Positions 1 through 64,000 of a stretch of DNA of 64,000 nucleotides are shown in pieces. Under the pieces are notes generated by a model. That model saw only the letters and a program-made list of their open reading frames with translations. It did not search any database and was not told the origin of the DNA. The position numbers and the translations under genes were made by a program. This DNA comes from Alterluteimonas quercicellularis (lineage in GTDB: Bacteria; Pseudomonadota; Gammaproteobacteria; Xanthomonadales; Xanthomonadaceae): positions 124,001 to 188,000 of the forward strand of contig NZ_JAIWPR010000002.1 of assembly GCF_021191635.1 (NCBI RefSeq), given 5' to 3'. Position 1 is the stretch's first letter. Every line of letters begins with the position of its first letter.

Positions 1-890
1 CGGTCGGGCATGGCGTGGATGTGGCGGCCCACGCCCAGCGACTCGAGCATCGCGGCGTCGGCGACGCCGGTCTGCGGCAGGCCCTGGTCGCGCTGGTAGT
101 CGCGCACGCGGGCCTGCGTGTTGGGACCGAACTGGCCGTCGGGCGTGCCCACCGCGTAGCCGCGGGCCTGCAGCGATTCCTGCAGCTGGCGGACGCCTTC
201 GCCGCGCTCGTCCAGCTCCAGCCGGCCGTCGGCCAGCGCGCCGCGGATCAGCACGCTGCGCTCGCGCGCCGGGTCCAGGCCCAGCCGCGCGTCGAGCCGG
301 TCCTGGTCGATGGCGATGTCGTTGTAGTAGGAGGCGTTGCTGGTGCCGTTGGCGTCGGACACCGAACGGCCCTGGATCACCTGCGCGGCGCCGCCGGGAC
401 CGGCGATGTGGCGGGCCTTGAGGATGCCGGCGATGTGCTCCGGGCTGTCGCCCTCGTGCAGCACGCCGCTGCCCAGCGCCTGCCGGTAGGCCGCGTCGCT
501 GACGCGCTTGAACGCGGCGTCCTGCAGGTCGGCCGAGGCGACGTAGCGTTCCAGGCTGTGGCCGTCGTTCCAGTTCGCCGGGTCCTGCAGGAAGCGGGTC
601 ATGCCGCCGGAGACCGCCCAGTTCCATTCCGAGCTGTGGCCGGAGTCGCGCAGCGCCCGGTCGTAGCGCTCGCGGTCGACCAGCCCGGCGTCGGCCAGCC
701 AGCCGGCGCCGGCCTGGTAGCGGCCCACGTAGCCCTGCGCGTTGGTGATCGCGAGGTCGCCGCCGTTGCTCTCGGTGTAGACGGTCGAGGCGACCAGGCG
801 CCGGGTCATGGCGTCGTCGAGCCCGGCGATCGCGCCCTGGTTCCATGCCCGCGCGGTCGCGACCGCATTGTCGCTACGAATGTCGCTCAT
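1..890 (-). CDS. Lysozyme-like protein with peptidoglycan-binding domain, 3' end beyond window (putative secreted effector)
   Basis: The reading frame opens at 890 (MSDIRSDNAV) and runs off the left edge after about 296 codons without a stop. A lysozyme/transglycosylase-like segment follows the start: residues 34-70 contain VYTESNGGD and GYVGRYQAGAGWLADAGL, with Glu40 as a candidate catalytic acid. Residues about 222-287 form a PG_binding_1 domain (VRQLQESLQARGY, DGQFGPNTQARV). There is no signal peptide. This architecture is typical of Xanthomonadaceae type IV secretion (X-T4SS) toxins that cut peptidoglycan and carry a C-terminal XVIPCD secretion domain. That C-terminus would lie outside the window, so the effector assignment is inference. 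An SD-like AAGGAA precedes the ATG. Two lipoprotein genes lie directly upstream on the same strand. Confidence 0.72.
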   Translation of the reverse strand, partial: MSDIRSDNAVATARAWNQGAIAGLDDAMTRRLVASTVYTESNGGDLAITNAQGYVGRYQAGAGWLADAGLVDRERYDRALRDSGHSSEWNWAVSGGMTRFLQDPANWNDGHSLERYVASADLQDAAFKRVSDAAYRQALGSGVLHEGDSPEHIAGILKARHIAGPGGAAQVIQGRSVSDANGTSNASYYNDIAIDQDRLDARLGLDPARERSVLIRGALADGRLELDERGEGVRQLQESLQARGYAVGTPDGQFGPNTQARVRDYQRDQGLPQTGVADAAMLESLGVGRHIHAMPD

Positions 891-968
891 TGCCTTGTTC
901 CTTGGGGAGTGCCCGGCGGGTCGCGCCGGCAGGATGGTTCGCGGTGCCGTCGGGAACGGCGGAGTCCG

Positions 969-1814
969 TCAGGCGCCGCAGTCGGGCAGCTGGATGTCGG
1001 CGCCGCCGCGGCGGAACTCGAAGTCGGTGTAGCCGGGGCCGGACTTGCCGCCCTCGGCGACCGAGGCCGACACCGCGAGCGTGCGTTCGCCGCCCTGCAG
1101 CGCGAGCCAGTACTCGGTCGGCGCATCGGTCGCGACCGGCGCGGCGTCGTCGCAGACGCCGTCGCGGCGCACCAGCCGGTCGCCCGGCTGCAGCTGCGCG
1201 CGCAGTGCCCGTGCGTAGTCGGTGCGGGGATAGAACTTGCGCACGATCAGGGTGCGTACCGAATCCTCGGTGCCGGCGAAGGTGGCCATGGCCTCGCCTT
1301 CGTTGCCTTCGCGGGTGCCGGCGCCGGCGCCCACGCCGCCATCGGGCAGCACGGCTACATCGAAGCCGGCCAGTGTCAGCCGTGCGGACAGGCCCTTCGG
1401 GTAGCCCTCGATGCCGTCGGCCGGCACCAGCGCCGGCAGGCCGGGGACGGCCTGCAGCCGGTCCCAGGCGGGAGGCTGCTCGCTCGCCAGCACGACCAGT
1501 GCGCCGTGCAGCGCGCCGGGCGCGGCCGGCGCGACGTTGGGGACGGCGCCCGCGCTCGCGTCGGGCGCGGCGTCGGCGGGTGGCGCGGTATCGGCGGCGG
1601 AGGCTGCGGCCGCGGCGTTCGGCGCGGCCGTGTCCGGCGACGGCTGGCAGGCGGCCAGCAGGCCGATCAGCGCGAAGGCCGCCAGCCGCACCGCGAGGGT
1701 CCGGAGCGGACGCGCTTCGCCGCGTGCGCAAGGCGCATCGGCTGAAGAAACGGCGGGGAAGGAACGGTCCGGGGTCGCGGTCCGGGGGTAGCCTGTCTGC
1801 ATCGCGGTGTCCAT
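969..1814 (-). CDS. Lipoprotein upstream of the putative effector (candidate immunity protein)
   Basis: An open frame of 281 codons in which a hydrophobic signal and lipobox (ALIGLLAAC) lie about 55 residues after the first ATG. A later start is therefore likely, for example a GTG just before the hydrophobic run (AVRLAAFALIG). The mature part is Ala/Pro-rich at first, then a globular domain with FEFRRGGADIQLPDCGA at the C-terminus. No known family was recognised. It ends 78 bases before the lysozyme-like gene and is transcribed with it. A periplasmic lipoprotein immediately upstream of a peptidoglycan-cleaving effector is the usual X-Tfi immunity arrangement, so this is the better immunity candidate. 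The function is inferred from position only. Confidence 0.7.
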   Translation of the reverse strand: MDTAMQTGYPRTATPDRSFPAVSSADAPCARGEARPLRTLAVRLAAFALIGLLAACQPSPDTAAPNAAAAASAADTAPPADAAPDASAGAVPNVAPAAPGALHGALVVLASEQPPAWDRLQAVPGLPALVPADGIEGYPKGLSARLTLAGFDVAVLPDGGVGAGAGTREGNEGEAMATFAGTEDSVRTLIVRKFYPRTDYARALRAQLQPGDRLVRRDGVCDDAAPVATDAPTEYWLALQGGERTLAVSASVAEGGKSGPGYTDFEFRRGGADIQLPDCGA

Positions 1815-1876
1815 GCGTGCGGGGCGACAGCTCGCGCTGCCGCCGTGAGGCCGACCCGAGCCAGTCCGTTGGCCCG

Positions 1877-2686
1877 CTACCGTGAGGTCGACCGGTAGGT
1901 TGTATGGGCGGGATCGTAGCGGTACTCGAGCGGTTTGTCACCTGGCAGGCGGAGGTCGGGCAGGTCGCTGCCTTCGCGGGCCACGAATTCCGTCGCGGCG
2001 CCGCCGTCGCCCGCCGGCAGGGTGCCGAGGTAGGTCCACTTGCGCTCGTCCACGCTCTGCAGTTCGTGCGGGTTGAACACCAGCGCCTCGACCGTCCGCT
2101 GGAAAGCGCCGCCGGCGTCCGCAGACCGGGTCGGCACGAGCAGCAGCAGCCGGCCCGATGGCGTGGCGTGGGTCTGCGGCGTGCGCGAGGTGTCGACTTC
2201 GTTGCCTCGTTCGGCCGCGCCGAACTCGCCGATCCACTGCTCGTTGCCGAGCAGGGTCCACGGCGTGTTCGAGCCGGGCGCGCTCGCCTCGAAGGTCGCG
2301 TGGGCCAGCGTCACCCGGGCCTGCGGATCGATGTCGTCGCGTTCGCGCGCATTGCCGTACTTCTCCGGCGTGATCCAGGCGAAGCCGGTGTAGTAGCGCT
2401 TGCCCGCGGCCTCGAACTCCAGCCCGTACCAGTAGTGGATCCAGCTGCCATTGGCGATCTCGTAGCCGGTGGCGCCGTCGCCGTCGACGCCGCTGATGAA
2501 GTACAGGACGCTGTCGGCGCGCGGGGCCGGGAGCGGGGCGGCGGGTTGGCGGGTGTCGGCCACGTGCGGGGCTTCCTGGTTGGCGGGACTCGGGGTGGGC
2601 GTGCCCGGAGGGCCGGCGGTGTCCTGCGCGCCGCAGGCGCAGAGCAGCAGCGGCAGCAGGGCCAGCGAGCAGGTGCGCAATCGCAT
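1877..2686 (-). CDS. Lipoprotein of unknown function
   Basis: A 269-residue protein with a textbook lipoprotein signal (MRLRTCSLALLPLLLCACG, lipidated Cys18), then a Pro-rich linker and a domain rich in aromatic residues (SWIHYWYGLEF, KRYYTGFAWITPEKYG). No known family was recognised. It lies 62 bases upstream of the next lipoprotein and in the same direction as the lysozyme-like gene, so the three may be one transcript. It could be a second immunity protein or an unrelated envelope protein. The ATG at 2686 is supported by the immediate start of the signal peptide and an AGGAGG-type SD. Confidence 0.75.
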   Translation of the reverse strand: MRLRTCSLALLPLLLCACGAQDTAGPPGTPTPSPANQEAPHVADTRQPAAPLPAPRADSVLYFISGVDGDGATGYEIANGSWIHYWYGLEFEAAGKRYYTGFAWITPEKYGNARERDDIDPQARVTLAHATFEASAPGSNTPWTLLGNEQWIGEFGAAERGNEVDTSRTPQTHATPSGRLLLLVPTRSADAGGAFQRTVEALVFNPHELQSVDERKWTYLGTLPAGDGGAATEFVAREGSDLPDLRLPGDKPLEYRYDPAHTTYRSTSR

Positions 2687-2848
2687 GGAACGCCTCCTTG
2701 GCGGTCGTGAACGGGGGAGTCTAGCCGAGGGCCATGACGTGCGGGCAGGCCGCGGCGGCGCAGCGAAGCCGGAACGCGGCGAGGAAGACAGTGCCCGCCG
2801 CGCATGCTTTCATGGCCGCTGCGAGCGGCACGTACGGGGGATCGCGTC

Positions 2849-3838
2849 ATGGATGCAACGGTACGCACGGCGAGGCGGGGCGCGGCGGTCGTCGCGCTGT
2901 GGGCGGCCGCCTGCGCGGCGGCCGCGCAGGCGCCGCCGCGCGCGGACGAACACGCGTGCCGCAGCGCCTACGCGCAGGCGCGCGTGGCGGTCGCGGCGCT
3001 CCACGACGGCCTGCGCGAACGCTTGCTCCAGTCCACCGACCGGGGCTGGTGGCATTTCTGGCACGAACGGTCTCCATCAAGCGCGGCGGACGAGATCGGC
3101 GAGGCGCTCGCGCTGCTGCGCGATCCCGCGGAAGCCGCCTGGGAGCCCGGTGCCGTCGCGGATCCGGAAGCGGCGCTGCAGGCGTTCGGCGCCTGCGTGC
3201 AGCGCGCGCCGCCGCCGGGACGCGCGCGCCTGCGCATCGCCGCCTACGAACTGCACGAGGGCCGGCCGGACCTGCGCGGCGCGCCGGTGGCGGATGCGCG
3301 CATCGCGGTGGACGGGATCGAGGCGGCGCGCACCGGCGCCGACGGACGTGCGGAACTGGAGGTGCCGGCCGGCCCGGTCGAGGTGCGCGCGAGCGTGCCG
3401 TCGACCGCGCTGGCGCTGGCGGAGGTGCAGGCCGCGCCCGGTACGGAAGCGGACGTGGCCCTGGTCCTGGATTCCGGCAAGGAAGTGGTCTCGACCGCGC
3501 ATGCGGCGATCGACGCGCTGGTGGGCACGACGCTGCCCGAAGGATTCGACCGCCTGGTGGTGCGGCTGACGGAAGGGCGGCAGCACCGGCCGGTCCGTTA
3601 CCTGGACCGTTTCGACATCGAGGACGGCGCCGGCAACACCCTGTTCCGGTTCGACGACGGCGTGGCGGTGGACGCCGGCGGCGACCTGCGCTGCATCGAC
3701 CCCGCCGCGCTCGCCGCGCGCCTGGCGCCGTATCGCGGGCGCCCGTTGCGGCTGTCGGTCCAGGCCGTGGACGCCGACGGGGTGACCTGGCAGGCCGAGC
3801 GGGCGTTCCGCTACGGCGCCGGGCCTGTGCTCCCGTAG
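2849..3838 (+). CDS. Exported protein of unknown function
   Basis: The start at 2849 was chosen over an upstream ATG because it follows a G-rich SD and begins a signal peptide (MDATVRTARRGAAVVALWAAACAAAAQA). The mature part, about 300 residues, has an N-terminal helical section (ACRSAYAQARVAVAALHDGLRERLL), a middle section resembling a carboxypeptidase-regulatory-like beta fold (APVADARIAVDGIEAARTGADGRAELEVPAG), and a C-terminal domain with RYLDRFDIEDGAGNTLFRFDD. No enzymatic motif was recognised. It probably acts in the periplasm. It is convergent with the glutathione peroxidase gene, and its stop codon lies in a 19-bp tandem duplication. Confidence 0.7.
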   Translation: MDATVRTARRGAAVVALWAAACAAAAQAPPRADEHACRSAYAQARVAVAALHDGLRERLLQSTDRGWWHFWHERSPSSAADEIGEALALLRDPAEAAWEPGAVADPEAALQAFGACVQRAPPPGRARLRIAAYELHEGRPDLRGAPVADARIAVDGIEAARTGADGRAELEVPAGPVEVRASVPSTALALAEVQAAPGTEADVALVLDSGKEVVSTAHAAIDALVGTTLPEGFDRLVVRLTEGRQHRPVRYLDRFDIEDGAGNTLFRFDDGVAVDAGGDLRCIDPAALAARLAPYRGRPLRLSVQAVDADGVTWQAERAFRYGAGPVLP

Positions 3839-3861
3839 ATCTCCTGTGCTCCCGTAGATCT
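3824..3861. repeat. Perfect 19-bp tandem duplication at a convergent gene junction
   Basis: The unit CCTGTGCTCCCGTAGATCT occurs twice head to tail (3824-3842 and 3843-3861). The first copy holds the TAG stop of the exported-protein gene, and the second touches the TAA stop of the glutathione peroxidase gene. A slipped-strand duplication is the simplest explanation. Confidence 0.9.
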
Positions 3862-4406
3862 TAGGAGTCCGCCTCCAACTCGGCATCGAGGCGCTCGAGC
3901 AGGCGCGGGTCGTCCGCGGCCACGTCGGGGGCGAAGCGGGCGACCGGCCGGCCGCTCCGGTCGATCAGGAACTTCTCGAAGTTCCACAGCACCTCGCCGG
4001 GCGCGCCGGTCGCGATGCCGTAGCCGGCCAGCCGCTCGCGGAACGGCCCGTCGCCGATCGCGTCCGGCTGCGCCGCGGTCAGCGCCGCGTAGAGCGGGTG
4101 CCGGTCGGGCCCCGCCACCGAGATCTTCGAGAACAGCGGGAAGTGCACGTCGTAGTTGAGCGAGCAGAACTGGCCGATCTCCTCGTCGCTGCCCGGCTCC
4201 TGGCCGTTGAAGTCGTTGGCCGGGAAGCCGAGGATCTCCAGGCCCTCGCCGCGCCTGGCCTGGTACAGCCGTTCCAGCCCTTCGTACTGCGGAGTGAGCC
4301 CGCACTTGGAGGCCACGTTGACCACCAGCAGGACCTTGCCGCGGTAGTCGGCCAGGGTGGCGTCGCCGCCGTCGATGCGCTTGAGGGGGATGTCGTCCAG
4401 GCTCAT
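3861..4406 (-). CDS. Glutathione peroxidase-like thiol peroxidase
   Basis: A 181-residue Cys-type GPx. The thioredoxin fold contains the peroxidatic motif NVASKCGLTPQYEGLE, the Gln-containing FPANDFNGQEPG and the Trp/Asn motif WNFEKFLID. Bacterial Cys-GPx proteins reduce hydroperoxides, generally with thioredoxin as electron donor, in the cytoplasm. MSLDDIPLKRIDG at 4406 matches the usual family start. An in-frame ATG 13 codons upstream (4445) would add an atypical extension, and neither start has a strong SD. The gene is monocistronic and divergent from the lipoprotein gene at 4528. Confidence 0.93.
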   Translation of the reverse strand: MSLDDIPLKRIDGGDATLADYRGKVLLVVNVASKCGLTPQYEGLERLYQARRGEGLEILGFPANDFNGQEPGSDEEIGQFCSLNYDVHFPLFSKISVAGPDRHPLYAALTAAQPDAIGDGPFRERLAGYGIATGAPGEVLWNFEKFLIDRSGRPVARFAPDVAADDPRLLERLDAELEADS

Positions 4407-4527
4407 GGTCGTGTACTCGCGGAAGGGGTCCGCCCAGGGTGCCATGGCCCGGCCCCGGTCGCGCGTCGCCTGCGGCCGCGGTTTTGGGTATAGGCTTGCG
4501 GCGAGGTCGACCGGGTTCGAGGGGGAC

Positions 4528-5211
4528 ATGCGTCGGACGGGGACGAGCGTGCCGTGGGGCCTGGCCGTGCTGGCCGCGCTGGCGCTGTGCGGGTGCGCGC
4601 GCGAGCGGGATCCGGAGGCGCCGCGCCCGCAGCAGGCCGGGCAGCCGATGGACCCGGTGCGCACGGCCGCGCGCATCGCCGCCATCCACGGTGCGGCCGC
4701 CGTCGGCGACCAGGACGCCGTGCGCAGCCAGCTCGAAGGCATGAACGAGGACTTCCGGCGCTCGATCCGGCTCGCCGATCCGTCGCGGCCGGTGGACCGC
4801 GAGGCCGCGCGCATGGCCGCACGGCGGGTGGAGGGCGTGCGCACGGTGGCGTGGATCGATCGCGAGAACCTGCTGGCGATCGTCGGCCGCAACGAGCAGC
4901 GCAGCCAGGCGACCATCGACGCGATCTGCCTGCAGCTGGCGCCGCTGGGCGACACCCTGGGCGTGGTGGTGAACCTGCAGAGCGGCGCGGCGACCAACGG
5001 CGACGACCTGGAGATCCTGAGCCGCAACTGCCAGCTGGCGCCGGGCGAGCGCGCCATGCTGCAGCGCCATCGCCAGGTCGACGTGATCCCGCCGGCGCTG
5101 CGCGAGCAGCAGCGCCTGGAGCGCCAGTGGGCGGAGGCCAACGCGGAGGAGCTGCGCCGCCGGCAGGAGGCGTCGATGCGCATCGTCGAGCGGACCACGC
5201 CGGAGTTCTAG
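4528..5211 (+). CDS. Small lipoprotein of unknown function
   Basis: A 227-residue protein starting after a GGGGG SD at 4521, with a lipoprotein signal ending in LALCGC. After a Pro-rich linker come a helical region and a globular segment (VRTVAWIDRENLLAIVGRNE, TIDAICLQLAPLGDTLGVVVNLQ). The C-terminus is a charged helix (LREQQRLERQWAEANAEELR). The family was not recognised. The stop is 7 bases from the convergent porin gene's stop. Confidence 0.75.
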   Translation: MRRTGTSVPWGLAVLAALALCGCARERDPEAPRPQQAGQPMDPVRTAARIAAIHGAAAVGDQDAVRSQLEGMNEDFRRSIRLADPSRPVDREAARMAARRVEGVRTVAWIDRENLLAIVGRNEQRSQATIDAICLQLAPLGDTLGVVVNLQSGAATNGDDLEILSRNCQLAPGERAMLQRHRQVDVIPPALREQQRLERQWAEANAEELRRRQEASMRIVERTTPEF

Positions 5212-5218
5212 CCGCCGC

Positions 5219-6649
5219 TCAGAACGTGTACGTCCCCCACACCGCGACGTAGAAGCCATCGCGGTGCCCGGCCTCGCGCAGCACGTCGCCGGCCTCGAGG
5301 TAGTTGACGAAGGTCGACAGCGACAGGTGCCGGCTGAGCGCCCAGTTGCCGCTGAGGCGGGCGAGCCGGCCGACGTCGCGTCCGGCCGCCAGCTCGGTGC
5401 CGGCATAGGCCTTGCCCGCGCCGTCGTAGACGGCATCGCGGGGATCCGCCCGCCGCAGCAGCGCGTACTCGGCGTTCACCCGCAGCGAGGGCGTGAGCTG
5501 CAGCGACAGCGTGGGCGCGAGATCGATCAGGTTCGCCGGCGCCAGGTAGTTGTTGTCGGCGAAGTAGGGGCTGTGGCCCACGCCGTAGTTGAACGCTTCC
5601 AGCGTGCCGCCGGTGTAGCTGCCGCCGCCGGAGCCGTAGTCGGCGCGCAGCCCGATGCGCGGCTTCAGCGCGCTGTCGCCCACGGCCGCGTCCGCCTTCG
5701 CGAAGACGCCCCACGCCGACACGTCTCGCCCGGCGTAGTCGCCGCCCTGGTGGGCGACGGTGACGTCGTACTGCCAGCGTCCGGCGCTGCCCCAGCTGCG
5801 CAGGCCGAGGGTGTCGCGCCGGTCGCGGCCCGTGCTCGTTCCCCACTGCTTGCGCGTGTTGGTGTAGCGGTAGGCGAAGGGGTCGAGGAAGTGCGCGCCG
5901 GCCTCGTCCAGCGCGATGCTCGCGTTCACGCCGCGCACGCGCTCGGTGCGGCTGCGCGCGTCGTCGAAGGTGCCGGTCCGGGCGACGGTCGGCCGCAGGT
6001 CGAACGCGCCCACGCGCAGCCGCGCGCCCCAGGCGTAGGCGCGCACGCCGTTGTGGGTCAGGGGCACGTTGAGCGACTCGCGCCGCGAGAACAGCACCGG
6101 CGACACGTCGGTGAAGTCCTGGCGGCCCACGCGCACGCCCGCGGTGGCGCCGCCGACCGTCCCGCGGACCTCCCCGAACAGCATCAGCCAGTCGAGGTCG
6201 TTGCGGGTGGTGCCGCTCTCCGGCGTGCCGTCGACGTGGGCGCTGGTCAGCTCCCCGTAGACGCGCAGGTGCTGGCCCAGGTGCAGGTCGGCGCCGAAGT
6301 GCGCGCGCAGCAGCGACTGGTCGGTGCGCTCGGCCTCGCGCAGGCCGGGCGCGTGGATGCCGTTGTAGCGCAGGCGCAACTGGCCGTTGAGGGTGAGGTG
6401 GCCGAGGCCGTCGCCGAGCGGGATGCGCTTGACCGGCGCGAAGGGATCCTGATCGGGCTCCGCGGCCGGCGTCGACCAGTCCTCCGCCCAGCGCGAGAGC
6501 TGGTAGTACTTGCCCGCCCGCGGGCCGTTGCCGAGGGCATGGGCGGGAAACCCCGCCGCCGCGGCGGGCGGCTCGCCGGCGGCGGCGGCCGTGGCCGGCA
6601 GGCACAGCGCCACGGCGAGGCAGAGGGACGGGACGGCGGGACGGGACAT
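5219..6649 (-). CDS. Alginate-export-family outer-membrane beta-barrel channel
   Basis: A 476-residue protein with a signal peptide (LCLAVALCLPATAAAAG) and a long run of alternating beta strands ending in an aromatic residue (FYVAVWGTYTF), as required for barrel insertion. Features such as LTLNGQLRLRYNG, RVYGELTSA, GRQDFTDVSPVLFSRRESLN and VAHQGGDYAGRDVSAWGVFAKADA fit the alginate-export/OprD-like channel family. It is the last gene of the leftward catabolic operon, 89 bases after the MFS permease. This suggests that it passes the operon's substrate through the outer membrane while the MFS protein handles the inner membrane. The substrate is not known, and alginate itself is not implied. Confidence 0.85.
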   Translation of the reverse strand: MSRPAVPSLCLAVALCLPATAAAAGEPPAAAAGFPAHALGNGPRAGKYYQLSRWAEDWSTPAAEPDQDPFAPVKRIPLGDGLGHLTLNGQLRLRYNGIHAPGLREAERTDQSLLRAHFGADLHLGQHLRVYGELTSAHVDGTPESGTTRNDLDWLMLFGEVRGTVGGATAGVRVGRQDFTDVSPVLFSRRESLNVPLTHNGVRAYAWGARLRVGAFDLRPTVARTGTFDDARSRTERVRGVNASIALDEAGAHFLDPFAYRYTNTRKQWGTSTGRDRRDTLGLRSWGSAGRWQYDVTVAHQGGDYAGRDVSAWGVFAKADAAVGDSALKPRIGLRADYGSGGGSYTGGTLEAFNYGVGHSPYFADNNYLAPANLIDLAPTLSLQLTPSLRVNAEYALLRRADPRDAVYDGAGKAYAGTELAAGRDVGRLARLSGNWALSRHLSLSTFVNYLEAGDVLREAGHRDGFYVAVWGTYTF

Positions 6650-6738
6650 GGGCGCGCTCCGGGCAAGGCGTGGCCGGCGCCGGCAGGGCCGGCGGGGCAT
6701 CGGGGTGGTGGGGCGCCGGCGTCCTCCGGCGCGCGGCG

Positions 6739-8055
6739 TCAGTGGGCGTGGGCGACCGGGCGTTCGCCGCCGGGGCGCAGCAGCGCGACGAAGCTGCCGA
6801 GGGCGAGCACGCCGAGGCAGCCGGCGGGGACCAGCATGGCGATCGCGGGCGCGCCGCCGTGGCGGGCCACCCACGGCATCAGGTTCTGCGCGATGAAGCC
6901 GCCGATGCTGCCGATGGTGGAGATCAGCGCGATCCCGCCCGCGGCCTGCGCGCCGCTGAGGGTGCGCGAGGGCAGCGGCCAGAAGCACGGCAGCAGCAGC
7001 GAGATGCAGGGCGTGCCGATCAGCAGGCCGAGGAAGCGGACCGTGTTGCTGTCGGCCTGGGTGGTGACCACGAACGCGACCACGCCCACCGCCGAGGCGA
7101 CGGCCATGCACCACGTCGAGCGCCGCTCGCCCTCCAGCCGCTTCGGCAGCCACAGCAGCAGCACCGTGGTCAGGGCCCACGGGGCGGCGCTCAGCAGGCC
7201 GTTCGTCGCGCTGCCGACGCCGAACGCGCGCACCACCGTCGGCGTCCAGTAGATGACCCCGTACAGCGAGATCATGATCAGGGTGTACACGCCCGACAGG
7301 AACAGCACCCGGCCGCTGAACAGCGCGGAGAGCATGGAGCCGTGCCGCGCGGGCTTGGCCCGGGCTTCCTCCTCCAGCGTGCGCACCAGCCAGGCGCGGT
7401 CGGCGTCGCCGAGGAAGCGCGCGCTCTGCGGGCCGTTGGGCAGCCATTTCATCACCACGAACATCATCAGGAACGCGGGCACGCCGGTGGCGATGAACAC
7501 CCACTGCCAGCCGTGCAGGCCGAGCAGGCCGTCCAGTTCCAGCAGCGGCCCGCCGACCAGCGCGCCGAACATGTTGCCCAGCGAGCTGCCCAGGGTCAGC
7601 ACCGCCACCGCGCGCACGCGGTAGGCCTGCGGGAACCACAGCGTGATGTAGAAGACCAGGCCCGGGTAGGCGCCGGCCTCGGCCGCGCCGAGCAGGAAGC
7701 GCAGCGCGCCGAACATGGTGCCGCTGTGGGCGAAGCCGAGCGCGATCGTGACCGCGCCCCAGGTGCCGAGGATGCGCGCCAGCCAGAGGCGCGCGCCGAA
7801 GCGGTTCTGCGCCAGGACGCTGGGCACCTCCAGCAGCAGGTAGCCGATGAAGAACAGCGACGAGGCGAGGCCGTAGGCGGTCTCGGTCATGCCCAGGTGG
7901 CCCACCATCTGCAGCTTGGCGAAGCCCACGTTCTGGCGGTCGATGATCGCCAGCAGGTAGATGGCCGTGACGAACGGCATGATCCGCCAGAACACCTGGC
8001 GCATGAGCCGGGCGCGTTCTTCCGGCCGTCCCTCCGGCATGTAGTCGGTGTGCAT
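6739..8055 (-). CDS. MFS permease, anion:cation symporter (ACS) family
   Basis: A 438-residue protein with about twelve hydrophobic segments. N-terminal ACS hallmarks are present: MPFVTAIYLLAIIDRQNVGFAK, SLFFIGYLLLEVPS and RFLLGAAEAGAYPGLVFYITLWFP. ACS permeases take up organic anions such as hydroxyphenylacetate, phthalate, tartrate or galactonate with protons. The strong SD GGGAGGGG before the ATG at 8055 fixes the start. It lies 59 bases downstream of the flavoenzyme gene in the same operon. It is the likely importer of the compound degraded by the aldolase/hydrolase/flavoenzyme set. Confidence 0.92.
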   Translation of the reverse strand: MHTDYMPEGRPEERARLMRQVFWRIMPFVTAIYLLAIIDRQNVGFAKLQMVGHLGMTETAYGLASSLFFIGYLLLEVPSVLAQNRFGARLWLARILGTWGAVTIALGFAHSGTMFGALRFLLGAAEAGAYPGLVFYITLWFPQAYRVRAVAVLTLGSSLGNMFGALVGGPLLELDGLLGLHGWQWVFIATGVPAFLMMFVVMKWLPNGPQSARFLGDADRAWLVRTLEEEARAKPARHGSMLSALFSGRVLFLSGVYTLIMISLYGVIYWTPTVVRAFGVGSATNGLLSAAPWALTTVLLLWLPKRLEGERRSTWCMAVASAVGVVAFVVTTQADSNTVRFLGLLIGTPCISLLLPCFWPLPSRTLSGAQAAGGIALISTIGSIGGFIAQNLMPWVARHGGAPAIAMLVPAGCLGVLALGSFVALLRPGGERPVAHAH

Positions 8056-8114
8056 GTCACCCCTCCCGGGAGTGCGTTGGATGGGCGGCGCTTGGCCGCG
8101 GTGCGTGGAACGGG

Positions 8115-9170
8115 TCAGTCGAGCGTCTGCGGCGGCACGAAGCGCCGCCATCGCGCCGGGTCCTCGGCCTGCTCGGCATAGCCCTGCAGGCGGTCCGCGG
8201 CGAGGCCGACCAGGTCCCGGAACGGCAGCCGCTTGCGTTGCAGGTAGGCCTCGAGTTCGTCGAGCATCCTGCGCAGCGCGCCGAAGCCCTCGAGCATCAC
8301 CGCCGACAGCGCCTCGCAGGCGGAGGCGCCGGCCAGTGCCATCCGCGCGATGTCCTCGCCGTGGCGCACGCCGTTGGTGCCGATCAGCGGCACCTCGGGG
8401 CCGAGCGCGCGCCGGCTCAGCGCGAGGTGCCGGCAGACGATCGGCAGCGCCCAGGGGCCGCCGTAGGCCGCGGACGTGCCCAGGGCCGGCGCCAGCGTCT
8501 CGACGTCGGGGACGAAGGCCATGAAGCGGCCCATCATCGCCACGGCGTCGGCGCCGCCCGCGCGCGCCGCGACCGCCAGCGCCGGCAGCTGCGACGACAG
8601 CCCGGTGAGCTTGACCCACAGCTGCAGGTCCGGCGCGGCCGCGCGGACCCGGGCGACGGTGGCCTGCAGGCGCGCGGGATCGGTCTCGAGCACGATCGCG
8701 CCGGGCGCGGCCTCGGACGCGTGCGGAGCGCCGACGTTGAGCTCGAACACCCGCAGTCCGCGGTCGGAGGCGCTGCGCGCCAGCGCCGCGGCGCCCTCGG
8801 CGCTCGCCATCACTACGCTGGCGGCGACGAAGCGGCCCTCCCTCGACGCCTCGCGGTCGAGCGCGGCGAGCGCGTCGAACCAGTCGCCGGCCTCGCGCGG
8901 CTGCAGGCCGGAGCGGTTGAACAGGCCGGCGCCGTCGCCATGCCAGGCGTCGGGCGCGCCGCGCGCATCGAGGCGCAGGTAGTCGGCGCGGGCGAGCTGC
9001 CTCCCCGCGGCCGGATTCTCGTTCACCGACTTGGCGACCACGCCCGCCGCGCCGGCGTCGAGCGCGGCGCGGATGCCGGCCTCGGTCATGACCGGCTCGC
9101 CGGCGCCGCACACGAGCGGGTTGGCGAGCGCGAAGCGTCCGATCCGGGTGGCGAGCGGGGAGGCGGTCAC
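8115..9170 (-). CDS. Dihydroorotate dehydrogenase-like FMN oxidoreductase
   Basis: A 351-residue TIM-barrel flavoprotein starting at a GTG four bases after the cupin stop. The N-terminal FALANPLVCGAGEPVMTEAGIRAALDAG and VVAKSV, the central VFELNVGAPHASEAAPGA, VKLTGL and DAVAMMGRF, and the FMN-phosphate region (PLIGTNGV, GASACEALSAVMLEGFG) fit the DHOD/PreA superfamily. The usual NxSCPN loop is replaced by NVGAPH, which removes the catalytic-loop Cys of classical class 1 enzymes. Its place in a catabolic operon, away from pyrimidine genes, suggests oxidation or reduction of another substrate rather than dihydroorotate. Confidence 0.82.
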   Translation of the reverse strand: MTASPLATRIGRFALANPLVCGAGEPVMTEAGIRAALDAGAAGVVAKSVNENPAAGRQLARADYLRLDARGAPDAWHGDGAGLFNRSGLQPREAGDWFDALAALDREASREGRFVAASVVMASAEGAAALARSASDRGLRVFELNVGAPHASEAAPGAIVLETDPARLQATVARVRAAAPDLQLWVKLTGLSSQLPALAVAARAGGADAVAMMGRFMAFVPDVETLAPALGTSAAYGGPWALPIVCRHLALSRRALGPEVPLIGTNGVRHGEDIARMALAGASACEALSAVMLEGFGALRRMLDELEAYLQRKRLPFRDLVGLAADRLQGYAEQAEDPARWRRFVPPQTLD

Positions 9171-9174
9171 GGGG

Positions 9175-9507
9175 TCAGGCCAGGTAGTCGGGGCGGGCCG
9201 GGGAGAACACGTCGAGGTTGAGCACGTCGGTCTCGCCGACCACCTCGGCGTAGTGCTGCACGTTGGGCGGGATCACCAGCAGTCCGCCCGGGCCCAGCCT
9301 CACGACCTCGTCGCCGACGTGGAAATCGACCTCGCCCTGCAGGATGTAGACGATCTGCTCGTGCTCGTGGGCATGCGGGCGCGGCGCGTGCCCGGGGGCG
9401 AGGCGGTGCAGCGCGAGCGTCGCGCGCTCGCCGCCGAACGCCTTGCGGTCCACGCCCTGGCGGATGTTTTGCCAGGGCACGGCGTTCCAGTCGATGCGTT
9501 GGATCAT
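9175..9507 (-). CDS. Single-domain cupin
   Basis: A 110-residue small beta-barrel. Cupin motif 1 is HAHEHEQIVYILQGEVDFHVG (His residues at the metal site), and motif 2 is PPNVQHYAEVVG. Its ATG overlaps the IclR gene stop (ATGA), indicating translational coupling. Such cupins in aromatic or organic-acid operons act as dioxygenases, isomerases or ligand sensors. Which applies here cannot be read from the sequence. Confidence 0.88.
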   Translation of the reverse strand: MIQRIDWNAVPWQNIRQGVDRKAFGGERATLALHRLAPGHAPRPHAHEHEQIVYILQGEVDFHVGDEVVRLGPGGLLVIPPNVQHYAEVVGETDVLNLDVFSPARPDYLA

Positions 9508-10340
9508 GGGGTCTGCTCCTTGGTGGCGGCGCGCTCCCGCCGCGGGCGCGCGGTGCTCGTGTCGGCGCCGTGCAGGGTGTCTTCGATGGCCCGCACGGCG
9601 GCGCGCAGGGCGGCGAGCGAGCGCTCGTCGGGCGGTGCGGTCACGAACTGCACCGAGCCGACCAGCGCCAGCACGCCGGTAAGCCGGCCCTGCTCGCGCA
9701 CCGGCATCGCCAGGGTGTTGATGCCCAGCAGCACCTCGTTCGGCGCCACCGCCCAGCCGCGCTCGCGCACGCGGGCGATCTCGGCGTCCAGCGCGGCGGG
9801 ATCGATCAGGGTGTGCTCGGTGAAGCGCACCAGGCCGGTGGCGCGCAGGCGCTCGCGCAGTTCCTCGGGGCCGAAGGCGAGCGCGACCTTGCCCTGCGCG
9901 GAGGCGTTGAGCGCGAGGCTGCTGCCCTCGCGCACGCCGATCTCGACCTGCTGGCTGCTGCGCAGCGTCGACAGCACGACGATGCCGTGCGGGCCGGGCG
10001 CGGACAGCACCACCGTCTGCCCGACGGCCTCGCCCAGCGCGCGCATCGCCGGCGCGGCGAGGCTGGCCAGGTCGAAGCGCTCCGGCGCGTGCCGGCCCAG
10101 CAGGTACAGGCGCGGGCCCCAGTGGTAGCGCGAGGTCGACGGGTTCTGCGACAGGAAGCCGCGCTCGGTGAGCGTGACCAGGTGGCGGAAGATCGCCGGC
10201 TTGCCGAGGCCGAGCGCCTGCGCGATCTCGGTGACGCCCATTTCGCCCTCGGAGGCGGCGAGCAGTTCGATGATGTCCAGCGTGACCTGGACCGAGCGCA
10301 CGCCGGCGTCGGCGCGCGTTGCGGTGCTGCGGGTGTTCAT
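9504..10340 (-). CDS. IclR-family transcriptional regulator
   Basis: A 278-residue protein with an N-terminal winged helix-turn-helix (about residues 18-80: LDIIELLAASEGEMGVTEIAQALGLGKPAIFRHLVTLTERGFL) and a C-terminal IclR effector domain (LNASAQGKVALAF, NEVLLGINTLAMPV). IclR proteins control catabolic operons in response to small organic or aromatic acids. Here it is encoded inside the operon, overlapping both neighbours by ATGA junctions (10337-10340 and 9504-9507), so it most likely regulates its own transcript. Confidence 0.95.
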   Translation of the reverse strand: MNTRSTATRADAGVRSVQVTLDIIELLAASEGEMGVTEIAQALGLGKPAIFRHLVTLTERGFLSQNPSTSRYHWGPRLYLLGRHAPERFDLASLAAPAMRALGEAVGQTVVLSAPGPHGIVVLSTLRSSQQVEIGVREGSSLALNASAQGKVALAFGPEELRERLRATGLVRFTEHTLIDPAALDAEIARVRERGWAVAPNEVLLGINTLAMPVREQGRLTGVLALVGSVQFVTAPPDERSLAALRAAVRAIEDTLHGADTSTARPRRERAATKEQTP

Positions 10341-11308
10341 GGGTCGAAGGGCTCCACGTCCAGTCCCAGCAGGTGCGCCGGGTTGTCGGCGATCATGGCG
10401 TGGACCTCGGCGGGGGAATAGCCCGTGCCGAGCGCGAGCCGGATCACCGCGCGGAAGCCCTCCACCGGCGTGGGATTGCCGACCTGTCCGAGATCGGAGC
10501 CCAGGATCGTGCGGCCGACGCCCGCGGCCTCGATCAGCGCGCGCAGGTGCCCGGGCTCGTAGAACTTGAACTTCGAGCCCTCCACGAACATGCACACCGA
10601 ATGCTCCATGTAGGCGCCCGCTGAGGCGAGCTCGCGGATGTCGTCCAGCGTGGCGTCGATGACGTAGGTGGGGTGGTTCACCAGCAGCCGGCGCACGCCG
10701 CGTGCGCGCGCTTCGGCGAACAGCGGATGGATCTCGCCGACGTGCAGGTGGCCGCCGGACAGGATCAGGTCGTGCTCGGCGACCATGTCGAGGATGAACT
10801 TCACCTCGTCGCGCACGCGCCCGGCGTCGTCGAGTACCGACAGCGGCGTGGGCGCGAGCATCTTCTCCTTCGTGGTGGGGAATTTCCTGTCGAAGTCCTT
10901 GTCGTGGTCGTGGTGGTGCAGGTGGTTGGCCGAGGAGAACGTCGGCATCCACACCAGCTGGCCGCCGAGCTTGATCATGTGGTCCACGGCGTAGCGGTTG
11001 AAGCCGCCGACCGCGTTGTTCAGCGCGACGCCCGAGAACATCGCCACACCCCGGTCGCCGTAGTGGCGCCTGAGCAGTTCGACGATCGGGGTGGCGGAGT
11101 AGTAGTGGTCCTTGAACAGCAGGCCGCGCATGCCGGCCGCCGCGGCCTGCTCGATCGCCTCGATGTGGTCCAGGCGGCGCGGCATGACCGAGGGGCCGCT
11201 GTGGCAGTGCAGGTCGATGGCGCCGCGCAGGATGCGGTCGACGAGCGCGTCGTCGACGGGATCTGCCGGGGCGCGTTCGGGCGGAAGGCGGCGGGGGGCG
11301 GACGACAT
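10337..11308 (-). CDS. DUF6282 family amidohydrolase-like protein
   Basis: A 323-residue protein starting 2 bases after the aldolase stop. Putative metal-ligand motifs follow the amidohydrolase order: DLHCHSGPSVMPRR (His34, His36), GLLFKDHYYSA, GGHLHVGEIHP, LVNHPTYV and the late Asp in ILGSDLGQ. A His/Asp cluster (ANHLHHHDHDKDFD) is also conserved-looking. These features match DUF6282, a TIM-barrel metal-dependent hydrolase family without an assigned reaction to my knowledge. The operon context (aldolase, cupin, flavoenzyme, organic-anion permease) suggests hydrolysis of a ring or amide intermediate. Confidence 0.85.
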   Translation of the reverse strand: MSSAPRRLPPERAPADPVDDALVDRILRGAIDLHCHSGPSVMPRRLDHIEAIEQAAAAGMRGLLFKDHYYSATPIVELLRRHYGDRGVAMFSGVALNNAVGGFNRYAVDHMIKLGGQLVWMPTFSSANHLHHHDHDKDFDRKFPTTKEKMLAPTPLSVLDDAGRVRDEVKFILDMVAEHDLILSGGHLHVGEIHPLFAEARARGVRRLLVNHPTYVIDATLDDIRELASAGAYMEHSVCMFVEGSKFKFYEPGHLRALIEAAGVGRTILGSDLGQVGNPTPVEGFRAVIRLALGTGYSPAEVHAMIADNPAHLLGLDVEPFDP

Positions 11309-11310
11309 GC

Positions 11311-12081
11311 TCAGGAGACTCCGGACGGGGCGGGGGAGAAGGCGGTGCGGACGCGCCGGGCGCCGGCGGCGACGAAGGCCTGGTCGGAGCCGCAGACCAG
11401 GCGGTCGACGCCGGCGTCGAGCCAGCGGCGGCCGTCGTCGATGTCGCCGACGGCGATCCCGACCGCGACGCCGTGGCGCCGGCCGGCGGCGACGATCGCT
11501 TCGATCGCCTCGGTCCAGGCGGGCGTGCCGGGCGCGGTGCCCAGTGACACGGCGAGGTCGGCCGGCCCGACCAGCAGGCAGTCGATGCCCGGGGTGGCCG
11601 CGATCGCGTCGAGCGCGGCCAGCGCCCGTGCGTCCTCCACCTGGCACCAGACCGCCACTGCGGCATCGGCGAGGGGGGGATATGTGTCGGGCCGGGCTGC
11701 ACCGTAGCCGCCGGCCCGGGTCGATGGCGAGAAACCGCGTTCGCCACCCGCGTACCTGGCGATCGACACCGCCTGCCGCGCGTCCTCCGCGCTGCAGGTG
11801 TGGGGGACCACGATCCCGGCCGCGCCCAGGTCCAGCACCGCGCCCGCCATCGCCGGGTCCCGGCCGCGCAGGCGGACGAGGCAGGGGAGCCCGGTGGCGC
11901 GCCCCGCCAGCAGCATGCGATCGAGGGCGGGCAGGTCGAGCGGCGCGTGCTCGGCGTCAAGGATGGCGAAGTCGAGGCCGGCCAAGCCGAGGATCTCGAC
12001 CTGCGCGGCGCTGCCGGTCTTGACGAAGGTGCCGACGCGCGGCGCCTCAGGTCTGTTCTCTATTGGCGAACGATGTTTCAT
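11311..12081 (-). CDS. HpcH/HpaI-type class II aldolase
   Basis: A 256-residue TIM barrel. The motifs are those of the HpaI/2-dehydro-3-deoxyglucarate aldolase group: RVGTFVKTGSAAQVEILGLAGLDFAILDAEHAPLDL (catalytic His), the metal-binding Glu in VWCQVEDARAL and the Asp in LLVGPADLAVSLG. Family members split 4-hydroxy-2-oxo acids into pyruvate plus an aldehyde or oxo acid. The start at 12081 is forced because a TGA stop lies in frame at 12115-12117 and no other start codon intervenes. No convincing SD precedes it. It is the first gene of the operon. Confidence 0.9.
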   Translation of the reverse strand: MKHRSPIENRPEAPRVGTFVKTGSAAQVEILGLAGLDFAILDAEHAPLDLPALDRMLLAGRATGLPCLVRLRGRDPAMAGAVLDLGAAGIVVPHTCSAEDARQAVSIARYAGGERGFSPSTRAGGYGAARPDTYPPLADAAVAVWCQVEDARALAALDAIAATPGIDCLLVGPADLAVSLGTAPGTPAWTEAIEAIVAAGRRHGVAVGIAVGDIDDGRRWLDAGVDRLVCGSDQAFVAAGARRVRTAFSPAPSGVS

Positions 12082-12143
12082 TTGTGCGCATTGAACCCGC
12101 CGGGACGATCTCCGTCAATGTGCACTGCACAAATTTGGCGAAC
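12063..12143 (-). promoter_or_regulatory. Candidate operator/promoter of the catabolic operon
   Basis: This AT-richer patch covers the aldolase start. It carries an inverted pair, ATTTGTGCGCATTGA at 12080-12094 and TCAATG....GCACAAAT at 12115-12134, the second arm with a 6-base insertion. It also carries a direct repeat TTGGCGAAC (12063-12071 and 12135-12143). On the minus strand TTGACG (12117-12112) and TTCAAT (12094-12089 region) are spaced about 17 bases apart like a -35/-10 pair and would place the transcript start almost at the ATG. IclR regulators bind short inverted repeats, so this is a reasonable operator; the assignment is inference. Confidence 0.4.
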
Positions 12144-12397
12144 AGCATTCGCTGCTGGGGAATCTGGAGGCAGAGAGCCCGCGTCCGTTCGCGCGCCGCC
12201 CGGCCCACGGCGGTCATGGCCAGGTCGGTGCGCAGGCCCCGCGCGGCGCGCCCGGGCGAAGGGCGCGGGCACGCACACCGCGTCGAGCCGAGGGTGGCGA
12301 GCGAAGAAGGCGGCACGGACCGGCGGACGCAAGCGCGGGCTGCCGCCCAAGCCGTGCGGGAGAGCCGCCCGGAAGGGGACGCTGCGGGCGGTGCGCG
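12144..12397. other. Gene-free stretch upstream of the catabolic operon
   Basis: No convincing gene, RNA or repeat was seen. A 89-codon leftward frame crosses it and runs into the aldolase gene in another phase, but it has low-complexity Arg/Ala-rich coding and no SD. Confidence 0.5.
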
Positions 12398-13228
12398 CTA
12401 GGCGCCGCCCGGCCTGTCGTCGCGCACGGCGATGCGGACGTGAGCGATGGGAAGCGGGCGCAGGCGCTGGCGCAGCCGCGCCCACCAGCCGTCGCGGCCG
12501 CGCTCGTACATCGCCGGCAGCGCGCGGATGCGCGCCAGGGCCGCGTCGTCGCCGCCGAGCGCGTCCTCGCCGACCAGCCGCCGGCCGGGGCCGAGGAGGG
12601 CGGGCGCCTCGGCGCGGATGCGCTCCAGGTGCCGGGCAGGCGAGGCCGTATCGAGCAGGACCAGCACGTCGGGCAGGGGTGCGCCGCCGAGGCTGACGAG
12701 CGCGAGGTGCGCGCGACCGATGTCGGCGTGCGCGCGGCAGTAGCCGCGCAGCCAGTCGGCGAAGCGGTCCGGGTGGAAGGCGCGCACGGCCTCGGCGTCG
12801 TGGGGGATCGTCGTCGATGCCGGCGGCGTCAGGGCCGGCATCCGGGCCAGCAGCAGCAACCGCTCGTCGTCGAGCAGCAGGACGTCCTCGTCGCCGGGGC
12901 CGGTGCGCAGGTGCAGGTCGAAGCGCGCCTGCTGGGCGAACTCGAGGATCGTCGTGCCGGTGCCTTCGACCAGCGCGTCCGCGTGGCCGCTCAATGCCTG
13001 CGCCGCGGCGCTGCGATCGGTGCCGGCGCACAGGGTCGGCCGGCCGTCGATGTCGAGCAGGGCGATCCCGTGCCCGCGGCCCGCCTTCGCCGAGCCGGCG
13101 AAGACCAGCGGCTGCGCGGCGAAGGCCGCAGCGAAGGCGAGGGCATGGTCGCCGGCGTCGTCGCGTCCCTGCGCAGCGGCCGAATGGGCGGCTTCGGCAA
13201 GCCGGTGGAGCGGGTGGCGAGTGGCCAT
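12398..13228 (-). CDS. Hypothetical cytosolic protein
   Basis: A 276-residue protein with no signal peptide or membrane segment. Two alpha/beta halves can be seen. The first half contains ALLDIDGRPTLCAGTD and EDVLLLDDERLLLLA. The second half has ALVSLGGAPLPDVLVLLDTASP and ends in a basic tail with PIAHVRIAVRDDR. There is a loose resemblance to SseB-type two-domain proteins, too weak to name. It follows the HTH regulator gene by 42 bases on the same strand and may share its transcript. Coding bias and a sensible protein composition support a real gene. Confidence 0.6.
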   Translation of the reverse strand: MATRHPLHRLAEAAHSAAAQGRDDAGDHALAFAAAFAAQPLVFAGSAKAGRGHGIALLDIDGRPTLCAGTDRSAAAQALSGHADALVEGTGTTILEFAQQARFDLHLRTGPGDEDVLLLDDERLLLLARMPALTPPASTTIPHDAEAVRAFHPDRFADWLRGYCRAHADIGRAHLALVSLGGAPLPDVLVLLDTASPARHLERIRAEAPALLGPGRRLVGEDALGGDDAALARIRALPAMYERGRDGWWARLRQRLRPLPIAHVRIAVRDDRPGGA

Positions 13229-13270
13229 GGCGAATTGCTGAATGCGCGAGGGGCGGGCGGCAGTCTAGCC

Positions 13271-14092
13271 TTACGGCGCGCCCGACGGTGAAACGGCCGT
13301 CGCCGCGCCGGCCCGCATGTAGACGACCAGCCGCAGGTGGCGTTCCTCGTCGATGGTCAGCGTGGTGTGCTCGAAGGCGACCGGCGCGCCGTCCACACGC
13401 AGGCGGCGCACGCCGCTGCACGGCGCGTGCACCTCGTGCCGCCGCCACCAGCCCTTGAACTCCGGTGCGACGCGCTCGAGTTCTTCGACCAGGCCCAGGG
13501 TGTCGGCGTCCTGGGTGGCGCGGGCGTGGTCGCGGCGGAAGCTCGACAGCATCTGCGGCGCCTGGCGCTCCCAGTCGACGATGCGTTCGCGCAGGCGGGG
13601 ATCGGCGAACAGCATCCACAGCAGGTTGCGCCGCGCCGGCGGCTGCGCGTCGAACCCGAACACGGTGCCGGCGGGCGCGTTGTGGGCCAGCACGTCCCAG
13701 CGCAGGTTGAGCACGTAGGCGGGGTGCGGCGCGAGGTCGTGCATCAGCCGGCCGACCAGCGGCGGCGCCTGGCACCAGGTGCGGCCGGGCTCGACCGGCG
13801 GGCGGGCGTGCGCGAGCAGGTAGAGATGGCGGCGCTCGGCGGCGTCGAGCCGCAGCACGCGGGCCAGGCTGTCGAGGAAGGCCGAGGACACGCCGATCTC
13901 GCGCCCCTGTTCGAGCCAGGTGTACCAGGTGAGGCCGACGCCGGCGAGCGCGGCCACTTCCTCGCGGCGCAGGCCCGGCGTGCGCCGCCGTCCGCCGCTG
14001 GGCAGGCCCAGGTCCGCCGGCGACAGGCGCTCGCGCCGGGTGCGCAGGAACTCGGCCAGCTCGGCGCGGCTGCGCTGGAGCGAACGCGCCAT
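13271..14092 (-). CDS. HTH regulator with MmyB-like ligand-binding domain
   Basis: A 273-residue protein. Residues about 5-75 form an XRE-type helix-turn-helix (ELAEFLRTRRERLSP, TPGLRREEVAALAGVGLTWYTWLEQGR). The rest is the MmyB-like ligand domain typical of actinobacterial and proteobacterial regulators (HPAYVLNLRWDVLAHNAPAGTVFG, RNLLWMLFADPRLRERIVDWE, HEVHAPCSGVRRL). The gene is divergent from an MFS exporter gene with 79 bases between the starts, the usual layout for a regulator controlling its partner transporter. Confidence 0.92.
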   Translation of the reverse strand: MARSLQRSRAELAEFLRTRRERLSPADLGLPSGGRRRTPGLRREEVAALAGVGLTWYTWLEQGREIGVSSAFLDSLARVLRLDAAERRHLYLLAHARPPVEPGRTWCQAPPLVGRLMHDLAPHPAYVLNLRWDVLAHNAPAGTVFGFDAQPPARRNLLWMLFADPRLRERIVDWERQAPQMLSSFRRDHARATQDADTLGLVEELERVAPEFKGWWRRHEVHAPCSGVRRLRVDGAPVAFEHTTLTIDEERHLRLVVYMRAGAATAVSPSGAP

Positions 14093-14171
14093 CGGGTTGT
14101 CTCCGGCAACAGCATAAACGGCTGGATTGTAACGGGATCGGACGGTTCCGAGAATCGCCCGCTCCGGACCG

Positions 14172-15626
14172 ATGCCGAGACCCGCCGTGACCTCCGACGC
14201 CTGCTCCGCCGCTTCCGCGCCGCTCGTGCGCGATCCGCCCTGGCTGGGCCTGTCGGTGCTGCTGCTGGCCGGCTTCGTGACCATCTTCGACCTGTTCGTG
14301 GTCAACGTGGCGATCCCGAGCATGCAGGCCGGGCTCGGCGCGAGCTTCGCCCAGGTCGGCTTCATCGTCGCCGGCTACGAACTGGCCTTCGGCGTCCTGC
14401 TGATCACCGGCGGCCGGCTCGGCGACCGCTACGGGCGGCGGCGGCTGTTCGTGGCGGGCATGGCGGGGTTCACCGCCGCCTCGGCGCTGTGCGGGCTGGC
14501 GCCGACGGCCGGCGTGCTGATCGCCGCGCGCGTGCTGCAGGGCCTGGCGGCGGCGCTGCTGTTCCCGCAGGTGTACGCCGCGATCCGGGTGGGCTTCGAC
14601 GGCGCGGCGAGCCGTCGCGCCTTCGCCCTGCTGGGCATGACCCTGGGCCTGGCGGCCATCGCCGGGCAGGTGCTGGGCGGCTGGCTGGTGCACGCCGACC
14701 TGCTGGGGCTGGGCTGGCGCACGATCTTCCTGGTCAACGTGCCGATCGGGCTGTCCGCGATCGCCGCCGCGCGCTGGATCCCGGAATCGCGCGCGCCGCA
14801 GCGCCCGGCGCTGGACTGGCCCGGCGTGGCGCTGGTCAGCGCCGGGCTCGCGCTGCTGCTGGCGACGCTGATCGAGGCGCCGGCGCGCGGCTGGCCGGGC
14901 TGGAGCGGGTGGGCGCTCGCGGCGGCGGCGCTGGCGCTGGCCGCCTTCCACGCGCGGCAGGAGCGGCTGCGCCGCGCCGGGCGCATGCCGCTGGTCGACA
15001 TGCGCCTGCTCGCGCAGCCCCGCTTCGCCCTGGGCGGCGCGCTGGTGCTGCTGATCTACTCGACCTCCAGTTCGTTCTTCCTGTGCTTCGCGCTGCTGGC
15101 GCAGTCGGGCCTGGGGCTGGACCCGCTGGCGGCCGGGCTGCTGTTCGCGCCGTGCAGCGTGGGCTTCGTGGCCGCGTCGCTGCTGGCGCCGCGGCTGGTG
15201 GCGCGCTGGGGCACGCCGGCGATCGCCGCGGGCGCGTTCGCCTACGCCACGTCGCTGGCGGCGCTGATCGCGCAGGTCGGCCTGGCCGGCGCGGCGCTCG
15301 ATCCCTCGCGTCTGCTGCCGGCGCTGGTGGCGGTGGGCGCGGCGCAGGGCCTGATCATGACGCCGCTGTTGAACCTCGTGCTGGGCTTCGTCGACCCGGA
15401 TCGCGCCGGCATGGCGGCCGGCATCGTCTCCACCCTGCAGCAGGTGGGCGCCGCGCTCGGCGTGGCCGTGGTCGGCCTGCTGTTCGGCGAAGTGCTGGCC
15501 GGCGGCGGGAACGGGCGGGAAGCGCTGTACGCCGCCGCCTTCGTCGCCGGCATGGCCTGCAACCTGGGCGCGGCGATCCTGGCCTGCGGGCTGCTGTGCC
15601 TGCTCGCGCGGGCGGCGCGCGGCTGA
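14172..15626 (+). CDS. MFS exporter, DHA2 (14-segment) family
   Basis: A 484-residue protein with about fourteen hydrophobic segments. DHA2 motifs are visible: TIFDLFVVNVAIPSM, the motif A loop GGRLGDRYGRRRLFV, motif C-like LGMTLGLAAIAGQVLGGWLV and GWRTIFLVNVPIG. DHA2 pumps export drugs, dyes and other amphipathic compounds with proton antiport. The ATG at 14172 has no clear SD, and a GTG five codons later is an alternative. Its divergent position to the MmyB-like regulator suggests ligand-induced expression. It is convergent with the dioxygenase gene, 10 bases apart. Confidence 0.93.
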   Translation: MPRPAVTSDACSAASAPLVRDPPWLGLSVLLLAGFVTIFDLFVVNVAIPSMQAGLGASFAQVGFIVAGYELAFGVLLITGGRLGDRYGRRRLFVAGMAGFTAASALCGLAPTAGVLIAARVLQGLAAALLFPQVYAAIRVGFDGAASRRAFALLGMTLGLAAIAGQVLGGWLVHADLLGLGWRTIFLVNVPIGLSAIAAARWIPESRAPQRPALDWPGVALVSAGLALLLATLIEAPARGWPGWSGWALAAAALALAAFHARQERLRRAGRMPLVDMRLLAQPRFALGGALVLLIYSTSSSFFLCFALLAQSGLGLDPLAAGLLFAPCSVGFVAASLLAPRLVARWGTPAIAAGAFAYATSLAALIAQVGLAGAALDPSRLLPALVAVGAAQGLIMTPLLNLVLGFVDPDRAGMAAGIVSTLQQVGAALGVAVVGLLFGEVLAGGGNGREALYAAAFVAGMACNLGAAILACGLLCLLARAARG

Positions 15627-15636
15627 CCGCGGGCGC

Positions 15637-16563
15637 TCAGCCCGCGTCCGGCGGCGGGCCCGGGGGTGGGCCGCCGCGGCCGCCCGGGCCTCCGGGACCG
15701 CCCGCGCCCTGGACCCGGCAGGCGGGCGGGCCGGCCTCGCGCTGCACCACCAGCGTCTTGGAGGCGAGCATCACGCCGTCGTCCAGGCGCTGCACGTCGA
15801 AGAGGTAGGGCGACTTGTCGGCCTCGCCGCCGACCACGTTGTCGTCGTCGAGCCCGGTGTCGGGCAGGCCGAAGCCGGCGTAGAGCGGGTGCGACGAGAA
15901 GATCTCCTGGTTCAGCGCGTCGCTGAAGAGCAGCTGCGTGGTGACCGCGGCCGGCGCGTCGTCCGCGGCCTCGTAGCCGCCGGTGAGCACGCGCAGGTGG
16001 ATGTGCACCGCGCGGCCGCGGTACCAGCCGGGATAGCAGGTGTCGAAGGCGACGCGGCCGTCGGCGTCGCTGCGCTGGTAGCCGCGGAAGAAGCGCTTGC
16101 CGAGGTCGTCCGCGTCGTTGTTGCACATCGCCGCGATGCGGCCCGAATAGCCGCCGGTGTGGTTGGTGTGCCAGATCTCGACCAGCGCGCCCTCGACCGG
16201 CGCGCAGTCGGCGTCGACCACGCGCAGCGCCAGCCGCAGCGGCAGGCCGTCCCAGCCGTCGCTGACGTCGCTGCGCTCGGGCGATTCGGCGTGGCAGGGA
16301 CCGATGGTGGTGGTGCAGGTCAGCACGCAGGCGGCGGCGGGCGCGGTGGCGAACGGATCGGGAAAGCGCGCGGGATCGCCGATGCGTCCCGTGCCGCCGC
16401 TGGCCCAGGCGGCACCGTCCGTCGCGGCGGTGTCGCCGCTTGCCGCGGCCGGGGCGTCGCCGCGCGGGCGGCAGGCGGCCAGTCCGAGCAGCGGCATCGC
16501 CAGCAGCGAGCGGCCTGTGGCGGCCAGCAGGCGACGGCGACGGGAAGAGGGCGGTGGCGGCAT
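15637..16563 (-). CDS. Lipid-anchored intradiol ring-cleavage dioxygenase-like protein
   Basis: A 308-residue protein with an Arg-rich N-terminus (SRRRRLL, possibly Tat-dependent) and a lipobox at LGLAAC (Cys31). The catalytic domain has the intradiol Fe(III) signature: Tyr in VEIWHTNHTGGYSG, then Tyr and two His in CYPGWYRGRAVHIHLRV, matching protocatechuate 3,4-dioxygenase beta. The C-terminus is a Gly/Pro-rich tail. Extracytoplasmic intradiol homologues exist in several bacteria and fungi, but their substrates are mostly unknown. No other ring-degradation gene is adjacent. Four Cys residues in the catalytic region (VLTCTTTIGPC, MCNND, DTCYPG) could form disulfides, consistent with export. 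Confidence 0.88.
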   Translation of the reverse strand: MPPPPSSRRRRLLAATGRSLLAMPLLGLAACRPRGDAPAAASGDTAATDGAAWASGGTGRIGDPARFPDPFATAPAAACVLTCTTTIGPCHAESPERSDVSDGWDGLPLRLALRVVDADCAPVEGALVEIWHTNHTGGYSGRIAAMCNNDADDLGKRFFRGYQRSDADGRVAFDTCYPGWYRGRAVHIHLRVLTGGYEAADDAPAAVTTQLLFSDALNQEIFSSHPLYAGFGLPDTGLDDDNVVGGEADKSPYLFDVQRLDDGVMLASKTLVVQREAGPPACRVQGAGGPGGPGGRGGPPPGPPPDAG

Positions 16564-16664
16564 GGGGGCGGCTGCGGTGCGACCGGAGTCCAGACCTTAG
16601 CGCAGCGCGCCGCGCCGGGATGCCGCGCGGCGGCCGCCGTCGTTCCCGCGTTCAGCCTGCCCGC

Positions 16665-18080
16665 TCAGAACGAGACGAGCCGGTCCGGCCGCACCGCGCC
16701 GGCGACGGCGGCCGCGGCCTTGGCGAGGGGGATCGCCGCGGGCGCCAGCCGGCGTCCCATCGGGATCGCGCGATGGGGAATGCGGGTCAGCATGGCGAAG
16801 TCGTCGTTGCGGCCGGTGAGGTCGTCGGCGATCGCCTTGCCGATGCGCACCGTCTGCGCCACGCCGTGGCCGCTCCAGCCGTGCGCCAGGTAGACCGGCG
16901 CGGCATCGTCGGACTTGCGGCACTCGGTGGCGCCGTTGAGGGTGAAGTCGCTGGTGCCGCTCCAGGAGAACTCGAGCGCCGGCGCTTGCAGTTGCGGGAA
17001 CACGGCGCGGATGCGCCCGAGCAGGTAGCGGTTGACGCGTTCGGGCGCCCAGCGCGTACCGGTGCCCTGGCCGCCGAACAGCAGGCGGTTGCCGTGCACC
17101 GGCCGGTAGTAGTCGATCTGGAAGCGGGTGTCGTAGACGGGCAGGCCGGTCGGCAGCAGCTCGGCGGAATCGACGTCCAGCGGCGGGGTGACGCCGACGT
17201 AGGTGTGGAAGGGCACCGTGGTGGCGGCGGCGCGCGGCAGGAAGCGGGCGCTGCCCTCGTGCACGGCCAGCACCACGCCGCGGCGCGCGAGCAGGCGGCC
17301 GTGGCGGGTGCGGACCACGGTGCCGCCCGGCCCCGGCGCGACCGCCAGCACCTCGGTGCGTTCGTGCGCGCGGCCGCCATGGCGCGCGAAGCCGTGCGCG
17401 AGGCCGCGGACCAGCGCGAGCGGGTGCAGCTGGCCGCCCAGCCCGTCGATCGTGGCGCCGTGGTAGAGCGGCGAGCGCAGGTGCTCGCGCAGGGCGTGGC
17501 GGCCCACCACCCAGGCCTCGCCGTCGCCCAGCCGGAGGCGGGCGTCGGCGTCTTCGACCAGGGCGCCGAGATGTCCCGGATGCACGGCGGCGGTGATGTG
17601 GCCGCGCCGGCGGTCGACGTCGAGGCCGTAGCGCGCGAGGATCGCGTCGATCAGCGCCATCGATTCCGCCGACGCGAACCGCCACAGGCGCCGGGCCTCG
17701 TCGAAGGGCAGGCGGGCGAGCATGTCGGCCGCCTCCCAGCGCGCCAGGCCGGGCGTGAGCTGGCCGCCGTTGCGGCCGGACGCGGCGGCACCGAGGCCGT
17801 CGCGCTCGAGCAGGACCGTGTCCACGCCCGCCTCGGCCAGGTGCAGCGCCGTGGAGGCGCCCAGCAGGCCGCCACCGATCACCACGACCTCGCAGGCGCC
17901 GTCGCCGGCCAACGGCGCGAACGCCGGCGCCTCGTCCAGGGAGGCTTCGTACCAGTTGGCCGGGGCCGGCGCTCCCGGGCGGTGCGCCGAATGCCAGCTC
18001 CAGGCGCCGCCGGCAGGGCCTAGGCGGGAGGGAATGGCGCGGGCCTCGTCGAGCAGGCGGGGGCGGGGAATCGTCTCCAT
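16665..18080 (-). CDS. FAD-dependent oxidoreductase, DAO family (PuuB-like)
   Basis: A 471-residue enzyme. The dinucleotide-binding motif is EVVVIGGGLLGASTALHLAEAG, followed by SGRNGGQLTPG and the C-terminal FAD contact YLAHGWSGHGVAQTVRIGKAIAD. The N-terminal ANWYEASLDEAPAFAPL is characteristic of gamma-glutamylputrescine oxidase-type enzymes (PuuB/OrdL), which oxidise amines in the cytoplasm. No other puu genes adjoin, so the substrate is uncertain. The gene is divergent from a TetR regulator, with a palindromic operator between them. Confidence 0.9.
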   Translation of the reverse strand: METIPRPRLLDEARAIPSRLGPAGGAWSWHSAHRPGAPAPANWYEASLDEAPAFAPLAGDGACEVVVIGGGLLGASTALHLAEAGVDTVLLERDGLGAAASGRNGGQLTPGLARWEAADMLARLPFDEARRLWRFASAESMALIDAILARYGLDVDRRRGHITAAVHPGHLGALVEDADARLRLGDGEAWVVGRHALREHLRSPLYHGATIDGLGGQLHPLALVRGLAHGFARHGGRAHERTEVLAVAPGPGGTVVRTRHGRLLARRGVVLAVHEGSARFLPRAAATTVPFHTYVGVTPPLDVDSAELLPTGLPVYDTRFQIDYYRPVHGNRLLFGGQGTGTRWAPERVNRYLLGRIRAVFPQLQAPALEFSWSGTSDFTLNGATECRKSDDAAPVYLAHGWSGHGVAQTVRIGKAIADDLTGRNDDFAMLTRIPHRAIPMGRRLAPAAIPLAKAAAAVAGAVRPDRLVSF

Positions 18081-18108
18081 GGGGCGGTCTCCAGTCGCTT
18101 ATTTCTTC

Positions 18109-18133
18109 AATGTAGAATTAAATTCTACGACAT
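18109..18133. promoter_or_regulatory. Palindromic TetR-type operator between FAD oxidoreductase and TetR genes
   Basis: The perfect inverted repeat GTAGAATT-A-AATTCTAC spans 18112-18128, and the outer ATGT/ACAT bases extend it with one bulged G. It sits in an unusually AT-rich island, 28 bases from the oxidoreductase start and 92 bases from the TetR start. This is the expected position of the operator for autoregulation and oxidoreductase control. Confidence 0.75.
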
Positions 18134-18219
18134 AGAAACAAGCCGATCAACGGGCCTGCAGGGCCCCGCGGCGGCCGATGCCCGACAATCGCCCTAACCC
18201 CAGTGCGGAGACCCGCTCC

Positions 18220-18897
18220 ATGCCCGACTCCCGACGGCCCCGTGCCGGCACCGGCCCCCGCGGGCTGTCCAAGGACGCCATCGTCGAGGCGGCGGTGGCG
18301 CTGATGGAGGAGGTCGGCGAGGAAGGCTTCACCCTGCGCAAGCTCGGCGAACGCGTGGGCTGCGACCCGATGGCGGTGCTGTACCACTTCAAGTCGAAGC
18401 AGGGCCTGCACCGCGCGATGGCCGAGTGGCTGACCGCGCGGCTGGCGCCGGTGGAGGCGGACGCGCCCTGGGACGCGCGCCTGCGCGGTCTGGCCGACCG
18501 CCATCGCGAACTGGCGCTCGCCTATCCGGCGACCTTCGGGCTGATGCCACGCTTCCTCAACACCGGCCTGTCCGACTACCGCCACACCGAGACGGTGTTC
18601 CGCGCGCTCGAGGACGCCGGCATCGGCGAAGCCGACATCCCGGCGGTGTGCCTGGGCTGGTACGCCAGCGTCATCGGCCTGGCGATGGGCGAGGTAGGCG
18701 GCCTGCTGCAGCCGGCCACGGCGGAAGAACTGGCCGAGATCGAGCGGCTGCCCGAGGACGCGTTCGCGCTGACGCGCCGCTTCGCGGGCTTCTACCGGGA
18801 TCTGGAAGCCGGGCGCGTGCATGCGCGCACCGTGGACCTGCTGATCGACGGCATCCGCCGCCAGGCCGAGACTGCGCGCGCCGGCGCCCGGACGTAG
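18220..18897 (+). CDS. TetR-family regulator with TetR_C-like ligand domain
   Basis: A 225-residue protein. The HTH lies at residues about 15-60 (LSKDAIVEAAVALMEEVGEEGFTLRKLGERVGCDPMAVLYHFKSKQGL). An all-helical ligand domain follows (VCLGWYASVIGLAMGEVGG). The start at 18220 is preferred over one at 18178 because a GGAG sits 9 bases upstream. It probably represses itself and the divergent FAD oxidoreductase through the palindrome at 18112-18128. Confidence 0.93.
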   Translation: MPDSRRPRAGTGPRGLSKDAIVEAAVALMEEVGEEGFTLRKLGERVGCDPMAVLYHFKSKQGLHRAMAEWLTARLAPVEADAPWDARLRGLADRHRELALAYPATFGLMPRFLNTGLSDYRHTETVFRALEDAGIGEADIPAVCLGWYASVIGLAMGEVGGLLQPATAEELAEIERLPEDAFALTRRFAGFYRDLEAGRVHARTVDLLIDGIRRQAETARAGART

Positions 18898-19196
18898 GCC
18901 CGCAACCGTCCGGAACGCCATCGCGGCCCGACCTTCGCAAAAGCGCGCTCGCGCGCGGCGTAGCGACCGCGCGCGCGAACGTGCGGCGACACGCGGCGTG
19001 TGCCGGAGAGCCTGTGCGCAGCCGTCGCGGGGAACGCCTGCACGCGGGGGCGTCGTCGCCGGAACGGAACCGCGTCCGGTGCTTGCCGGGCTCGTAACGC
19101 TGCGAAAGCGGTCCCGTGGCGCAAGGCCGCTTGGACCGCCCCGTCACGTCGCGATTGCTTGAATCGCAGGCTCTCCCAGAACCGGAAGCCGCGGCC
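18898..19196. other. Gene-free stretch
   Basis: No convincing gene was seen. A GC-rich dyad (GCGCGCTCGCGCGCG around 18943-18957) resembles the core of the local REP palindromes without the GTAGGA end. Nothing else stands out. Confidence 0.5.
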
Positions 19197-20603
19197 ATGG
19201 CCCGTCCCGACACGAAGTCCTTCGGTCTCCTGCGCGCCTGGCCGTCCGCGGCGCTGCTGGCGCTCGCGCTGTCGGCCTGCATGAGCAGCAGCGAGCCGCC
19301 GGTCGACGACACCACGCAGGTCCCGCCCGCGGCCAGCGACGACCCGGCCACGTCGGGCGAGTACCCGGTCGGCACCGGGCCGGACCCGGTGCTGCCCGAG
19401 CCGGACGAGTCCGCGCTGCCGGTGGTCGAGATCGCGCCGGCGGTGGGCTGGCCCGAGAACGCGCAGCCGGCGCCGGCGGCGGGGTTCGCGGTCACCGCGT
19501 TCGCGCGCGGGCTCGACCACCCGCGCACCGTGACCGTGCTGCCCAACGGCGACGTGCTGGTGGCCGAGGCCAACAAGCCCGAGGCCCCGGGCACGCCCGG
19601 CCCGAAGCAGCTGGCGATGAACGCCGTGCAGAAGCGCGCCGGCGCCGGCGTGCCGAGCGCGGACCGCATCACCCTGCTGCGCGATGCCGACGGCGACGGC
19701 GTGGCCGAGGAGCGGCACGTGTTCCTCGACGGCCTCACCTCGCCGTTCGGCGTCGCGCTGGTGGGCGACACGCTGTACGTGGCCAACGCCGATGCGCTGG
19801 TGCGCGTGCCCTACGCCGAGGGCGCCACCTCGATCGACGCCACGCCGGAGAAGGTGGCCGACCTGCCGGCCGGCCGCAACCACCACTGGACCAAGGCGCT
19901 GGTGGCGAGCGCCGACGGCAGCCGGCTCTACGTCGGCGTCGGCTCCAACAGCAACATCGCCGAGCACGGCATGGAGGAGGAGGTCGACCGCGCCGCGGTG
20001 CTGGAGGTCGACCCGGCCACCGGCGCGGTGCGCAACTACGCCTCCGGCCTGCGCAACCCCACCGCGCTGGCGATCCACCCGCACGACGACGCCCTGTGGG
20101 CGGTGGTCAACGAGCGCGACGAGATCGGCAACGACCTGGTGCCCGACTACCTGACCTCGGTGCGCGAGGGCGCGTTCTACGGATGGCCCTACAGCTACTT
20201 CGGCCAGCACGTGGACACCCGCGTCGAGCCGCGGGCCCCGGACCTGGTCGCCAGGGCCATCGCGCCCGACTACGGCCTCGGCTCGCACGTGGCGCCGCTG
20301 GGCCTGGCCTTCTATGCCGGCGATGCGCTGCCGGCGCGCTACCGCGAGGGCGCCTTCATCGGCCTGCACGGCTCGTGGAACCGCAAGCCGAAGGTCGGCT
20401 ACTCGGTGGTGTTCGTGCCGTTCTCCGGCGGGCGGCCGTCGGGTCCGATCGAGACGGTGCTGGGCGGCTTCGTCAACGACCGCGGCGACGCCCAGGGCCG
20501 TCCCGTCGGCGTCGCGGTGGACGGGCGCGGCGGGGTGCTGGTGGCCGACGACGTCGGCAACGCGGTCTGGCGCCTGCAGCCGGCCGGCGCCGGCGCGCGC
20601 TGA
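19197..20603 (+). CDS. Lipoprotein with sorbosone dehydrogenase-like beta-propeller
   Basis: A 468-residue protein with a lipoprotein signal ([10 protein letters not shown], Cys28), a long Pro/Asp-rich linker to about residue 85, then a six-blade GDH/sorbosone dehydrogenase-type propeller. Visible blade motifs are [120 protein letters not shown] and [19 protein letters not shown]. Family members are periplasmic PQQ-linked aldose or sorbosone dehydrogenases, though many homologues are uncharacterised. No PQQ genes are in the window. The gene stands alone. Confidence 0.9.
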
Positions 20604-20762
20604 CGAGAACCTTTCGATGCGGGTCGGCGGCCGGCGCGGAGCGCTGCGCGCGGCCGCCGCCGCCGCGAGGCGCGGCCGCGGTCCGGATTCCGGGCGCCCG
20701 GCCGCGACATGGCCGCAGCGCTGCGGCTAAGATCGCGCTTCGCCATCCGGGGGAGTGCGGTG

Positions 20763-22331
20763 ATGTCGATCCGAAAGCGCGCGGCCGCCGCCGCGCTCGT
20801 CGCGTGCCTGGGCGCCGCGGAACTGCAGGCGCGCGAGGCGTCTCCGCGTCCCGAGTACGCCTTCTCCACCGCGGACGCGTTCGACGCCTCCGCGGTGCCG
20901 GCCTACGCCGGCGACCACGGCGACGTCTACGCGCGCATCGAGGCCGACCTCGACGCCCATGTCGCCCACCTGCAGCGCTGGGTGCGGCAGCGCTCGGTCA
21001 GCGCCCAGGACGACGGCATCGACGCGATGGCGCGGCTGGTCGCCGACGACCTGTGCGCGCTCGGGTTCCAGGAGGTGCGGCTGGTCGAGACCCCGGGCCA
21101 TCCCGGCGTGCTCGGCCACTACGACGCCGGCGCGCCGCGCACGCTGGTGGTCTACATGATGTACGACGTGCAGCCGGTGGAGCCGAACTGGCGCATCGAC
21201 GATCCGTTCGCCGGCGAACTGGTCGAGCACGAGCTCGGCACGGTGCTGATGGCGCGCGGGGCGACCAACCAGAAGGGCCCGCAGCGCGCCTTCCTCAACG
21301 CCATCGACGCCATCCTGGCGACGCGCGGCACGCTGCCGGTGAACCTCTACGTCGTCGCCGAGGGCGAGGAGGAACTGGGCTCGCCGAACTTCGGCGCGGT
21401 GCTCGCCCCCTGGGTCGACCGGCTGCGCGAGGCCGACGGCGCGTTCTTCCCGATGAACATCCAGGGACCGAAGGGCGACGTGGCGCTCAACCTGGGCGTG
21501 AAGGGCATCGTGTACTTCGAACTGGAGGCGCGCGGCGGCGAGTGGGGCGGCCCCGGGCGCTCGGAGATCCACGGCTCGCTGAAGTCGCTGGTCGATTCGC
21601 CGGCGCTGCGGCTGGTGCAGGCGATCGCCTCGCTGACCACGGCCGACGGCAACACCATCCTCGTGCCCGGCTACTACGACGCGGTGCGCGCGCCCACGCC
21701 CGACGAGCAGCGGCTGGTCAACGCGCTGGCCTCGACCGCGGACGAGGCCGCGATGCAGGCCAGCCTCGGCGTCTCGCGCTGGATCGACGGGCTGCAGGGG
21801 CGCGAGGCCATCGTGCGCAACCTGTACGACCCTACGCTCAACATCAACGGGATCTGGAGCGGCTACACCGGCGAGGGCATGAAGACCATCCTGCCGCACG
21901 TGGCCACCGCGAAGATCGACTCGCGGCTGCCGCCGGGCCTGGAGCCGGAGGCCGCCTACCGGATGATCCGCGCCCATCTCGACGCGCAGGGTTTCCGGGA
22001 CATCGAATTGCGGCCGCTGTCGGGCTACCCGGCCGCGGCCACGCCGGTCGATGCGCCGCTGGTGCAGGCGGCGCTGGGCGTCTTCAACAAGTACGGCGCG
22101 CAGCCGCGCGTCGCGCCCTGGCTGGGCGGCAGCGCGCCGTTCTACCAGTTCACCCGCACCCTGGAACTGCCGTTCGTGTTCGGCGGCCTGGGCCACGGCT
22201 CGGGCGCACACGGCCCGGACGAGTACATGCTGATCCGCCCGGCCGAGGGCGTGGCCGCGGCCGGCCTGGCGGAGATCGAGCGGTCCTACGTCGACCTGCT
22301 GCACGCGCTGGCCGAGGACGCGGCGCAGTAG
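20763..22331 (+). CDS. Exported M20-family peptidase homologue with altered metal site
   Basis: A 522-residue protein with a signal peptide (AAAAALVACLGAAELQA), starting 5-10 bases after a GGGGAG SD. The M20 di-zinc fold is recognisable: VYMMYDVQPVEPNW, MARGATNQKGPQRAFLNA, VVAEGEEELGSPNFG, AKIDSRLPPG and GLGHGSGAHGPDEYM. In typical members the first motif is GHxDVQP and the second GATDDKG. Here the metal-binding His is Met133 and the bridging Asp is Asn169, while Asp135 and Glu202-204 are kept. It may be inactive, use one metal, or have another role. It is likely periplasmic. Confidence 0.88.
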   Translation: MSIRKRAAAAALVACLGAAELQAREASPRPEYAFSTADAFDASAVPAYAGDHGDVYARIEADLDAHVAHLQRWVRQRSVSAQDDGIDAMARLVADDLCALGFQEVRLVETPGHPGVLGHYDAGAPRTLVVYMMYDVQPVEPNWRIDDPFAGELVEHELGTVLMARGATNQKGPQRAFLNAIDAILATRGTLPVNLYVVAEGEEELGSPNFGAVLAPWVDRLREADGAFFPMNIQGPKGDVALNLGVKGIVYFELEARGGEWGGPGRSEIHGSLKSLVDSPALRLVQAIASLTTADGNTILVPGYYDAVRAPTPDEQRLVNALASTADEAAMQASLGVSRWIDGLQGREAIVRNLYDPTLNINGIWSGYTGEGMKTILPHVATAKIDSRLPPGLEPEAAYRMIRAHLDAQGFRDIELRPLSGYPAAATPVDAPLVQAALGVFNKYGAQPRVAPWLGGSAPFYQFTRTLELPFVFGGLGHGSGAHGPDEYMLIRPAEGVAAAGLAEIERSYVDLLHALAEDAAQ

Positions 22332-22352
22332 GCGCGGCGCGTCCTGCGCAGC

Positions 22353-22919
22353 GTGGAAGCGCCCCGGCGGCCGGGCGGCGGGTTCCGCACCCGTCGCCTG
22401 CGGCTGTGCCCGCTCGGCGCCGGCGACCGCGCGCTCTACGTCCGGCTCTACGGCGACGCCGCCGCCATGCGCCATGTCGGCGCGGCGCTGGCCCCGGCGG
22501 CGGCCGAGCGCGCCTTCGACGCGGTGCTGGCCGCGCTCGCCGGCGATCCGCCCGCGGCCGTCTACTGGGTGCTGCGGGAGGCGGCGACGGACGAGGCCTT
22601 CGGGCTGATGGCGCTGGCCTTCGATGCGCGGCGCACGAGCGCCGAGCTGGGCCTGGTGCTGCCGCCGCAGCGGCAGGACCGCGGCTACGCCAGCGAGGCG
22701 ATCGGCGGCCTGCTGCCCAGGCTGCGGGCGTTTCCGCGGCTGGCCTCGGTCTGGACCCGGCACCGCGAGGGCCACGCCGCCGCGGCCGGGCTGATGCGGC
22801 GGACGGCGTTCGCCCCGGACGGGACGCGCGACGGCTACGCGCACTGGCGCCTGGCCCGCGCCGAGTGGCCGCCCGACGCGGCCGGCCCGGGCTTTGCATC
22901 GGTGCCGGAACGCGAATAG
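22353..22919 (+). CDS. GNAT N-acetyltransferase (RimJ-like)
   Basis: A 188-residue protein beginning at a GTG, since no ATG precedes the domain. The GNAT fold is seen in FRTRRLRLCPLGAGDRALYVRLYGD, AELGLVLPPQRQDRGYASEAIGGLL (acetyl-CoA pyrophosphate loop variant QRQDRGYASEA) and the C-terminal strand RDGYAHWRLARAEW. It probably acetylates a protein N-terminus or small amine in the cytosol. It starts 21 bases after the peptidase stop and may be read through from it. The promoter of the borosin genes overlaps its 3' end. Confidence 0.85.
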   Translation: MEAPRRPGGGFRTRRLRLCPLGAGDRALYVRLYGDAAAMRHVGAALAPAAAERAFDAVLAALAGDPPAAVYWVLREAATDEAFGLMALAFDARRTSAELGLVLPPQRQDRGYASEAIGGLLPRLRAFPRLASVWTRHREGHAAAAGLMRRTAFAPDGTRDGYAHWRLARAEWPPDAAGPGFASVPERE

Positions 22920-22922
22920 AGT
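22894..22922 (+). promoter_or_regulatory. Candidate sigma70-type promoter for the borosin genes
   Basis: TTGCAT at 22894-22899 and TAGAGT at 22917-22922 are separated by 17 bases, inside the end of the acetyltransferase gene. A transcript would start near 22930, just ahead of the SD and the ATG at 22948. Confidence 0.4.
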
Positions 22923-22947
22923 CACACTTCGGGAGCAGGGGAACGGC

Positions 22948-23766
22948 ATGGGCGGAAGCGGACGACTCGCCTGCGTGGGGCTGGGCATGATGCTCGGGGC
23001 GCATCTCGCCCCGCGCGCGCGCAGCCACATCGAACAGGCCGACGTGGTGTTCGCCGCGGTCTCCGATCCGCTGGTCGAGCTGTGGGTGCAGCGCATGCAC
23101 CCCGACGTGCGCAGCCTGCAGCCCTGCTACGCGCCGGGCCGGTCCCGCCACGACAGCTATCGCGACATGGTCGAGGCCATGCTGGCCGAGGTGCGCGCGG
23201 GGCGCTCGGTGTGCGGCGCGTTCTACGGCCACCCGGGGGTGTTCGCCACCGTCCCGCACCGCGCGGTGGCGCAGGCGAGGGAGGAGGGCTTCGAGGCGCA
23301 CATGGAGCCGGGCATCTCCGCCGAGGACTGCCTCTACGCCGACCTCGGAATCGACCCCGGCCTCGTCGGCTGCCAGCACTACGAGGCCAGCCAGTTCATG
23401 TTCTACCGGCGCCGCATCGACCCCTCCGCCTACCTGGTGCTGTGGCAGGTGGGGGTGGCCGGAGACCGTTCGGTCAGCCGCGCCGCGACCGGGCCGGCGC
23501 ACCGCCGGCTGCTGGCCGAACGGCTGCGCGAAGATTATCCGGCCGAGCACACCGTGTGGCTCTACGAAGCTGCTACGCTGCCGATCGCCGTACCCCGCAT
23601 GGACGCCCTGCCGCTGTCCGGGCTGGCGGACGCCGGGACCGCCCAGCACACGACGCTCGTCGTGCCGCCGGCGGCGCCCCTGCAGCGCGACGAAGCGATG
23701 CTGGCGCGGATCGCGGAACTGGAGTGTCACGACCACTTGTTGGCCGGTGCGCCGGCCGGAAACTGA
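22948..23766 (+). CDS. Split-borosin alpha-N-methyltransferase (SonM-like, tetrapyrrole-methylase fold)
   Basis: A 272-residue SAM-dependent methyltransferase. The fold is that of tetrapyrrole methylases (LACVGLGMMLGAHLAPRARSHIEQADVVF; VCGAFYGHPGVFATVPHRAV; AHMEPGISAEDCLYADLGIDPG; EASQFMFYRRRIDPSAYLVLWQVGVAGD). These blocks match, as I remember it, SonM of Shewanella, which N-methylates the backbone of a separate precursor peptide (split borosin). Tyr61, Arg67, Tyr71 and Tyr93 fall in the positions of the borosin active-site Tyr/Arg residues. The SD AGGGGA precedes the ATG. The next gene, 21 bases away, encodes a fitting precursor. No cobalamin or siroheme genes are near, which argues against a tetrapyrrole role. 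Confidence 0.92.
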   Translation: MGGSGRLACVGLGMMLGAHLAPRARSHIEQADVVFAAVSDPLVELWVQRMHPDVRSLQPCYAPGRSRHDSYRDMVEAMLAEVRAGRSVCGAFYGHPGVFATVPHRAVAQAREEGFEAHMEPGISAEDCLYADLGIDPGLVGCQHYEASQFMFYRRRIDPSAYLVLWQVGVAGDRSVSRAATGPAHRRLLAERLREDYPAEHTVWLYEAATLPIAVPRMDALPLSGLADAGTAQHTTLVVPPAAPLQRDEAMLARIAELECHDHLLAGAPAGN

Positions 23767-23787
23767 CGGGGAAAAGGGGGAACTGCG

Positions 23788-24081
23788 ATGTCGGATGCGA
23801 TCGGCTTTCTGGACACGATGGGGCGGGGCGCCTTCGCGGCGGACCCGGGCGGCGCGTACGCGGAAGCGGTCGACGCGCTGGAGATCGACGACGGCCAGCG
23901 CGCGGCGCTGCGCGCGCGCGACGCCGCGGCGCTCGGCCGCCTGCTGCAGGCGCGGGCCGCGACCACGTGCCTGATCATGACACCGGACGGCGGCGAGCCG
24001 CTGGACGCACCGGACGACGACGACCGCGGCCAGGACGACGACGACCGGGACGACGACGCGCCCCGGCCGCAGCCCGACTGA
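23788..24081 (+). CDS. Split-borosin precursor peptide (SonA-like) with Asp-rich tail
   Basis: A 97-residue protein with a strong SD (AAGGGGG). Residues 1-56 form a small helical domain of the borosin-binding type (MSDAIGFLDTMGRGAFAADP; YAEAVDALEIDDGQRAALRA; DAAALGRLLQA). A short hydrophobic core follows at residues 59-66 (TTCLIMTP), the same place as the methylated YLVIS segment of SonA. Leu62, Ile63 and Met64 are the likely N-methylation sites. The tail (residues 67-97) is highly acidic, with DDDDRGQDDDDRDDD at 76-90. It is almost certainly the substrate of the upstream methyltransferase. What happens to the tail (proteolysis, metal binding or export) is unknown. Confidence 0.88.
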   Translation: MSDAIGFLDTMGRGAFAADPGGAYAEAVDALEIDDGQRAALRARDAAALGRLLQARAATTCLIMTPDGGEPLDAPDDDDRGQDDDDRDDDAPRPQPD

Positions 24082-24113
24082 TCCGGCCGCCACCGCCGGG
24101 AACCGAACACGGG

Positions 24114-25973
24114 ATGTTCGCGCCTCTCGCCAGGATGCTGCTGCTCGCGCTGCTGGCGTCGCTCGCCGCGACGCCGGCCGCGCTGCGTGCGCAGGAAGCG
24201 TCGCTCGACGCCCTGCTGGCGGAGGCGGAGGCGGTCCGCACTTCCGACCCGCAACGGCTCGATGCGCTGCTGCCGAGGATCGACGCGCTCGCGGCCGCGG
24301 GAGACCAGGCCCAGCGCACCCGGGCGCGGACGCTGCGCGCGCATCGCCTGATCACCCAGGGCGACAGCGAGGGCGCGGTGCGGATCCTGCGCTCGATCCT
24401 CGACGACGGGCTCGATGTCCGCTCGCGCTTCGTCGCCGCCTCGATGCTCGCCAATACCTACGCCATCCTGCGCCGCTTCGAGGAATCGCTGCAGACGATC
24501 GAGGGGATGGCGCCGCTGTATCCCGAGATCCGCAATCGCGAACTGCTGCACCGCGGGCTGATGGTCGCCGCGGTGGTCTACAACCAGGTGGGCGAGTTCG
24601 AGCTGGGCAAGCGCCACGCCGAGCGGGTGATCGCCGACGCGCCCGACGGGCGCAACCGCTGTGCGGCCGGCAGCGTGATCATGGAAGCGCGGATCGGCCT
24701 CGGGCAGATCTCGGGCGATCGCTACGCCGGGCAGGCGCTGCGCAGCTGCATCGCGGTCAAGGAGCCGATCTTCACCGGCTTCATCCGGCTGCACACCGCG
24801 CGCGAATGGGCCTTCCTGGGCCGGCTCCAGGAAGCGGCGGACCTGCTCGACCGCCACCTGCCCGAGGTCGAGGCGATCGGCTATCCCTACCTCATCGGCC
24901 AGTACCACGCGCTGCTGGCCGAGTACCGCCTGCAGCTCGACCAGCCGCAGTCGGCCAAGGCGCATGCGGACGAGGCCGCGCTGCACAGCGCCTCGATCGC
25001 CAGCTCCGAGGCGCTGGTGAAGGCCTACGGCGTGCTGTTCTCGCTGGCCGAGCGCGAGGGCGATCCGGCGACGGCGCTGGCGGTCTACCGCCGCTTCGCC
25101 GAGGCCGACCGCGCGCACTTCAGCGACGTCAAGTCGCGCGAGATGGCCTACCAGATCGTGCGCCACCAGTCGCAGCAGCAGGCGCAGCAGATCGAGCTGC
25201 TCAACCAGCGCAACGCCCTGCTGGAGCTGGAACAGCGCGTGGCGCGGCAGCGTGCGCGGGCCTGGCTGGTGCTGACGGTGCTGCTGGCCGGCCTGCTCGC
25301 CAGCATCGGCTACTGGGCGCTCAAGACCAAGCGCCTGCAGATGCGCCTGAAGCGCATGGCCGAGACCGACATGCTCACCGGCGTCGGCAACCGGCACCAC
25401 TTCACCCAGGAGGCCGAGCGGCTGCTGGCGCAGTGCCGGCGCGAGCACCGCGTCGCCGCGCTGCTCGCCTTCGACCTGGACCACTTCAAGCAGGTCAACG
25501 ACCGCCACGGCCACGCGGCCGGCGACTGGGCGCTGCGGCAGGTCGCCGCCGTCTGCCAGGCGCTGTGCGGACCGCACGACCGCATCGCCCGGCTCGGCGG
25601 CGAGGAGTTCGCGATCCTGATGCCGGGCCGCGATGCCGTCGCGGGCCGGCGCGTCGCCGAGGAGGCCCTGGCCCGGCTCGCCGGGATCGACGCCGCGGGG
25701 GCCGGCTACGACTTCCGGATCAGCGCCAGCATCGGCGTCACCGATACCCATCTGTCGGGCTACGGGCTGGAGCGGATGCTCTCGCACGCCGACCGCGCCA
25801 TGTACGCCGCCAAGCGCGCGGGCCGCAACTGCGTGTACGAGGCCGACGGCGGCAACGGCGTGCGCGCCGTCGCCTGGCTGGGGATCGCGGGCGAAGCGGA
25901 CGCCGCGGCGCCGGACGCGGGGACGGCGCCCGGGGCCGCGTCGACGCGCAGCGCGCTCGCGTCCCGAGCGTAG
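24114..25973 (+). CDS. Membrane diguanylate cyclase with periplasmic TPR domain
   Basis: A 619-residue protein. A signal peptide (MLLLALLASLAATPAALRAQ) is followed by a TPR-like helical sensor (about residues 30-370), a coiled-coil (QQQAQQIELLNQRNALLELEQRVA), one membrane segment (AWLVLTVLLAGLLASIGYWAL) and a C-terminal GGDEF domain (MLTGVGNRHHF, FDLDHFKQVNDRHGHAAGDWALRQVA, RLGGEEFAIL). The GGEEF motif predicts c-di-GMP synthesis. No Arg of a canonical RxxD inhibitory site is present upstream (CGPHDR), so product inhibition may be absent. It begins 32 bases after the borosin precursor gene and may be co-transcribed. Its TAG stop is part of a REP-like GTAGGAGCGCG. Confidence 0.93.
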   Translation: MFAPLARMLLLALLASLAATPAALRAQEASLDALLAEAEAVRTSDPQRLDALLPRIDALAAAGDQAQRTRARTLRAHRLITQGDSEGAVRILRSILDDGLDVRSRFVAASMLANTYAILRRFEESLQTIEGMAPLYPEIRNRELLHRGLMVAAVVYNQVGEFELGKRHAERVIADAPDGRNRCAAGSVIMEARIGLGQISGDRYAGQALRSCIAVKEPIFTGFIRLHTAREWAFLGRLQEAADLLDRHLPEVEAIGYPYLIGQYHALLAEYRLQLDQPQSAKAHADEAALHSASIASSEALVKAYGVLFSLAEREGDPATALAVYRRFAEADRAHFSDVKSREMAYQIVRHQSQQQAQQIELLNQRNALLELEQRVARQRARAWLVLTVLLAGLLASIGYWALKTKRLQMRLKRMAETDMLTGVGNRHHFTQEAERLLAQCRREHRVAALLAFDLDHFKQVNDRHGHAAGDWALRQVAAVCQALCGPHDRIARLGGEEFAILMPGRDAVAGRRVAEEALARLAGIDAAGAGYDFRISASIGVTDTHLSGYGLERMLSHADRAMYAAKRAGRNCVYEADGGNGVRAVAWLGIAGEADAAAPDAGTAPGAASTRSALASRA

Positions 25974-25981
25974 GAGCGCGC
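25970..25981 (+). repeat. Truncated REP half-site (GTAGGAGCGCGC)
   Basis: The first 12 bases of the local GTAG REP element, in the convergent junction between the GGDEF and VOC genes. The TAG is the stop codon of the GGDEF gene. Confidence 0.6.
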
Positions 25982-25984
25982 GCC

Positions 25985-26413
25985 CTAGAACGTCACCCGG
26001 ATCGACTCCGCGCTGCGCTGCGACGGACCGTGGTACACGGCCTCGATGTTGTTGCCGTCGGGATCGATGACGAAGGCGGCGTAGTAGCCCGGGTGGTAGG
26101 GCCGCTCGCCCGGCGCGCCGTTGTCGGTGCCGCCGGCGGCGATCGCCGCGCGATGGAAGGCCTCCACCGCGGCGCGGTCGCGCGCCTGGAAGGCGAGGTG
26201 GTGGCGCCCGGTCGGCCGCCCCAGCGCGGCCTCGCTGCCGGTGCTGGAAACGAACAGTTCGTCGGCCCAGAAGTAGTCGTCGCCCGTGCCGCCCATGGGC
26301 ACGCCCAGCGCGTCGAGCACTGCGGTGTAGAAGCGGCGGCTGGCCTCCAGGTCGCGCACGACGAGCTGCAGGTGGTCGATCAGGCGGCCGCGGTGGATTT
26401 CCTCGGTGTCCAT
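25985..26413 (-). CDS. VOC-family (glyoxalase/dioxygenase superfamily) protein
   Basis: A 142-residue protein with two beta-alpha-beta-beta-beta modules. The metal-site residues lie in IDHLQLVVRDLEASRRFYTAVLDALG (His), TGRHHLAFQARDRAAVEAFHRAA (His) and YYAAFVIDPDGNNIEAVYHG (Glu). These are the hallmarks of small cytosolic VOC enzymes such as lactoylglutathione lyase-like proteins, but the reaction cannot be assigned. It is monocistronic and convergent with the GGDEF gene. Confidence 0.92.
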   Translation of the reverse strand: MDTEEIHRGRLIDHLQLVVRDLEASRRFYTAVLDALGVPMGGTGDDYFWADELFVSSTGSEAALGRPTGRHHLAFQARDRAAVEAFHRAAIAAGGTDNGAPGERPYHPGYYAAFVIDPDGNNIEAVYHGPSQRSAESIRVTF

Positions 26414-26549
26414 GGGCGTGTTTCCGGGGTAGGCGAGGCAGGTATATCACCGCCGGCGCGGCATGTCCCCCGGCGAGCGCGGGCGCGCTGTCTACGCGGC
26501 GCGGGGGGCGGTATCCTGTGCGATCAACGACGCGTCCGGAGTCTCCGCT

Positions 26550-28664
26550 TTGAAGAAGTCCCTGCTGTCCCTCGCCACCGCGCTGGCGCTGAGCGCCGCC
26601 GCTCCGCTGGCCGCGCACGACGACCGCGATTGCCTCGACGAGGCCTGCACGCTGCAGGCGCTGTTCCCCGCCGAACCCGGCGGCGCGGGCGATGCCATCC
26701 AGGCCCGGCGCTTCGGCAGCTGGGGCATCGACACCGCGGGCATGGACACCGGCAAGCGCCCGGGCCAGGACTTCTTCGGCTACGTCAACGGCCACTGGGC
26801 GGCCACCACCGAGATTCCCGCCGACAAGTCCAGCTACGGCGCCTTCATGATCCTGCGCGACCTCAGCGAGGCGCGGGTGCGGCGGCTGGTGGAAAGCTAC
26901 GAGATCGGCGATCCGGCCACCGGCGGCGATGCGCCGAAGATCGCGGCGCTGTACGCGGCCTTCATGGACGAGCCCGCGATCGAGGCGCTGGGCGCGCGTC
27001 CGCTGGCGCCGCAGCTGGCGAAGATCCGCGCCGCCGGGGACCGCGAGGCGCTGGCGGTGCTGATGGGCGAGCAGTTCGGCGGCTTCGGCCGCAGCCTGTT
27101 CGGCCTCAGCGTGTCCGACGACCAGCGCCGGCCCGACGTCTACGCGCTGTACCTGAGCCAGTCGGGGCTGGGCCTGGGCGACCGCGAGATGTACCTGGAC
27201 CCGAAGTTCGCGCCGCAGCGCGAGCGCTACCAGGCCTACGTGGCGCAGCTGCTGGAGCTGGCCAACTGGCCGCAGGCCGCCGCGCAGGCCGAGGCGATCC
27301 TGGCGATGGAGACCCGCATCGCCGAGGCGCACTGGACGCGCGCGCAGAGCCGCGACCGCGACAAGACCTACAACCCGCTCGCGCTCGCGGAGTTCCCCGC
27401 GCGCGCGCCCGGCTTCCCGTGGGCGGCGTTCTTCGCCGCCGCCGGCGTCGATCAGGCCGGGACCGCGGTGATCCGGCAGGACACCGCGATCCCGAAGCTG
27501 GCCGAGATCTTCGCGCAGACCGACGTCGCCACGCTGCAGGCCTGGCAGGCCTTCCATGCCGCCGACAGCGCCGCGCCGCTGCTGTCGAGCGACTTCGTCG
27601 AGGCGCATTTCGAGTTCCGCTCGAAGTTCCTGTCGGGCCAGCCCGAGCAGCGCGAGCGCTGGAAGCGCGGCGTCGGCTTCGCCGAGGAAGCGATGGGCGA
27701 AGCGATCGGGCGCGACTACGTGGCGCTGTACTACCCGGCCGACGCCAAGGCGAAGATGGACGAGCTGGTCGCCAACGTGAAGGCGGCCATGCGCGTGCGC
27801 CTCGAGGCGCTGGAGTGGATGGGGCCGGAGACCCGCGCGGAGGCGATGGCGAAGCTGGAGAACTTCGGCCTCAAGATCGGCCATCCCGACACCTGGCGCG
27901 ACTATTCCGGGCTGGAGATCGCCAACGGCGACCTGTTCGGCAACGCCGAGCGCTCGCTGCGCTTCGAGTGGGACTACCGGCGCCAGCGCATCGGCCGGCC
28001 GGTGGACAAGGGCGAGTGGGGCATGACCCCGCAGACCGTCAACGCCTACTACTCGTCGGTGAAGAACGAGATCGTGTTCCCGGCCGCGATCCTGCAGCCG
28101 CCGTTCTTCGACCCGGACGCGGACCCGGCGGTGAACTACGGCGCCATCGGCGGCGTGATCGGCCACGAGATCGTCCACGGCTTCGACGACCAGGGCCGCA
28201 AGTCAGACGGCCAGGGCGTGCTGCGCGACTGGTGGACGGCCGAGGACGCGGCCAAGTTCGAGGCCCAGGCGGCGAAGCTCGGCGCGCAGTACGAAGCCTA
28301 TACCTTCCCGCAGCTGCCGGGCATGCACATCAACGCGCGCGTGGCGATGGGCGAGAACATCGGCGACCTGGGCGGGCTGACGATCGCGCTGGAGGCGTAC
28401 CGCCGTTCCCTGGGCGGCGCGGAAGCGCCGGAGATCGACGGCTTCAGCGGCGAGCAGCGCCTGTTCATGGGCTGGGCGCAGGTGTGGCGCACGCTGTGGC
28501 GCGACGATGCGCTGCGCCAGCAGCTGGTCAACGGCACCCACTCGCCGGGGCAGATCCGCGCCTTCGCGCCGCTGCGCAACATCGACGCCTGGTACGACGC
28601 CTTCGAGGTGACCGAGGGCGATCCGCTGTGGATCGCGCCGGAGGACCGCGTCCGCATCTGGTGA
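26550..28664 (+). CDS. M13-family zinc metallopeptidase (neprilysin/PepO-like), exported
   Basis: A 704-residue protein. A TTG at 26550 is chosen as start: it follows CCGGAG by 9 bases and begins a signal peptide (LKKSLLSLATALALSAAAPLAAH), whereas the upstream ATG adds 29 unlikely residues. M13 features are DFFGYVNGHWAATTEIPADKSSYGAF near the N-terminus, VNAYYSSVKNEIVFPAAILQPPFF, the zinc motif GHEIVHGFDDQG (His539, Glu540, His543) and the third ligand in GENIGDLGGL. M13 enzymes cleave small peptides in the periplasm. It is convergent with the DUF885 gene across an inverted REP pair. Confidence 0.95.
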   Translation: MKKSLLSLATALALSAAAPLAAHDDRDCLDEACTLQALFPAEPGGAGDAIQARRFGSWGIDTAGMDTGKRPGQDFFGYVNGHWAATTEIPADKSSYGAFMILRDLSEARVRRLVESYEIGDPATGGDAPKIAALYAAFMDEPAIEALGARPLAPQLAKIRAAGDREALAVLMGEQFGGFGRSLFGLSVSDDQRRPDVYALYLSQSGLGLGDREMYLDPKFAPQRERYQAYVAQLLELANWPQAAAQAEAILAMETRIAEAHWTRAQSRDRDKTYNPLALAEFPARAPGFPWAAFFAAAGVDQAGTAVIRQDTAIPKLAEIFAQTDVATLQAWQAFHAADSAAPLLSSDFVEAHFEFRSKFLSGQPEQRERWKRGVGFAEEAMGEAIGRDYVALYYPADAKAKMDELVANVKAAMRVRLEALEWMGPETRAEAMAKLENFGLKIGHPDTWRDYSGLEIANGDLFGNAERSLRFEWDYRRQRIGRPVDKGEWGMTPQTVNAYYSSVKNEIVFPAAILQPPFFDPDADPAVNYGAIGGVIGHEIVHGFDDQGRKSDGQGVLRDWWTAEDAAKFEAQAAKLGAQYEAYTFPQLPGMHINARVAMGENIGDLGGLTIALEAYRRSLGGAEAPEIDGFSGEQRLFMGWAQVWRTLWRDDALRQQLVNGTHSPGQIRAFAPLRNIDAWYDAFEVTEGDPLWIAPEDRVRIW

Positions 28665-28683
28665 CGCGGCCGCGCAGGGCATT

Positions 28684-28750
28684 GTAGGAGCGCGCTCGCG
28701 CGCGGCCGGGCTTCGGGGGAAAGCTCGATCGCGCGCGAGCGCGCTCCTAC
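28684..28750. repeat. Inverted pair of GTAG REP elements
   Basis: Perfect 21-bp arms at 28684-28704 (GTAGGAGCGCGCTCGCGCG...) and 28730-28750, inverted around a 25-base centre, in a convergent junction. Each arm is itself palindromic (GCGCGCTCGCGCGC type). The right arm supplies the TAG stop of the DUF885 gene. It may act as a bidirectional terminator or mRNA stabiliser. Confidence 0.9.
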
Positions 28751-30585
28751 AGGGCCCGCTTCGCCGCGCCGGTCTCGCGGACGTAGGCGTCCACCTCGCG
28801 CTCCAGCAGGTCCAGCGGCACCACGCCGGTCAGCAGCACGCGGTTGTGGAATTCGCGCGGATCGTAGGCCTCGCCCAGCGCGTCGCGAGCCTTGTCGCGC
28901 AGGCGGATGATCTCCAGCTGGCCGATCTTGTACGAGGTCGCCTGGCCCGGCATGACCACGTAGCGGTCCACCTCCGAGGGCGGGATGCCGTAGTCGATCG
29001 CCTGCTGCCGGGTCCAGCGCATCGCGTGCAGGCCGGTGTCGGCGACCAGGCGGCGCGCGCGGAACAGCTCGGCGTCGAGCTGGCCCAGCAGGCCCTCGCG
29101 GTCGCCTTCGTACCAGCCTTCCTCCGCGGCCAGCCGCTCGGCGTACAGCGCCCAGCCCTCGCTGAAGGCGGAGATGCCGCCGAAGGCGCGGGTCTGGCGG
29201 AACTTCGGCAGCGCCGGGTTCTCGACCGACAGCGCGATCTGGAAATGGTGGCCCGGCACGGTCTCGTGGTAGACCAGCGTGCGCAGGCCGAAGCGGGTCA
29301 GCCGGTCCTTGCGCAGCGGCATCTGGTACACGCCCGGCCGCGAGCCGTCCAGCGGCGGCGCCGTGTAGCTCGCCGCGGCGCTGGCCCAGCGGTACTCCGG
29401 GTAGGGCTGGGCGACGACCGGCGTCTCCGGGCGGATGTCGAACAGCGCCTCGCTGCGCTTCTCGGCGTCGCGCATCATGGTCTCGATGTCGTCCATGATC
29501 GCCTTGCGGCCGGCGCCGTCGTCGGCGTAGGCGAGGTCGGCCCGCAGCCGCACCAGCCGCGCCTCGACGCTGCCCTCGCTGCGGCCCAGCGAGCGCAGGA
29601 TGGCGTCCATCTCGGTCTCGATGCGTTCGACCTCGCGCAGCCCGATCTCGTGGATCTCCTTCGCGCTCAGCGCGGTGGAGGTGTAGCGGCGCAGCTGGAA
29701 GGCGTAGGCCTCGGCGCCGTCCTCGAAGCGCCACAGGCCGGCATCGTCCGTGGCCCCGGGCAGTTGCGACTCCAGTTCCGCGATGGCGCGCTGCCAGGCC
29801 GGGTACACGCCGTCGCGCACCAGGCGCTCGGCGCTGGCCACCCGCGATTCGCGCCCGGCCGCGTCCAGCCCCTCGATGCCCTCCAGGCGCTCGGCGAAGG
29901 TCGTCACCAGCGGGTTGCGCTCCGGCGGCGCGGAGACGAACTGGCGCATCTGCGCGATGGTGGCGTCCAGGATGAAGCGCGGCGGCAGCATGCCGCGGCC
30001 GGCCAGCTCGCGCGCGCGCTCCACGGCCTCGCCCATGCGCGCCTCGAACAGGCCGAGGCGGGCCAGGTAGTGCTCGGCGTCCTGCGCGCTGTTGAGCGGA
30101 TGCACCACGGTCAGCAGGTTCGGCAGGGCGACGTTGGCGCCGCCGAACTGGTTCAGCGGAAAGCCGTAGTCGTCGTAGCGGTCGCCCTCGACCAGCGTGC
30201 GCAGCTGCCATTCCATCAGCTCCGCGGAGACGCGGTCGGTGGCGCTCATGGCGGCGCGGTCGAAGCCGGCCAGTTCGGCCAGCCCGCGCTCGGCGAGGGA
30301 CACGGTCTCCTCGCGGAAGGCCTGGGTGAGCGGGGTGAGCTGGCGGTCCATCTCCGCCTGCAGCTCGCCGTCGAAGTAGCGGCTGGCGGTGGCGGCGGAG
30401 GGCTGGCGCCGCATCCACTCGTCGGTGAAGGCTTGGAAGAACGCCGACACCGGCGCCTGCGCCGGGGCGTCGGCCGCCGGCGGCGCGGAGGACTGGCCCG
30501 TCGGCGCCGGCGGCGAGCACGCCACGGCGAACAGGGCGGCGGCGAGGGCGAGGCCCAGCGGGGCGGGGCGGGCGCGTGGGGACAC
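28747..30585 (-). CDS. DUF885 family lipoprotein (putative metal-dependent peptidase)
   Basis: A 612-residue protein from a GTG start with AGGAG 8 bases upstream. The lipoprotein signal is LGLALAAALFAVACS. The DUF885 core shows the HExxH-like HETVPGHHFQIALS, the downstream Glu motif FSEGWALYAERL and MPGQATSYKIGQLEI. These motifs resemble zinc peptidases related to M32/gluzincins, and annotation as a peptidase is inference. Pairing with a convergent M13 peptidase suggests periplasmic peptide turnover. The stop codon is the TAG of a REP arm. Confidence 0.9.
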   Translation of the reverse strand: MSPRARPAPLGLALAAALFAVACSPPAPTGQSSAPPAADAPAQAPVSAFFQAFTDEWMRRQPSAATASRYFDGELQAEMDRQLTPLTQAFREETVSLAERGLAELAGFDRAAMSATDRVSAELMEWQLRTLVEGDRYDDYGFPLNQFGGANVALPNLLTVVHPLNSAQDAEHYLARLGLFEARMGEAVERARELAGRGMLPPRFILDATIAQMRQFVSAPPERNPLVTTFAERLEGIEGLDAAGRESRVASAERLVRDGVYPAWQRAIAELESQLPGATDDAGLWRFEDGAEAYAFQLRRYTSTALSAKEIHEIGLREVERIETEMDAILRSLGRSEGSVEARLVRLRADLAYADDGAGRKAIMDDIETMMRDAEKRSEALFDIRPETPVVAQPYPEYRWASAAASYTAPPLDGSRPGVYQMPLRKDRLTRFGLRTLVYHETVPGHHFQIALSVENPALPKFRQTRAFGGISAFSEGWALYAERLAAEEGWYEGDREGLLGQLDAELFRARRLVADTGLHAMRWTRQQAIDYGIPPSEVDRYVVMPGQATSYKIGQLEIIRLRDKARDALGEAYDPREFHNRVLLTGVVPLDLLEREVDAYVRETGAAKRAL

Positions 30586-30659
30586 GGGAACTCCTGGGAT
30601 GGGGACGCGGGGGCGCCTGCGATTCTACGCAGGCCGGCGGCGGGGCCCGCGCGGCGCGG

Positions 30660-31964
30660 TCAGAAGAACAGCAGCACCGCGCCGATGATCAGGCCGGCGG
30701 CGATCAGCAGCATCAGGCAGTAGCCCATGATGTCCTTGATCTGGAGGCCGGCGATGGCCAGCAGCGGCAGCGCGAAGAAGGGCTGCAGCATGCTGGTCCA
30801 GGCATCGCCCCAGGCGACCGCCATCGCCACCCGCGCGAGATCGGCGTCGAGCGCCTGCGCCGCCGGGATCATCACCGGCGCCTGCACCGCCCACTGCCCG
30901 CCGCCGGAGGGCACGAACATGTTGATGAGGCCGGCCGAGAGGAAGGTCCACAGCGGCAGCGTCGAGGCGCTGGCGAACGAGACGAACCACTCCGACATCG
31001 TGGTCGCCAGTCCCGATCCGACGAGGATCGCCATGATCCCGGCGTAGAACGGGAACTGCACCACGATCCCGGCGCCGCCCTTGATCGCTTCCTGCAGCGC
31101 GGCCAGCAGGCGCGCCGGCGTCCGGTGCAGCACGATGCCCAGCATCAGGAAGCCATAGTTGACGATGTTGAGGTTGAGCCCGCCGCCGGCGGCGAAGTGG
31201 TCGACCAGATAGACCAGGCCGGCCGCGCCGATCGCCACCGACAGGATCCAGCCGTGCTCCAGCCGGACCGCCGGCGTCGCCCCGTGTTCCAGCGTCGGCG
31301 GCGCGGGATCGTCCGGCGGCGAGAAGATCACCGCGTCGCGGTCGGGCGGGGTCATCGCGCGGTTGATGAGCGGCACCGCGATCGCCAGCAGGGCGAGGAT
31401 CAGCAGGTTGAACGGCGCGAAGATCGTCTCGCTGGTGGGGATCAGGCCCATCGCGTCCTGCAGGAAATGGCCCTCGGTCGCGATCGTCAGCGGGATCGAG
31501 CCCGACAGCCCGCCGTGCCAGACCAGGAAGCCGGAGTACGCGCTGGCCACCAGCAGCCGGTAGTCCACGCGCACGTGGCGCGCCACCTCGCGCGCGAACA
31601 GCGCGCCGATCACCAGGCCGAAGCCCCAGTTGATCCAGTTGGCGAGCATCGCCACCAGGGTGACCACCACGATCGCGTTGCGCGGCGTGCGGCAGCGCGA
31701 GGCCAGCGCGGTGAGCATGCGCGCGACCGGCGGCGTGCGCGCGAGGATGAAGCCGGTCACCAGCACCAGCAGCATCTGCATCGAGAAGCCGAGCAGTTCC
31801 CAGAAGCCGTTGCCCCAGTGGCGCACCAGTTCCAGCGGCGGGGTGCGCTCGACCGCGAGCGCGGCCACGGCGGCCAGGGCGGTGAAGATCAGCACGAAGA
31901 CGTAGGCGTCGGGCAGGTAGCGCTCGACGAGGCGGACGGACAGGCGGGTGGCGCGTTGGAACAT
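30660..31964 (-). CDS. Short-chain fatty acid transporter (AtoE/TIGR00366 family)
   Basis: A 434-residue inner-membrane protein with about eleven hydrophobic segments. Family blocks are LPDAYVFVLIFTALAAVAALAVE, LVTGFILARTPPVARML, ANWINWGFGLVIGALFARE, SGFLVWHGGLSGSIPLTIAT, FPFYAGIMAILVGSGL, LINMFVPSGGGQWAVQAPVM and VAWGDAWTSMLQPFFALPLL. AtoE-type proteins import acetoacetate or butyrate-like acids. The start at 31964 precedes MFQRATRLSVRLVERYLPDAY, the normal family start. It lies 74 bases upstream of the DUF885 gene on the same strand. Confidence 0.93.
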   Translation of the reverse strand: MFQRATRLSVRLVERYLPDAYVFVLIFTALAAVAALAVERTPPLELVRHWGNGFWELLGFSMQMLLVLVTGFILARTPPVARMLTALASRCRTPRNAIVVVTLVAMLANWINWGFGLVIGALFAREVARHVRVDYRLLVASAYSGFLVWHGGLSGSIPLTIATEGHFLQDAMGLIPTSETIFAPFNLLILALLAIAVPLINRAMTPPDRDAVIFSPPDDPAPPTLEHGATPAVRLEHGWILSVAIGAAGLVYLVDHFAAGGGLNLNIVNYGFLMLGIVLHRTPARLLAALQEAIKGGAGIVVQFPFYAGIMAILVGSGLATTMSEWFVSFASASTLPLWTFLSAGLINMFVPSGGGQWAVQAPVMIPAAQALDADLARVAMAVAWGDAWTSMLQPFFALPLLAIAGLQIKDIMGYCLMLLIAAGLIIGAVLLFF

Positions 31965-32122
31965 TGCGGTCTCCGGGGCAGGCAAAAGCCCGAAACCATA
32001 GCGGCGCGCGCCGGCCGTGGCTGTGGGACCATCGTCGAGGCGCATTGCGGGGCCGCGCGTTCGCCGGCGATTCACGCCGCACTGGCGAGCATCGCGCCGA
32101 GTCCGCCGCTGGAGCGATCGCG

Positions 32123-32917
32123 ATGCGAATACACCTCATGGCCGCGCCGCTGGCGCTGCTGCTCGCCGCCTGCGGCGAGGCCCCGCGCGCACCCGACGAC
32201 GACGTCCGGCCGGTCCCGCCTGCGCCGCCCGCGGGCGAGGCCGTGCCGCCCGATGCCGGCGAGGCGGGCCCGCCGGCCGAGATCGTCGTCTCCACCAACG
32301 AGCCGTTCTTCCAGGCCCGCGTGGAGGGCGACGCGCTGGTGCTGACCGGCGTCGACGTGGGCGAGCGGCGGCTGGCGGTGACGCGCTCGGAGATCGTGGA
32401 CGGCACCCGCGAGGTGAGCGCGCGCGACGCGGCCGGCAGCGTCGAGGCGCGCGTGCGCGCGGTCGCCTGCGACGACGACATGTCGGGCGCACGGTTCCCG
32501 ATGGCCGGCGAGCTGATCGTCGACGGACGCGGCCCGTACCTGGGCTGCGCGCGGCCGGCCTCGATGCCGCCGCCCGGCGAGCCCGCGGTCGACATGCCGC
32601 CCGCCGCGACCGTGGGCGAGACGCTGCCCGCGGCCTACCTCGGCCGCTGGGCACCCGACGAGGCCGCCTGCCGCCAACCTGCGTCCAGCATCGAGGGCGT
32701 GGTGCTGGAGCCGCGCGCGATCCGCTTCCACGAGAGCCTGGGCGTGCCGCGCACCGTGTCGGCCGACGAGGAAGGCACGCTGCGGGTCCTGTTCGACTAC
32801 GAAGGCGAGGGCGAGCGCTGGAGCGCGCTGCAGGTGCTGCGCCTGGTCGGCGCCGACACGCTCGAGATCGCGGGCCCCGGCGAGCAGCGGCTGCGCAGGA
32901 TCCGCTGCGCGCCCTGA
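32123..32917 (+). CDS. Lipoprotein, COG3650-like
   Basis: A 264-residue protein with a GGAG SD and a lipoprotein signal (MAAPLALLLAACG). The first domain contains NEPFFQARVEGDALVLTGVD and ACDDDMSGARFPMAGELIVDGRGPYLGCARP, a pattern seen in COG3650 envelope proteins. After a Pro-rich linker the second domain begins AAYLGRWAPDEAACRQPASSIEG and ends RLVGADTLEIAGPGEQRLRRIRCA, resembling small heat-shock/META-like lipoprotein domains. Function unknown; probably in the cell envelope. Confidence 0.8.
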   Translation: MRIHLMAAPLALLLAACGEAPRAPDDDVRPVPPAPPAGEAVPPDAGEAGPPAEIVVSTNEPFFQARVEGDALVLTGVDVGERRLAVTRSEIVDGTREVSARDAAGSVEARVRAVACDDDMSGARFPMAGELIVDGRGPYLGCARPASMPPPGEPAVDMPPAATVGETLPAAYLGRWAPDEAACRQPASSIEGVVLEPRAIRFHESLGVPRTVSADEEGTLRVLFDYEGEGERWSALQVLRLVGADTLEIAGPGEQRLRRIRCAP

Positions 32918-32919
32918 CC

Positions 32920-33070
32920 GTGGGAGCGCGCTCGCGCGCGACCGGGCAAGGTGCCACCGGACCCGCGGCAGAAAGAACGCGTCCCCCACGCGGGAGCGAC
33001 TGCAAAAGATGACCGGCGCTGCTTTTCCCGTGGCCTGAAGCAAAGCCGTCGCGCGCGAGCGCGCTCCTAC
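32920..33070. repeat. Inverted pair of REP elements in a convergent junction
   Basis: Left arm at 32920-32941 (GTGGGAGCGCGCTCGCGCG..., one change from consensus) and right arm at 33049-33070 (the reverse complement of GTAGGAGCGCGCTCGCGCG...). About 107 bases separate them; this centre includes another degenerate GCGGGAGCGAC. The right arm contains the TAG stop of the gene at 33067. Confidence 0.85.
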
Positions 33071-33738
33071 GGCGATGCGGTCACGTCGCCGACGAAGCGG
33101 TGGTCCTCGATGCGCAGCGGCAGCGTCGCCGGCACCGTGGGCGCGGCCGCCATCGCCTCGTCCGGGCCCCGATCCAGGTAATGCAGGATCGCGTCGTAGT
33201 GCGTGCCGTCGACGGCGCCGGCGGTCTCCACGCGTTGCAGCCGCACCCGGTCGCCGACGAAGCGCGAGTCCGCGTGCCGCGCGCGCCCGTCCGGCCCGAT
33301 GTGGAACAGCGCCACGTAGCGCCAGTTGCCGCTGCCGCCGCGGATCACCGAGAGGTTCGCGAACAGGTCGCGCCCGTCCGCGGTCGCGACGCCGCCGAGT
33401 ACGCCGTCCAGCACGGCCTGTCCGCGTTCGTCGCCGGACACGTAGTCGCCGCGGCCCTCGCGCAGCGTCAGCGGCACGTCGGGCTGGCCGTCGCCGGGCA
33501 CCCGGATCTCGGCGCCCGCCAGCAGCGCCGCGTCGTCGGCGGCGGGCGGCGGGGGCGCGGGTGTGGCGGCCGGGGGGGCGGCGGCATCGGTGGAGGGAGC
33601 AGGCGCGGGCGCCGCCGCATCCGGGGCGGGCGTGCGCTCGCAGCCCGCGACCAGCACGGCGAGCAGCGCGAGGGCTGCGCCGTGGACGCGGGCCGCGCGC
33701 GCCAGCACGGGAACGGACAGGGGATCGGAGGGAGACAT
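33067..33738 (-). CDS. Lipoprotein of unknown function
   Basis: A 223-residue protein with a signal and lipobox (ALALLAVLVAGC) after a short N-terminal extension, then a Pro/Ala-rich linker of about 40 residues. The folded domain contains DVPLTLREGRGDYVSGDERGQAVLDGVLGG, VIRGGSGNWRYVALFHIGPDGRARHADSRFVGDRVRL and THYDAILHYLDRGPDEAMAA. These segments suggest a beta-rich periplasmic domain of a family not recognised. Its stop is the TAG of a REP arm. Confidence 0.75.
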   Translation of the reverse strand: MSPSDPLSVPVLARAARVHGAALALLAVLVAGCERTPAPDAAAPAPAPSTDAAAPPAATPAPPPPAADDAALLAGAEIRVPGDGQPDVPLTLREGRGDYVSGDERGQAVLDGVLGGVATADGRDLFANLSVIRGGSGNWRYVALFHIGPDGRARHADSRFVGDRVRLQRVETAGAVDGTHYDAILHYLDRGPDEAMAAAPTVPATLPLRIEDHRFVGDVTASP

Positions 33739-33821
33739 GGCGGCTCCGTTCGATGGGCGTGCCGGCAGCCTGCGCGCCCGCCGGTGGCGCGACGGTGAAT
33801 ACGGTCGTCGCGACGCGACGG

Positions 33822-34763
33822 CTACTCCACGGGCACGCCGTACGTTTCCGACAGCATCCGGCGGTAGTCGGCCATCGGCGGCAGGCCGACCTCGCGGCGC
33901 CGCGCGTCGAGCCCGGCCTCGTCCTCGACGGGACGCAGCCGCATCGCGCCGTCCTCGCCGGTCTCGAACTGGCTGCCGTAGCGCTGCGGACGGCCCTCGG
34001 CCAGCAGGACGCGGTCGGTCAGCATCGCCAGGTGGGCGGGATCGGGGCGGTCGGCCGGCGCGGCGCGTTCCATCGCCGCGAGCGCTTCGCGCTGGAAGGC
34101 CGGATCGGCGTCGGCGTGCTGCACGAGCAGCCAGGCGGCCCGGGTGCCGTCCTGGCCCACGCGCGCGGCGCCTGGCCAGCCAACGCCGGCCAGGCGCCTC
34201 CGCAGCCAGGCGGTGTTGTCGCGGTCGACCGCCGCCATCGCATTCAGCGCCGCGCTGCGGCCGGGGCCGTCCTGCGCCTGCACGACCGCGTCGCGGGCGG
34301 CCTGGTCGCGCTGCGCGCGTTCCAGCAGCGCTGCGCGCAGCGGCCCGTCGAGCCGCGCCGCCAGCGCCTGCGCCGCGTCCTGCGCGCGCGCGGCCAGCGC
34401 AGGCCAGCCTGCATGCGCGCGCAGGGCCGCGAGCCCCGCGCTCTCGCGCTCGCGAAGCTGGTCGACGTCGATGCGGCCGGACGCGAGGTGGCGATCGATC
34501 AGCGCCAGCGCCTCGTCGAAGCGACCCGCGGCGGCGAGGCAGTCCGCGCCCATCAGTTCGCCGTTCGGCGGCAGCGGCGTGCCGCGCCGTTCCGCTTCCA
34601 GCACGAGCTGGCCGCAACCGGCCATGTCGCCACGCTCGCGCGCCTGCAGCGCGGCCATGAAGCCCGCGTCTTCCGCCGCGGCGGTGCCGGCGCAGGCGGC
34701 CAGCCCACCGAGCGCGAGCGATGCGGCGCGCCGCCGGATGGCGCGTTCAGGCCACCAGCGCAT
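33822..34763 (-). CDS. DUF6624-like exported protein
   Basis: A 313-residue protein with a signal-like N-terminus ([22 protein letters not shown]), possibly a lipoprotein at Ala-Cys. It is Ala- and Arg-rich and helical. The C-terminal region has [41 protein letters not shown] and [20 protein letters not shown]-like segments (actual: [20 protein letters not shown]), typical of DUF6624. It overlaps the end of the pterin dehydratase gene by 17 bases on the same strand. Function unknown. Confidence 0.75.
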
Positions 34764-35088
34764 CGGCGCGGGCGGCGCAGATGAAGTCGTTCTCCGACAG
34801 CCCGCCGACGTCGTGGGTCGAGTAGCGGACCACGCAGCGGTCGTAGTGCACGCCCAGGTCCGGGTGGTGGTCCTCGCGATGGGCCATGAACGCCAGCGCA
34901 TTCACGAACGCCATCGTGCGGTAGTAGTCGGGGAAGCGGAACGTGCGCACCAGCGCGTGGCCGTCCTCGGCCAGTTCCCAGGCGGGGACGTCGGGCAGCA
35001 GTTCGCGGACGCGGGCTTCGGCGAGCCGGTGTTCGCTGCCGCGGCGCGGGACGCAGCGGGCCTGGGCGAGCGGGACGAGATCGGACAT
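34747..35088 (-). CDS. phhB: 4a-hydroxytetrahydrobiopterin dehydratase (pterin-4a-carbinolamine dehydratase)
   Basis: A 113-residue protein. The catalytic motif is [32 protein letters not shown], with the active-site His-His-Pro-Asp and second His. It recycles the pterin cofactor of phenylalanine hydroxylase by dehydrating 4a-hydroxytetrahydropterin. The start at 35088 ([12 protein letters not shown]) is the normal family start; an upstream ATG adds 10 residues. No phhA is in the window. It is divergent from nfuA with 93 bases between the starts. Confidence 0.95.
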
Positions 35089-35169
35089 GGCGGCATTCGA
35101 CTCCGAACGGGGGGACAACGGCGGGCCCGGCCGGGCCCGCCGCGGCCCGATGGCGTGATCCGGGCGGGC

Positions 35170-35175
35170 TAGAAT
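35170..35175 (+). promoter_or_regulatory. Candidate -10 element (TAGAAT) of nfuA
   Basis: TAGAAT ends six bases before the nfuA ATG, so a transcript from it would start at or next to the A of the ATG and be leaderless. No good -35 is visible upstream. Confidence 0.35.
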
Positions 35176-35181
35176 ACGCCG

Positions 35182-35775
35182 ATGATCCAGATCTCAGAGA
35201 GCGCGCAGGCGCATTTCCGCAAGCTGATCGAGCGCGAGGCGCTGCCCGGCCTCGGCGTGCGCCTGTCGGCCGTGCACCCCGGGACCGTCCGCGCCGACGT
35301 GCGCCTGGAGTTCGCCGAGCCGGGCGACCTGCGCGGCGACGAGTGGGCGGTGGACTGCGAGGGCTTCACCCTGTGGCTGGAGGCCGACAGCGTGAACTGG
35401 CTCGACGGCGCCGAGATCGACTACGCCAGCCAGGCCACCGGCGGCCAGTTGCAGATCCGTGCGCCGCGGATCAAGGGCGAGGCGCCGGCGGAGTCGGCTT
35501 CGCTGGTGGAGCGGGTGCGCTGGCTGGTGGAGCACGAGGTCAATCCGCAGCTCGCCCGCCACGGCGGCCACGTCTCGGTGGTGGAGGTGAGCGGCGAGGG
35601 CGTGGTCGTGCTGCGCTTCGGCGGCGGCTGCCACGGCTGCGGCATGGCCGACGTGACCCTCAAGCAGGGCATCGAGAAGACGCTGCTGGAGAAGGTGCCG
35701 GGCGTGACCGCGGTGCGCGACGTCACCGACCACGAGACCGGCGTGGCGCCGTACGTTCCCCGCGACGCGGCCTGA
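35182..35775 (+). CDS. nfuA: Fe/S biogenesis protein NfuA
   Basis: A 197-residue protein. Residues about 1-95 are an A-type-like (degenerate IscA) domain starting [15 protein letters not shown], and residues 105-197 are the NifU domain with the cluster-binding CxxC in [26 protein letters not shown]. The length and domain order match gammaproteobacterial NfuA, which carries 4Fe-4S clusters to apoproteins in the cytoplasm, notably under oxidative or iron stress. The proline-rich membrane protein gene follows after 16 bases. Confidence 0.96.
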
Positions 35776-35791
35776 GCGGGCTACGGCGCGA

Positions 35792-37396
35792 GTGTTCACC
35801 TCCGCCGAACTGATCGCCGCGCTCGACAGGCGCCACCGCCGCTCGATCCGCCCGCAGGCGCCCGTCGGGACCTTCCCGCCCGGCTGGCAGGCGTGGCTGG
35901 ACGCGCTGCAGGCGCGGCCGGGGCGGGTGGTCGGCGCGCCGGCGGCCGAGATCGTCGCGCGGCTGGCCGGGCGCGAGCCGGCGCCGCTGCCGCCCGGCGA
36001 GGTGCCCGCCAACCGCTGGCGCGCGTTCGCGTCGCTGTGGCGGCAGCAGTGGGAGCCCGACCGTCGCGACGAGCGCGGCCTGCGCGCGGTGTCCTCGGCC
36101 GGTTCCGGTGCGCTGCACCTGCTGTTCCTGCTGGCGCTGGCCTGGCTGATGGTCGTGCCGCCGTACCGCGCGCCGGCGCAGGCCGGTCCCGACGCCGCGG
36201 TCGAGGTCACCTGGATCGGCGAGGGCACCCCCGAGGACGCCGGCGGCGGCGCGCCGTCCGGCGATGCGGCCGCGGAGCCGTCGGCCGAGCCGGCGCCCTC
36301 CGCACCACCCCCGGCCGCGCCCCCCGCGCCGGCACCGGCGACGGTGTCGCGTCCGCCCGAGCCGCAGCCCGCGCCCGAGCCCGAGCCGGTGCCGCCCGCC
36401 CGGCCGGAGCAGCCGCTGGTGGTCACCGAGACCCCCACGCCGGACAGCGCGTTCCTGGTGCCGCCGCCCCCCGAGATCCCGCTGGCCGCACCGGCGCCCG
36501 AAGCGCGCGAGGTCCAGCCGCGGGTGCGGGAGATCGTCGAGCAGCCGCCGCCGCTGGTGCGCCCGGAGTCGCCGCGGCTGCAGCCGTCGCCGGCCGCGCC
36601 CGACATTCCGCAGCCCATGGTGGAGCTGGCCGAGCGCGAGATCGCCGCGCCGCCGCGCGAGGTGACCCTGCCCGACGTGACCGTGCCCGCGCCGCAGGCC
36701 CCGGTGGTGCAGCGCGACGCCCCGCAGGCGCGCGTGCGCGAGATCCCGGTGCGCGAGCCCGAGCGCGGCTCGGGGGCGGCACCCGCGGCCACCGCGGATG
36801 CTGCGGCACCGGCACCCTCGGCCGCCGCGCCCGGCGCTTCCGCGCCGGCGGCGGCCGAAGGCGCCAACCCGGATGCCGTGACCGCGGGCGCCGGCCCCGC
36901 GCCGGCGTCGCCGCCGGGCGCCGCGCCGACGCCGCGCGCCTCGGACGACTGGGGCGAGGCGGCGCAGAACCGGCCGGGCGGCCAGGCCGGCACCTCGGGC
37001 CTGTTCAACCGCGACGGCCGCCCGCAGCTGCCGCCGGGCGCGGGCGTGCGCGTCGGCGGCGGCCTGCCGCCGGGCACGATCACCGAGGACTACGAGAAGA
37101 TCGACCGCATGGGCACCTGGCTCAAGCGCCCGTCGTCCGACTACGAACCGACCAGCCTCGACGAGTTCTGGGTGCCGCACGAGAACCTGCTGGAGGAGTG
37201 GGTGCGCCGCAGCATCCGCACGGTGCTGATCCCGATCCCCGGCAGCAGCAAGTCGATCCGTTGCGACGTGGCGCTGCTGGCGTTCGGCGGCGGCTGCAAT
37301 ATCACCGATCCGAACATGCAGGACGTGGAGGCCGAAGCCCGGCCGCCGCCGGACGTGCCCTGGAAGCCGGAGCTGCAGGAGGGCGACGGCGACTGA
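35792..37396 (+). CDS. Proline-rich single-pass membrane protein (TonB-like 'transmembrane repetitive protein')
   Basis: A 534-residue protein from a GTG start. Residues 1-105 are cytoplasmic with ELIAALDRRHRRSIRPQAPVG. One membrane helix follows at about 106-125 (LHLLFLLALAWLMVVPPY). A roughly 290-residue periplasmic Pro/Ala/Glu-rich region comes next (repeats such as PEPQPAPEPEPVPPARP), then a small conserved C-terminal domain with Cys (IDRMGTWLKRPSSDYEPTSLDEFWVPHENLLEEW, SIRCDVALLAFGGGCNITDPN). The layout recalls TonB-type energy transducers, but the C-terminal domain is not a recognisable TonB domain. It may span the periplasm between membranes. It is probably co-transcribed with nfuA. 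Confidence 0.85.
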   Translation: MFTSAELIAALDRRHRRSIRPQAPVGTFPPGWQAWLDALQARPGRVVGAPAAEIVARLAGREPAPLPPGEVPANRWRAFASLWRQQWEPDRRDERGLRAVSSAGSGALHLLFLLALAWLMVVPPYRAPAQAGPDAAVEVTWIGEGTPEDAGGGAPSGDAAAEPSAEPAPSAPPPAAPPAPAPATVSRPPEPQPAPEPEPVPPARPEQPLVVTETPTPDSAFLVPPPPEIPLAAPAPEAREVQPRVREIVEQPPPLVRPESPRLQPSPAAPDIPQPMVELAEREIAAPPREVTLPDVTVPAPQAPVVQRDAPQARVREIPVREPERGSGAAPAATADAAAPAPSAAAPGASAPAAAEGANPDAVTAGAGPAPASPPGAAPTPRASDDWGEAAQNRPGGQAGTSGLFNRDGRPQLPPGAGVRVGGGLPPGTITEDYEKIDRMGTWLKRPSSDYEPTSLDEFWVPHENLLEEWVRRSIRTVLIPIPGSSKSIRCDVALLAFGGGCNITDPNMQDVEAEARPPPDVPWKPELQEGDGD

Positions 37397-37472
37397 GCCG
37401 GACGCGATGCGGCCGTTGCGCGCGGCGGCCCGGGCCACCGCCGGCGTCGCGCCTGCGGCCCCCAACGCGAAA

Positions 37473-37490
37473 CGGAGCCTTGCGGCTCCG
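37473..37490. terminator. Candidate bidirectional terminator hairpin
   Basis: CGGAGCC-TTGC-GGCTCCG gives a 7-bp perfect stem in the convergent junction between the proline-rich protein and cytochrome genes. No T-run follows. Confidence 0.4.
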
Positions 37491-37533
37491 CTTCGGGCGT
37501 GTCCTGCGGGCGTCGCGCGCCGGCGCCGGCCGG

Positions 37534-37965
37534 TCAGCGCGCGTGCGCGCCCTGCAGATCGACGATCAGCGGCGGCCGCGAGCCGAAGTAGGCGGCGAGG
37601 TCGGCGATCTCCTGGTCGGTCAGGTCGACCGCCTGGTTGGCCATCAGCGCGTTCTCGCGCTTGCCGGCGCGGTACTGCTGCAGCGCGTGGGCCAGGTAGT
37701 CGGCGTACTGGCCGCCGAGCTTGGGATAGGTCGGATCGAGCGGGTCGTTGCCGTCCGGGCCGTGGCAGTCGATGCAGGACTGGCCGGTGGCCTGGCCCTT
37801 CACGTTGGCGCGCTGCTCGCCCTCCATGGCGCGGCCCTTGGGCAGGCCGGCGGAGGAGGAGCGGTTCTCCGCGGCGTGCTGGCCTTCGGCGCCGCCGGAG
37901 CAGGCGGCCATCAGCGCGCAGGAGAGGACGAGGCTGGACAGGACGAGATGACGGGCGTTGATCAT
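37534..37965 (-). CDS. Cytochrome c, lipoprotein-type (c4-like)
   Basis: A 143-residue protein with a lipoprotein signal (SSLVLSCALMAACSG). The heme-attachment motif is CIDCH in ATGQSCIDCHGPDG, and the distal Met lies in RAGKRENALMANQAVDLTDQEIADLAAYFGSRPP. This is the single-heme half of a c4-type cytochrome. It follows the other cytochrome gene by 8 bases, so together they may act as a two-protein diheme c4 equivalent passing electrons to a terminal oxidase. It probably sits at the outer face of the inner membrane. Confidence 0.93.
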   Translation of the reverse strand: MINARHLVLSSLVLSCALMAACSGGAEGQHAAENRSSSAGLPKGRAMEGEQRANVKGQATGQSCIDCHGPDGNDPLDPTYPKLGGQYADYLAHALQQYRAGKRENALMANQAVDLTDQEIADLAAYFGSRPPLIVDLQGAHAR

Positions 37966-37973
37966 GGCGCGGC

Positions 37974-38324
37974 TCACTTCTGCAGGCTGGACAGGAACGC
38001 CGCGATGTCGGCGATGTCCTGGTCGGAGAAGCTGCGCGCCTGCGCTTCCATGGTCGGGTGCTGGCGGGTGCCGTTGCGGTACTCGGTCAGCGCGTTGACC
38101 AGGTAGGGCACCGGCTGGCCGCCGATCTTGGGCACCCGGTAGTTCGGATAGGCGTTCTTGTAGTTGGCGATGCCGTGGCAGCCCTGGCAGGTGTAGGTGA
38201 GCATGCGGCCGTTCTCGGGATCGGCGCCGCCCGCGTCGGGCGTGGAAGCGGGTTGCTGCGCGGTCGCGGCGGACGAGGCCGCGGCGAGGGCGAGACAGGC
38301 GGCGAGTTGCAGCGGTCGCATCAT
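37974..38324 (-). CDS. Cytochrome c, periplasmic (c4/c5-like)
   Basis: A 116-residue protein starting MMRPLQLAACLALAAASSAATAQQ, a cleavable signal peptide. Either Met could be the start. The heme motif is TYTCQGCHGIANYKNAYPNYRVPKIGGQPVPYLVNAL, and the distal Met is in TRQHPTMEAQARSFSDQDIADIAAFLSSL. It is the first gene of the two-cytochrome operon and is divergent from the RND efflux operon. Confidence 0.93.
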   Translation of the reverse strand: MMRPLQLAACLALAAASSAATAQQPASTPDAGGADPENGRMLTYTCQGCHGIANYKNAYPNYRVPKIGGQPVPYLVNALTEYRNGTRQHPTMEAQARSFSDQDIADIAAFLSSLQK

Positions 38325-38673
38325 GTTGTTCCGCAGTCCTGTTGGCTGATGTCGCTTGGCGATGACTGGTTGAGCATCGGCGGCGTCGGAGGGTGCGACG
38401 ACGCGCAATCGCGGCAGTATAGCCTGCGTCCAACGCGCTTCCCAAGGCGCCGGCGGCGGCGGCCGGACGTGCCGGCGAGCGGGCATCGCGCGCGCCGCCG
38501 ACGTCGCCGCGGCGGGACCGCGCGGGCCGCCGGACGCACGTGCGCGGAGAGTGTCCCGGCAGTGCGCATGCTCCGCCGCCACCGGTCACCATGACCTTCG
38601 GCGGATGGCGACGTCGCGGCCTGGTGATATACCTAACTACAACACCAACAACACGAACCGGGGACGCTGGGGC
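38325..38673 (+). promoter_or_regulatory. Divergent promoter region; extended -10 for the RND operon
   Basis: This 349-base region separates the cytochrome and RND operons. No gene was seen. Most of it is GC-rich, but 38621-38665 is AT-rich and contains an extended -10 (TG-A-TATACC at 38625-38633) that would give a leader of about 34 bases before the adaptor ATG. No clear -35 or operator palindrome was found. Confidence 0.4.
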
Positions 38674-39795
38674 ATGCCGTCGTATCGAAGCAAGGGCTGG
38701 GGGCGGCGCGCGCTGCCGGCAATGGGCGTGGCCATCGCGCTGGCGATGTCGACCGGGTGCGGCGAGGGCGCCGCCGGCGGCGACGACAAGGCGCCGGACG
38801 CCGCGGCCGCGGCGGTGCCGGTGGAGACGGCCGAGGCCTCGCGCCGCGCCGTCGCCGCCAGCTACACGGGCACCGCGCCGCTGGAGGCGCAGGCCGAATC
38901 GCAGGTGGTCGCCAAGACCTCCGGGGTGGCGCTGCAGGTGCTGGTGGAGGAGGGCGACGCGGTGCGCGCCGGGCAGACCCTGGTGCGCCTGGACCCCGAC
39001 CGCGCGCGGCTCAACCTCGCCCAGATCGAGGCGCAGATGCGCAAGCTGGAGAACAACTTCAACCGCTCCAACCGGCTGGCCGCGGAGCAGCTGATCAGCG
39101 CCGGCGACCACGACCAGCTCCGCTACGACCTGGAGAACGCCCGCGCGGCCTACCGCCTGGCCCAGCTCGAGCTGTCCTACACCAACGTGATCGCGCCGAT
39201 CTCCGGCGTGATCGCCTCGCGCTCGATCAAGACCGGCAACTTCGTCCAGATCAACACGCCCATCCTGCGCATCATCGACAACTCGCGCCTGGAGGCCACG
39301 CTCAACGTGCCCGAGCGCGAGCTGGCCACGCTGCGCCAGGGCCAGCCCGTGCGGCTGCAGGTGGACGCGCTGCCGGGCCGCGAGTTCACCGGCGTGGTCG
39401 ACCGCGTGGCGCCGGTGGTGGATGCCGGCAGCGGCACCTTCCGGGTGATCTGCGCCTTCGCCGGCGAGTCCCTGCAACCGGGCATGTTCGGCCGCATCCG
39501 CATCGACTACGACCAGCGCGCCGACGCGCTGACGATCCCGCGCCTGGCGTTGCTCGACGACGAGGGCGCGCCGGCGGTGTACGTGGTGCGCGAGGGCAAG
39601 GCCGTGCGCACGCCGGTCCAGCTCGGCTACGTGGACGGCAACCTGGTGGAAGTGCGCGAAGGCCTGGCGCCCGGCGATGCGGTGGTGACCGCCGGCAAGA
39701 TGGCGCTGCGCGACGGCGGCGCGGTGCAGGTGATCGGCGCGCCGGCCGCGGCGGTGGCGCCCGCCGCCGACGGCAGCAGCGGCGCGCCGCGATGA
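38674..39795 (+). CDS. RND efflux periplasmic adaptor (membrane fusion protein)
   Basis: A 373-residue protein with a lipoprotein signal (GVAIALAMSTGCGEG). Adaptor domains follow in order: barrel start VPVETAEASRRAVAASYTGTAPLEAQAESQVVAKTSGVA, lipoyl half LQVLVEEGDAVRAGQTLVRLD, a helical hairpin (ARLNLAQIEAQMRKLENNFNRSNRLAAEQLISAGDHDQLRYDL), the second lipoyl half YTNVIAPISGVIASRSIKTGNFV, then beta-barrel and membrane-proximal domains. It bridges an inner-membrane RND pump to an outer-membrane channel. Its stop overlaps the first pump's start (ATGA). An upstream in-frame ATG at 38551 lacks support. Confidence 0.95.
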   Translation: MPSYRSKGWGRRALPAMGVAIALAMSTGCGEGAAGGDDKAPDAAAAAVPVETAEASRRAVAASYTGTAPLEAQAESQVVAKTSGVALQVLVEEGDAVRAGQTLVRLDPDRARLNLAQIEAQMRKLENNFNRSNRLAAEQLISAGDHDQLRYDLENARAAYRLAQLELSYTNVIAPISGVIASRSIKTGNFVQINTPILRIIDNSRLEATLNVPERELATLRQGQPVRLQVDALPGREFTGVVDRVAPVVDAGSGTFRVICAFAGESLQPGMFGRIRIDYDQRADALTIPRLALLDDEGAPAVYVVREGKAVRTPVQLGYVDGNLVEVREGLAPGDAVVTAGKMALRDGGAVQVIGAPAAAVAPAADGSSGAPR

Positions 39796-42700
39796 GCGCG
39801 CCCGACGGACGCGACGGCGCTCCCGCGGGCGCCGGCCAGGGCCCGCGCGCGCGGGGCGGGGTGATCGAGTTCTCCACCCGGCGGCGGGTGACCGTGGCGA
39901 TGGTGACGGTGAGCCTGCTGCTGTTCGGCCTGCTGGCGCTCGGCAACCTCAAGGTCAACCTGCTGCCGGACCTCAGCTATCCCACGCTCACGGTGCGCAC
40001 CGAGTACACCGGCGCGGCGCCGGTGGAGATCGAGACGCTGGTCAGCGAGCCGGTCGAGGAAGCGCTGGGCGTGGTCAAGGGGCTGCGCAAGCTGAAGTCG
40101 GTCTCGCGCACGGGGCAGAGCGACGTGGTGCTGGAGTTCGCCTGGGGCACCGACATGGACCAGGCGAGCCTGGAGGTGCGCGACAAGCTGGAGACGCTGC
40201 AGCTGCCGCTCGAGGTCGAGCCGCCGGTGCTGCTGCGCTTCAACCCGTCCACCGAGCCGATCCTGCGCGTCGCGCTGTCGGCCACCGGCGACGGCGACCC
40301 CATCCGCCAGCTCACCGAGCTGCGCCGCTACGCCGACGACGACCTCAAGAAGAAGCTGGAGCCGGTACCGGGCGTGGCCGCGGTGCGCGTGGGCGGCGGG
40401 CTCGAGGACGAGATCCAGGTCGACCTGGACACCCAGCAGCTGGCGCGCATCGGGCTGCCGATCGACAACGTGATCCAGCGGCTCAAGCAGGAGAACGTCA
40501 ACCTCTCCGGCGGCCGGCTGGAGGAGGGCACCCAGCGCTACCTGGTGCGCACCGTCAACCAGTTCGCCAGCGTGGAGGAGATCCGCGGGATGCTGGTGGC
40601 GACCCAGGCCGGCGCGGCGGCGTCCGGCGGCGGCGCGGAGGAGGTGGCGCGCATCGCCGCGGCCTCGGGCGACGCCGCGGTGATGGCCGCGGCGATGCAG
40701 GCGCAGAGCGCCGGCACCTCCACCAGCCGCACGGTCGCCGACGGCCGCCCGGTGCGCCTGGGCGACGTGGCCGAGGTCCGCCAGGGCTACCGCGAGCGCG
40801 AATCGATCATCCGCCTCGGCGGCCGCGAATCGGTGGAGCTGGCGATCTACAAGGAAGGCGACGCCAACACCGTCGCCACCGCCGACGCCGTGCACGCGCG
40901 GCTGGAGCAGCTGCGCAAGGAGGTGCCGCCGGGCATCGAGCTGACCGTGGTCGACGACCAGGCCAAGTTCATCCGCGCGGCGATCGACGACGTCAAGTTC
41001 GACGCGGTGCTGGGCGGCACCCTCGCCATCCTGATCATCTTCCTGTTCCTGCGCAGCGGCTGGAGCACGTTCGTGGTCGGCCTGTCGCTGCCGGTGTCGA
41101 TCATCACCACGTTCTTCTTCATGGACCAGCTGGGGCTGAGCCTCAACGTGATGTCGCTCAGCGGCCTGGCGCTGGCCACCGGCCTGGTGGTGGACGACTC
41201 GATCGTGGTGCTGGAGAGCATCGCCAAGGCGCGCGAGCGCGGGCTGGGCGTGCTCGACGCGGCGATCGAGGGCACCCGCGAGGTCGGCATGGCGGTGGTC
41301 GCCTCGACCCTGACCCTGATCGCGGTGTTCCTGCCGCTGGTGTTCGTCGAAGGCATCGCCGGGCAGCTGTTCCGCGACCAGGCGATCACGGTCGCGCTCG
41401 CGGTCGGCATCTCGCTGGCGGTGTCGATGACCCTGATCCCGATGCTGAGCGCGCTCAAGGCGCGCTCGTCGATGCAGTTCCCCGACGAGCCGCCGCACCC
41501 GCAGTGGCGGCCGGAGGCGCGCTGGCAGCGGCCGATGGCGGCGACCGGCCGCGGCATCGGCGCGCTGCTGCGCGGCGCCTGCTTCGCGGTGGCCTGGGCC
41601 TTCGTGCGCCTGTGGCGCGGCGCCGCGGCGGTGCTGTCGCCGGTGATGCGCAAGGCCAGCGACCTGGCGATGGCGCCCTACGGCGCCGCCGAGCGCGCCT
41701 ACCTGCGCCTGCTGCCGGGCGCGATGGCGCGGCCGTGGGCGGTGCTGGGGATCTCGGCGGCGGCGTTCGCGGCCAGCCTGGCGGTGGTGCCGCTGCTGGG
41801 CACCGACCTGATCCCGCAGCTGGCCCAGGACCGCTTCGAGATGACGGTCAAGCTGCCGCCGGGCACGCCGCTGCGCGAGACTGACCGCGTGCTGCGCGAG
41901 GTGCAGGCCGCCCACGACGGCGACGCGGACGTCGCGGCGCTGTTCGGCTACAGCGGCAGCGGCACCCGGCTGGACGCCAACCCGACCGAGAGCGGCGAGA
42001 ACGTCGCCAAGCTGACCGTGGTGATGGCCGAGGGCGGCAGCCGCGCGGTCGAGGCGCGGCTGACCGACGCGCTGCGCGAGACCATGCGCGCCTACCCGGG
42101 CGTGCAGGTCGACTTCAGCCGTCCCGCGCTCTTCAGCTTCTCCACGCCGCTGGAGATCGAGCTGCGCGGGCAGGAACTGGAGGGCCTCGCCGCCGCCGGC
42201 CAGAAGATGGCCGCATTGCTGCGCGCCAATCCGCACTACGCCGACGTCAAGTCCACGGTGGAGCAGGGCGCGCCCGAGATCCAGATCGTGTTCGACCAGG
42301 CCCGCGCCGGCGCGCTCGGGCTGACCACGCGGCAGATCGCCGACGCCGTGGTGCGCTCGGTGCGCGGCGAGGTCGCCACCCGCTACAACTTCCGCGACCG
42401 CAAGATCGACGTGCTGGTGCGCGCCCGCGAGGGCGAGCGCGATTCCCTGGAGGCGATCCGCAACCTGATCGTGAATCCAGAGGCCGCGCGCCCGGTGCGG
42501 CTGTCGGCGGTGGCCGAGGTGGTCGCCACCACCGGCCCGGCCGAGATCCACCGCGCCGACCAGGTGCGGGTGGCGGTGGTGTCGTCGAACCTGCGCGGGA
42601 TCGACCTCGGCGCCGCCGTCGCGGAGGTGCGCGCCATGGTCGCCGCCAACCCGCTGGGCGCCGGCGTCTCGATGCACATCGGCGGCCAGGGCGAGGAGTT

Positions 42701-43271
42701 GTCGGAATCGCTGGCCTCGCTGGTGTTCGCCTTCGCGCTGGCGGTGTTCCTGGTCTACCTGGTGATGGCCTCGCAGTTCGAATCGCTGCTGCATCCGTTT
42801 GTGATCCTGTTCACCATCCCGCTGGCGCTGGTCGGCGCGGTGCTGGCGCTGCTGGTCACCGGCAACACGATCTCGGTGGTGGTCTTCATCGGCCTGATCC
42901 TGCTGGTGGGCCTGGTGGTGAAGAACGCGATCATCCTGATCGACAAGGTCAACCAGCTGCGCGAGGCCGGCGTGCCCAAGCGCGAGGCGATGGTGGAGGG
43001 CGCTCGCTCGCGCCTGCGCCCGATCGCGATGACCTCGCTGTGCACGGTGTTCGGCTTCATGCCGCTGGCGCTGGCCTTCGGCGAGGGCGCGGAGGTGCGT
43101 TCGCCGATGGCGATCACGGTGATCGGCGGCGTCATCGTCTCCACCGTGCTCACGCTGCTGGTGATCCCGGTGGTCTACGACCTGATGGACCGCCGCGGCG
43201 ACGCCTGGTACCGCGCCCGTGGCGAGCGCGCGCGCGGCGCCATCGAGGATCCGGGGGCCGAGCCCGCATGA
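39792..43271 (+). CDS. RND efflux transporter, first of two
   Basis: A 1159-residue pump, longer than the usual 1020-1050. Twelve membrane segments are arranged as one, five, one, five around two periplasmic loops. The N-terminus is IEFSTRRRVTVAMVTVSLLLFGLLALGNLKVNLLPDLSYPTLTVRTEYTGAAPVEIE. The proton-relay Asp pair is Asp468-Asp469 in LATGLVVDDSIVVLES. Extra length comes from an Ala/Gly-rich insert in the first loop (GMLVATQAGAAASGGGAEEVARIAAASGDAAVMAAAMQ) and from a basic/hydrophobic insert between the halves. It probably exports hydrophobic or amphipathic compounds. Both ends overlap their neighbours by ATGA. Confidence 0.96.
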   Translation: MSAPDGRDGAPAGAGQGPRARGGVIEFSTRRRVTVAMVTVSLLLFGLLALGNLKVNLLPDLSYPTLTVRTEYTGAAPVEIETLVSEPVEEALGVVKGLRKLKSVSRTGQSDVVLEFAWGTDMDQASLEVRDKLETLQLPLEVEPPVLLRFNPSTEPILRVALSATGDGDPIRQLTELRRYADDDLKKKLEPVPGVAAVRVGGGLEDEIQVDLDTQQLARIGLPIDNVIQRLKQENVNLSGGRLEEGTQRYLVRTVNQFASVEEIRGMLVATQAGAAASGGGAEEVARIAAASGDAAVMAAAMQAQSAGTSTSRTVADGRPVRLGDVAEVRQGYRERESIIRLGGRESVELAIYKEGDANTVATADAVHARLEQLRKEVPPGIELTVVDDQAKFIRAAIDDVKFDAVLGGTLAILIIFLFLRSGWSTFVVGLSLPVSIITTFFFMDQLGLSLNVMSLSGLALATGLVVDDSIVVLESIAKARERGLGVLDAAIEGTREVGMAVVASTLTLIAVFLPLVFVEGIAGQLFRDQAITVALAVGISLAVSMTLIPMLSALKARSSMQFPDEPPHPQWRPEARWQRPMAATGRGIGALLRGACFAVAWAFVRLWRGAAAVLSPVMRKASDLAMAPYGAAERAYLRLLPGAMARPWAVLGISAAAFAASLAVVPLLGTDLIPQLAQDRFEMTVKLPPGTPLRETDRVLREVQAAHDGDADVAALFGYSGSGTRLDANPTESGENVAKLTVVMAEGGSRAVEARLTDALRETMRAYPGVQVDFSRPALFSFSTPLEIELRGQELEGLAAAGQKMAALLRANPHYADVKSTVEQGAPEIQIVFDQARAGALGLTTRQIADAVVRSVRGEVATRYNFRDRKIDVLVRAREGERDSLEAIRNLIVNPEAARPVRLSAVAEVVATTGPAEIHRADQVRVAVVSSNLRGIDLGAAVAEVRAMVAANPLGAGVSMHIGGQGEELSESLASLVFAFALAVFLVYLVMASQFESLLHPFVILFTIPLALVGAVLALLVTGNTISVVVFIGLILLVGLVVKNAIILIDKVNQLREAGVPKREAMVEGARSRLRPIAMTSLCTVFGFMPLALAFGEGAEVRSPMAITVIGGVIVSTVLTLLVIPVVYDLMDRRGDAWYRARGERARGAIEDPGAEPA

Positions 43272-46200
43272 GCGTCGCCGAACTCAGCCTGCGGCGGCCG
43301 GTCACCACGGTGATGCTGTTCGTGTCGCTGTTCGCGATCGGCCTGATCGCCTCGTTCCGGCTGCCGCTGGAGGCGCTGCCGGACGTGTCCGCGCCATTCC
43401 TGTACGTGCAGCTGCCGTATACCGGCTCGACGCCCGAGGAGGTGGAGCGCAACGTGCTGCGGCCGGCCGAGGAGGCGCTGGCCACCATGACCGGCATCAA
43501 GCGCATGCGGGCGCGGGCGAACTCGGAAGGCGCCGACATCTTCATGGAGTTCTCGGACTGGGACCGCGACATCGCGATCACCGCCTCGGAGGCGCGCGAG
43601 CGCATCGACGCCATCCGCGACGAACTGCCGGACGACTTCCGCCGCTACTTCGTTCACAAGTGGTCGACCGCCGACGAGCCGGTGTTGCGGGTGCGCCTGG
43701 CCGGCGACACCGACCTGACCGGCGCCTACGACCTCATCGACCGCCAGCTCAAGCGGCGCGTGGAGCGCGTGCCCGGCGTGGCGCGGGTGGAGGTCAGCGG
43801 CGCGCCGCCCAACGAGGTCGAGATCGCGATCGATCCCGACCGGCTCACCGCGCACGGGCTGGAGCTCAACGCGCTGGGGCAGCGGCTGCAGGCGGTGAAC
43901 TTCTCCGTCTCCGCCGGGCTGATCGAGGACGGCGGCCGCCGCCTGCGCGTGCAGCCGGTGGGCGAGATCGTCGACCTGGAGGAGCTGCGGCAGCTGTCGA
44001 TCAACGACCGCGGCCTGCGCCTGGGCGACGTGGCCGACGTGCGGCTGCGCCCGGCGCGGATGGACTACGGCCGCCGCCTGGACGGCCGCACCGCCGTGGG
44101 CCTGGACATCTACAAGGAGCGCGACGCCAACCTGGTGGAAGTCTCGCGCGAGGCGCTGGCCGAGATCGACCGCGCGCGCGGCGAGCCCGGGCTGGAGGGG
44201 ATCGACGTCAAGATCATCCAGAACATGGGCGAGGAGGTCACCGGCTCGCTGCTGGAACTGGCCGAGGCCGGCGCCATCGGCCTGGTGCTGTCGATCGTGG
44301 TGCTGTTCTTCTTCCTGCGCCACTGGCCGTCGACGCTGATGGTGACGCTGGCGATCCCGATCTGCTTCGTGATGACGCTGGGCTTCATGCACTTCTTCGG
44401 CGTCACCCTCAACGTGCTCAGCCTGATGGGCCTGCTGCTGGCGGTCGGCATGCTGGTCGACAACGCGGTGGTGGTGGTGGAGAGCATCTACCAGGAGCGC
44501 GAGCGCCACCCGGACCGCCCGGCCTACGCCTCCATCGTCGGCACCCGCCACGTCGCCATCGCGCTGTCGGCCGGCACCCTGTGCCACTGCATCGTGTTCC
44601 TGCCCAACCTGCTCGGCGAGACCAACGACATCAGCATCTTCATGGCCCAGATCGCGGTCACGATCTCGGTCTCGCTGCTGGCCTCGTGGCTGGTCGCGGT
44701 CAGCCTGATCCCCATGCTGTCGGCGCGGATGAAGACCCCGGCGGCGGTGGCGCGGCCGGACGGCCTGATCCCGCGCATGCAGCGCCGCTACGCGCGGCTG
44801 CTGCGCTGGACGCTGGAGCACCGCGGCTGGGCGGTCGCCGGCATCCTCGCGGTGATCGCGCTGAGCCTGGTCCCGATGAAGCTCGCCAAGTTCGACATGT
44901 TCGGCGGCGGCGACGGCGGCAACGAGATCACCCTCTACTACCAGTGGAAGGGCAGCTACAACAACGAGCAGCGCTCGCAGGAGGTCGCGCGCGTGGAACG
45001 CTACCTCGACGACAACCGCGAGCGGCTGGGGATCACCCAGGTCTACTCCTGGTTCGGCGAGCAGGGCGATTCCGGCACCGTCGCCACCTTCGGCGCCGGC
45101 AAGGTCGACCTGCGCGAGAAGAGCGACGTGATCAGCCGCGAGCTGCCGAAGTCGGCGCGCGCCGAGATCGGGGTGCGCGGCAGCGGCGGCGACCAGGGCG
45201 GCGGCATGGGCGGGCAGAACGTGCAGGTGCTGCTGGTCGGCGATTCGGCGCAGATGCTGCGCGACCTGGCCGCGGACATCGTGCCGGTGCTGGAGAGCCG
45301 CCCCGAGCTGCGCGACGTGCGGGTGGACGCCGGCGACACCAACCAGGAACTGACCGTGCGCGTGGACCGGGAGCGGGCCGCCGCCTACGGCTTCAGCGCC
45401 GAGCAGGTGTCCACCTTCGTCGGCATGGCCCTGCGCGGCAGCCAGCTGCGCGACTTCCGCCGCGGCGAGACCGAGGTGCCGGTATGGGTCCGCTTCGCCG
45501 GCGCGGAGAGCTACAGCGAGGCCGACATCGCCACCTTCATGGTGCGCGCCGACGACGGCCGCACCGTGCCGCTGCTGAGCATGGTCGACGTGTCGGTGGT
45601 GCCCAGCGCCAACCGCATCAGCCGCACCGACCGCCAGACCACGCTGTCCATCCAGGCCAACCTGGAGGGCGCCACCACGATGCCCGACGCCCGCGAGGCG
45701 ATGGAGCAGGCGCTGGAGGCGATGGCGTTCCCGCCCGGCTACGGCTTCAGCTTCTCCGGCAGCGGCTTCGAGCAGGACCAGCAGGCCAGCCAGCAGATGA
45801 TGTTCAACCTGCTGATCGCGCTGCTGATGATCTACGTGGTGATGGCCGCGGTGTTCGAATCGCTGCTGTTCCCGGCCGCGATCATGAGCTGCGTGCTGTT
45901 CTCGATCTTCGGCGTGTTCTGGCTGTTCTGGCTCACCGGCACCTCGATCACGGTCATGGCCTTCATCGGCGTGCTGGTGCTGATGGGCGTGGTGGTCAAC
46001 AACGGCATCGTCATGGTGGAGCACATCAACAACCTGCGCCGGCGCGGCATGAGCCGCACCGACGCGCTGGTGGAGGGCAGCCGCGAGCGCCTGCGGCCGA
46101 TCCTGATGACCATGGGCACGGCGATCCTGGCGATGATCCCGATCTCGCTGAGCGACACCGTGGTGCTGGGCGGCCTGGCGTACTCGCCGATGGCGCGCGC

Positions 46201-46357
46201 GGTGGCCGGCGGGCTGGCCTTCTCGACCGTGGTGAGCCTGCTGTTCCTGCCCACGATCTACGCGCTGCTCGACGACCTGGCCAACGGCACCAAGCGCATG
46301 CTGCGGCGCGCGCGCCGGCGCCGCGGCGAACCGCTGCCGGCCGCGGCGTTGCCGTAG
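43268..46357 (+). CDS. RND efflux transporter, second of two
   Basis: A 1029-residue pump of normal length starting MSVAELSLRRPVTTVMLFVSLFAIGLIASFRLPLEALPDVSAPF. The proton-relay position reads Asp398-Asn399 in LLAVGMLVDNAVVVVESIYQER instead of the Asp-Asp of most HAE1 pumps. The C-terminal half has QQMMFNLLIALLMIYVVMAAVFESLLFPAAIMSCVLFSIFGVF and GVVVNNGIVMVEHINNLRRRG. It may form a hetero-oligomer with the first pump, as in MdtBC or MuxBC. No outer-membrane factor gene follows, so a channel must be recruited from elsewhere. Confidence 0.96.
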   Translation: MSVAELSLRRPVTTVMLFVSLFAIGLIASFRLPLEALPDVSAPFLYVQLPYTGSTPEEVERNVLRPAEEALATMTGIKRMRARANSEGADIFMEFSDWDRDIAITASEARERIDAIRDELPDDFRRYFVHKWSTADEPVLRVRLAGDTDLTGAYDLIDRQLKRRVERVPGVARVEVSGAPPNEVEIAIDPDRLTAHGLELNALGQRLQAVNFSVSAGLIEDGGRRLRVQPVGEIVDLEELRQLSINDRGLRLGDVADVRLRPARMDYGRRLDGRTAVGLDIYKERDANLVEVSREALAEIDRARGEPGLEGIDVKIIQNMGEEVTGSLLELAEAGAIGLVLSIVVLFFFLRHWPSTLMVTLAIPICFVMTLGFMHFFGVTLNVLSLMGLLLAVGMLVDNAVVVVESIYQERERHPDRPAYASIVGTRHVAIALSAGTLCHCIVFLPNLLGETNDISIFMAQIAVTISVSLLASWLVAVSLIPMLSARMKTPAAVARPDGLIPRMQRRYARLLRWTLEHRGWAVAGILAVIALSLVPMKLAKFDMFGGGDGGNEITLYYQWKGSYNNEQRSQEVARVERYLDDNRERLGITQVYSWFGEQGDSGTVATFGAGKVDLREKSDVISRELPKSARAEIGVRGSGGDQGGGMGGQNVQVLLVGDSAQMLRDLAADIVPVLESRPELRDVRVDAGDTNQELTVRVDRERAAAYGFSAEQVSTFVGMALRGSQLRDFRRGETEVPVWVRFAGAESYSEADIATFMVRADDGRTVPLLSMVDVSVVPSANRISRTDRQTTLSIQANLEGATTMPDAREAMEQALEAMAFPPGYGFSFSGSGFEQDQQASQQMMFNLLIALLMIYVVMAAVFESLLFPAAIMSCVLFSIFGVFWLFWLTGTSITVMAFIGVLVLMGVVVNNGIVMVEHINNLRRRGMSRTDALVEGSRERLRPILMTMGTAILAMIPISLSDTVVLGGLAYSPMARAVAGGLAFSTVVSLLFLPTIYALLDDLANGTKRMLRRARRRRGEPLPAAALP

Positions 46358-46409
46358 CGTGCGCGGTCCGGCGTCTGCCGCGGTCCGGGCCAGCGGCCGC
46401 AGCGAACGT

Positions 46410-47618
46410 TCACGAGAACAGGGTGCGGAAGATGCGCAGCCCGGCGATCCAGACGCCGGCGCTGGAGCCGAGGTTGGTCAGGATGAAGTTGAGGATCGCG
46501 CGCGAGACCCGGTTGCGGTACCAGCCCTTCAGCGTCTGCACGTCGTCGCGCAGGGCCAGGAAGTCGCCATAGGCGGGCTTGCGCAGGTGCGCCTCGACCA
46601 GCGCGCTGAACAGCCCCGGCGAGACGCCCGGCGGCCGGAACGGCTTGAGCGGCGCGGCGACCGCCGAGGCCAGCACGCTCAGCGGGTGGCCGGCGGCGGC
46701 GATGGTGCCGATCGCCGCGAGCGCGGCAGTGATGACGACCCAGTCCAGCAGCATCCGCGTGCCCAGCGCCGCGCCGCCCTGCCAGAAGCCCCAGGCGATC
46801 ATGCCCAGGATCAGCGCCATCAGGACGGTGGTGAACCAGGGGAAGCGGCGCTTGGTCGAGACCGCTTCCAGCTCGGCGCGGATCTCGCCCGGCGCCGGCG
46901 CGTCCTCGGCCAGGTGCCGCGCCAGCCCGGCGAGGTGGCCGGCGCCCACCACGGCCAGCACCTCCTTCGCGCCGGCCGGAAGCTCGCGCAGCCGCGCGGC
47001 CATGTAGCGGTCGCGCTCGGCGATGACGGTCTCGTACAGCGCCGGGCTGCTCTGCGCGAACTCGCCGAAGCTCGATTCCAGCATGTCGCCTTCCTTGAGC
47101 TTCTCGATCTCGTCCTCGCCCATCTCCTCGCTGGTCAGCAGCCCGCCGAGCAGGCTCCAGCCGAGCTTCATGCGGCCGAAGAAGCCCAGCCGCCGCGAGG
47201 CGCGGCGGAAGGTCAGGCCGACCTCGCGGTCGATCAGTTCCAGCCCCAGCCCGCGTTCCTTCGCCACCGCGACCGCGCGCTTGAGCTCGGCGCCGGGCTC
47301 GATGCCCAGCTGCTCGGCCAGCCGGCGCTGGTAGGCGGCCAGGGCGAGGTTGGCCGCGAACATCGCCACCCGGCCCTTGCGGATCACGTCCACCAGGTTG
47401 AGCCGGGCCAGCGCGTCCGGGTCGGTCAGCGCCTGCAGCCGGCCGGCGTCCAGCTCCACCGCCACGGTGTCGAAGCCGCCCTGCTCGATGGCGTTCTCGA
47501 CCGCGTCCACGCTCGCGCGCGAGACGTGCGCGGTGCCGAGCAGGGTGTAGCGGATGCCGTCGCGCTCGACGATGGCGTGCGGCTGGCTCTGCCAGAGCGG
47601 GCTGTGGGCGTCGGTCAT
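46410..47618 (-). CDS. TraB/PrgY-family membrane protein
   Basis: A 402-residue protein. The N-terminal TraB domain contains YTLLGTAHVSRASVDAVENAIEQGGFDTVAVELDAGRL and VVGAGHLAGLARHLAED, whose GTAH/GxGH histidines are conserved in the family. The C-terminal third has about three membrane segments (FPWFTTVLMALILGMIAWGFW; LLDWVVITAALAAIGTIAAAGHPLSVLASAVAAPL; AILNFILTNLGSSAGVWIAG). PrgY-type proteins have been linked to peptide pheromone shutdown, and the fold to metalloprotease-like EreA/ChaN relatives. The role here is unknown. It is first in a leftward direction and convergent with the RND operon. Confidence 0.9.
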   Translation of the reverse strand: MTDAHSPLWQSQPHAIVERDGIRYTLLGTAHVSRASVDAVENAIEQGGFDTVAVELDAGRLQALTDPDALARLNLVDVIRKGRVAMFAANLALAAYQRRLAEQLGIEPGAELKRAVAVAKERGLGLELIDREVGLTFRRASRRLGFFGRMKLGWSLLGGLLTSEEMGEDEIEKLKEGDMLESSFGEFAQSSPALYETVIAERDRYMAARLRELPAGAKEVLAVVGAGHLAGLARHLAEDAPAPGEIRAELEAVSTKRRFPWFTTVLMALILGMIAWGFWQGGAALGTRMLLDWVVITAALAAIGTIAAAGHPLSVLASAVAAPLKPFRPPGVSPGLFSALVEAHLRKPAYGDFLALRDDVQTLKGWYRNRVSRAILNFILTNLGSSAGVWIAGLRIFRTLFS

Positions 47619-47628
47619 CGTGGATTCG

Positions 47629-48159
47629 TCATTCGTCGTCGGGAGGGGACGCGGCGCCGTCGCCGAGCGCGCGCTGCATCTGCACGACGTCGAGCCAGCG
47701 CCCGTGTTTGCGGCCGAGGCCGGGGAAGACGCCCACCACCGCGAAGCCCAGGCGCTCGTGCAGGCGGATCGAGGCCCGGTTGTCCCGGTCGCCGATCACG
47801 GCGACCATCTGCCGGTGGCCGATCGCCGTGCAGCGCGCGATCAGCGCCTCCATTAGCGTCCGCCCGATGCCGCGACCGTGCAGGGTCTGGCTTACGTAGA
47901 CGGTGCTCTCGACTGCCCAGCGGTAGCCGGCGCGGGCGCGGTAGGCGCTCGCATAGGCGTACCCCGCGAAGCGGCCGTCGGCCTCCGCGACGAGGTAGGG
48001 ATGGCGCGCGTCCGCGGTCGCGCGCCAGCGCCGGCGCATCTCGTCCACGTCGGGCGGGTCGTACTCGTAGGTGGCCACGCCGTCGCGGACCTCGCGGGCA
48101 TACAGGGCGGCGATCGCGTCGAAGTCGCGCTCGGCGGCGTCGCGGAGGCGGATGTCCAC
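47629..48159 (-). CDS. GNAT acetyltransferase, phosphinothricin acetyltransferase-like
   Basis: A 176-residue protein from a GTG start. The Pat/MddA-type GNAT pattern is clear: IRLRDAAERDFDAIAALYAREVRDGVATYEYDPPDVDEM, WAVESTVYVSQTLHGRGIGRTLMEALI (acetyl-CoA loop HGRGIG) and VAVIGDRDNRASIRLHERLGFAVVGVFPGLGRKHGRWLDVVQMQRAL. Relatives acetylate methionine sulfone, sulfoximine or phosphinothricin. Start and neighbour stop are 3 bases apart from the amidase gene, so it is translated in the polyamine operon. Confidence 0.93.
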   Translation of the reverse strand: MDIRLRDAAERDFDAIAALYAREVRDGVATYEYDPPDVDEMRRRWRATADARHPYLVAEADGRFAGYAYASAYRARAGYRWAVESTVYVSQTLHGRGIGRTLMEALIARCTAIGHRQMVAVIGDRDNRASIRLHERLGFAVVGVFPGLGRKHGRWLDVVQMQRALGDGAASPPDDE

Positions 48160-48162
48160 GGA

Positions 48163-49065
48163 TCAGTCGATGTAGCGCTTGAGCAGGTCGCCGTAGGCGT
48201 CGATGCGGCGGTCGCGCAGGAACGGCCAGATCCGGCGCACGTCCTCGCTGCGCGCCAGGTCCAGCTCTGCCAGCAGCACCTCCGGCTCGCCGCCGGCCTC
48301 GGCCAGGAACTCGCCCTGCGGGCCGAGCACGTGGCTGTTGCCCCAGAAGCGGATGCCCGAGGCACCCGCATGCCCCTCGGAAGCGATGGGCGACGGCTCG
48401 TGGCCGACCCGGTTGCACGACAGCACCGGCAGCCCGTTGGCCACCGCGTGGCCGCGATGGCTGAGGATCCAGGCGTCGCGCTGGCGCTCGCGCTCGTCCC
48501 GGGCGTCGTCCGGGTCCCAGCCGATCGCGGTGGGATAGAGCAGCAGCTCCGCGCCCGCCAGCGCCATCAGCCGCGCGGCCTCCGGGTACCACTGGTCCCA
48601 GCACACCAGCACGCCGAGGCGGCCGACCGAGGTGTCGATCGGGCCGAAGCCGAGGTCGCCCGGGGTGAAGTAGAACTTCTCGTAGAAGCCCGGGTCGTCG
48701 GGGATGTGCATCTTGCGGTACTTGCCCGCGAAGCGGCCGTCGGCGTCGAAGACCACCGCGGTGTTGTGGTACAGGCCGGCGGCGCGGCGCTCGAACAGCG
48801 AGCCGACCAGGACCACCCGGTGGCGCGCGGCCAGCGCCGACAGGCGCTCGGTGCTGGGCCCGGGGATCGGCTCGGCGAGGTCGAACTCGGCCACCGATTC
48901 GTGCTGGCAGAAGTAGGCGCCGTTGTGCAGTTCCTGCAGCAGCACCAGGCGCGCGCCGGCCGCGGCGGCCTCGGCCACGCGCGCCTCGATGGCGTCGAGG
49001 TTGGCGGCGGCATCGCCGTGGTTGCGCTCCTGGACCAGCGCGACGGGCAGGGTCTGGGTCTTCAT
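48163..49065 (-). CDS. aguB: N-carbamoylputrescine amidase
   Basis: A 300-residue nitrilase-superfamily enzyme. The catalytic triad is Glu in LVLLQELHNGAYFCQHE, Lys in YRKMHIPDDPGFYEKFYFTPGD and Cys in VLVCWDQWYPEAARLMALAGAE. The FYEKFYF and WDQWYPE blocks are typical of AguB. It hydrolyses N-carbamoylputrescine to putrescine, ammonia and CO2 in the cytoplasm, the last step of the agmatine route. It lies 88 bases after the agmatine deiminase gene, forming a complete agmatine-to-putrescine pathway. Confidence 0.96.
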   Translation of the reverse strand: MKTQTLPVALVQERNHGDAAANLDAIEARVAEAAAAGARLVLLQELHNGAYFCQHESVAEFDLAEPIPGPSTERLSALAARHRVVLVGSLFERRAAGLYHNTAVVFDADGRFAGKYRKMHIPDDPGFYEKFYFTPGDLGFGPIDTSVGRLGVLVCWDQWYPEAARLMALAGAELLLYPTAIGWDPDDARDERERQRDAWILSHRGHAVANGLPVLSCNRVGHEPSPIASEGHAGASGIRFWGNSHVLGPQGEFLAEAGGEPEVLLAELDLARSEDVRRIWPFLRDRRIDAYGDLLKRYID

Positions 49066-49153
49066 GCGGGCAGTCTAATCCTCGGAGGCTGTATGCCCCT
49101 CGGTCGGGGGCGATGCACGGACGGCGCGGCGAGCGCGACGCCAGGCGCCGGCG

Positions 49154-50206
49154 TCAGCCGAGCACGCCGCGCGGCAGCTGCATGGTCAGGCAGTGCAGGC
49201 TGCCGTTCTGCCAGATCAGCGGCCGGCAGTCGATCTGCACCACCTCGCGTCCCGGGAAGGCCCGCGCCACGACCTCGCGGGCCGCTGCGTCGGCCGGATC
49301 GCCGTAGCCGGGCATCAGCACCGCGTCGTCGACGATCAGGAAGTTGGCGTAGGAGGCTGCCAGCCGGCGGCCGCCGTCGCGGATCGGGCGCGGCCACGGC
49401 AGCGGGAACAGCCGGTACGGGGCGCCGTCGGCGGTGCGCAGCGCCGCCAGCTCGGCGGCCATCGCGCGCAGTTCCTCGTAGTGGGCGTCGTCTTCGGGGT
49501 CGTCGCAGGCCTGGAACACGATCGCGTCGGGCGCGGCGAAGCGCGCCAGGGTGTCGATGTGGGCGTCGGTGTCGTCGCCCTCCAGGTAGCCGTGGTCCAG
49601 CCACAGCACGCGGTCCTGCGCCAGCCAGCCGGCGAGCTGCGCGTCGAGCGCGCTGCGGTCGAGCCCCGGATGGCGCTCGTGCAGGCACTTCCAGGTGGTC
49701 AGCAGCGTGCCGGCGCCGTCGGTCTCGATCGCGCCGCCCTCCAGGGCGAAGTCGATCGGCGTGCGCTGGCTGCGGGCGAACACGCCCATCGCGTCCAGGC
49801 GCGCCACCAGCGCGTCGTCGCGCTCGGCGGCGAACTTGCCGCCCCAGCCGGTGAAGCGGAAGTCCAGCAGGCGGAAGCCGTCGCCCTCGCGCAGGGTGAT
49901 CGGGCCGGAATCGCGCAGCCAGGTATCGTCGTAGGGCGCGGTCAGGAAGCGCACCTGCGCCATGTCGATGCGCGAGGACGACAGCCGCGCGCGGGCATAG
50001 GCCTCGACATCGTCGTCCGCCACGCACAGCAGCACCGGGCGGAAGCGGGCGATCGCCGCGACCAGCGCGATGTAGGTCTCCTCGACCTCGCCCAGGCGCT
50101 CGGCCCAGTCGGTGTCGGCGTGCGGCCAGGCCAGCAGGATCGCGGCCTGGGGCTCCCATTCGGCGGGAAAGCGGCGGGCGTGTATTGCGGGTGTTGCGTC
50201 GGTCAT
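49154..50206 (-). CDS. aguA: Agmatine deiminase
   Basis: A 350-residue PPAD-fold enzyme. Blocks are RRFPAEWEPQAAILLAWPHADTDWAERLGEVEETYIALVAAI, PYDDTWLRDSGPITL, DFRFTGWGGKF, ALEGGAIETDGAGTLLTT, LDHGYLEGDDTDAHIDTLARF and the nucleophilic Cys in QNGSLHCLTMQLPRG. It converts agmatine to N-carbamoylputrescine plus ammonia. The start at 50206 (MTDATPAIHARRFPAEW) leaves the expected short N-terminus. It is the first of the agu genes. Confidence 0.96.
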   Translation of the reverse strand: MTDATPAIHARRFPAEWEPQAAILLAWPHADTDWAERLGEVEETYIALVAAIARFRPVLLCVADDDVEAYARARLSSSRIDMAQVRFLTAPYDDTWLRDSGPITLREGDGFRLLDFRFTGWGGKFAAERDDALVARLDAMGVFARSQRTPIDFALEGGAIETDGAGTLLTTWKCLHERHPGLDRSALDAQLAGWLAQDRVLWLDHGYLEGDDTDAHIDTLARFAAPDAIVFQACDDPEDDAHYEELRAMAAELAALRTADGAPYRLFPLPWPRPIRDGGRRLAASYANFLIVDDAVLMPGYGDPADAAAREVVARAFPGREVVQIDCRPLIWQNGSLHCLTMQLPRGVLG

Positions 50207-50292
50207 GGGGTGCGGGTGTTCCGGGACGACGGCGCCGGCCTCGGGGGCCGGCACCTGGACTGGAGAAGGGAGCGGGCCGCCCTCGGGCGGCG

Positions 50293-50622
50293 TCAACGGA
50301 TCGCGGGGCGGGGCCCGATCTCGTTGGGCGCGGCCTTGTTGAGCACGGCGTTCACCACCCGGTCGCGCTCGAAGTACACGGTGAACGCCGGATACACCCA
50401 GCGGTGGATGGTCGGCCAGTCGCGCTTCTGGCCGCCGCGCGGGTCGAGCCGCTCGGACGGCGCGCCGAAGCGCGCCTCGACCTCGGCCATGCGCATGCCC
50501 TGGGTGGGCAGCGCGACCCGGGAGCCGGCCTGGACGCGCTCGACCAGCAGGACGTCGGCGGAGGCGGAGCCGGCGGCGAGGGCGAGGGCGCACAGCGCGG
50601 CAGCGGCGATACGACGAGGCAT
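50293..50622 (-). CDS. Small exported protein (BamE/SmpA-like fold suspected)
   Basis: A 109-residue protein with a signal peptide (MPRRIAAAALCALALAAGSASADV). The mature part, VLLVERVQAGSRVALPTQGMRMAEVEARFGAPSERLDPRGG and WPTIHRWVYPAFTVYFERDRVVNAVLN, has the GM..xEVexrFGxP and 'W.Y....V.F..drV' pattern found in SmpA/OmlA-type small domains. It has no lipobox. Periplasmic; function unknown. It lies 86 bases upstream of aguA on the same strand. Confidence 0.8.
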   Translation of the reverse strand: MPRRIAAAALCALALAAGSASADVLLVERVQAGSRVALPTQGMRMAEVEARFGAPSERLDPRGGQKRDWPTIHRWVYPAFTVYFERDRVVNAVLNKAAPNEIGPRPAIR

Positions 50623-50743
50623 GGCACGGCTCCTTGGACGGACGGGAGCGCCGATTCTAAACAGAACGCCGCAACGGATCGTCCCTGACGGATCGGCTCG
50701 GCGGGGTGACAGCGGACGGACGGTCCGCCCGGGCGCCCCAACG

Positions 50744-50767
50744 TAAAGGGGCCGCTCGCGCGGCCCC
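50744..50767 (-). terminator. Rho-independent terminator of rpmJ
   Basis: Read leftwards, GGGGCCGC-GCGA-GCGGCCCC (50767-50748) is a perfect 8-bp stem with a stable tetraloop, followed by TTTACGTT. It lies 40 bases after the rpmJ stop. Confidence 0.8.
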
Positions 50768-50806
50768 CTCGTCGCAACCGGCCGGCGCCAAGGCGCCGGC
50801 GAGGTC

Positions 50807-50932
50807 TCAGCGCTGGCGCGCCTTGAACCGCGGGTTGGACTTGCAGATCACGAAGACCTTGCCGCGACGACGAACGACCTTGCAGTCGCGGTGGCGGGCC
50901 TTCGCCGACTTCAGGGAGGACAGGACCTTCAT
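50807..50932 (-). CDS. rpmJ: 50S ribosomal protein L36 (long, 41-residue form)
   Basis: A 41-residue gene: [41 protein letters not shown]. It keeps only two of the four zinc-binding Cys of classical L36, so it is the zinc-free type common in xanthomonads. It is an rRNA-binding protein of the large subunit. Start at 50932 after GAGGTTCCGTC, and a strong terminator 40 bases after the stop. Confidence 0.97.
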
Positions 50933-51235
50933 GACGGAACCTCGGTGTACGTAAGTAAAAGGTGACGGGACGACGACGGTAAACCGGCGATTCTAGCGGA
51001 CTTTCGCCAGCCCGATCAACTGCTTGCCTCGCATCGAGCAGCACCGGCCAGCGGACTCTTCTTGCGCGGGCATGGACTTCGGCCCCCGCGTCGCCCTGGC
51101 CGGGTCCGCTCCCGGCCCGGCAGGCTCTCATGGCCAATCCGCCGCCGCCGCAGCGTCTCGCCGGGCGGGGCGCGGCCCGCCCCGCCGGCGGGTGAAGAAC
51201 CTAGAATGTGCCGTCCCCGCGCCGAGAAGCACCGC
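50933..51235. promoter_or_regulatory. Divergent promoter region of rpmJ and cmk
   Basis: No gene was seen in this 303-base region. Reading left, TAGAAT (50998-50993) is a possible -10 for rpmJ; reading right, TAGAAT at 51202-51207 is a possible -10 for cmk, giving a leader of roughly 20 bases. No good -35 boxes. Confidence 0.35.
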
Positions 51236-51910
51236 ATGCCCGAGTCCGCCGTCCCCGTCCTCACCATCGATGGTCCCTCCGGCTCGGGCAAGGGCACGAT
51301 CAGCCGGGCGGTGGCGGGGGCGCTGGGCTGGCACTACCTGGACTCCGGCGCCCTGTACCGGGCGGTCGGGGTGGCGGCCGGCTGGAACGACATCGACCTG
51401 GCCGATCCGGCCGCGCTGGTGCGCTGCACCTTCGACGTCGAGGTGACCTTCCGCGACGCCCCGTCGGGCGAGCCGCGGGTACTGATCAACGGCGTCGACG
51501 CCACCGACGAGCTGCGCACCGAGACCGCCGGCGCCGCGGCCTCGGCGATCGCCGCGATCCCCGAGGTGCGGGCCGCGCTGAAGGACCGGCAGCGCGCATT
51601 CAGGCAGCCGCCCGGCCTGGTCGCCGACGGCCGCGACATGGGCACGGTGATCTTCCCGGACGCCGGCTGGAAGGTGTTTCTGACCGCCAGCGCCGACGAA
51701 CGCGCCGAAAGGCGCTATAAGCAGTTGAGCGACAAGGGGGTTTCCGTTACATTGAACGGTCTGCTGCGAGAGATTCTCGCCCGCGACGCCCGCGACGCCA
51801 GCCGCGCGGTGGCGCCGCTGCGGCCGGCCGAAGACGCCGTCCGCATCGACACCACCGGCCTGGGGATCGACGAGGTGGTCGCGCGCGTGCTCGCGCTGGT
51901 GCGGGACTGA
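51236..51910 (+). CDS. cmk: Cytidylate kinase
   Basis: A 224-residue NMP kinase. The P-loop is [18 protein letters not shown], followed by [18 protein letters not shown], the CMP-binding insert ([28 protein letters not shown]) and [36 protein letters not shown]. It phosphorylates CMP and dCMP. The start at 51236 ([13 protein letters not shown]) gives the normal length; an ATG at 51206 overlaps the putative -10. The rpsA gene follows after 202 bases, the usual gammaproteobacterial order. Confidence 0.97.
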
Positions 51911-52112
51911 CGCCCTCGGGCGCCGGGCCCGTCCGGCGCGTTCGCCTCGCCGCAGGCAGGCCCGTCTTGCGCTCGCGCGCCCGGCGGCAATCCACCACCA
52001 AGCAACGGCCACACGCAATCCCGCGCAGGCCGACCTACGGGTGGACCGCGGCATCCTGGCGGAAGTTCCCGCCGCACCGCGCGTCCGTGTCATCAACCGA
52101 GTAATCATCACA

Positions 52113-53801
52113 ATGACCGAATCATTCGCAGAACTGTTCGAGCAGAGCCAGGCCAACCTCGCCAAGCTCAAGCCGGGCGCCATCGTCAGCGGCACGGTGG
52201 TCGACGTGCGCACCGACGTCGTCGTCATCAACGCCGGCCTGAAGTCCGAGGGCATCGTGCCCATCGAGCAGTTCCGTAACGACGACGGCGAGATCGACGT
52301 CGCCGTCGGCGACACCGTCAAGGTGGCGCTGGACTCCCTCGAGAACGGCTTCGGCGAGACCGTGCTGTCGCGCGAGAAGGCCAAGCGCGCCATGGTGTGG
52401 GACGAGCTGGAAGAGGCGCTGGAGAAGAACGAGACCGTGACCGGCCGCATCAGCGGCAAAGTCAAGGGCGGCTTCACCGTCGACATCAAGGACGTCCGCG
52501 CGTTCCTGCCGGGCTCGCTGGTCGACGTGCGCCCGGTGCGCGATCCCGTCTACCTCGAGGGCAAGGAGCTCGAGTTCAAGCTGATCAAGCTGGACCGCAA
52601 GCGCAACAACGTCGTCGTCTCCCGCCGCGCGGTGGTCGAGAGCGAGCATTCCGAGGAGCGCGAGCAGCTGATGGAGAAGCTGGTCGAGGGCGCCAAGCTC
52701 AAGGGCGTGGTCAAGAACCTCACCGACTACGGCGCGTTCGTGGACCTGGGCGGCATCGACGGCCTGCTGCACATCACCGACATGGCGTGGAAGCGCGTGC
52801 GCCACCCGTCCGAGGTGGTCGAGGTCGGCCAGGAGCTGGAAGTGCGCGTGCTCAAGTACGACCGCGAGCGCAACCGCGTCAGCCTGGGCCTCAAGCAGCT
52901 GGGCGAGGATCCGTGGGACAACATCTCGCGCCGCTACCCGGCCAACACCCGCGTGTTCGGCAAGGTCTCCAACGTCACCGACTACGGCGCGTTCGTCGAG
53001 ATCGAGCCGGGCGTCGAGGGCCTGGTGCACGTGTCCGAGATGGACTGGACCAACAAGAACGTCAACCCGCAGAAGGTCGTGCAGGTCGGCGACGAGGTCC
53101 AGGTCATGGTGCTCGACGTCGACGAGGAGCGCCGCCGCATCTCGCTGGGCATGAAGCAGGTCACCTCGAACCCGTGGGAGACCTTCGCCGCGATCCACAA
53201 GAAGGGCGACAAGGTCGAGGGCCAGATCAAGTCGATCACCGACTTCGGCGTGTTCATCGGCCTGGACGGCGGCATCGACGGCCTCATCCACCTGTCCGAC
53301 ATGAGCTGGAACACCGGTGGCGAGGACCTGGCGCGCAACCTGAAGAAGGGCGACACCCTGCAGGCGGTGGTGCTGGCGGTCGACCCGGAGCGCGAGCGCA
53401 TCAGCCTGGGCGTCAAGCAGCTCGAGCAGGATCCGTTCGGCCAGTTCATGGCTGCCCATCCGAAGGGCTCGAAGGTCACCGGCACGGTCAAGGAAGTCGA
53501 CGCCAAGGGCGCGACGATCGAGCTGGCCGACGGCGTGGAGGGCTATGTCGCCGCGCGCGACATCAACGACCAGCGCGTCGACGACGCCAGCCAGTTCCTG
53601 AAGGTGGGCGAGGAGATCGAGGCGAAGTTCGTCGGCATGGACCGCAAGGGCCGCACGCTGCAGCTGTCGATCAAGGCGAAGGACGAGGCGGAGACCGCCG
53701 AGTCCCTGGCCGAGTACAACCGCGCGGCCGCCGAGGCCTCGAGCGGCACCACCAAGCTGGGCGCGCTGCTGCGCGAGCAGCTGGAAGGCAAGAACGAGTA
53801 A
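52113..53801 (+). CDS. rpsA: 30S ribosomal protein S1
   Basis: A 562-residue protein starting [22 protein letters not shown], with six S1/OB repeats. Repeats 3-6 carry the RNA-binding pattern ([115 protein letters not shown]). S1 brings mRNAs to the 30S subunit. The bases before the ATG (GAGTAATCATCACA) lack a Shine-Dalgarno, in keeping with the autogenous control of rpsA known in Gammaproteobacteria. A strong hairpin terminator follows. Confidence 0.98.
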
Positions 53802-53817
53802 CGCCAGCGAGTCCGCG

Positions 53818-53849
53818 ACGGCGGCCCGGGTTCCGGGCCGCCGTTCGCG
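53818..53849 (+). terminator. Hairpin terminator after rpsA
   Basis: ACGGCGGCCCGG-GTT-CCGGGCCGCCGT (53818-53844) is a perfect 12-bp stem with a 3-base loop, followed by TCGCGTT. It begins 17 bases after the rpsA stop, upstream of ihfB. Confidence 0.8.
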
Positions 53850-53888
53850 TTATCGGCGCCGTTGCGCCATCAGCGTCAGACCGGGGAC

Positions 53889-54191
53889 ATGACCAAGTCG
53901 GAACTCATCGAGATCCTGGCCGAGCGGCAGGCACACCTGAAGGCCGACGACGTCGATCTCGCGGTGAAGTCGTTGCTGGAGATGATGGGCGCCTCGCTGG
54001 CCCAGGGCGAGCGCATCGAGATCCGCGGCTTCGGCAGCTTCTCGCTGCACTACCGTCCGCCCCGCACGGGCCGCAACCCCAAGACCGGCGACGCGGTGGC
54101 GCTGCCGGGCAAGCACGTCCCGCATTTCAAGCCCGGCAAGGAACTGCGCGAGCGCGTTAGCGGCGTGGTCCCGCTGCCTTCCGAGGATTGA
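53889..54191 (+). CDS. ihfB: Integration host factor subunit beta
   Basis: A 100-residue DNA-bending protein. [40 protein letters not shown] is followed by the beta-arm region [49 protein letters not shown] with the intercalating Pro in RNPKTG. It pairs with IhfA in nucleoid organisation and regulation. The start at 53889 gives the family length. Position after rpsA and before lapB is conserved. Confidence 0.97.
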
Positions 54192-54404
54192 CGCGGCACC
54201 GGGCGCCGCTGCGCCGGAGCCGTACCGCATTCGCGCCGAACCGTCGCCGCTCCGCGCCGCCGGGCCGCAGCCGGGTGCGCCGCTGCGCGGGGTTTCGGTG
54301 ATACTTCCCCGGTCTCGCCGCCGACCTGGCGCGTACCGCGCGCATGCCGGCCGGGCGAAGCGCGGGCGCCCGACCGGGCCCGCATTGAACAAGGAGTCGA
54401 TTGG

Positions 54405-55589
54405 ATGGCCTTCATCAGCGAGTGGTTCTGGTTCTTCCTGCTGCTGCCGGTGGCCGCGCTGAGCGGCTGGATCATCGGGCGCAGGGGCGGCGAGCGCCAC
54501 AGCGACACCCAGGTCAGCCGGCTGTCGACCACCTACTTCCGCGGCCTGAACTACCTGCTCAACGAGCAGCCGGACAAGGCGATCGAGCTGTTCCTGCACA
54601 TCGCCGAGCTGGACAAGGACACCTTCGAGACCCAGGTGGCCCTGGGCCACCTGTTCCGCCGCCGCGGCGAGGTGGATCGCGCGATCCGCCTGCACCAGGG
54701 CCTGGTCGAGCGCTCCGACCTCAGCGACCAGCAGCGCGTGCAGGCCCTGCTGGCGCTCGGCGAGGACTACATGCGCTCGGGCCTGCTCGACCGCGCCGAG
54801 ACCGTGTTCACCGAACTGGCCGCGCTCGACGACCGCGCGCCGCAGGCGCTCAAGCACCTGATCTCCATCTACCAGTCCGAGCGCGACTGGCCCAAGGCGA
54901 TCGACAACGCCACTCGCTACGAGGCGGTCACCGGCGAGCCGATGGGGCGCCTGATCGCCCATTTCGAGTGCGAGCTGGCCGAGCGCCTGCGCGCCGCCGG
55001 CGACTTCGACGGCGCGCGCGCCGCGGTCGCGCGCGCCTACGCGGCGGACTCCAACTCGGTGCGCGCGGGCATCCTGTCCGGCCGGCTCGAGTTCGACGCC
55101 GGCAACGATGCCGCGGCGATCCGCGCCTTCGAGCGCGCCGCGCGCCACGACACCGACTTCCTGCCCGAGATCATGCCGCAGCTGCTGGCCGCCTACGACC
55201 GCAACGGCGACGCCACCGGCGCCCGCTCGTTCCTGGCCGAGATGACCGAGCACTACCGCGGCATCGCCCCGGTGCTGGCGCTGACCCGGCTCGCCGAGGC
55301 CGAGCGCGGCGTGGCCGCCGCCCGCGAGTACCTGGCCGCGCAGCTCAAGGACCGGCCCTCGGTGCGCGGCGAGGCGGCGCTGATCGACCTGACCCTGGCG
55401 GCCGGGGAGGGCGGCGATCCCGCCCGCACCCTGCACGACCTCAAGCACATCACCGACCAGTTGCTGGTGCGCAATCCCAGCTACCGCTGCAACCGCTGCG
55501 GCTTCGGCGCCCGCAGCCACCATTGGCAGTGCCCCAGCTGCAAGGAATGGGGCACGATCAAGCCGCTGCTCAACTACGCCGTGGTCTAG
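54405..55589 (+). CDS. lapB: Lipopolysaccharide assembly protein B
   Basis: A 394-residue protein with an ideal AAGGAG SD. One N-terminal membrane helix (FISEWFWFFLLLPVAALSGWIIG) anchors a cytoplasmic TPR array (YFRGLNYLLNEQPDKAIELFLHIAELDKDTFETQVALGHLFRRRGEVDRAIRLHQ onward), ending in a rubredoxin-like zinc/iron site (YRCNRCGFGARSHHWQCPSCKEWGT). LapB adjusts LpxC proteolysis and LPS assembly. The usual lapA partner is absent upstream. The final G of its TAG stop belongs to an inserted MITE; without the insert the stop would be TAA overlapping the next ATG. Confidence 0.96.
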   Translation: MAFISEWFWFFLLLPVAALSGWIIGRRGGERHSDTQVSRLSTTYFRGLNYLLNEQPDKAIELFLHIAELDKDTFETQVALGHLFRRRGEVDRAIRLHQGLVERSDLSDQQRVQALLALGEDYMRSGLLDRAETVFTELAALDDRAPQALKHLISIYQSERDWPKAIDNATRYEAVTGEPMGRLIAHFECELAERLRAAGDFDGARAAVARAYAADSNSVRAGILSGRLEFDAGNDAAAIRAFERAARHDTDFLPEIMPQLLAAYDRNGDATGARSFLAEMTEHYRGIAPVLALTRLAEAERGVAAAREYLAAQLKDRPSVRGEAALIDLTLAAGEGGDPARTLHDLKHITDQLLVRNPSYRCNRCGFGARSHHWQCPSCKEWGTIKPLLNYAVV

Positions 55590-55762
55590 GGCCTGTTAAC
55601 GCTCATGACATACCTCGCATGGTGTCCCCGTGACCGTCAGGTGGTGTTGCGCAGCGCAGCGCCTGACTGGCCGTCAGGTCAAGCTGCGCGGCGCCGCCTG
55701 GCGGCCACGGGGACGCCACCCGCAGGTCCGGTGCGAGGCATGTCATGAGCGTTAAAAGGCCC
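55589..55762. mobile_element. Hairpin MITE, 174 bp, inserted between lapB and the glycosyltransferase gene
   Basis: Terminal inverted repeats at about 55588-55619 and 55732-55763 match at 30 of 32 positions (GGGCCTGTTAACGCTCATGA... type). TA dinucleotides flank both ends (55587-55588 and 55763-55764), like a target duplication. The interior is also self-complementary (GTCCCCGTG at about 55632 with CACGGGGAC near 55716; CCTGAC with GTCAGG at the centre), so the whole element can fold into one long hairpin. It has no coding capacity. Confidence 0.85.
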
Positions 55763-55764
55763 TA

Positions 55765-56799
55765 ATGCCCGATCTGCTCGCGATCTGCGCCGCCGTCGCC
55801 GTGGCGACCGCGGCGCTGACGTGGCTGGCGCGGCGCTACGCCCTGTGGCGGCGGCTGCTCGACGAGCCGGGCGAGCGCCGCAGCCATGTCGTGGCGACCC
55901 CCCGCGGCGGCGGCATCGCGATCGTGCTGGCCCTGCTGCCGCTGCTGGGCTGGCTGGCGCTCGCGCCGGCGGCGGCCGCGCCGGGCGGCTACTGGCTCGG
56001 CGTCTGCGCCGGCACCGGACTGGTGGCCTTCATCGGCTGGTGGGACGACCACCGGCCGCTGTCGGCGCGCCGCCGCTTCGCCGTGCACCTGGCCGCGGGC
56101 GCGCTGCTGGGCGCGGCGGTGATCGCGTCCGGCGGCCACTGGCTGGCCGCGGCGGTGGCGTTCGCACTGGCCGTGGGGCTGCTCAACGTGTGGAACTTCA
56201 TGGACGGCATCAACGGCCTGGCGGCGAGCCAGGCCGCGATCGCCGCCGCGGTCTGCGGCGGCCTGGCCGCGGACCCGGACCTGCGCATCGCGGCCTGGGC
56301 GCTGGCGGCCGCCTGCTGCGGCTTCCTGCCGTTCAACTTCCCGCGGGCCCGCATCTTCCTGGGCGACGTGGGCAGCGGGGCGCTCGGCTACCTGCTGGCC
56401 GCACTGCTGGCGCGCGGACTGCTCGGCGGCGGCGAGGTCTACGGCGCGGCCGCCGCGCCGGTCTGGCTGCTGCTGCTGTCGGCGCCGCTCGGCGCGTTCT
56501 GCGTTGATGCGTCCCTCACATTGCTCCGGCGCATGCTGCGCGGCGAGGCGTGGTGGCGTCCACATGTTCAGCATGCCTACCAGGCCTGGGCGCGGCGCAT
56601 CGGGCACACCCGAACCACGTTCGCATACGCGGCGTGGAGCGTGTCCGGTGGCCTGGTCGCTATCGCGCTGTACAGGTTAGGGTTCCCATTTAGGTTTATG
56701 ATGCTCGTGATAGTCGCGTGGCAGGTCACAGGGGGCCTGCTGTGGTTCGTGCTGCAGGATGCTGATCGCCGGATGACATCGAAAGGTTCGCCCCTGTGA
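55765..56799 (+). CDS. Glycosyltransferase family 4, WecA/WbpL-like polyprenyl-phosphate sugar-phosphate transferase
   Basis: A 344-residue polytopic protein with about ten membrane segments. PNPT motifs are DEPGERRSHVVATPRGGGIAIV, FIGWWDDHRPLSARRRF (Asp pair for Mg), LNVWNFMDGINGLAASQA, RARIFLGDVGSGALGYLL and the His loop RPHVQHAYQ. It transfers a GlcNAc-1-P-type sugar to undecaprenyl phosphate, starting O-antigen or exopolysaccharide synthesis. The ATG follows a MITE directly and has no SD of its own, so expression may depend on read-through or on sequences in the element. It overlaps the next gene by 4 bases. Confidence 0.93.
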   Translation: MPDLLAICAAVAVATAALTWLARRYALWRRLLDEPGERRSHVVATPRGGGIAIVLALLPLLGWLALAPAAAAPGGYWLGVCAGTGLVAFIGWWDDHRPLSARRRFAVHLAAGALLGAAVIASGGHWLAAAVAFALAVGLLNVWNFMDGINGLAASQAAIAAAVCGGLAADPDLRIAAWALAAACCGFLPFNFPRARIFLGDVGSGALGYLLAALLARGLLGGGEVYGAAAAPVWLLLLSAPLGAFCVDASLTLLRRMLRGEAWWRPHVQHAYQAWARRIGHTRTTFAYAAWSVSGGLVAIALYRLGFPFRFMMLVIVAWQVTGGLLWFVLQDADRRMTSKGSPL

Positions 56800-58700
56800 A
56801 GAACTGGTCCGAGCGAGCAGGCGCGCTGATGCCCCGGGCGGGCATCGTGCTGCACGATCTGGCCATGGTCTGGCTGTGCTGGGTGGCCCTCCACCAGTTC
56901 CGGCTGTCCATGCAGCCGATCCCGCCGGAAGTGCCGCTCTGGTCGACCTCCACCCTGCTGGTGCTGCTGGCCCAGGGCCTGGTCCTGTGGCGGGTGGGCC
57001 TGTACCGCGGCGTCTGGCGCTTCGCCAGCGTGCCGGACCTGCTCAACATCCTGAAGGCGAGCCTGTTCGGGCTGGTCGCGATCCTGCTGGCGCTGTTCCT
57101 CTACAACCGCCTCGACCAGGTGCCGCGCACGGTGCTGATCCTGTACCCGGTGGTGCTGACCGCGCTGCTGGGCATGCCGCGGCTGCTCTACCGCAGCTGG
57201 AAGGACTACAGCCTCGCGCAGACCGACCACACCGCGGTGCGGGTGCTGATCCTCGGCGCCGGCCAGGCCGGCGAGGCCCTGCTGCGCGACCTGCGCCGCA
57301 CCGGCGCCTACCAGGCGGTGGGCTTCCTCGACGATGCGCCCAAGCTGCACGGCAGCCACCTGCAGGGCGTGCCGGTGCTGGGGCGGGTCGAGGACGTCGC
57401 CAAGATCGCGCCGGAGACTGCGGCCCGGCTGCTGATCATCGCCATGCCGTCCTTGGACGCGGCCGCCATGCGCAAGGTCGTCTCGCTGTGCGAGGAGACC
57501 GGGCTGCCGTTCCGCACCGTGCCGAAGATCGACGACCTCCTGGAAGGCCGCTCGCTGCCGGGCGAGCTCAAGGAAGTGGCGATCGAGGACCTGCTCGGCC
57601 GCCAGCCGGTGGTGCCGGACTGGAAGGCGATCCGCAGCTGGCTGGGCGGCCGCAGCGTGCTGGTGACCGGCGGCGGCGGCTCGATCGGCGCCGAGCTGTG
57701 CCGGCAGTGCGCGCGCAACGGCGCCCGCCAGGTCACCGTGCTCGACATGGACGAACTGGCGCTGAGCACCATCGAGTCGATGATGCGGCGCGACTTCCCG
57801 CAGGTCGAATGCATTCCGATCCTGGGCGACTGCGGCGATCCGGCGGTGATCCGCCACGCGCTGGCGTCCTCGACGCCGGAGGCGGTGTTCCACGCGGCCG
57901 CCTACAAGCAGGTGCCGGTGCTGGAAGGGCAGCTGCGCGAGGCGGTGCGCAACAACGTGCTCGCCACCGAGACCGTGGCCCAGGAGGCGGTCGCCGCGGG
58001 CGTGGCCTCGTTCGTGCTGATCTCCACCGACAAGGCGGTCGACCCGGTCAACGTGCTGGGCGCGACCAAGCGCCTGGCCGAGATGGTCTGCCAGTCGCTG
58101 GCGGAGACGGCCACGACCCGCTTCGTCACCGTGCGCTTCGGCAACGTGCTCGACTCGGCCGGCAGCGTGGTGCCGCTGTTCCGCGAGCAGATCCGCGTCG
58201 GCGGCCCGGTTACCGTGACCCACCCCGAGGTCACCCGTTTCTTCATGACCATTCCCGAGGCCTGCCTGCTGATCCTGCAGGCGGCCGCGCTGGGCTCGCG
58301 CCACGCCATCTACACGCTCGACATGGGCGAGCCGGTCTCGATCCGGCTGCTCGCCGAGCAGATGATCCGGCTGGCCGGCAAGCACCCCGAGCGCGACGTC
58401 GCCATCGTCTACACCGGCCTGCGCGCCGGCGAGAAGCTGCACGAGACGCTGTTCCACGCCGACGAGCGCTATCGCCCGACCTCGCACCCGAAGATCCTGC
58501 AGGCCGAGGCGAGGGCGATCCTGGTCGAGCGCGTGCTGGGCTCGGCTGCACGTCTTCGCGACGCCTCGCACCGCTATGATCTGGACGCCCTGGCGCAGAC
58601 CCTGCGCGAGTCGGTGCCCGAGTTCAGTCCGCTCGCGCCGCCCGAGCCGCAGGCCGCGACCGTGGTCGCCTTTCCCGCCCGACACGCAAGAAGGACATGA
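56796..58700 (+). CDS. Nucleotide-sugar 4,6-dehydratase/epimerase, membrane-bound (WbpM/CapD type)
   Basis: A 634-residue protein with four N-terminal membrane segments (residues about 15-130), a first Rossmann-like domain (VRVLILGAGQAGEALLRDLRRTGAYQAVGFLDD) and the catalytic SDR domain (SVLVTGGGGSIGAELCRQCARNGARQV; FHAAAYKQVPVLEGQLREAVRNNV; LISTDKAVDPVNVLGATKRLAEM). As in WbpM/FlaA1 relatives the usual YxxxK Tyr is replaced (Met/Ala-Thr-Lys context). It converts UDP-GlcNAc or a related sugar to a 4-keto-6-deoxy form for surface polysaccharide. It overlaps both neighbours, so the three genes form one unit with galU. Confidence 0.95.
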   Translation: MKNWSERAGALMPRAGIVLHDLAMVWLCWVALHQFRLSMQPIPPEVPLWSTSTLLVLLAQGLVLWRVGLYRGVWRFASVPDLLNILKASLFGLVAILLALFLYNRLDQVPRTVLILYPVVLTALLGMPRLLYRSWKDYSLAQTDHTAVRVLILGAGQAGEALLRDLRRTGAYQAVGFLDDAPKLHGSHLQGVPVLGRVEDVAKIAPETAARLLIIAMPSLDAAAMRKVVSLCEETGLPFRTVPKIDDLLEGRSLPGELKEVAIEDLLGRQPVVPDWKAIRSWLGGRSVLVTGGGGSIGAELCRQCARNGARQVTVLDMDELALSTIESMMRRDFPQVECIPILGDCGDPAVIRHALASSTPEAVFHAAAYKQVPVLEGQLREAVRNNVLATETVAQEAVAAGVASFVLISTDKAVDPVNVLGATKRLAEMVCQSLAETATTRFVTVRFGNVLDSAGSVVPLFREQIRVGGPVTVTHPEVTRFFMTIPEACLLILQAAALGSRHAIYTLDMGEPVSIRLLAEQMIRLAGKHPERDVAIVYTGLRAGEKLHETLFHADERYRPTSHPKILQAEARAILVERVLGSAARLRDASHRYDLDALAQTLRESVPEFSPLAPPEPQAATVVAFPARHARRT

Positions 58701-59599
58701 CTCGACGCATCCGCAAGGCCGTTTTCCCCGTCGCCGGGCTCGGTACCCGATTCCTCCCCGCCACCAAGACCGTTCCCAAGGAAATGCTGCCGGTCATCGA
58801 CCGGCCGCTGATCCAGTACGCCGTCGACGAGGCCATCGACGCCGGCTGCGACACCCTGATCTTCATCACCAACCGCTACAAGCACGCGGTCGCGGACTAC
58901 TTCGACAAGGCCTACGAGCTCGAGGACAAGCTCGAGCGCGCCGGCAAGCACGAGCAGCTCGAACTGGTGCGCAACCCGCTGCCCGCGCACGTCCGCGCGA
59001 TCTTCGTCACCCAGCCCGAGGCGCTGGGGCTCGGCCACGCGGTGCTGTGCGCGAAGGAAGTCGTCGGCGACGAGCCGTTCGCGGTGCTGCTGCCCGACGA
59101 CCTGATCTGGAACCGCGGCGGCGCCTCGGCGCTCAGGCAGATGGCCGACCACGCCGAGGGCTCGGGCGCAGGCGTGATCGCCGTGCAGAACGTGCCGCGC
59201 GACAAGACCTCCAGCTACGGCATCGTCGACATCGAGGGCTTCTCGGACCGCCACGGCGCGATCCGCAACATGGTGGAGAAGCCCCGGCCGGAAGACGCGC
59301 CCAGCACCCTCGCGGTGGTCGGGCGCTACGTGCTGCCGCCCGAGATCTTCGCGTCGCTGGAGAACACCGGCCGCGGCAGCGGCGGCGAGATCCAGCTCAC
59401 CGACGCGATCGCCGACCTGATCGCGCAGGGGCGCCGGTTCGACGCCTACCGCTTCCAGGGCACCCGCTTCGACTGCGGCGCCCACATCGGCCTGATCGAG
59501 GCGACCATCCGCTTCGCGCTCGACCACGAGACCCTGAGCGAGGCGGCGCGGGAAAGCATGCAGCGCGCGCTCGACGAGCTGGGCGTCGCGGAGAATTGA
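58697..59599 (+). CDS. galU: UTP-glucose-1-phosphate uridylyltransferase
   Basis: A 300-residue enzyme. RKAVFPVAGLGTRFLPATKTVPKEMLPVIDRPLIQYAVDEA is the nucleotide-binding signature, and PDDLIWNRGGASALRQM, SSYGIVDIEG, MVEKPRPEDAPS and GEIQLTDAIADLI complete the GalU set. It makes UDP-glucose for LPS core, exopolysaccharide and glycan synthesis. Its ATG overlaps the dehydratase stop (ATGA). It is convergent with the thiolase gene across a REP-containing hairpin. Confidence 0.97.
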   Translation: MTRRIRKAVFPVAGLGTRFLPATKTVPKEMLPVIDRPLIQYAVDEAIDAGCDTLIFITNRYKHAVADYFDKAYELEDKLERAGKHEQLELVRNPLPAHVRAIFVTQPEALGLGHAVLCAKEVVGDEPFAVLLPDDLIWNRGGASALRQMADHAEGSGAGVIAVQNVPRDKTSSYGIVDIEGFSDRHGAIRNMVEKPRPEDAPSTLAVVGRYVLPPEIFASLENTGRGSGGEIQLTDAIADLIAQGRRFDAYRFQGTRFDCGAHIGLIEATIRFALDHETLSEAARESMQRALDELGVAEN

Positions 59600-59607
59600 G
59601 CCGCCGC

Positions 59608-59660
59608 GCGCGCGACTGGGCTTTCCGGGAAAGCGCCGTCGCGCGCGAGCGCGCTCCTAC
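59608..59660. repeat. REP element with degenerate partner in a convergent junction
   Basis: A consensus arm lies at 59639-59660 (the reverse complement of GTAGGAGCGCGCTCGCGCG...). A weakened partner (CGCGCGCGACTGGGCTTTCC at about 59608-59626) pairs through CTTTCC/GGAAAG to give a long hairpin. The TAG stop of the thiolase gene lies in the right arm. Confidence 0.75.
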
Positions 59661-60859
59661 AGGGCCTCGAAGACGCCGGCCGCACCCATGCCGGTGCCGA
59701 TGCACATGGTCACCATGCCGTACTTCTGCTTGCGGCGGCGCAGGCCGTGCACGATCGTCGCGGTGCGGACGGCGCCGGTCGCGCCCAGCGGATGGCCCAG
59801 GGCGATCGCGCCGCCCAGCGGATTGACCTTCGAGGGATCGAGCTCGCTGTCGCGGATCACCGCCAGCGCCTGCGCGGCGAAGGCCTCGTTGAGCTCGATC
59901 CAGTCCAGCTGGTCCTTCGACAGCCCGGCCTGGCGCAGCGCCTTGGGGATCGCCGCGATCGGGCCGATGCCCATGACCTCGGGCCGCACGCCGGCGACCG
60001 AGAAGCTGACGAAGCGGGCCAGCGGGGTCAGGCCGTAGTCCTTGATCGCCTGCTCGGAGGCCAGCAGCACCGCGCCGGCGCCGTCGCTCATCTGCGAGCT
60101 GTTGCCGGCGGTCACGGTGCCGCCGAACTGGCCGTTGCGGAACACCGGCCGCAGCCTGGCCAGCCCCTCGGCGCTGGAGTCCGGCCGCGGGCCCTCGTCG
60201 TGCTCGACCCGCAGCTTCTTCAGCCGGATCGCGTTGCCGGCCAGATCGGGCTGGTGCGAGACGACCTCGTAGGGCGTGATCTCGTCCGCGAACTCGCCGG
60301 CCTGGATCGCGGCGATCGCCTTGCGGTGGGAGGCCAGCGCGAACGCGTCCTGGTCCTCGCGCGAGACCTTCCATTCCTCCGCCACCTTCTCGGCGGTGAT
60401 GCCCATGCCGTAGGCGATGGCGACGTGGTCGTCCGCGAACACCGACGGCGACAGCGCCACCTTGTTGCCCATCATCGGCACCATGCTCATGCTCTCGGTG
60501 CCGCCGGCGAGTACCAGGTCGGCGTTGCCCAGCCGGATCTGGTCGGCGGCCAGCGCCACCGCCTGCAGGCCGGAGGAGCAGAAGCGGTTGATGGTCTGCG
60601 CGGCCACGGTGTCGGGCAGGCCCGCCAGCAGCACGCCGATGCGCGCCACGTTCATGCCTTGCTCGCCCTCGGGCATGGCGCAGCCGATGATCGCGTCGTC
60701 GATGCGGCCGAGGTCGATGCCGGGCGCCTGCGCGACCACGGCCTTGAGCACGTGCGCCAGCATGTCGTCCGGCCGGGTATTGCGGAACACGCCCTTGGGC
60801 GCCTTGCCGACCGGGGTGCGGGTGGCGGCGACGATGTAGGCGTCCTGGATCTGTTTCAT
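59657..60859 (-). CDS. fadI: Acetyl-CoA C-acyltransferase (beta-ketothiolase)
   Basis: A 400-residue thiolase. The acyl-accepting Cys lies in NRFCSSGLQAVALAADQIRLG, followed by AGGTESMSMVPMM. The C-terminal catalytic motifs are NEAFAAQALAVIRD, NPLGGAIALGHPLGATGAVRT and the second active Cys in GMVTMCIGTGMGAAGVFE. It carries out the last step of beta-oxidation. It is encoded after the fused hydratase/dehydrogenase gene, with a 158-base gap that contains a repeat. The stop codon is the TAG of a REP arm. The fadA/fadI label is by role. Confidence 0.93.
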   Translation of the reverse strand: MKQIQDAYIVAATRTPVGKAPKGVFRNTRPDDMLAHVLKAVVAQAPGIDLGRIDDAIIGCAMPEGEQGMNVARIGVLLAGLPDTVAAQTINRFCSSGLQAVALAADQIRLGNADLVLAGGTESMSMVPMMGNKVALSPSVFADDHVAIAYGMGITAEKVAEEWKVSREDQDAFALASHRKAIAAIQAGEFADEITPYEVVSHQPDLAGNAIRLKKLRVEHDEGPRPDSSAEGLARLRPVFRNGQFGGTVTAGNSSQMSDGAGAVLLASEQAIKDYGLTPLARFVSFSVAGVRPEVMGIGPIAAIPKALRQAGLSKDQLDWIELNEAFAAQALAVIRDSELDPSKVNPLGGAIALGHPLGATGAVRTATIVHGLRRRKQKYGMVTMCIGTGMGAAGVFEAL

Positions 60860-60877
60860 GTGGCTTTCTCCGAAAGC

Positions 60878-61017
60878 CGGGAATGGGGAATGGGGAGTCG
60901 GGAATCGTGGAAGCGGATTCGCGCGCGCTGCAACATTCCTGCTTTCCGGCGGACCATGGTTGGAGGAAGGAGGAACCGGGCCTGCTGTCGCCATTCCCGA
61001 TTCCCCATTCCCGATTC
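60878..61017. repeat. Inverted GGGAATGGGGAATCGGGAAT-type repeat between beta-oxidation genes
   Basis: The left arm at 60878-60907 reads as iterated GGGAATGGGGAATGGGGA plus GTCGGGAATCG, and the right arm at 60992-61017 is the inverse (CATTCCCGATTCCCCATTCC...). Together they can form a stem of about 24 bp around an 84-base centre. Iterated GGGAATNGGG stretches recur between genes in Xanthomonadaceae. No gene lies inside. Confidence 0.75.
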
Positions 61018-63390
61018 TCAGTTCCTGAGCGGCTTGCCCGTCTTCAGCATGTGCGCGATGCGGGCCTGGGTCTTCTCCTGCTGCGCCAGCTCGACGAAGT
61101 GCCGGCGCTCGAGGTCGAGCAGCCAGTCCTCGTCGACCACGGCGCCGCGGTCGACCTCGCCGCCGCACAGCACGGTGGCGATGCGGGTGGCGATCTCGTC
61201 GTCGTACTCGCTGATGAAGCGGCCCTCGAGCATGTTGACCAGCAGCATGCGGAAGGTGGCGATACCGACGTCGCCGGCGACCTGGATGCGGCGCGCCGGC
61301 AGCGGCGGGCGGTAGCCGCCCTCGGCCAGCGCGCGCGCCTCGGCCCGGGCGATGTGCAGGGCCTCGTAGGCGTTGAAGACCACCTTGTCGGCCGGGCGCA
61401 GCAGGCCCAGCGCCTTGGCGTCCAGCGCGGAGGTCGAGACCTTGGCCATCGCCACCGTCTCGAAGACCTTCTTCAGCTCGGCGAACACGTCGCCGCCGGG
61501 GCCGGCCGCCTGCGAGGCGCGCAGGGCCAGTTCCTTCAGGCCGCCGCCGGCGGGCAGCAGGCCCACGCCGGCCTCGACCAGGCCGACGTAGCTCTCCAGC
61601 CCGGCGACCGTGCGGGCGCTGTGCATCTGGAACTCGCAGCCGCCGCCCAGGGCCAGGCCGCGCACCGCGGCCACCACCGGCACCTGGGCGTACTTGACGC
61701 GCTGGCTGGTGCGCTGGAAGTTGGCGACCATCGCCTCGAACGCGTCGACCTTGCCGGCCTGCAGCAGGCCGAGCGCGCCGGCGAGGTCGGCGCCGGCGGA
61801 GAAGGGTTCCTTCTGCTGCCACAGCACCAGGCCGGCGAAGCGGCGCTCGGCGATGCCGATGGCCTCCTGCAGGCCGTCGAGCACCTGGTCGGAGACGGTG
61901 TTCATCTTGGTCTTGAAGCCGACCACGCCGATGTCGTCGCCGTCGGTCCACAGGCGCACGCCGTCGTTCTCGTACACCGTCTCGCCCTGCGCGAAGCGCT
62001 CGCCCAGCAGCGGGTCGGGGAAGCGCTGGCGCCGGTACACCGGCAGCGAGGAGCGCGGCACCGGCGCGTCCTTCGACGGGCTGTAGCTGCCCTCGGCGCC
62101 GTGCACGCCGTCGCGGCCGTCGAGCACCCAGGCGGGCAGGGGGGCGTCGCTCATCGCCCTGCCGGCGGCGATGTCGTCGGCGATCCACTGCGCCACCTGC
62201 TGCCAGCCGGCGGCCTGCCAGGTCTCGAACGGGCCCAGCGACCAGCCGTAGCCCCAGCGGATGGCCAGGTCCACGTCGCGCGCGGTCTCGGCGATGTCGG
62301 CCAGGTGGTAGGCGCTGTAGTGGAACAGGTCGCGGAACACCGCCCACAGGAACCGGGCCTGGGGATGCGCGCTCTCGCGCAGCCGGGCGAACTTCTGCGC
62401 CGGGTCCTTCAGCTTGAGGATCTCGACCACCTCGTCGGCGGCCTTGCGGTCGGCCGGGCGGTAGTCCTGCCGCTCGAGATCCAGCACCAGGATGTCCTTG
62501 CCCTGCTTGCGGAACACGCCCGCCCCGGTCTTCTGGCCCAGCGCGCCCTGGGCGATCAGCGCGTCCAGCCAGCCCGGGGCCCGGAAGTAGCGGTGCCAGG
62601 GATCGTCGGGCAGGGTGTCGGCCATGGTCTTGATGACGTGGGCCATGGTGTCCAGGCCGACCACGTCGGAGGTGCGGTAGGTCGCCGACTTCGGGCGGCC
62701 GATCAGCGGGCCGGTCAGCGCGTCCACCTCGTCGAAGCCCAGCCCGGACTCGGCGGTGTGGTGGGCGGTGGCCAGGATCGAGAACACGCCGATGCGGTTG
62801 CCGATGAAGTTCGGGGTGTCCTTGGCGTAGACCACGCCCTTGCCGAGCTGGGTGGTCAGGAAGGTCTCCAGGCCCTCCAGCACGGCGCGGTCGGTGGTCG
62901 AGGCCGGGATCAGCTCGGCCAGGTGCATGTAGCGCGGCGGGTTGAAGAAGTGCACGCCGCAGAAGCGATGGCGAAGTTCTTCGGGAAGAACTTCCGCCAA
63001 CTTGTTGATTCCCAGGCCGGACGTATTGCTGGCGAGCACCGCGTGCGCCGGCACGAAGGGCGCGATCTTGCGGTACAGGTCCTGCTTCCAGTCCATGCGC
63101 TCGGCGATCGCCTCGACGATCAGGTCGCAGTCGCGCAGCAGGTCCAGGCCGCCGTCGTAGTTGGCCGGCACGATCGCCTCGGCCAGCGCCCTGTCGGCCA
63201 GCGGCGCCGGGCTCAGCTTGCCCAGGTTGGCGATCGCCTTGAGCACCACGCCGTCGGCGGGACCGTCCTTGGCGGGCAGGTCGAACAGCACCGTGTCCAC
63301 GCCGGCGTTGGTGAGGTGGGCGGCGATCTGCGCGCCCATGACCCCGGCGCCGAGGACGGCGGCGCGGCGGACCAGCAGTTTCTCAGACAT
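61018..63390 (-). CDS. Fused 3-hydroxyacyl-CoA dehydrogenase / enoyl-CoA hydratase
   Basis: A 790-residue bifunctional beta-oxidation enzyme. The domain order is dehydrogenase first: NAD motif AAVLGAGVMGAQIAAHLTNAG, catalytic ASNTSGLGINKLAE and HRFCGVHFFNPPRYMHLAELIP, GKGVVYAKDTPNFIGNRIG. The crotonase domain comes last: LVLWQQKEPFSAGADLAGALG, VVAAVRGLALGGGCEFQMHSARTVAG, GLVEAGVGLLPAGGGLKELALRA. This is the reverse of E. coli FadB/FadJ and like Bacillus FadN. The start at 63390 has AAGGAG 9 bases upstream; the in-frame TTG at 63399 touches the SD and is unlikely. The operon continues to the thiolase. Confidence 0.95.
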   Translation of the reverse strand: MSEKLLVRRAAVLGAGVMGAQIAAHLTNAGVDTVLFDLPAKDGPADGVVLKAIANLGKLSPAPLADRALAEAIVPANYDGGLDLLRDCDLIVEAIAERMDWKQDLYRKIAPFVPAHAVLASNTSGLGINKLAEVLPEELRHRFCGVHFFNPPRYMHLAELIPASTTDRAVLEGLETFLTTQLGKGVVYAKDTPNFIGNRIGVFSILATAHHTAESGLGFDEVDALTGPLIGRPKSATYRTSDVVGLDTMAHVIKTMADTLPDDPWHRYFRAPGWLDALIAQGALGQKTGAGVFRKQGKDILVLDLERQDYRPADRKAADEVVEILKLKDPAQKFARLRESAHPQARFLWAVFRDLFHYSAYHLADIAETARDVDLAIRWGYGWSLGPFETWQAAGWQQVAQWIADDIAAGRAMSDAPLPAWVLDGRDGVHGAEGSYSPSKDAPVPRSSLPVYRRQRFPDPLLGERFAQGETVYENDGVRLWTDGDDIGVVGFKTKMNTVSDQVLDGLQEAIGIAERRFAGLVLWQQKEPFSAGADLAGALGLLQAGKVDAFEAMVANFQRTSQRVKYAQVPVVAAVRGLALGGGCEFQMHSARTVAGLESYVGLVEAGVGLLPAGGGLKELALRASQAAGPGGDVFAELKKVFETVAMAKVSTSALDAKALGLLRPADKVVFNAYEALHIARAEARALAEGGYRPPLPARRIQVAGDVGIATFRMLLVNMLEGRFISEYDDEIATRIATVLCGGEVDRGAVVDEDWLLDLERRHFVELAQQEKTQARIAHMLKTGKPLRN

Positions 63391-63497
63391 TCTTCGCAAC
63401 TCCTTGATGAATAACGGTCTTACGGTGGCGCGGGGCGCGCGGACCGCCGCACCCCGAACGATCGGATCGGCCGGCGTCCCGGCGGCCGGCCATGCCC

Positions 63498-64000
63498 TCA
63501 GCCGGTGGCGGCCCCGCTGCGGATGCCGGCGGCGGCGAAGCCGATCAGCTCCTCGGCGGCGCGGCGGCGGTGGGTCTCCTCATCGACGCCGCTCGGGCGC
63601 CGGATCAGGCCGAAGTCGGCCATGGCATAGGTGAGCGCGCCACCCAGGAAGTCGAGCCGCCAGTACAGCTGCTCCTTGCCCAGGCCGGGCACGCAGTCGG
63701 CGATGGCGCGGGCGAACTCGCGCTGCACGTGGCCGTAGCGCTCGGACAGGAAGGCGCGCAGGCGGTCGTTCTTCTCGGCGTAGGCGCGGGCGATGACGCG
63801 GATGAAGGCGCCGCCGCCGTTGCGGTCGCCGGCCAGCGCCAGCGCCGGCTCCACGAAGGCGGCCAGCACCGCCTCCAGTTCCCCCGGGCGCTCGCTGCGC
63901 GCGGCGTTCAGCCGGAACAGCCGTTCGGCGCTCATGTCGTCCATGCGCCGGCGGAACACCTCGTTGACCAGGTTCTCCTTGCTGCCGAAGTGGTAGTTCA
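63498..64000 (-). CDS. TetR-family regulator, 5' end beyond window
   Basis: The visible part, about 167 residues, begins in the DNA-recognition helix (NYHFGSKENLVNEVFRRRMDDM) at the right edge and ends at 63498. The ligand domain contains GGGAFIRVIARAYAEKNDRLRAFLSERYGHVQREFARAIADCVPG and QLYWRLDFLGGALTYAMADFGLI. A TetR regulator directly upstream of beta-oxidation genes on the same strand is likely a fatty-acyl-CoA-responsive repressor of the PsrA/FadR type. The 107-base gap to the fused enzyme gene holds no obvious operator. Confidence 0.9.
   Translation of the reverse strand, partial: NYHFGSKENLVNEVFRRRMDDMSAERLFRLNAARSERPGELEAVLAAFVEPALALAGDRNGGGAFIRVIARAYAEKNDRLRAFLSERYGHVQREFARAIADCVPGLGKEQLYWRLDFLGGALTYAMADFGLIRRPSGVDEETHRRRAAEELIGFAAAGIRSGAATG

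Follow-up and report, generated by a model that had tools for sequence, protein, structure and literature searches.

Organization of the locus

The window analyzed here, a stretch of 64,000 nucleotides from Alterluteimonas quercicellularis, carries a run of five genes on the same strand with gaps of 21-32 bases, which code in order for an M20 peptidase, a GNAT acetyltransferase, a methyltransferase, a precursor peptide and a diguanylate cyclase. The M20 peptidase (20709..22331, + strand; identified by Pfam) lies 21 bases upstream of the GNAT acetyltransferase (22353..22919, + strand; 188 aa, Acetyltransf_3, Pfam E 1.6e-13), the end of which is separated from the methyltransferase by 28 bases. 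The original prediction gave the methyltransferase and precursor genes their own promoter. Neither this nor an autonomous two-gene locus is supported: the GNAT frame lies directly upstream in the same orientation, a consensus-only scan returned 0 sigma-70 sites in 20400-26500, and the two genes are conserved together with those for the GNAT enzyme (61/75 loci) and a cyclase bearing a TPR sensor (74/75). The 75 loci, all of which have the enzyme, are not independent of each other: L017/L018 and L058/L060 each come from one assembly, and many of the loci belong to congeners.

The same-strand GNAT homolog is upstream of the enzyme at 42 of its 61 loci and between the enzyme and the precursor at the other 19. 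The M20 peptidase occurs at only 7 of the 75 loci, which argues against a role as the maturation protease; it is probably a lineage-limited neighbor outside the conserved module. Clustering of the neighboring frames of at least 110 aa from 31 loci, the window included, recovered no recurring exporter or dedicated peptidase at the typical locus: beyond the enzyme and the cyclase it gave only shadow frames of these two and families found in at most 6 of the 31 loci. A PADLOC search with four proteins of the locus gave no match and an anti-phage role was set aside.

The methyltransferase

The third gene (22948..23766, + strand) codes for a SonM-type α-N-methyltransferase of 272 aa from its ATG, as judged from phmmer, Pfam and invariant residues. 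The 272-residue frame at 22948 had been recognized correctly, while the start at 22894 proposed for the locus is an upstream TTG extension of the same frame. Its best solved relative (phmmer, PDB) is SonM (7ltc_A; E 8.4e-73, 248.6 bits), with an alignment spanning residues 5-255 of the enzyme, and it falls in the Pfam family TP_methylase (E 4.4e-22). The sequence blocks on which the likeness to SonM had been based, FYGHPGVF, EASQFMFY and LWQVGVAGD among them, are present and align with SonM. PMC8429565 treats SonM residues Y58, R67, Y71, F99 and W166; by the SonM alignment these correspond to Y61, R67, Y71, F99 and W166 of the window enzyme, each of which is invariant in 14/14 aligned enzymes. 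An assignment as a cobalamin/tetrapyrrole methylase was rejected: the best NCBIfam precorrin scores are 18.5 and 16.3 bits versus cut-offs of 391 and 163.25, no precorrin methyltransferase family reaches its curated cut-off and only the Pfam superfamily TP_methylase is matched. The accompanying claim that no cobalamin genes lie nearby stands for the five scanned genes of the locus, the extent over which it was checked.

The precursor peptide

The small gene 21 bases past the methyltransferase (23788..24081, + strand) codes for a borosin precursor of 97 aa. The comparative data show that it is a real gene tightly linked to this methyltransferase family, so that the original prediction withstands one of the conditions set for its refutation: a recognizable homolog adjoins the SonM-family enzyme at 73 of the 75 loci, a count that includes the close SonA relative L075 (E 0.025 by the precursor profile) on the strength of a direct SonA match. 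The 97-aa protein alone has no match in Pfam, NCBIfam or a single-sequence search of the PDB. Residues 1-55 (23788..23952, + strand) constitute a predicted helical leader of the borosin-binding type, based on the structure model, the SonA alignment and the profile. The model, built on a 66-row alignment with Shewanella rows included, has four helices (4-12, 20-30, 35-42 and 46-52) followed by an extended tail, with pLDDT 79-93 across residues 1-50. SonA tops 40 re-aligned chains, residues 2-70 being placed on 3-71, with a Z of 4.5 that is low for a helical fold; the top 16 Foldseek matches of the model are chains of OphA, dbOphMA and SonA, every one at E >1. A first profile, from 66 of 82 distinct precursors, retrieved SonA from the PDB at E 1.7e-7, a value that is partly circular because the profile held L075 and three more Shewanella rows. 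A profile of 58 precursors free of Shewanella rows, and also of four others (the second rows of L020, L038 and L041 and the row of L006), again placed SonA chains first, at E 0.001.

The predicted core, TTCLIMTPD (residues 59-67; 23962..23988, + strand), was assigned from the SonA alignment, column conservation and the similar unit repeated four times in L133. This is the originally proposed arrangement, a helical domain followed by TTCLIMTP at the position of the methylated SonA core. The predicted N-methylated residues are L62 (23971-23973, + strand) and M64 (23977-23979, + strand), which the structural alignment places at the L63/I65 core position of SonA; analogy with the SonA pattern suggests methylation at these two rather than at I63. 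Cys occupies core column 61, next to the predicted methylation sites, in 63/84 precursors, and I, V or L stands in column 63 in 74/84. Beyond the core lies an Asp/Glu/Pro-rich C-terminal tail (residues 68-97; 23989..24078, + strand; from the sequence), which by inspection of the alignment is acidic in most relatives and lysine-rich in L044 and L047.

The locus thus combines separate adjacent genes, the residues of the SonM family, a borosin-binding domain and a core at the SonA position. Judged from sequence, a split-borosin methyltransferase with its own precursor is well supported, because SonM is the best solved relative of the enzyme, the profile ranks SonA first and the two genes are linked at 73/75 loci. 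The split borosin belongs to a known, widespread kind. The observation behind the original prediction is hence confirmed, and its interpretation is partly supported.

The sensor diguanylate cyclase

The gene starting 32 bases past the precursor (24114..25973, + strand) codes for a sensor diguanylate cyclase of 619 aa (GGDEF E 1.1e-36; structure model pLDDT 91). The original prediction had left out this gene, the neighbor that bears most on function. The protein has the features of a membrane diguanylate cyclase: a signal peptide by hydropathy (residues 1-26; 24114..24191, + strand), a TPR sensor domain (residues 31-315; 24204..25058, + strand), a transmembrane helix by hydropathy (approximately residues 385-403; 25266..25322, + strand) and a GGDEF domain with an intact GGEEF motif (residues 418-578; 25365..25847, + strand; Pfam and sequence). 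Among the 85 cyclases of the window and the other loci, the membrane helix is predicted by hydropathy in 84, and a hydrophobic N-terminal segment in 67, a count that depends on start codons picked by script. Two cysteines of the sensor domain, C183 (24660-24662) and C212 (24747-24749), are both retained in 85/85, as well as in 28/28 cyclases from further genomes, one of which repeats a counted locus. The signal peptide, the single helix and the invariant cysteine pair indicate that the TPR domain should lie outside the membrane. Among the matches listed for its model are peptide-binding TPR proteins, such as RapF with peptide (Z 24.4 over 312 residues) and phi3T Rap, and also APPBP2 and APC/C; these likenesses may reflect the common repeat fold. 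In its own genome, this sensor is found on only 1 of 17 GGDEF genes.

Distribution of the enzyme and the sensor

At 74/75 loci the TPR-GGDEF cyclase follows the enzyme in the same orientation; at the 75th the contig ends. These loci come from Lysobacterales, Steroidobacter and its relatives, Rheinheimera, Shewanella, Alteromonas and Pleionea. Among 150 relatives, enzyme and sensor are found together in 87, the enzyme alone in 1, the sensor alone in 4 and neither in 58; a Fisher value for these counts ignores phylogeny and is not taken as a probability. The 52 genomes of the own genus divide into 39 with both, 13 with neither and 0 discordant. Counted with its fused forms, the enzyme family is common in the host group (39/52 own-genus genomes), although the literature searched contained no paper that mentions both borosins and Lysobacter. 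In an even sample of the class (369 genomes) the enzyme occurs in 10 and the sensor in only 4, all within those 10; the sensor search scored the best five or fewer candidates per genome, so that some sensors may be missed, and at L140-L145, where the flanks are only ~1.5 kb, the absence of the sensor comes from this limited search.

The pairing of precursor and cyclase is loose: one precursor accompanies two cyclases in five loci, two to three precursors accompany one cyclase in three, and the cyclase occurs without a recognized precursor in two. Around sensors distant from the enzyme, a precursor is nearby in only 4 of 17 stretches (covering 18 of 24 matches), and of these four one is a remnant and one lies at a contig end. 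At L116 and L119 the cyclase is far from any enzyme yet adjoins a full-length precursor.

In 24 relatives, which overlap the 75 loci, equal open-frame lengths indicate that sensor, cyclase and methyltransferase form one open frame; Pfam recovers TPR, GGDEF and TP_methylase in that order on one such frame, and the precursor gene is just upstream in 6/6 fused forms inspected. Six loci have two precursor-cyclase pairs, with sensors 25-47% identical and GGDEF domains 88-93% identical; here precursor and sensor are doubled and the enzyme is not. These six probably represent only two independent lineages. L133, the sole genome of the 150 with the enzyme and without this sensor, has a precursor with a TTCLIMTP-like core unit repeated four times, and also a C39-peptidase ABC exporter and an HlyD protein; this combination suggests export of its peptide. 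L129 has lost most of its leader and almost the entire fused methyltransferase, and the core and sensor-cyclase are still open.

Divergence was compared in 71 precursor-cyclase pairs, the near-duplicates L018, L032, L036, L041, L060 and L062 having been dropped. With GGDEF divergence taken into account, core divergence follows sensor divergence no more closely than background (partial rho 0.08; 41/500 permutations as high), and its correlation with the TPR domain (0.20) is slightly lower than that with the GGDEF domain (0.26). As a yardstick, leader and enzyme did vary together in the same test (rho 0.52, and 0.48 given GGDEF).

Relationship to known systems

The closest characterized system is SonM/SonA of Shewanella oneidensis, a type IV split borosin (PMC8429565), which shares with the window the separate enzyme and precursor, the enzyme family and the active-site residues. 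Both precursors have a helical leader and a hydrophobic core at the same place; however, Cys and TP(D/E) are frequent in the core here, a long acidic tail comes after it, the precursor is 97 aa versus a 71-residue SonA chain, and a GNAT gene is part of the cluster. Methylation of the precursor in the window is predicted. In Shewanella corallii, relatives of SonM (E 1.7e-126) and SonA (E 1.1e-18) have a TPR-GGDEF gene next to them. The fused borosins of types I-III (e.g. OphMA) have the methyltransferase family in common and a structurally similar helical part, but join enzyme and core in a single protein. A GGDEF-containing borosin architecture has already been published, in Figure 1 of PMC11395268, the legend of which gives no function. 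It may be the same as the one-frame proteins of L106-L111; the figure draws the enzyme together with GGDEF, whereas the window has separate enzyme and cyclase genes.

The sensor also shares a TPR superhelix with the RRNPP receptors (Rap, PlcR, NprR and Rgg). In the Rap-Phr systems the genes for the receptor and its peptide are neighbors. In the window, by contrast, the TPR domain is predicted to be periplasmic and joined across the membrane to a diguanylate cyclase, and its peptide would be backbone-methylated. An RRNPP receptor proper was rejected, as the effector is a GGDEF domain and the TPR follows a signal peptide, versus a cytoplasmic DNA-binding or Rap-type effector; at most, the sensor works like such a receptor.

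Functional interpretation

We propose as the most likely reading, at what we consider an even chance, that the split-borosin cassette is tied to a cell-envelope c-di-GMP sensor for which the peptide is the ligand or signal. The sequence supports a cytoplasmic enzyme that should bind the helical domain of the precursor and methylate backbone nitrogens of TTCLIMTP, L62 being the most likely first site and M64 the next. The modified core would be released by cleavage, the GNAT enzyme perhaps N-acetylating it, and transferred to the periplasm or the exterior, where it would bind the TPR domain of the neighboring protein and set the activity of the cytoplasmic GGEEF domain. The peptide may be an autocrine or population signal with c-di-GMP as the output, acting on biofilm or motility. 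This model is favored by the homology of enzyme and precursor, the 74/75 synteny and the shared presence and absence; by the fusions and the duplicated pairs with diverged sensors; by the single occurrence of the sensor among the host's GGDEF genes and the precursor-cyclase pairs of L116 and L119; and by the L133 exporter, the L129 remnant and the likeness of the TPR domain to peptide-binding proteins. It is weakened by the negative coevolution test and the loose pairing, by the few enzyme-distant sensors with a precursor and the sensor's presence in only 4 of the 10 class-sample enzyme genomes, by the lack of a recurring exporter or peptidase at the typical locus of the 31 clustered, and by the probable origin of the six duplicated loci in only two lineages. 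TPR folds are also widespread, and likeness of fold does not reveal what is bound.

The flow of information could also be the reverse, an unlikely reading in our estimate though one of some weight: the TPR domain would sense another periplasmic cue and the cyclase, through c-di-GMP or contact, would control how a borosin is methylated or produced, the peptide itself having some unrelated role, e.g. antimicrobial or metal-binding. The fused proteins set the enzyme beside GGDEF on the cytoplasmic output side, as befits an effector, core and sensor lack measurable coevolution, and the Cys common in the core could serve as a metal ligand or in disulfides. On the other hand, it is precursor and sensor, with the sensor half diverging, that are duplicated rather than the enzyme, and L129 retains core and sensor-cyclase after losing most of the leader and enzyme.

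Still less probable is an ordinary split-borosin cluster in which the cyclase, as a regulator transcribed along with the other genes, has persisted through inheritance of the operon and has no direct functional contact with the peptide. The synteny is in part inherited within Lysobacterales, and no such sensor was found among the best five or fewer candidates in each of 6/10 enzyme genomes of the class sample. Such inheritance, however, sits poorly with the shared absence inside one genus, the one-frame fusions, the adjoining cyclase and enzyme in Alteromonas (L071), Aliiglaciecola (L073) and Pleionea (L067), and a gene order that is shuffled (precursor-cyclase-enzyme in L112; cyclase-enzyme-precursor-cyclase in L114) yet retains the partners. 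It is very improbable that the small protein is never cleaved and serves as a regulatory subunit, with a methylated tail that targets the cyclase or a different protein within the cell: the lack of a recurring peptidase or exporter at the typical locus of the 31 clustered and the long, strongly charged tail would suit this, but the sensor domain is predicted outside the membrane and the four core copies and exporter of L133 fit a released peptide.

Implications

In its general form the peptide-signal model would have a backbone-N-methylated ribosomal peptide act as a dedicated extracellular signal in Gram-negative bacteria, with a periplasmic TPR receptor and c-di-GMP output; pairs of precursor and receptor would duplicate and diverge toward new specificities, the receptor would sometimes be fused to the modifying enzyme, and SonA-type borosins would be pheromones. 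We advance this tentatively, at somewhat below an even chance. The literature on bacterial split borosins, in the portions available, concerns enzymology and structures and states no biological role. The sensor partner, given its synteny, joint absence and fusions, would offer a direct function for them, namely peptide to c-di-GMP, and the loci supply numerous variants of the core from nature, the majority of which have a Cys by the predicted methylation sites. Were the model true, it would link RiPP chemistry with peptide quorum sensing, which is mostly Gram-positive, and with the control of biofilms by second messengers.

Locus organization and the methyltransferase

In the 4.5 Mb host genome, the locus is a run of five forward-strand genes: an M20 peptidase (20709-22331), a GNAT protein (22353-22919), the methyltransferase (22948-23766), the precursor (23788-24081) and a sensor diguanylate cyclase (24114-25973), separated in that order by 21, 28, 21 and 32 bases. 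Methyltransferase and precursor are both present as originally predicted. The promoter of its own claimed for this pair is not borne out: the GNAT ORF stops just 28 bases before the methyltransferase, and no sites were returned when 20400-26500 was scanned for sigma-70 promoters. The closest named relative by methyltransferase is Luteimonas huabeiensis (90% identity).

In phmmer searches against the PDB, the top match of the enzyme is SonM of Shewanella oneidensis (E 8.4e-73), followed by MroMA and OphMA; a precorrin methylase is the last of 26 matches (E 0.0045). Identity as a precorrin methylase was rejected, as the NCBIfam precorrin families score far under their cut-offs. The catalytic and clamp-closure residues of SonM, as assigned in passages of PMC8429565, are conserved as Y61, R67, Y71, F99 and W166 (window numbering), and these are invariant across all 14 aligned relatives.

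The precursor and its core

As a single query the window precursor has no match in the PDB, Pfam or NCBIfam. Iterated searches over six-frame ORFs recovered a homologue adjoining the methyltransferase in 73 of 75 related loci; of the remainder, L055 stops with its contig within the cyclase and L071 has only a weak match (E 0.2). A profile of 58 precursors, from which all Shewanella rows were excluded, retrieves SonA first from the PDB (E 0.001), in an alignment that is co-linear from the first residue onward. AlphaFold2 models four helices, reaching as far as residue 52, and an extended remainder. The best 16 Foldseek chains for this model are OphA, dbOphMA and SonA, all with E > 1. When 40 chains were re-aligned, SonA came first (Z 4.5, rmsd 3.6 over 68 residues). 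In this alignment L62 and M64 fall on the methylated L63 and I65 of SonA; methylation of the window precursor would be predicted at these two positions. The original split-borosin call is thus very probably correct, given the SonM match, the SonA-first profile and the linked homologues, and the pair belongs to a known and widespread kind, the type IV split borosins, defined with SonM/SonA in the part of PMC8429565 consulted.

Cysteine occupies core column 61 in 63 of 84 precursors; I, V or L stands in column 63 in 74 of them, and P or A in column 66 in 72. The predicted place of the core is supported by a natural repeat: locus L133 encodes a single precursor with four copies of C-x-V-x-TPE. 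Several variants were also seen: two or three tandem precursors with differing cores ahead of one sensor-cyclase (L009, L020, L051); a long lysine-rich, histone-H1-like repeat after the core in place of the usual acidic tail (L044 from an uncultured Steroidobacter, L047 from Povalibacter uvarum); and a different subtype (L113, L134, L135), whose precursors terminate in a few hydrophobic residues (NFIVL, QFIII) and whose fetched stretches contain a methyltransferase and no sensor cyclase of the window's family.

The sensor diguanylate cyclase

The product of 24114-25973 begins with a signal peptide and continues with TPR repeats (residues 31-315), a single membrane helix and a diguanylate cyclase domain with a GGEEF motif. 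In 74 of the 75 loci a cyclase of this type is encoded downstream of the enzyme and in the same orientation; these loci include Lysobacter, Luteimonas, Pseudoxanthomonas, Dyella, Steroidobacter, Rheinheimera, Shewanella, Alteromonas, Aliiglaciecola and Pleionea by record titles; the exception is L019, where the contig stops first. Their cyclases have GGEEF throughout, other than L055 (cut at the contig end) and L075 (SGEEF). Two sensor cysteines, C183 and C212, are invariant in all 85 cyclases of the window and named loci and in all 28 from further stretches (one of these, L115, repeats a named locus); 78 of the 85 sensor domains have no other cysteine. Such conservation of the pair is consistent with a disulfide, and hence with a sensor domain located in the periplasm. 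The TPR model resembles Rap proteins with bound pheromone (Z about 24), a likeness that is no proof of a ligand and that extends to other TPR proteins with higher Z.

The partnership of enzyme and sensor

Only one of the 17 GGDEF genes in the window's own genome is of this sensor type. Of 150 relatives, 88 encode the enzyme and 91 the sensor: 87 have both, 58 neither, one (G073) the enzyme alone, and four (G094, G123, G128, G141) the sensor alone. Within the genus (52 genomes, the host's included), 39 have both, 13 neither, and none is discordant. A same-strand sensor lies within 6 kb of 96 of 104 enzyme matches, the other eight being five separate places and three pieces of one broken match; conversely, 106 of 130 sensor matches have a same-strand enzyme within 6 kb. 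Of the 24 that do not, 18 were fetched as 17 stretches, only four with a precursor nearby: L116, L119, L120 (at a contig end) and L129 (a remnant).

In 24 relatives, 20 of them from the window's own genus, enzyme and sensor are encoded in a single open frame (816-1142 aa, as indicated by equal open-frame lengths); four genomes of the genus (G032, G041, G049, G051) have this form in addition to the window's. In one such protein Pfam finds TPR first, then GGDEF, then TP_methylase, and a SonA-like precursor ends just upstream of the fused frame in all six fetched examples. In L106-L111, which encode such proteins, the preceding precursor has a core like ATNHTIKAYD. Elsewhere the gene order is shuffled and the partners kept: precursor-cyclase-enzyme (L112) and cyclase-enzyme-precursor-cyclase (L114). 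A TPR-GGDEF gene of the window's family likewise comes next at a locus of Shewanella corallii whose enzyme and precursor are closely related to SonM (E 1.7e-126) and SonA (E 1.1e-18). On visual inspection this locus has another small SonA-like ORF ahead of the SonM homologue (L075, 7496-7735), and so it may hold two precursors. The partnership is not universal: among 369 genomes sampled evenly from the class, the enzyme occurs in 10 and the sensor in at least four, all within these 10, with at most five sensor candidates scored per genome.

Duplicated precursor-cyclase pairs

The ratio of precursors to downstream cyclases is 1:1 in 58 of the 75 loci, 2:2 in six, 1:2 in five, 2:1 in two, 0:1 in two, 3:1 in one and 1:0 in one. 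The 2:2 loci, which probably represent two lineages, are L035, L036, L038 and L074 (Rheinheimera), L041 (an unclassified gammaproteobacterial MAG) and L050 (Dyella), all ordered precursor-cyclase-precursor-cyclase. Within them the sensors are 25-47% identical and the GGDEF domains 88-93%; between loci, similarly distant sensors come with a median GGDEF identity of 45-60%. The GGDEF value of the five Rheinheimera-type loci is reached by 13 to 30 of 1282 to 1705 such between-locus pairs, and that of L050 by none of 102. In the five 1:2 loci the contrast is weaker or absent (GGDEF 61-76%, sensors 32-70%). Divergent input with the same output is the pattern expected of two receptors that each serve a ligand of their own; recombination in the conserved half could also explain the contrast.

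A possible peptide signal

The sequence shows an enzyme, a leader, a core place, a sensor with its membrane topology, an intact cyclase motif and a stable partnership. Beyond this, in the most likely mechanism, the core would be released and exported, may be acetylated by the GNAT protein (present in 61 of the 75 loci), and would bind the TPR domain, and the bound core would affect c-di-GMP. We regard this reading, a methylated peptide acting as an extracellular signal, as possible though somewhat short of an even chance. Two natural exceptions speak for it. First, in G073, L133 (5157-10979) has in a row the GNAT, the four-core precursor, the methyltransferase, a C39-peptidase ABC exporter and an HlyD protein, which suggests that such peptides may be exported; this form of the cluster, which lacks the sensor cyclase, is an export variant. 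Second, in L129 (3260-5240, minus strand, G013) a 36-aa precursor has kept its core and lost most of its leader in frame, and the fused methyltransferase is lost in frame except for a short C-terminal piece, while the sensor-cyclase frame is open: this would fit core and sensor being the pairing that matters, in a single case where an assembly error is possible. Other results speak against the reading. In a Mantel-type test on 71 pairs, core and sensor showed no specific link (partial rho 0.08, with 41 of 500 permutations as high); in the same test leader and enzyme track each other. Few of the fetched sensor-cyclases far from an enzyme have a precursor nearby, as given above, and among the clustered neighbour genes of the typical locus there is no recurring peptidase or exporter. 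The resemblance of the TPR model to Rap proteins likewise proves no ligand.

Relation to earlier work

The main text of PMC8429565 does not mention GGDEF, diguanylate or acetyltransferase. The Figure 1 legend of PMC11395268 mentions a borosin architecture that includes a GGDEF domain; the enzyme-GGDEF link is therefore in print, at least in that legend, and the one-frame proteins reported here should not be counted as new. Our literature search, in a set of papers without one main split-borosin survey (Imani 2022), found none joining borosins with a diguanylate cyclase or with Lysobacter; the passages covered do not describe the sensor as a separate, paired gene, the cysteines invariant in it, the joint absence of sensor and enzyme, or the duplicated pairs with divergent sensors. 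It is the constant sensor-cyclase partner, rather than the split-borosin pair as such, that gives this locus its interest.
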